Below are positions 1 to 9,746 of a stretch of 9,746 nt of DNA, one piece after another; the stretch's first letter is position 1, and each line of letters opens with the position of its first letter. The position numbers and the translations under genes are program-made. Origin of the DNA: Candidatus Delongbacteria bacterium (GTDB lineage: Bacteria > Delongbacteria > UBA4055). The stretch lies in the NCBI GenBank assembly GCA_027858795.1, contig JAQICF010000057.1, positions 1 through 9,746 of the forward strand, given 5' to 3'. The notes below the pieces were generated by a model. That model was not told where the DNA came from, ran no database searches, and was given only the letters and a program-made list of their open reading frames with translations.

Positions 1-227
1 TTCGCAAACACTGTGATTCCTCCGGCTATAAAAAAAGCCGGTACTAGACAAAGTAAAACATGTTTTTGTGCATAATCCTGTAAAGTTAAAAAACCTGCAA
101 CAATTGCATTGTCAGCTGAAAGAAAATCCATTGGTAGATAATAAAAAACTCCAAATACGATTATCAATGCGATAAATTTAAAATATTCTTTTTTCCTAAT
201 TCTTCCCTTTGTTTTTCGGTCGGACAT
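1..227 (-). CDS. ArsP/DUF318-type permease, N-terminal part (3' end outside window)
   Basis: About 75 residues are visible, starting MSDRKTKGRIRKKEYFKF. A hydrophobic segment (about 18-32) follows, then a short loop and the stretch LQDYAQKHVLLCLVPAFFIA leading into a second membrane segment. That stretch matches my memory of the ArsP_2/YraQ-like (DUF318) permeases, inner-membrane transporters often found beside ArsR regulators and thioredoxin-like proteins and linked to arsenic or other metalloid resistance. The gene lies 48 bp downstream of arsR on the same strand, so it is probably the third gene of the cassette. The ATG sits inside a REP-like palindrome and has no clear Shine-Dalgarno site, so the first dozen residues may be repeat-derived. 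The family call rests on a short fragment and the substrate is not visible. Confidence 0.7.
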   Translation of the reverse strand, partial: MSDRKTKGRIRKKEYFKFIALIIVFGVFYYLPMDFLSADNAIVAGFLTLQDYAQKHVLLCLVPAFFIAGGITVFA

Positions 228-243
228 GGGAGCCCGACCCTAC
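219..243 (-). repeat. REP-like palindrome with GTAG foot, overlapping permease start
   Basis: Read on the minus strand, GTAG leads into an imperfect hairpin: arms GTCGGGC and GTCCGAC with one mismatch and a loop TCCCAT. The foot-plus-hairpin layout matches the repeats at 1856-1906, 2368-2393 and 4326-4459, although the stem sequence differs. The permease ATG (225-227) lies at the loop/arm boundary. Confidence 0.6.
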
Positions 244-249
244 AGTGTC

Positions 250-277
250 ATCCTGAATTTATTTCAGGATTTTTTTT
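250..277 (+). repeat. Hairpin with T-tract (terminator-like) at arsR 3' end
   Basis: Arms ATCCTGAA (250-257) and TTCAGGAT (263-270) form a perfect 8-bp stem with a 5-nt loop, followed on the plus strand by a run of Ts. This has the form of an intrinsic terminator for plus-strand transcription, but no plus-strand gene precedes it. For the minus-strand operon the U-tract is on the wrong side, so it would be only a hairpin between arsR and the permease. It may be a dispersed repeat rather than a working terminator. Confidence 0.5.
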
Positions 278-605
278 AACAAATATTTGTTCTATTTGTA
301 CCTATTGCTGTATGTTTATCTGCATTAAAAGTCTTATCCTTTAATCTTTCCACAAACTCCAATGCTTCTTTGATGAAAGCTTTATCTTCTCTATTTAATG
401 AATAATTTATATATTTTTCAGATCTTTCCTGAACTACCAAACCTGCTTCTTTTAATATTTTCAGATGATTTGATATTGTAGCAGTTGCATAACCGATAAT
501 AGAAGTAATTTCACAGACGCACATTGACTTTACTTCCAGCATCTTAACTATCCTTAATCTTGAATCATCACTTAATGCTTTAAAAACTTTTAAATATTTT
601 TCCAT
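276..605 (-). CDS. ArsR/SmtB-family metal-responsive repressor
   Basis: A 109-residue winged-helix protein of usual ArsR length. The N-terminus KALSDDSRLRIVKML and recognition segment TATISNHLKILKEAGLV (about 41-57) are classic ArsR/SmtB features, followed by a short wing. C29-V30-C31 in SMCVCEI corresponds to the thiol motif of E. coli ArsR (ELCVCDLC), but the third cysteine there is Thr34 here; the last residue, C109, could be a further ligand. This suggests a thiol-coordinated effector such as As(III), Sb(III) or Cd(II); I see no His/Asp zinc site in the last helix. It should repress its own operon and release DNA on metal binding. It lies 42 bp after the CDF exporter and before a permease, with AGGA upstream of the ATG. 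Family confident, inducer inferred. Confidence 0.93.
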   Translation of the reverse strand: MEKYLKVFKALSDDSRLRIVKMLEVKSMCVCEITSIIGYATATISNHLKILKEAGLVVQERSEKYINYSLNREDKAFIKEALEFVERLKDKTFNADKHTAIGTNRTNIC

Positions 606-629
606 TATGTTTCCTCATTTATCAGTTTG

Positions 630-645
630 AATTCAGACCTGAATT
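630..645. repeat. Inverted repeat between CDF exporter and arsR
   Basis: Perfect 7-bp arms AATTCAG and CTGAATT are separated by AC, within the 42-bp gap between the exporter stop and the arsR start. There is no T-tract, so it is not a terminator. It could be an intercistronic mRNA hairpin or a second regulator-binding site. Confidence 0.4.
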
Positions 646-647
646 AT

Positions 648-1541
648 TTAACTACATAATTCATCTTTACCACACAACATTTCATCTTCAAGTTGAAGTG
701 AAGTATGTTCAATGTGATAATCATGCATAAGCATGTTATTTATTTCTTTTATTATCTTATCATTACTCGGTTTGATTTTCGGATCGATCAAAACATGTGC
801 TGATAAAAATATTTCATTAGAATTTATAGACCAAATATGAACTTCATGTGCACTCTGAACTCCAGTTATATTACAGATCGAATCATGAACTTTGTCGAAT
901 TCAATTCCTTCAGGTACACCTTGCATAAAAATATGAAGACTACTTTTTATAATTTCAAATCCACTGTAGAAAATCATTAAAGCTATAAAGATACTTATGA
1001 TTACATCAAGAATAACTAAACCGGTGAAATAGATTACTATACCTGAAATTATTACAACAACTGAAGATAATGTATCATAAAATAAATGCTGGTAGGCAGC
1101 TTTCATATTTAAGTTTTTATCTTTTTCTTTATTCAGAATTAATATTGAAATTGCATTACCTGCAAGTCCTATAGTTGCTATCCCCATCATAAGACCAATA
1201 GAAATATTTTCATCTGGTTGGGTTAATCTTTCTATTGCGTGATAAATAATTAGAACACCGATAGCCCATAAAGAGAGCGAATTTATCAGAGCCGTAAATA
1301 TTTCAAACCTTTTCAGACCGAAAGTATGCTTTTTATTTGGTTTCTTCTGAGAAAATTTTTCTCCAAACCATCCTAATATCAAAGATAAAACATCTGAAAA
1401 ATTATGCCCAGCATCAGATAGTAATGCTAAAGACCCTGAGTAAATACCTCCAATGTATTCTGCTACAGTAATAATAACATTTAATAAGATCGTCCAACCT
1501 ATTTTTTTTGTATTGTGTCCGTGATCGTGATGATGTCCCAT
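648..1541 (-). CDS. Cation diffusion facilitator (CDF) heavy-metal efflux transporter, CzcD/ZitB type
   Basis: A full-length 297-residue CDF protein that exports divalent cations across the inner membrane in exchange for protons. The N-terminus is His-rich (HHHDHGH, 3-9). Membrane segment 2 has H46xxxD50 in SDAGHNFSD and segment 5 has H152xxxD156 in HLFYD; a His/Asp pair in both positions is typical of the zinc-selective ZnT/ZitB/CzcD branch. A cytoplasmic domain (about 205-290) contains HEVHIWSI, H249 and HIEHTSLQLE, as in the regulatory zinc-binding fold. Two cysteines lie near the C-terminus (C290, C296). The start is supported by AGGTGG five bases before the ATG. It is first in the minus-strand operon, ahead of arsR and a permease, downstream of a palindromic putative operator. 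Confidence 0.95.
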   Translation of the reverse strand: MGHHHDHGHNTKKIGWTILLNVIITVAEYIGGIYSGSLALLSDAGHNFSDVLSLILGWFGEKFSQKKPNKKHTFGLKRFEIFTALINSLSLWAIGVLIIYHAIERLTQPDENISIGLMMGIATIGLAGNAISILILNKEKDKNLNMKAAYQHLFYDTLSSVVVIISGIVIYFTGLVILDVIISIFIALMIFYSGFEIIKSSLHIFMQGVPEGIEFDKVHDSICNITGVQSAHEVHIWSINSNEIFLSAHVLIDPKIKPSNDKIIKEINNMLMHDYHIEHTSLQLEDEMLCGKDELCS

Positions 1542-1559
1542 TTTTCCACCTCATTTCGT

Positions 1560-1573
1560 CATTTAGCTAAATG
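1560..1573. promoter_or_regulatory. Perfect 14-bp palindrome, candidate ArsR operator
   Basis: CATTTAGCTAAATG is a perfect palindrome 18 bp upstream of the exporter ATG. ArsR/SmtB dimers usually bind AT-rich inverted repeats overlapping the promoter of their own operon, and this is the only strong palindrome in that position. It overlaps the possible -10 box. Assignment to this regulator is inferred. Confidence 0.55.
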
Positions 1574-1598
1574 TAATAATGATTGTACGGCAAAGCAA
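1570..1598 (-). promoter_or_regulatory. Possible promoter of the metal-efflux operon
   Basis: On the minus strand TTGCTT (1593-1598) and TACATT (1570-1575) are separated by 17 bp and resemble -35 and -10 boxes. The -10 box runs into the palindrome at 1560-1573, as expected for a repressor-controlled start. Both boxes deviate from consensus. Confidence 0.35.
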
Positions 1599-1616
1599 AT
1601 GCTTTTTATCATATTT

Positions 1617-2252
1617 TTACCATTTCATCGGATTATTTATAATGTATTGTCGGACTGCAAATAATTGTTTTTCTGTTCTGATGATTCTGTCATGGAATGA
1701 TCTTTGCCATTTGAAATATTTGTTGTTTAATTTTTCTCTTACTTCTTTCGTAATCACAGATTTATATGCGTGAATCGTTTTCGATAATATCATTTTTGAT
1801 CGATCATCGGGTTGCATTTGTGAACGATTTTGGGGATGCATGTTGGAACGCGATTGGGGATGCATTCCTGCATCCCCTACGGTAGGGGTCGCAGGAATGC
1901 GACCCCAATTTACGTTACAATCCCCGTTTACGTTACAAACCCCGTTTACATTACAACCCCCGTTTTTATCATTTACGGTTATATTTGCATTTTCCACAAT
2001 AATGATTCCATGTATATGATTGGGCATTATTATAAATTCATCCAGTATGATGTTTTTATGATAATCCGGAATAGTGTACCATATATCATTTGCAATATTT
2101 CCAATTTTTGATAATACCATTTTTCCATTTTCAACCTTTCCGAATTTATGTTCCATATCTTCAGTATTTATTGTTATAAAATAATATCCTTCTTTGTCAT
2201 AATTATATGAATTTAATCTATTTGATTTTCTTTCAATACTTCTTTTGAACAT
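1617..2252 (-). CDS. REP-associated tyrosine transposase (RAYT), Y1/HUH family
   Basis: A 211-residue single-strand endonuclease of the TnpA_REP/RAYT branch of the IS200-type Y1 transposases. The N-terminus NRLNSYNYDKEGYYFITI and the metal-binding HUH motif in MPNHIHGIIIV (H79, H81) are intact. FKWQRSFHDRIIR (180-192) precedes the catalytic tyrosine Y203 in VRQYIINNP. Such proteins nick and move or maintain GTAG-footed REP hairpins and are usually single-copy and immobile. There is no TnpB partner and no obvious IS200/IS605 ends. Residues 97-154, between the HUH motif and the tyrosine helix, form an unusual linker of in-frame repeats and a REP pair. The start has AGGA upstream. The protein ends soon after NNPMKW, slightly short for the family. 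All catalytic residues are present, so it is probably active. Confidence 0.93.
   Translation of the reverse strand: MFKRSIERKSNRLNSYNYDKEGYYFITINTEDMEHKFGKVENGKMVLSKIGNIANDIWYTIPDYHKNIILDEFIIMPNHIHGIIIVENANITVNDKNGGCNVNGVCNVNGDCNVNWGRIPATPTVGDAGMHPQSRSNMHPQNRSQMQPDDRSKMILSKTIHAYKSVITKEVREKLNNKYFKWQRSFHDRIIRTEKQLFAVRQYIINNPMKW
1791..1862 (-). repeat. 24-bp in-frame tandem repeat, three units, inside the RAYT gene
   Basis: Three 24-bp units encode the octapeptides HPQSRSNM, HPQNRSQM and QPDDRSKM (residues 131-154). Copies one and two are close; the third is more diverged. The unit length keeps the reading frame open. Confidence 0.85.
1856..1906. repeat. Inverted pair of GTAG-footed REP palindromes inside the RAYT gene
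   Basis: On the plus strand, 1882-1906 is GTAG merging into a 9-bp stem GGGGTCGCA / TGCGACCCC with loop GGAA. On the minus strand, 1880-1856 has the same layout with stem GGGGATGCA / TGCATCCCC and the same loop. The two feet face each other one base apart, giving a REP/inverse-REP (BIME-like) pair. It is translated on the minus strand as RIPATPTVGDAGMHP, so the repeats sit in the transposase linker without breaking the frame. Confidence 0.9.
1911..1964 (-). repeat. 18-bp in-frame tandem repeat, three units, inside the RAYT gene
   Basis: Three 18-bp units encode NGGCNV, NGVCNV and NGDCNV (residues 97-102, 103-108 and 109-114). The core TTTACGTTACAA resembles the TTTACGTAAC motif of the 19-bp repeats at 4356-4413, beside another REP pair. 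Confidence 0.8.
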
Positions 2253-2361
2253 ATTATTTATTCCTACTATTTATTTATCATTTTTAGCAATATACAACTA
2301 GCAAAGTATCAAATAGTGACCTTTTGGTATTTCTTTTGGATTTTTTTATGTTTTGTTGTAC

Positions 2362-2393
2362 AAAAAAGGGGACGATAAGAAATCGTCCCCTAC
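2362..2393 (-). terminator. REP-type hairpin acting as likely intrinsic terminator
   Basis: On the minus strand GTAG leads into a 9-bp GC-rich stem, GGGGACGAT / ATCGTCCCC with a 5-nt loop (2368-2390), immediately followed by six Ts (2362-2367). It lies about 45 bp past the stop of the secreted-protein gene, in the right orientation to end its transcript. It has the GTAG foot of the local REP family, so a REP element seems to have been adopted as a terminator. Confidence 0.75.
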
Positions 2394-2416
2394 GGGTGGT
2401 GCATCGTCACAAAACA

Positions 2417-2442
2417 GAGACGTAGCGGTGCTACGTCTTTAC
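2417..2442 (-). repeat. REP-like palindrome with GTAA foot at a stop codon
   Basis: A 9-bp stem AGACGTAGC / GCTACGTCT (2418-2426 with 2430-2438) has a 3-nt loop. On the minus strand it is preceded by GTAA, whose TAA is the stop codon of the secreted-protein gene (2439-2441). The GTAAAGACG lead-in is shared with the hairpin at 6372-6396. Confidence 0.65.
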
Positions 2443-4235
2443 CGGAAATCGTATGTATTTTTATAATTTATATCATATTTTTTCTCAACAATCGGTTGAA
2501 TTAATTCCCACATTGTTCCAGTATGAATTCCATCTCTGTAAACATTTTGTAAAAAGTTAGTCATGTATTGGTGAGATACTCTATCGTTAAGTGTTGGTGT
2601 ATTTCCAGTATCATTATTCATACTTAGTTCAGAATTAACAACTGAGCACTCCCAACTTTGAAGTTCAATCATTGTATTATTTATACCAAGTGATTTAATT
2701 TCTGCACCTGCAACAATATCTGTGTGTGTATATGTTGGGTTAATAAAATTAATTTGACCAACATATAGTTGAGTTTGATTAGCTGTACTTAGATAATTAA
2801 TACCACTTCCTTCATTAGTCCCTCCAAATATATTATTATCTACTTGTACTAACAAATCTGCAACCTCTACCCAACCATTTAATGCTTGATCAATTGGAAC
2901 TCCGTCCATAATATTTGAATATTGTTTCATACCTTCAATTTGATTGGCGTCTGCACTAAAATATTTAGTTATGTGAACCATAACAACATCAACAGGAACT
3001 CTACCATCGTTCATTTCACCGCAACGACCTTCGCCCATTCTATCTAAACCAAAATTATCATAACTATGTAAAGCAGCGTTGTTTAAATTTCGAGTACCAT
3101 CTGTATCTAATCCTAAAAAATCTCCAGGTAAAGGTAACATAGCAACATCAAATAAACCACTTCCAGAATATCCATCAACTTTATGTTCATCGAATCTATT
3201 AACAGCGATTGAATCTGCAGCATTTTCTTTATATGTAACAGGAACTTTAAATTCTTGTGTCATAAAGTCTGCTTCTAAATCTGTAAAACGTAATGTGTAA
3301 ACAGTACCGATTGCATCTCCTTGTGCACCAGCAGGAACATGTTTAAATAAAAAGTTACCATCATCAATAGTTGTCGTATTTGCTAAAACTGAATCATTTA
3401 ACATTAAAGCAACGTTAACATTTCCAACAGTACTTTTAGCAGGATTATTACCTAAATTATAATCTAATCCACTAAATACAGTTCCACTAATATCTTTAAC
3501 ATTAGCAGGATAACTTAAGAAATGATCAACCATTTGTTCAGTATAAACACCAGGAACTGTTAAAGTAAGAGTATCTTTATATGTTTCAAAAGAACCATCT
3601 CCAGTAATTGTAACAATCCAATCATGTTTATCGCCAGGATTAAAATAATCTTTTGTAACTGTTTCAACTTCTTCTTCTAAGGATGGTGCAGGTAAAGCTC
3701 TACTTACAACTTGACCAGGAATTTCATTATTAATTTCCATTCCATCATTATAAACAAATCTTTTAACAATTTGACTTCCATCATTTAATTTTAATTGATA
3801 GAAATACATACCATCTGCAATAGTTGCAGGATTAAAAATAGCAGTCATATAATCAGTGTGATTTTGAACATCGATATTTCCAGAAACATCTTGACCTTTG
3901 ATATTTTTAAATGAAATTTGAGCATCAGTACCACCATAAACTAAATTATTGTTAATAACTATTGCAGTACCTGTAGCATTACTTGTAGTTGGAGTGTCAA
4001 TACCAGAAGTTAAATATAAATCAACTGCGTATCTACCAGAACTTAATGTATTAGTTTTAATTACATCCATACTTAATGTGTTGTTTTTATACTCAACCTC
4101 AAGACCAGCAGGCGCATTAGTCATATTAGGCATATAAGTAGAACCAATAACTCTTAAGTTATTCTCAGCAGCATTAGCTACACCAATGATTGGGAACAAT
4201 AATATCAACATTAAACATATTATAAGATTTTTCAT
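2439..4235 (-). CDS. Secreted multidomain protein with carboxypeptidase-regulatory-like domain, function unknown
   Basis: A 598-residue exported protein. Residues 1-22 form a signal peptide ending ANA before AENN. Residues 130-163 (GMYFYQLKLNDGSQIVKRF) resemble the last strands of FlgD-like Ig folds. Residues 247-303, from DISGTVF to GNFLFKHVPAG, resemble a carboxypeptidase-regulatory-like beta-sandwich. Residues 402-472 hold two stretches reminiscent of dockerin repeats (NDGRVPVDVVMVHITKYF and NGWVEVADLLVQVDNNIFG), each shorter or more diverged than classical Ca-binding repeats. C405 and C530 are the only cysteines after the signal peptide and could form a disulfide. The remaining C-terminus is unrecognised. 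AGGA precedes the ATG. The mature region favours TTA for leucine and A/T-ending codons more than the efflux genes do, suggesting high expression or a different origin. A REP-type terminator follows. Role unknown; the domain matches are from memory. Confidence 0.85.
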   Translation of the reverse strand: MKNLIICLMLILLFPIIGVANAAENNLRVIGSTYMPNMTNAPAGLEVEYKNNTLSMDVIKTNTLSSGRYAVDLYLTSGIDTPTTSNATGTAIVINNNLVYGGTDAQISFKNIKGQDVSGNIDVQNHTDYMTAIFNPATIADGMYFYQLKLNDGSQIVKRFVYNDGMEINNEIPGQVVSRALPAPSLEEEVETVTKDYFNPGDKHDWIVTITGDGSFETYKDTLTLTVPGVYTEQMVDHFLSYPANVKDISGTVFSGLDYNLGNNPAKSTVGNVNVALMLNDSVLANTTTIDDGNFLFKHVPAGAQGDAIGTVYTLRFTDLEADFMTQEFKVPVTYKENAADSIAVNRFDEHKVDGYSGSGLFDVAMLPLPGDFLGLDTDGTRNLNNAALHSYDNFGLDRMGEGRCGEMNDGRVPVDVVMVHITKYFSADANQIEGMKQYSNIMDGVPIDQALNGWVEVADLLVQVDNNIFGGTNEGSGINYLSTANQTQLYVGQINFINPTYTHTDIVAGAEIKSLGINNTMIELQSWECSVVNSELSMNNDTGNTPTLNDRVSHQYMTNFLQNVYRDGIHTGTMWELIQPIVEKKYDINYKNTYDFR

Positions 4236-4325
4236 TATTAATTTCCTGTGTCAATATTTAATTTGTTGTTTCAATGTATCAAAATAATATGAATTATTCA
4301 AATGAAAAACACGCATTAATTAACC

Positions 4326-4353
4326 CCCGTAGGGGTCGCAGGAATGCGACCCC
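4326..4353 (+). repeat. GTAG-footed REP palindrome, left copy of an exact inverted pair
   Basis: CCC, then GTAG, then a 9-bp stem GGGGTCGCA / TGCGACCCC with loop GGAA (stem 4332-4340 with 4345-4353). The stem, loop and foot are identical to 1882-1906 inside the RAYT gene. The reverse complement of all 28 bases occurs at 4432-4459. Confidence 0.9.
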
Positions 4354-4355
4354 AA

Positions 4356-4413
4356 ACGTAACGTTTGTGCATTTACGTAACGTTTATGCATTTACGTAAC
4401 AAACCATGTATTT
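4356..4413 (+). repeat. 19-bp tandem repeat between the REP pair
   Basis: Units at 4356-4374 and 4375-4393 differ at one position (ACGTAACGTTT, G or A, TGCATTT). A third, diverged unit covers 4394-4413. They fill most of the 78-bp spacer of the REP pair. Confidence 0.75.
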
Positions 4414-4431
4414 ACGAAATACGTTAAAAAA

Positions 4432-4459
4432 GGGGTCGCATTCCTGCGACCCCTACGGG
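4432..4459 (-). repeat. GTAG-footed REP palindrome, right copy of an exact inverted pair
   Basis: Exact reverse complement of 4326-4353: stem 4432-4440 with 4445-4453, loop TTCC on the plus strand, and the GTAG foot read on the minus strand at 4456-4453. The feet point outwards, unlike the pair at 1856-1906, where they face each other. The last four bases are shared with the first unit of the 40-bp array. Confidence 0.9.
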
Positions 4460-4654
4460 CGTTCGTTATTTCGTGTCAACGATACAATGAAAAAACGGGC
4501 GTTTGTTATTTCGTGTCAACGATACAATGAAAAAACGGGCATTTGTTATTTCGTGTCAACGATACAATGAAAAAACGGGTGGTTTGTTATTTCGTGTCAA
4601 CGATACATTGAAAAAACGGGGGTTTGTGGTTTCGTTTTTACGGTTTTACAAAAA
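4456..4654 (+). repeat. 40-bp direct tandem array, four units plus a degenerate fifth
   Basis: Units at 4456-4495, 4496-4535 and 4536-4575 (40 bp) and 4576-4616 (41 bp) are nearly identical. A degraded fifth copy starts at 4617. Each has the core TTATTTCGTGTCAACGATAC followed by ATGAAAAAACGGG. Units abut directly with no spacers. Every unit carries an ATG followed by an A-run, like the start of the TetR gene about 120 bp downstream. Confidence 0.92.
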
Positions 4655-4680
4655 ACATTTGCATATCAAAAATATATTGA

Positions 4681-4736
4681 TTAAACTATCAACCAGTTGG
4701 TTAAACTATGTAATTAAACCGATGGGTTAAACTATG
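4681..4736 (+). promoter_or_regulatory. Repeated motif and inverted repeats before the TetR gene, candidate operator
   Basis: TTAAACTAT occurs three times (4681, 4701, 4727), the last forming the TetR start context TTAAACTATG. AACCAGTTGGTT (4691-4702) is a near-palindrome with 5-bp arms. TTAAACC-GAT-GGGTTAA (4714-4730) is an inverted repeat with one mismatch per arm. TetR-family regulators usually bind inverted repeats upstream of their own gene, so autoregulation here is plausible but inferred. The second copy reads ATG then TAA, a null start. Confidence 0.45.
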
Positions 4737-5342
4737 AAAAAAGATATTTCCACAGAAGAAAAAATCATAAAAGCTGCCGGTCAGGCATTTAAATCCAAAG
4801 GTTATGCAGGCGCAAGAATGCAGGAAATCGCGGATAGTGCCGGTATAAACAAAGCTATGCTTCATTACTATTTCAGGTCAAAGAAATTACTCTTTGACAA
4901 AATATTTATCAAACTGATGAATTCTTTTTTAGCGAATATTATAGCAACACTTAATTCAGATAATACTTGGGATGAAATATTAACCGATCTGTCTGAGAAA
5001 CTTTTTGCCTTCATTTCACAAAACAGAGACATCCCTCTTTTTCTGGTAAATGAATTACATAAGAACCCTGATTTTTTCACTGAGCAATTATTAAAATTTA
5101 AAAAAATAAGTAATTCATCGTTCTTTTCAAAAATAGATGAAGAAGGCAAAAAAGGAAATATTATCATAGCGGATCCATTGCAGATATTAGTTCATGTTAT
5201 CTCCGGAATGATGTACCCGGCCATAGCTGAACCAATTATAAGTTCTATCGGCAGCTTCAGAGAAAAAGATTTCGATAACTTTTTATCTCAGAGAAAAGAT
5301 ATCGTTCCTAAAATAATAATAGAATACTTAAAGAAGGTTTAA
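4734..5342 (+). CDS. TetR/AcrR-family transcriptional regulator
   Basis: A 202-residue TetR-type repressor of usual length. The N-terminal helix-turn-helix spans about 8-55: EKIIKAAGQAFKSKGYAG, then RMQEIADSAGINKAMLHYYF and RSKKLLFDKIF. The HYYF motif of the recognition helix is typical of the family. The C-terminal helical half is the variable ligand-binding and dimerisation domain. The gene precedes the membrane-fusion protein by only 2 bp and so opens the efflux operon, as CecR (YbiH) does for ybhGFSR in E. coli. Its likely job is to repress the operon until the exporter's substrate appears. An in-frame stop (4728-4730) just before the ATG fixes the start; the Shine-Dalgarno site is weak. 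The ligand cannot be inferred. Confidence 0.93.
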   Translation: MKKDISTEEKIIKAAGQAFKSKGYAGARMQEIADSAGINKAMLHYYFRSKKLLFDKIFIKLMNSFLANIIATLNSDNTWDEILTDLSEKLFAFISQNRDIPLFLVNELHKNPDFFTEQLLKFKKISNSSFFSKIDEEGKKGNIIIADPLQILVHVISGMMYPAIAEPIISSIGSFREKDFDNFLSQRKDIVPKIIIEYLKKV

Positions 5343-5344
5343 CT

Positions 5345-6241
5345 ATGAAAATGAAATTAATAACATTAGTGATCTTAGGTATAATTTTTGTCAGCTGCAC
5401 AAAAACAGAGATAACTGCTGATGCCTACGGAAATTTTGAAGCTGTTGAAACAATTATTTCTGCAGAAGCTCAGGGAAAGTTATTAAAATTCAATATCAAC
5501 GAAGGTGAAGATGTTAAGATCGGTCAAAGTATCGGTCTGATAGATACTTCAATGCTGGTGCTGCAGAGAAATGAGATATCGGCTAATCTGAAAGCATTAA
5601 AATTTAAACTTCCTGATGTTTCGAAAGATATTAAGGTACTTGAACAGCAGATAGCAAATATTGAGGTAGATAGAAAGAGAACCGAGAACCTTCTTGAAAA
5701 GAAAGCTGCAACCCAGAAACAATATGATGATATCATTGCTCAGATGGAAGTATTGAAAAAACAGGTCACCGCAGCAAAATACAAAGAATCGGTACAATCG
5801 AAAGCAATTCTGTCAGAGATCGAACCTATCGAAGCTAAACTTAAGCAAATAAATTATTCTATCTCAAAGTGCAGGATAATTAATCCTGTTCCGGGTACTG
5901 TGATATCAAAATTCGTTGAGGAAAGTGAGATCGTTTCTTTTGGGAAACCGCTTTATAAGATAGCCGACCTTGAAAATATAATTCTCAGAGTTTATGTGTC
6001 CGCACCTCAGATGATAAACATTAAGCTCGGTGCAGAAGTGAAAGTTTTAGTTGATGCTCCAAACGATTCAATGAAAGAATATACCGGTACTATCTCCTGG
6101 ATCAGCTCAAAAGCTGAATTCACTCCGAAGATAATTCAAACAAAGGAAGAAAGAACTAATCTTGTCTACGCAGTGAAAATAGCAGTAAAAAATGATGGCG
6201 GCCTAAAACTCGGCATGCCCGGCGAAGTATACTTTCCGTAA
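5345..6241 (+). CDS. HlyD/YbhG-like membrane-fusion (periplasmic adaptor) lipoprotein
   Basis: A 298-residue adaptor linking an inner-membrane ABC exporter to the outer envelope. The N-terminus is a lipoprotein signal with lipobox FVSC and acylation at C18. A biotinyl-lipoyl half (about 30-70, AEAQGKLLKFNINEGEDVKIGQ) is followed by an alpha-helical hairpin (about 72-175) rich in heptad-like Leu/Ile/Glu/Lys, the second lipoyl half (GTVISKFVEESEIVSFGKPL, about 184-203) and a beta-barrel domain. KAEFTPKIIQTKEERTNLVYAVKI (256-279, given here as a key stretch) is shared with YbhG-type adaptors. AAGG precedes the ATG, 2 bp after the TetR stop. The terminal GMPGEVYFP looks complete, and its TAA stop lies in the GTAA foot of a REP hairpin. 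Lipid anchoring differs from the cleaved or membrane-anchored N-terminus of many adaptors. Confidence 0.9.
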   Translation: MKMKLITLVILGIIFVSCTKTEITADAYGNFEAVETIISAEAQGKLLKFNINEGEDVKIGQSIGLIDTSMLVLQRNEISANLKALKFKLPDVSKDIKVLEQQIANIEVDRKRTENLLEKKAATQKQYDDIIAQMEVLKKQVTAAKYKESVQSKAILSEIEPIEAKLKQINYSISKCRIINPVPGTVISKFVEESEIVSFGKPLYKIADLENIILRVYVSAPQMINIKLGAEVKVLVDAPNDSMKEYTGTISWISSKAEFTPKIIQTKEERTNLVYAVKIAVKNDGGLKLGMPGEVYFP

Positions 6242-6261
6242 GGAACGCAGGAATGCGTTCC
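6238..6261 (+). repeat. REP-like palindrome with GTAA foot at the adaptor gene's stop
   Basis: GTAA (6238-6241) is followed by an 8-bp stem GGAACGCA / TGCGTTCC with loop GGAA, the same loop as the GTAG-footed elements. The TAA is the stop codon of the adaptor gene. Confidence 0.7.
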
Positions 6262-6283
6262 CATCAGAGCAGAGGACACATAG

Positions 6284-6311
6284 TATAGATGAACCCATGT
6301 GTTCATCTATA
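6284..6311. repeat. 11-bp-stem hairpin in the adaptor-ATPase gap
   Basis: Perfect arms TATAGATGAAC and GTTCATCTATA flank a 6-nt loop CCATGT. It has no T-tract. It is the longest perfect stem in the window. Confidence 0.75.
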
Positions 6312-6339
6312 GGGATTATCCCAACGGGATACAACCCCC
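6312..6339. repeat. Nested hairpin in the adaptor-ATPase gap
   Basis: Arms TATCCC (6317-6322) and GGGATA (6326-6331) have a 3-nt loop AAC. Outer GGG (6312-6314) can pair with CCC (6335-6337) across an internal loop. Confidence 0.5.
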
Positions 6340-6343
6340 ATAA

Positions 6344-6363
6344 CCACAGGTTTCAACCTGTGG
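6344..6363. repeat. 9-bp-stem hairpin in the adaptor-ATPase gap
   Basis: Arms CCACAGGTT (6344-6352) and AACCTGTGG (6355-6363) are perfect complements around a minimal TC loop. There is no T-tract, so it is not an intrinsic terminator. Confidence 0.7.
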
Positions 6364-6371
6364 AGACCAAC

Positions 6372-6396
6372 GTAAAGACGCCCTACACGGGTGTCT
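6372..6396 (+). repeat. REP-like hairpin with GTAA foot before the first ABC gene
   Basis: GTAA leads into an 8-bp stem AGACGCCC / GGGTGTCT (6376-6383 with 6389-6396) containing one G-T pair, with loop TACAC. The foot and first stem bases match those of 2417-2442. It ends 15 bp before the chosen ATG of the ATPase gene and could limit ribosome access there. Confidence 0.6.
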
Positions 6397-6411
6397 CGAA
6401 GAAAAAACAAC

Positions 6412-7335
6412 ATGAAATCTATCGAGATCAAACATATCAGCAAATCCTACGGTGACATCACGGCCATTGACGATCTCTCATTCGAAGTGAACAAAGGTGA
6501 GATATTCGGTCTTATCGGTCCCGACGGTTCGGGAAAAACTTCAATTTTCAGAATACTTACAACTGTTACTTTACCTGACAAAGGTGAAGCTTTCGTTCAG
6601 GGATTGAATGTTCGTACTGATTTTAAAAAGATCAGAAAACTGATCGGATATATGCCCGGAAGATTTTCACTGTATCAGGACTTAACTGTAGAAGAGAACT
6701 TGAAATTTTATTCATCAGTGTTCAATACTTCTATTGCTGACAACTATGAACTTATTAAGGATATTTATTCTCAGCTGGAACCGTTCAAAGATCGTAGAGC
6801 AGGTAAACTTTCAGGAGGAATGAAGCAAAAGTTAGCTTTGAGTTGTGCATTGATCCATAGACCTGAAGTTTTATTTCTGGATGAACCTACTACGGGAGTG
6901 GATGCTGTTTCGAGGAAGGAATTCTGGGAAATGCTTGACAGATTGAGAAAAACAGGGATAACGATACTTGTTTCAACACCTTACATGGATGAAGCTGCAA
7001 AATGTGATAGAATAGCTTTGATAAAAGATGGTAAAATTCTGAACATAGATACTCCTGACAATATTTCTAGCTCTTTTCAGAGAACACTTTACGCTGTAAG
7101 ATCAGCAGATACACATAAGTTGATAAAGGATCTCAGAGACTGGAATAAAACTCATTCCAGCTTTGCATTTGGAGATAATATCCATTTATCTCTGAAAGAT
7201 GATTATATAACGGAAGAAGATATTACAGCTTATATCAGTAGCAAGGAACATTCCGATATCTTTGTAAAAAAAATATTACCCGGAATTGAAGATACTTTCA
7301 TTGAGTTACTTAAGCAGGAAGATAATCATGATTAA
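6412..7335 (+). CDS. ABC exporter ATP-binding protein, YbhF N-half-like (degenerate Q- and H-loops)
   Basis: A 307-residue ATPase powering the ABC-2 exporter encoded downstream. Seen: Walker A GPDGSGKT (36-43), signature LSGGMKQ (133-139), Walker B VLFLDEP (153-159) with catalytic E158, and D-loop TGVD. The Q-loop glutamine is replaced by G83 in GYMPGRFSLY, and the switch histidine by P190 in STPYMDEA. GPDG in Walker A and the overall pattern fit the N-terminal half of E. coli YbhF, which fuses two ATPases. A C-terminal extension (about 225-307) continues past the core. An in-frame GTG at 6391 would add seven residues but lies in a REP hairpin, so the ATG leading MKSIEIKHISKSYG is preferred. 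The gene overlaps the next by 8 bp. Confidence 0.92.
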   Translation: MKSIEIKHISKSYGDITAIDDLSFEVNKGEIFGLIGPDGSGKTSIFRILTTVTLPDKGEAFVQGLNVRTDFKKIRKLIGYMPGRFSLYQDLTVEENLKFYSSVFNTSIADNYELIKDIYSQLEPFKDRRAGKLSGGMKQKLALSCALIHRPEVLFLDEPTTGVDAVSRKEFWEMLDRLRKTGITILVSTPYMDEAAKCDRIALIKDGKILNIDTPDNISSSFQRTLYAVRSADTHKLIKDLRDWNKTHSSFAFGDNIHLSLKDDYITEEDITAYISSKEHSDIFVKKILPGIEDTFIELLKQEDNHD

Positions 7336-8065
7336 AGCAGTTACTGTAGATAAACTTACTAAAAAATTCGGAGATTTCGTAGCAACTGATGAGATCACTT
7401 TCGAAGTTGACAGAGGTGAGATATTCGGTTTCCTTGGAGCTAACGGAGCAGGAAAAACAACTGCAATTAAGATGCTCTGTGGACTGCTCACCCCTACTTA
7501 TGGTGAAGCAACTGTCGCAGGTTTCGACATTTATAAACAGACTGAAAAAATAAAGCAGAACATAGGTTACATGAGCCAGAAATTCTCACTCTATGAAGAT
7601 CTTACACTGTTCGAAAATATCCGTTTCTACGGAGGTATCTATGGTCTTTCCGGTAAAAAAATAAAAGAAAAAGCTAAAAATATTCTCAACAAGCTTAATA
7701 TTAGTGAATTAGCCAATAAGAAAGTAAAATCTCTACCTCTCGGTTGGAAACAGAAACTTGCTTTCTCTCTGTCTATGATACATGAACCTGATATTATCTT
7801 TCTTGATGAACCGACCGGCGGTGTCGATCCTATCACGAGAAGACAGTTCTGGGAGTTGATCTATGAAGCTGCAGATAATGGAACTACGATATTCGTGACT
7901 ACACACTACATGGATGAAGCTGAATACTGCAACAGAGTTTCGATCATGGTCGATGGTAAAATTGTCGCCCTGGATAAACCTTCTGAACTTAAAAAACAAT
8001 ATTCTGCCGATTCAATGGATGGAGTATTTCAAATACTTGCAAGGGGAACCTCTGTAAAGGGGTAG
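7328..8065 (+). CDS. ABC exporter ATP-binding protein, YbhF C-half-like (degenerate signature)
   Basis: A 245-residue ATPase, partner of the preceding one. Walker A GANGAGKT (37-44), Q-loop Q84 in GYMSQKFSLY, Walker B IIFLDEP (156-162) with E161, and switch H193 in TTHYMDEA are canonical. The signature is LPLGWKQ (136-142) instead of LSGGxxQ, as I recall for the C-terminal half of YbhF-type ATPases. Its ATG lies inside the end of the previous gene (8-bp overlap, ATGATTAA) with AGGA upstream, so translation is probably coupled; a longer in-frame start at 7286 would extend into the neighbour and lacks family-like sequence. Together with the first ATPase it should form a heterodimer under the two permeases. 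Confidence 0.93.
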   Translation: MIKAVTVDKLTKKFGDFVATDEITFEVDRGEIFGFLGANGAGKTTAIKMLCGLLTPTYGEATVAGFDIYKQTEKIKQNIGYMSQKFSLYEDLTLFENIRFYGGIYGLSGKKIKEKAKNILNKLNISELANKKVKSLPLGWKQKLAFSLSMIHEPDIIFLDEPTGGVDPITRRQFWELIYEAADNGTTIFVTTHYMDEAEYCNRVSIMVDGKIVALDKPSELKKQYSADSMDGVFQILARGTSVKG

Positions 8066-8069
8066 AAAT

Positions 8070-8111
8070 ATGATATTTCAATTTAAACAACTAATAGATA
8101 ATTTGAGATGA
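8070..8111 (+). promoter_or_regulatory. 13-codon mini-ORF duplicating the start of the next permease gene
   Basis: MIFQFKQLIDNLR is encoded from 8070. Its TGA overlaps the permease ATG as ATGA (8108-8111). The first 23 bases (8070-8092) match 8108-8130 at 22 positions, so this is a partial copy of the permease start, period 38 bp. The mini-ORF has a good Shine-Dalgarno site (AAAGGGG about 8 bases upstream), whereas the permease ATG has only TTGAG. Translation of the permease may therefore depend on termination-reinitiation at ATGA. Function is inferred. Confidence 0.55.
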
Positions 8112-9217
8112 TATTTCAATTCAAACAACTTGTAGCATTCGTCAAAAAAGAATTCTACCATATTTTCAGAGATGGAAGGACTTTGCTTATCCTGTTCGGA
8201 ATTCCGGTCATGGATGTTATTCTCTTTGGTTTTGCTTTGACCAATGAAGTTAAAAATGCAGAGATAGCTGTAATTGATTACTCCAGGGATCTGTATTCTA
8301 TAGAAATTACAAACAAGATCATGTCCTCTAAATATTTCAGTACTATTCAATACTTTAACAAATATGATGACATTGAGACTTCTTTCAAAAATGGTTCTGC
8401 TCAGATAGCTGTGATATTTCCTGAAGGTTTTGCAAATAAACTTGACCATGAAAATAAGGCTGATATTCAGATAATTGCGGATGCCTCAAATATAAACACT
8501 GCTATAATGCTGACAAATTATACAACTTCCATAATAAATGACTATCAAACTGAGATAAATTCAAGCGTACCTTTGCTTATTCAGCCTAAAGTGAGAATGA
8601 TCTATAATCCGGAACTTAGATCTGTTTTCGTATTTATTCCAGGCGTAATGGCTCTGGTACTGATGATAGTTTCAGCTATGTTGACTTCGATAACTCTTGC
8701 CAGAGAAAAAGAACTCGGTACTATGGAACTGCTGATGATAACTCCTTTGCGACCAATTACAATAATAATCGGTAAAGTTCTCCCCTATTTGGTCCTTTCA
8801 GTTATCAACAGCGGAATAATCATCGGAATGGGTATGTATGTCTTCAATATGCCTATGAACGGGAATATATTTGTTTTACTTGCAGAATCAACTCTATACG
8901 CTATTACAGCGCTTTCTCTTGGTATTTTAATATCAACGAAGGCAGAGACTCAACAAACAGCTATGTTCGTATCTCTGATAGGCCTAATGCTCCCTACGAT
9001 ACTTCTTACCGGTTTCATCTTCCCTGTTGAAAGTCTTCCTAAAATTCTTCAATATGTTTCAGCAGCTATCCCGGCAACCTGGTTCATTGAAATTATTAAG
9101 AGTATTATGATAAAAGGTCTCGGCATTGAATATTTCTGGAAACCAACACTTGTTCTTATAGGAATGACCATATTCTTTATTACGCTTAGTTTAAAAAATT
9201 ATAAATCCAGAATGTAA
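8108..9217 (+). CDS. ABC-2 type exporter permease, YbhS-like
   Basis: A 369-residue membrane subunit of the ABC2_membrane_3 type. The N-terminus FVKKEFYHIFRDGRTLLILF leads into the first membrane helix (about 25-44), followed by a large extracytoplasmic domain (about 50-172, including AVIDYSRD) and five more hydrophobic segments from about 174 to 360. The cytoplasmic coupling motif LAREKELGTMELLMITPLRP (197-216) and GFIFPVESLPKILQYVSAAIP (302-322) are hallmarks of YbhS/YbhR-type permeases. It should form the channel with the next permease, driven by the two ATPases and joined to the lipoprotein adaptor. The start follows family alignment, since the same peptide opens the 13-codon mini-ORF just upstream. 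Substrate unknown; relatives export drugs, cations or other small molecules. Confidence 0.93.
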   Translation: MIFQFKQLVAFVKKEFYHIFRDGRTLLILFGIPVMDVILFGFALTNEVKNAEIAVIDYSRDLYSIEITNKIMSSKYFSTIQYFNKYDDIETSFKNGSAQIAVIFPEGFANKLDHENKADIQIIADASNINTAIMLTNYTTSIINDYQTEINSSVPLLIQPKVRMIYNPELRSVFVFIPGVMALVLMIVSAMLTSITLAREKELGTMELLMITPLRPITIIIGKVLPYLVLSVINSGIIIGMGMYVFNMPMNGNIFVLLAESTLYAITALSLGILISTKAETQQTAMFVSLIGLMLPTILLTGFIFPVESLPKILQYVSAAIPATWFIEIIKSIMIKGLGIEYFWKPTLVLIGMTIFFITLSLKNYKSRM

Positions 9218-9247
9218 CTTTAAATGACAGGATGTAACTTTAAATGA
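9208..9247 (+). repeat. 20-bp tandem duplication at the junction of the two permease genes
   Basis: Copies 9208-9227 and 9228-9247 match at 19 of 20 positions; the core is ATGTAACTTTAAATGA. The first copy contains the last codons and TAA stop of the first permease, the second contains the ATG of the next. Between them a 7-codon frame (MTGCNFK, 9224-9247) ends in TGA overlapping the ATG at 9244. The one change turns CAGAATG into CAGGATG, giving the second copy an AGGA that could serve as ribosome-binding site. Confidence 0.85.
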
Positions 9248-9746
9248 AAAGAATATTTTACATAGTTCAGAAAGAATTCATTCAGATCTTCAGAAATAAA
9301 GCTCTTTTACCTTTGATTTTCATTGTTCCGATTTTTCAAACGATAATTTTATCATATGCGGCTACCTATGAGATCAAGGATATTAAAATGAGCATTGTGG
9401 ATCATGACCTATCTTCGACTTCAAGGAATCTTGTAAATAAATTTCAGGGGTCTGACTTTTTTATTGTAGAGAATTTTGATTTTTCAGTTAAAAATTCGTT
9501 GAAAAAATTTGACAGTAATGAAAGTGATATAATCATTGTTCTACCTGAGGGGCTTGAAACTGATCTTATGAAATATAAATCAGGAGAAATTCAGATCCTT
9601 GTTAATGCAATAAACAATCAAAAGGCAGAGCTTGCATTTTTCTATGCGGGATCTATCATCGGAGATTTCAATCAAGATATAGCTATGAAATTTCTTCCTA
9701 CTTCTGCTGAGAATAATTTTAAGAGTATTAATGTGATCCCCAACTA
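9244..9746 (+). CDS. ABC-2 type exporter permease, YbhR-like, N-terminal part (3' end outside window)
   Basis: The 167 visible residues begin MKRIFYIVQKEFIQIFRNKA, run into a first membrane helix (LLPLIFIVPIFQTIILSYA) and continue in an extracytoplasmic domain (YEIKDIKMSIVDHDLSSTSR to the edge). This layout parallels the preceding permease (KKEFYHIFRDGR, then helix, then AVIDYSRD), as for YbhR beside YbhS, so the two should form a heterodimeric channel. Later helices are beyond the window. An AGGA (9229-9232) precedes the ATG by 11 bases, and a 7-codon mini-ORF ends on it in an ATGA overlap. A complete copy should be about 370 residues. Confidence 0.9.
   Translation, partial: MKRIFYIVQKEFIQIFRNKALLPLIFIVPIFQTIILSYAATYEIKDIKMSIVDHDLSSTSRNLVNKFQGSDFFIVENFDFSVKNSLKKFDSNESDIIIVLPEGLETDLMKYKSGEIQILVNAINNQKAELAFFYAGSIIGDFNQDIAMKFLPTSAENNFKSINVIPN

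Follow-up and report, generated by a model that had tools for sequence, protein, structure and literature searches.

The window, as we call the whole stretch of 9,746 nucleotides analyzed here, carries a RAYT (TnpA_REP) gene on its minus strand, within which lie two GTAG-footed hairpins, together with further REPs outside the gene. The features, with REPs assigned to families A, B and C, are the following (L119, L120 and L129 being loci of related genomes described below):

1617-2252, minus strand: RAYT/TnpA_REP gene, 211 aa; an open reading frame assigned by motifs, an NCBIfam profile, a match to 4er8 and fold
1803-1970, minus strand: linker insertion of 168 nt (residues 95-150), missing in the relative P0003 and predicted to be disordered
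1791-1866, minus strand: tandem array with a repeat length of 24 nt at the linker (MHPQSRSN...), by eye composed of half-REP-like units
1909-1965, minus strand: tandem array with a repeat length of 18 nt, also within the linker (CNVNGV...)
1856-1880, minus strand: REP, family C variant, with GTAG foot, perfect stem and 4-nt loop, in frame, encoding the peptide VGDAGMHP
1882-1906, plus strand: REP of family C with GTAG foot, perfect stem and 4-nt loop, its foot opposing that of 1856-1880
4329-4353, plus strand: intergenic REP of family C, 25/25 identical to 1882-1906
4432-4456, minus strand: intergenic REP, 25/25 identical to 1882-1906 and inverted, forming a feet-outward pair with 4329-4353
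6238-6262, plus strand: diverged family C relative with foot GTAA and 5 mismatches, stem pairing retained, overlapping the HlyD-type gene at its end
2368-2393, minus strand: REP of family B, upstream of the RAYT gene at a distance of 116 nt, 26/26 identical to a REP within the RAYT of L119
218-243, minus strand: REP of family A, 26/26 identical to a REP within the RAYTs of L129 and L120

Among the neighboring genes, an ArsR-type regulator adjoins a cation-efflux gene (276-1541, minus strand), and a 598-aa ORF at 2439-4235 (minus strand) has a signal-like N terminus by eye and no Pfam match at 1e-3; a footed hairpin of a different type (GTAAAGACGTAGCACCGCTACGTCT; 2418-2442, minus strand) lies at its 3′ end. 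Across 4455-4635 a 40-nt unit is repeated in tandem about 4.5 times, beginning where the REP at 4432-4456 has its foot. The plus-strand stretch 4734-9744 codes for a TetR-type regulator and a HlyD-type adaptor (Pfam) and, downstream of the HlyD-type gene, for two ATP-binding proteins and two membrane proteins recognized solely by eye, the apparent makings of an ABC export operon.

The sequence-only reading had reported two GTAG-footed hairpins with facing feet, in frame within the transposase linker, and our analysis confirmed them at 1856-1880 (minus strand, 5′-GTAGGGGATGCAGGAATGCATCCCC-3′) and 1882-1906 (plus strand, 5′-GTAGGGGTCGCAGGAATGCGACCCC-3′). Each has a 9-bp perfect stem that starts with the final G of its foot; the two are separated by one base, feet inward, and differ at 4 bases, which amount to two compensated base pairs. 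The pair spans 51 nt in frame and reads WGRIPATPTVGDAGMHPQ on the coding strand, with part of a codon adjoining at either end. The reported identity of the plus-strand hairpin to an intergenic copy at 4326-4353 also held, over 25 of 25 positions, with the copy now placed at 4329-4353; the inverted copy at 4432-4456 had gone unmentioned there. A chance palindrome in a low-complexity linker was considered, the linker being repetitive and its repeat content, with arrays at 1791-1866 and 1909-1965 besides the REP pair, exceeding what had first been noted. However, folding of the pair region as single-stranded DNA yielded −27 kcal/mol and z = −9.5 (DNA parameters), which was equaled by none of 200 shuffles; exact copies start at 4329 and 4432; and the entire window contained 9 GT[AG][GA]-footed hairpins compared to a mean of 2.0 and a maximum of 7 in 20 shuffles. 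The linker REP pair is thus not a chance product, and we regard the chance explanation as refuted, also in view of the excess over synonymous recoding in the survey below. Among the 9 footed hairpins, 9466-9497 resembles chance and 1883-1913 is 1882-1906 read off the opposite strand; the REP at 218-243 falls outside the 9 because its stem fails the search rule.

The encoded protein fits RAYT/TnpA_REP subclass 2.4 by motifs, profile and fold. Its HuH motif MPNHIH (residues 76-81) agrees with the subclass pattern NH[IFV]H, with M76, P77, H79 and H81 invariant and N78 and I80 nearly invariant across 40 homologues. Tyr 203 opens the sequence YIINNP, matching YIxNNP, and WQ is present at residues 182-183. 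The GTAG-contact positions given for the E. coli enzyme (W94, Q95, E/D100, H/R101 and R104; PMC6006769) have counterparts in W182, Q183, D188, R189 and R192, assigned by spacing from W. The variable β3-αC insertion of the subclass is represented in the predicted model by the low-confidence residues 91-150 between a strand (79-86) and a helix (155-175), and linker length varied across the 40-sequence alignment. In-frame REPs lie between HuH and Y, and a GT[AG]G-footed REP occurs within 1000 nt of the gene (2368-2393), but it belongs to family B and not to the linker's family. The NCBIfam profile NF047646 (REP_Tyr_transpos) fell short of its cut-off of 80 with 56.6 bits, the match being split over two stretches, the pattern that a split domain would give; a Pfam search at 1e-3 returned no match. 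We found 759 homologues at E ≤ 1e-5 among 1012 candidates; a precomputed PF01797 label is attached to about half (56) of the 120 listed, and several are named, for example, RayT. A profile search matched 4er8, the E. coli TnpA_REP-REP complex, by sequence (E 6.1e-05). The best 30 Foldseek rows consisted of IS608, ISDra2, Sulfolobus and REP transposases, pointing to an HUH nuclease fold, with 23 of them at E 1.5e-4 to 1e-3 and prob 1.00 and with ISDra2, IS608 and 4er8 leading at E of about 1.5e-4; the query TM was only 0.37-0.43 for a model searched with its floppy linker included. That model (mean pLDDT 78.7; 118 residues at ≥90) combined a confident core with a block of pLDDT 41-57 across residues 91-150, and the linker is accordingly predicted to be disordered.

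Comparison with close relatives supported the earlier suggestion that the linker was built through REP insertion. P0003, the protein encoded in locus L111 of genome G050, shares 94 of 151 aligned residues with the window RAYT, and the alignment contains a single gap of exactly 56 residues corresponding to residues 95-150. Its motifs are DHIH and WE where the window has NHIH and WQ, so that it is perhaps not a strict subclass 2.4 enzyme. A second relative, P0002 (104/161 identical), has a shorter linker starting VGNAGMH, which resembles one REP of the window kind as judged by the protein sequence alone. Other REP-like hairpins occupy the linker position in loci L115 (truncated frame), L119, L123 and L129 of G050 and in L112, L116 and L120 of genome G029; those of L119, L129, L120 and L116 form outward-facing REP pairs with a spacer. 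In the presumed orthologues L129 and L120, the REPs were identical at 51 of 52 nt compared to 260 of 330 for the core, and the spacer agreed at 69 of 88 aligned positions with an additional 39-nt length difference. Nine within-genome pairs of first REPs agreed at only 10-20 of 26 positions, and the REP of L115 agreed with that of the window at 20 of 26. In this small related set, the linker REP tracks the RAYT lineage and not the host.

The families were also followed through 13 genomes from the phylum of L058 (Delongbacteria), allowing up to 3 mismatches. Family C was listed at 4 places in G050 (two of them both strands of one palindromic place) and at 5 in G029, all inexact, and at 0 places in the eleven other genomes; the exact element of the window was found in none of the 13. 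Family B, linker copies included, occurred at 20 places in G050, 13 in G029, 2 in genome G041 and 24 in genome G051, and at none in the nine other genomes of the phylum at this tolerance. In G041 (contig C108, 7104-9988, locus L222), family-B REPs at 7104 and 9963 (2-3 mismatches) surround the RAYT gene of L114 (7556-8254), whose linker carries hairpins of a type different from the flanking family. In the window, the nearest family-C copy lies 2.1 kb from the RAYT gene. No family-C REP was detected in the 400-bp flanks of the gene, where the best match had 9 mismatches of 22 and was no better than that of one third of other genes' flanks.

A wider survey started from the best 80 of 492 relatives among at least 588 pattern matches, to which loci were added from the phylum of L058, from the Flavobacterium family (23 of 199 genomes matching) and from Nostocaceae (74 of 118 genomes matching), with at most 30 loci each for the latter two. 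The final set, obtained by one extraction rule and not a random sample, comprised 106 distinct genes including the window; 60 genes from the 80 best loci passed this stricter rule, and an earlier, looser rule had located the linker in 76 of the 80. A footed linker hairpin was present in 82 of the 106 genes (the window counted) compared to 2.2 expected with synonymous recoding, and absent under the same rule from 24. The control, an equal-length stretch ending at the HuH motif, contained a footed hairpin in 1 gene of 106. Of the linkers of the window and 76 loci, 77 in all, 62 beat synonymous recoding at p ≤ 0.02 and 15 did not. Feet lay in reading frames 0, 1 and 2 in 46, 15 and 0 cases, respectively; the corresponding counts were 51, 17 and 0 for plus-strand feet in the 106-gene survey and 35, 12 and 0 for double-foot elements. 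Frame 2, in which GTAG would read TAG, was thus never used.

Near-identical copies of the linker element were found within about 400 bp of the gene for 41 of 76 footed linker hairpins, leaving 35 without, and for 40 of the 76 elements no more than 5% of other genes' flanks matched equally well. Copies of linker elements in their own loci totaled 51 compared to 8.9 expected by swapping, with at least one copy in 31 of 74 loci. A more general statement, that the linker matches its flanks, was cut back to these 41 of 76 cases, the window not being among them. The idea that the linker REP mirrors the commonest REP of its genome was likewise dropped: in genome G017 the exact palindrome occurred once among 21 same-type and 40 double-foot places. 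In several linkers, low-complexity runs adjoin half-REPs or are built of them (27 Gln in L151, nine copies of DHGAS in L187, an NVETRHM-like run in L051 and eight copies of SHLQ in L032), and the linker seems prone to tandem expansion.

Double-foot elements, collected as 28-mers with required feet and at most 2 mismatches, bear on what is being kept in the linker. Of 47 such elements (34 distinct sequences), 43 were perfect over 13 pairs and 4 had one mismatch, and all four Watson-Crick types occurred at stem pairs 9-12. Three palindromes were found in two reading frames each. The palindromes of L003 and L029 are identical at all 28 nt and lie in different frames, in genes with 77% identity of the core protein and 5 of 15 fourfold sites alike; in both genomes, the searches turned up no other double-foot place. 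These comparisons suggest that, in the relatives, the hairpin is kept as DNA rather than for its encoded peptide; as judged from the sequences, the linker palindrome is kept as symmetric DNA, indifferent to frame. A role of the hairpin in mRNA, through control of translation or stability, or selection for the peptide itself would draw on the strong predicted hairpin (DNA parameters), but we consider it very unlikely. The two frames give unrelated peptides and the stretch is predicted to be disordered. Furthermore, the 423 cells of pairs 5-13 contained 4 mismatches, including one A.C and no coding-strand G.T, within a set limited to elements with up to 2 mismatches. An RNA stem should tolerate G.U, and the absence of G.T is why we put the mRNA-structure reading aside.

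To see how far the linker copy depends on other copies in the genome, 18 genomes were searched, picked for linker elements of or near the GCATGC-centered type. At ≤3 mismatches, the linker element was found at one place in 7 genomes, at none in two and at several in nine; the footless 22-nt stem, at ≤1 mismatch, also gave one place in each of those 7 genomes and 0 in controls. By coordinates, the single places were the linker copies. A wider double-foot pattern revealed no further place in G003, G016 and G032. In G013 it gave a single match, which was poorly palindromic, and in G025 and G037 one REP each from a different family; G009 contained three other places, one of them with the arms of the linker element and a different loop. 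A second copy of the linker element was therefore not found in 6 of the 18 genomes by these fixed-length patterns, which single-foot REPs with other loops could escape, in genomes that are perhaps incomplete. In the 6 lone-copy genes, the palindrome was perfect over 13 pairs in 5, and that of L046 missed just the last base pair. The sequence-only reading had held that a linker conserved where the genome has no such repeats would speak against it, and the 6 distant genomes come near to this situation; we read them as upkeep without spread and not as a sign that the linker is not REP-derived.

One alternative is that the linker REP is selected as a DNA element: the gene would bring along its own substrate, which could act as self-target, feedback site or seed for refounding REPs after transfer to a new host. 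Its presence in most surveyed genes of many phyla, as judged by record title, the perfect or nearly perfect palindromes of the lone-copy genes, the identical DNA in different frames and the REPs of L129 and L120, which resemble each other more closely than the cores of these two genes do, are all consistent with this explanation. However, the hairpin-less relatives (P0003 in L111 and the 24 of 106 genes) are open frames, template switching could keep a palindrome perfect without selection, and the copy searches have the limits given above; on balance, we find selection for the DNA element possible but unlikely. A broader form of it might fit the sequence comparisons and is offered tentatively: in this RAYT subclass, the gene would keep a near-perfect DNA copy of its own target in any frame, even as the last in its genome, so that the target moves along with the enzyme and REP families could be founded anew wherever the two reach a new host.

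Another explanation, in line with what Quentin et al. suggest for the protein, is that REPs simply insert neutrally into a linker that permits it, perfection reflecting nothing more than recent insertion. In-frame REPs have been reported in many other genes (Di Nocera et al. 2013, PMC3733652), and element distance at 70-80% core identity was bimodal, as wholesale replacement would give: 30 of 91 pairs differed at ≤6 of 26 positions and 57 at ≥11, although these pairs, taken by core identity from 30 genes, are not independent and multi-hairpin linkers may be mismatched. Neutral insertion is nevertheless doubtful in our judgment, given the concentration at one site (82 of 106 genes compared to 1 of 106 for the neighboring stretch of the same genes) and the 6 genomes where a second copy was not found.

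We consider it probable that the disordered linker between β3 and αC of the subclass-2.4-type RAYT is a landing place for REPs, which insert there, replace one another and are kept near-perfect as DNA. Single-stranded REPs, presumably recognized by the RAYT or a sister enzyme, would enter the linker, drop out of it and be exchanged for others, and frames would stay open after insertion because the linker is disordered; as it can also be empty, the protein seems to tolerate insertions. Changes in one arm would be copied to the other through hairpin template switching, re-insertion or both, keeping the palindromes near-perfect. Template switching is described as making and mending perfect hairpins (PMC8794818), and together with insertion by the enzyme would explain perfection, turnover as seen in the bimodal distances, and indifference to frame. 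In the linker of L065, from 9557, the palindrome extends 11 bases past both REP feet into ordinary linker, giving perfect 24-bp arms, which is what fold-back or template-switch synthesis would leave. The survey frequency, the near-perfect double-foot palindromes and their occurrence in two frames, the empty site of P0003, the low pLDDT of the linker, the 41 flank copies and the REP identity of L129 and L120 support this explanation. Against it stand the lack of family C within 400 bp of the window gene, whose flanking REP (2368-2393) is of family B and carried by another RAYT in a related genome; the 24 genes without a footed hairpin and the 35 of 76 hairpins without a near-identical flank copy; the feet-inward pair of the window compared to the outward pairs of L119, L129, L120 and L116; and the possibility that P0003, with DHIH and WE, belongs outside strict subclass 2.4. 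In the lone-copy genomes, re-insertion would have to proceed without a present donor because no second copy was found. Insertion of REPs into the linker is itself something we infer by comparing present-day genes.

Our comparison adds a handle on the persistence of REP families and on enzyme-target matching. Through its linker copy, a RAYT can be assigned a REP family: in the small Delongbacteria set, the one orthologous pair shares REPs and same-genome paralogues do not. Many enzyme-target pairs might therefore be read from genomes to infer a recognition code. In addition, genomes with a lone linker copy make selection and mutational upkeep distinguishable by test.

With respect to known systems, the sequence-only reading was supported in its RAYT-type protein and in a linker that looks REP-built. 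The in-gene REP habit is of a kind already in print for subclass 2.4. Quentin et al. (2018, PMC6006769), in the parts drawn on here, describe in-frame REP insertions in subclass 2.4 tnpA_REP genes as a unique and predominant feature of the subclass, generally located between HuH and Y with the frame preserved, assign each tnpA_REP its own REP family and consider the insertion region peripheral. Among the open-license PMC papers that our searches brought up, no title or abstract beginning mentioned lone-copy linker REPs or their occurrence in two frames, which is weak evidence of absence. The window resembles subclass 2.4 as described there in its NHIH, WQ and YIxNNP motifs, in the highly variable β3-αC insertion, in the in-frame REPs between HuH and Y and in the GTAG-footed REP near the gene. 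It differs in having two single-foot REPs with feet inward instead of one double-foot REP, in its additional tandem arrays, in a flanking REP from another family and in its nearest named relatives, which are Candidatus Delongbacteria. The intragenic GTAG/CGTC REPs and the Rickettsia palindromic elements, as presented in PMC3733652, are likewise short in-frame palindromes, perhaps tolerated in loops, and serve as an analogue only: they occur in many unrelated genes, whereas the carrier here is a gene of the REP-handling enzyme type, at a single site across relatives of many phyla. Finally, as in the REPtron/REPIN system outlined in PMC8266576 (see also PMC3116915), REPs surround a transposase gene and an inverted intergenic pair is present (4329-4456); unlike that system, the window has a REP pair inside the gene, and its family-C intergenic pair lies 2.1 kb away.
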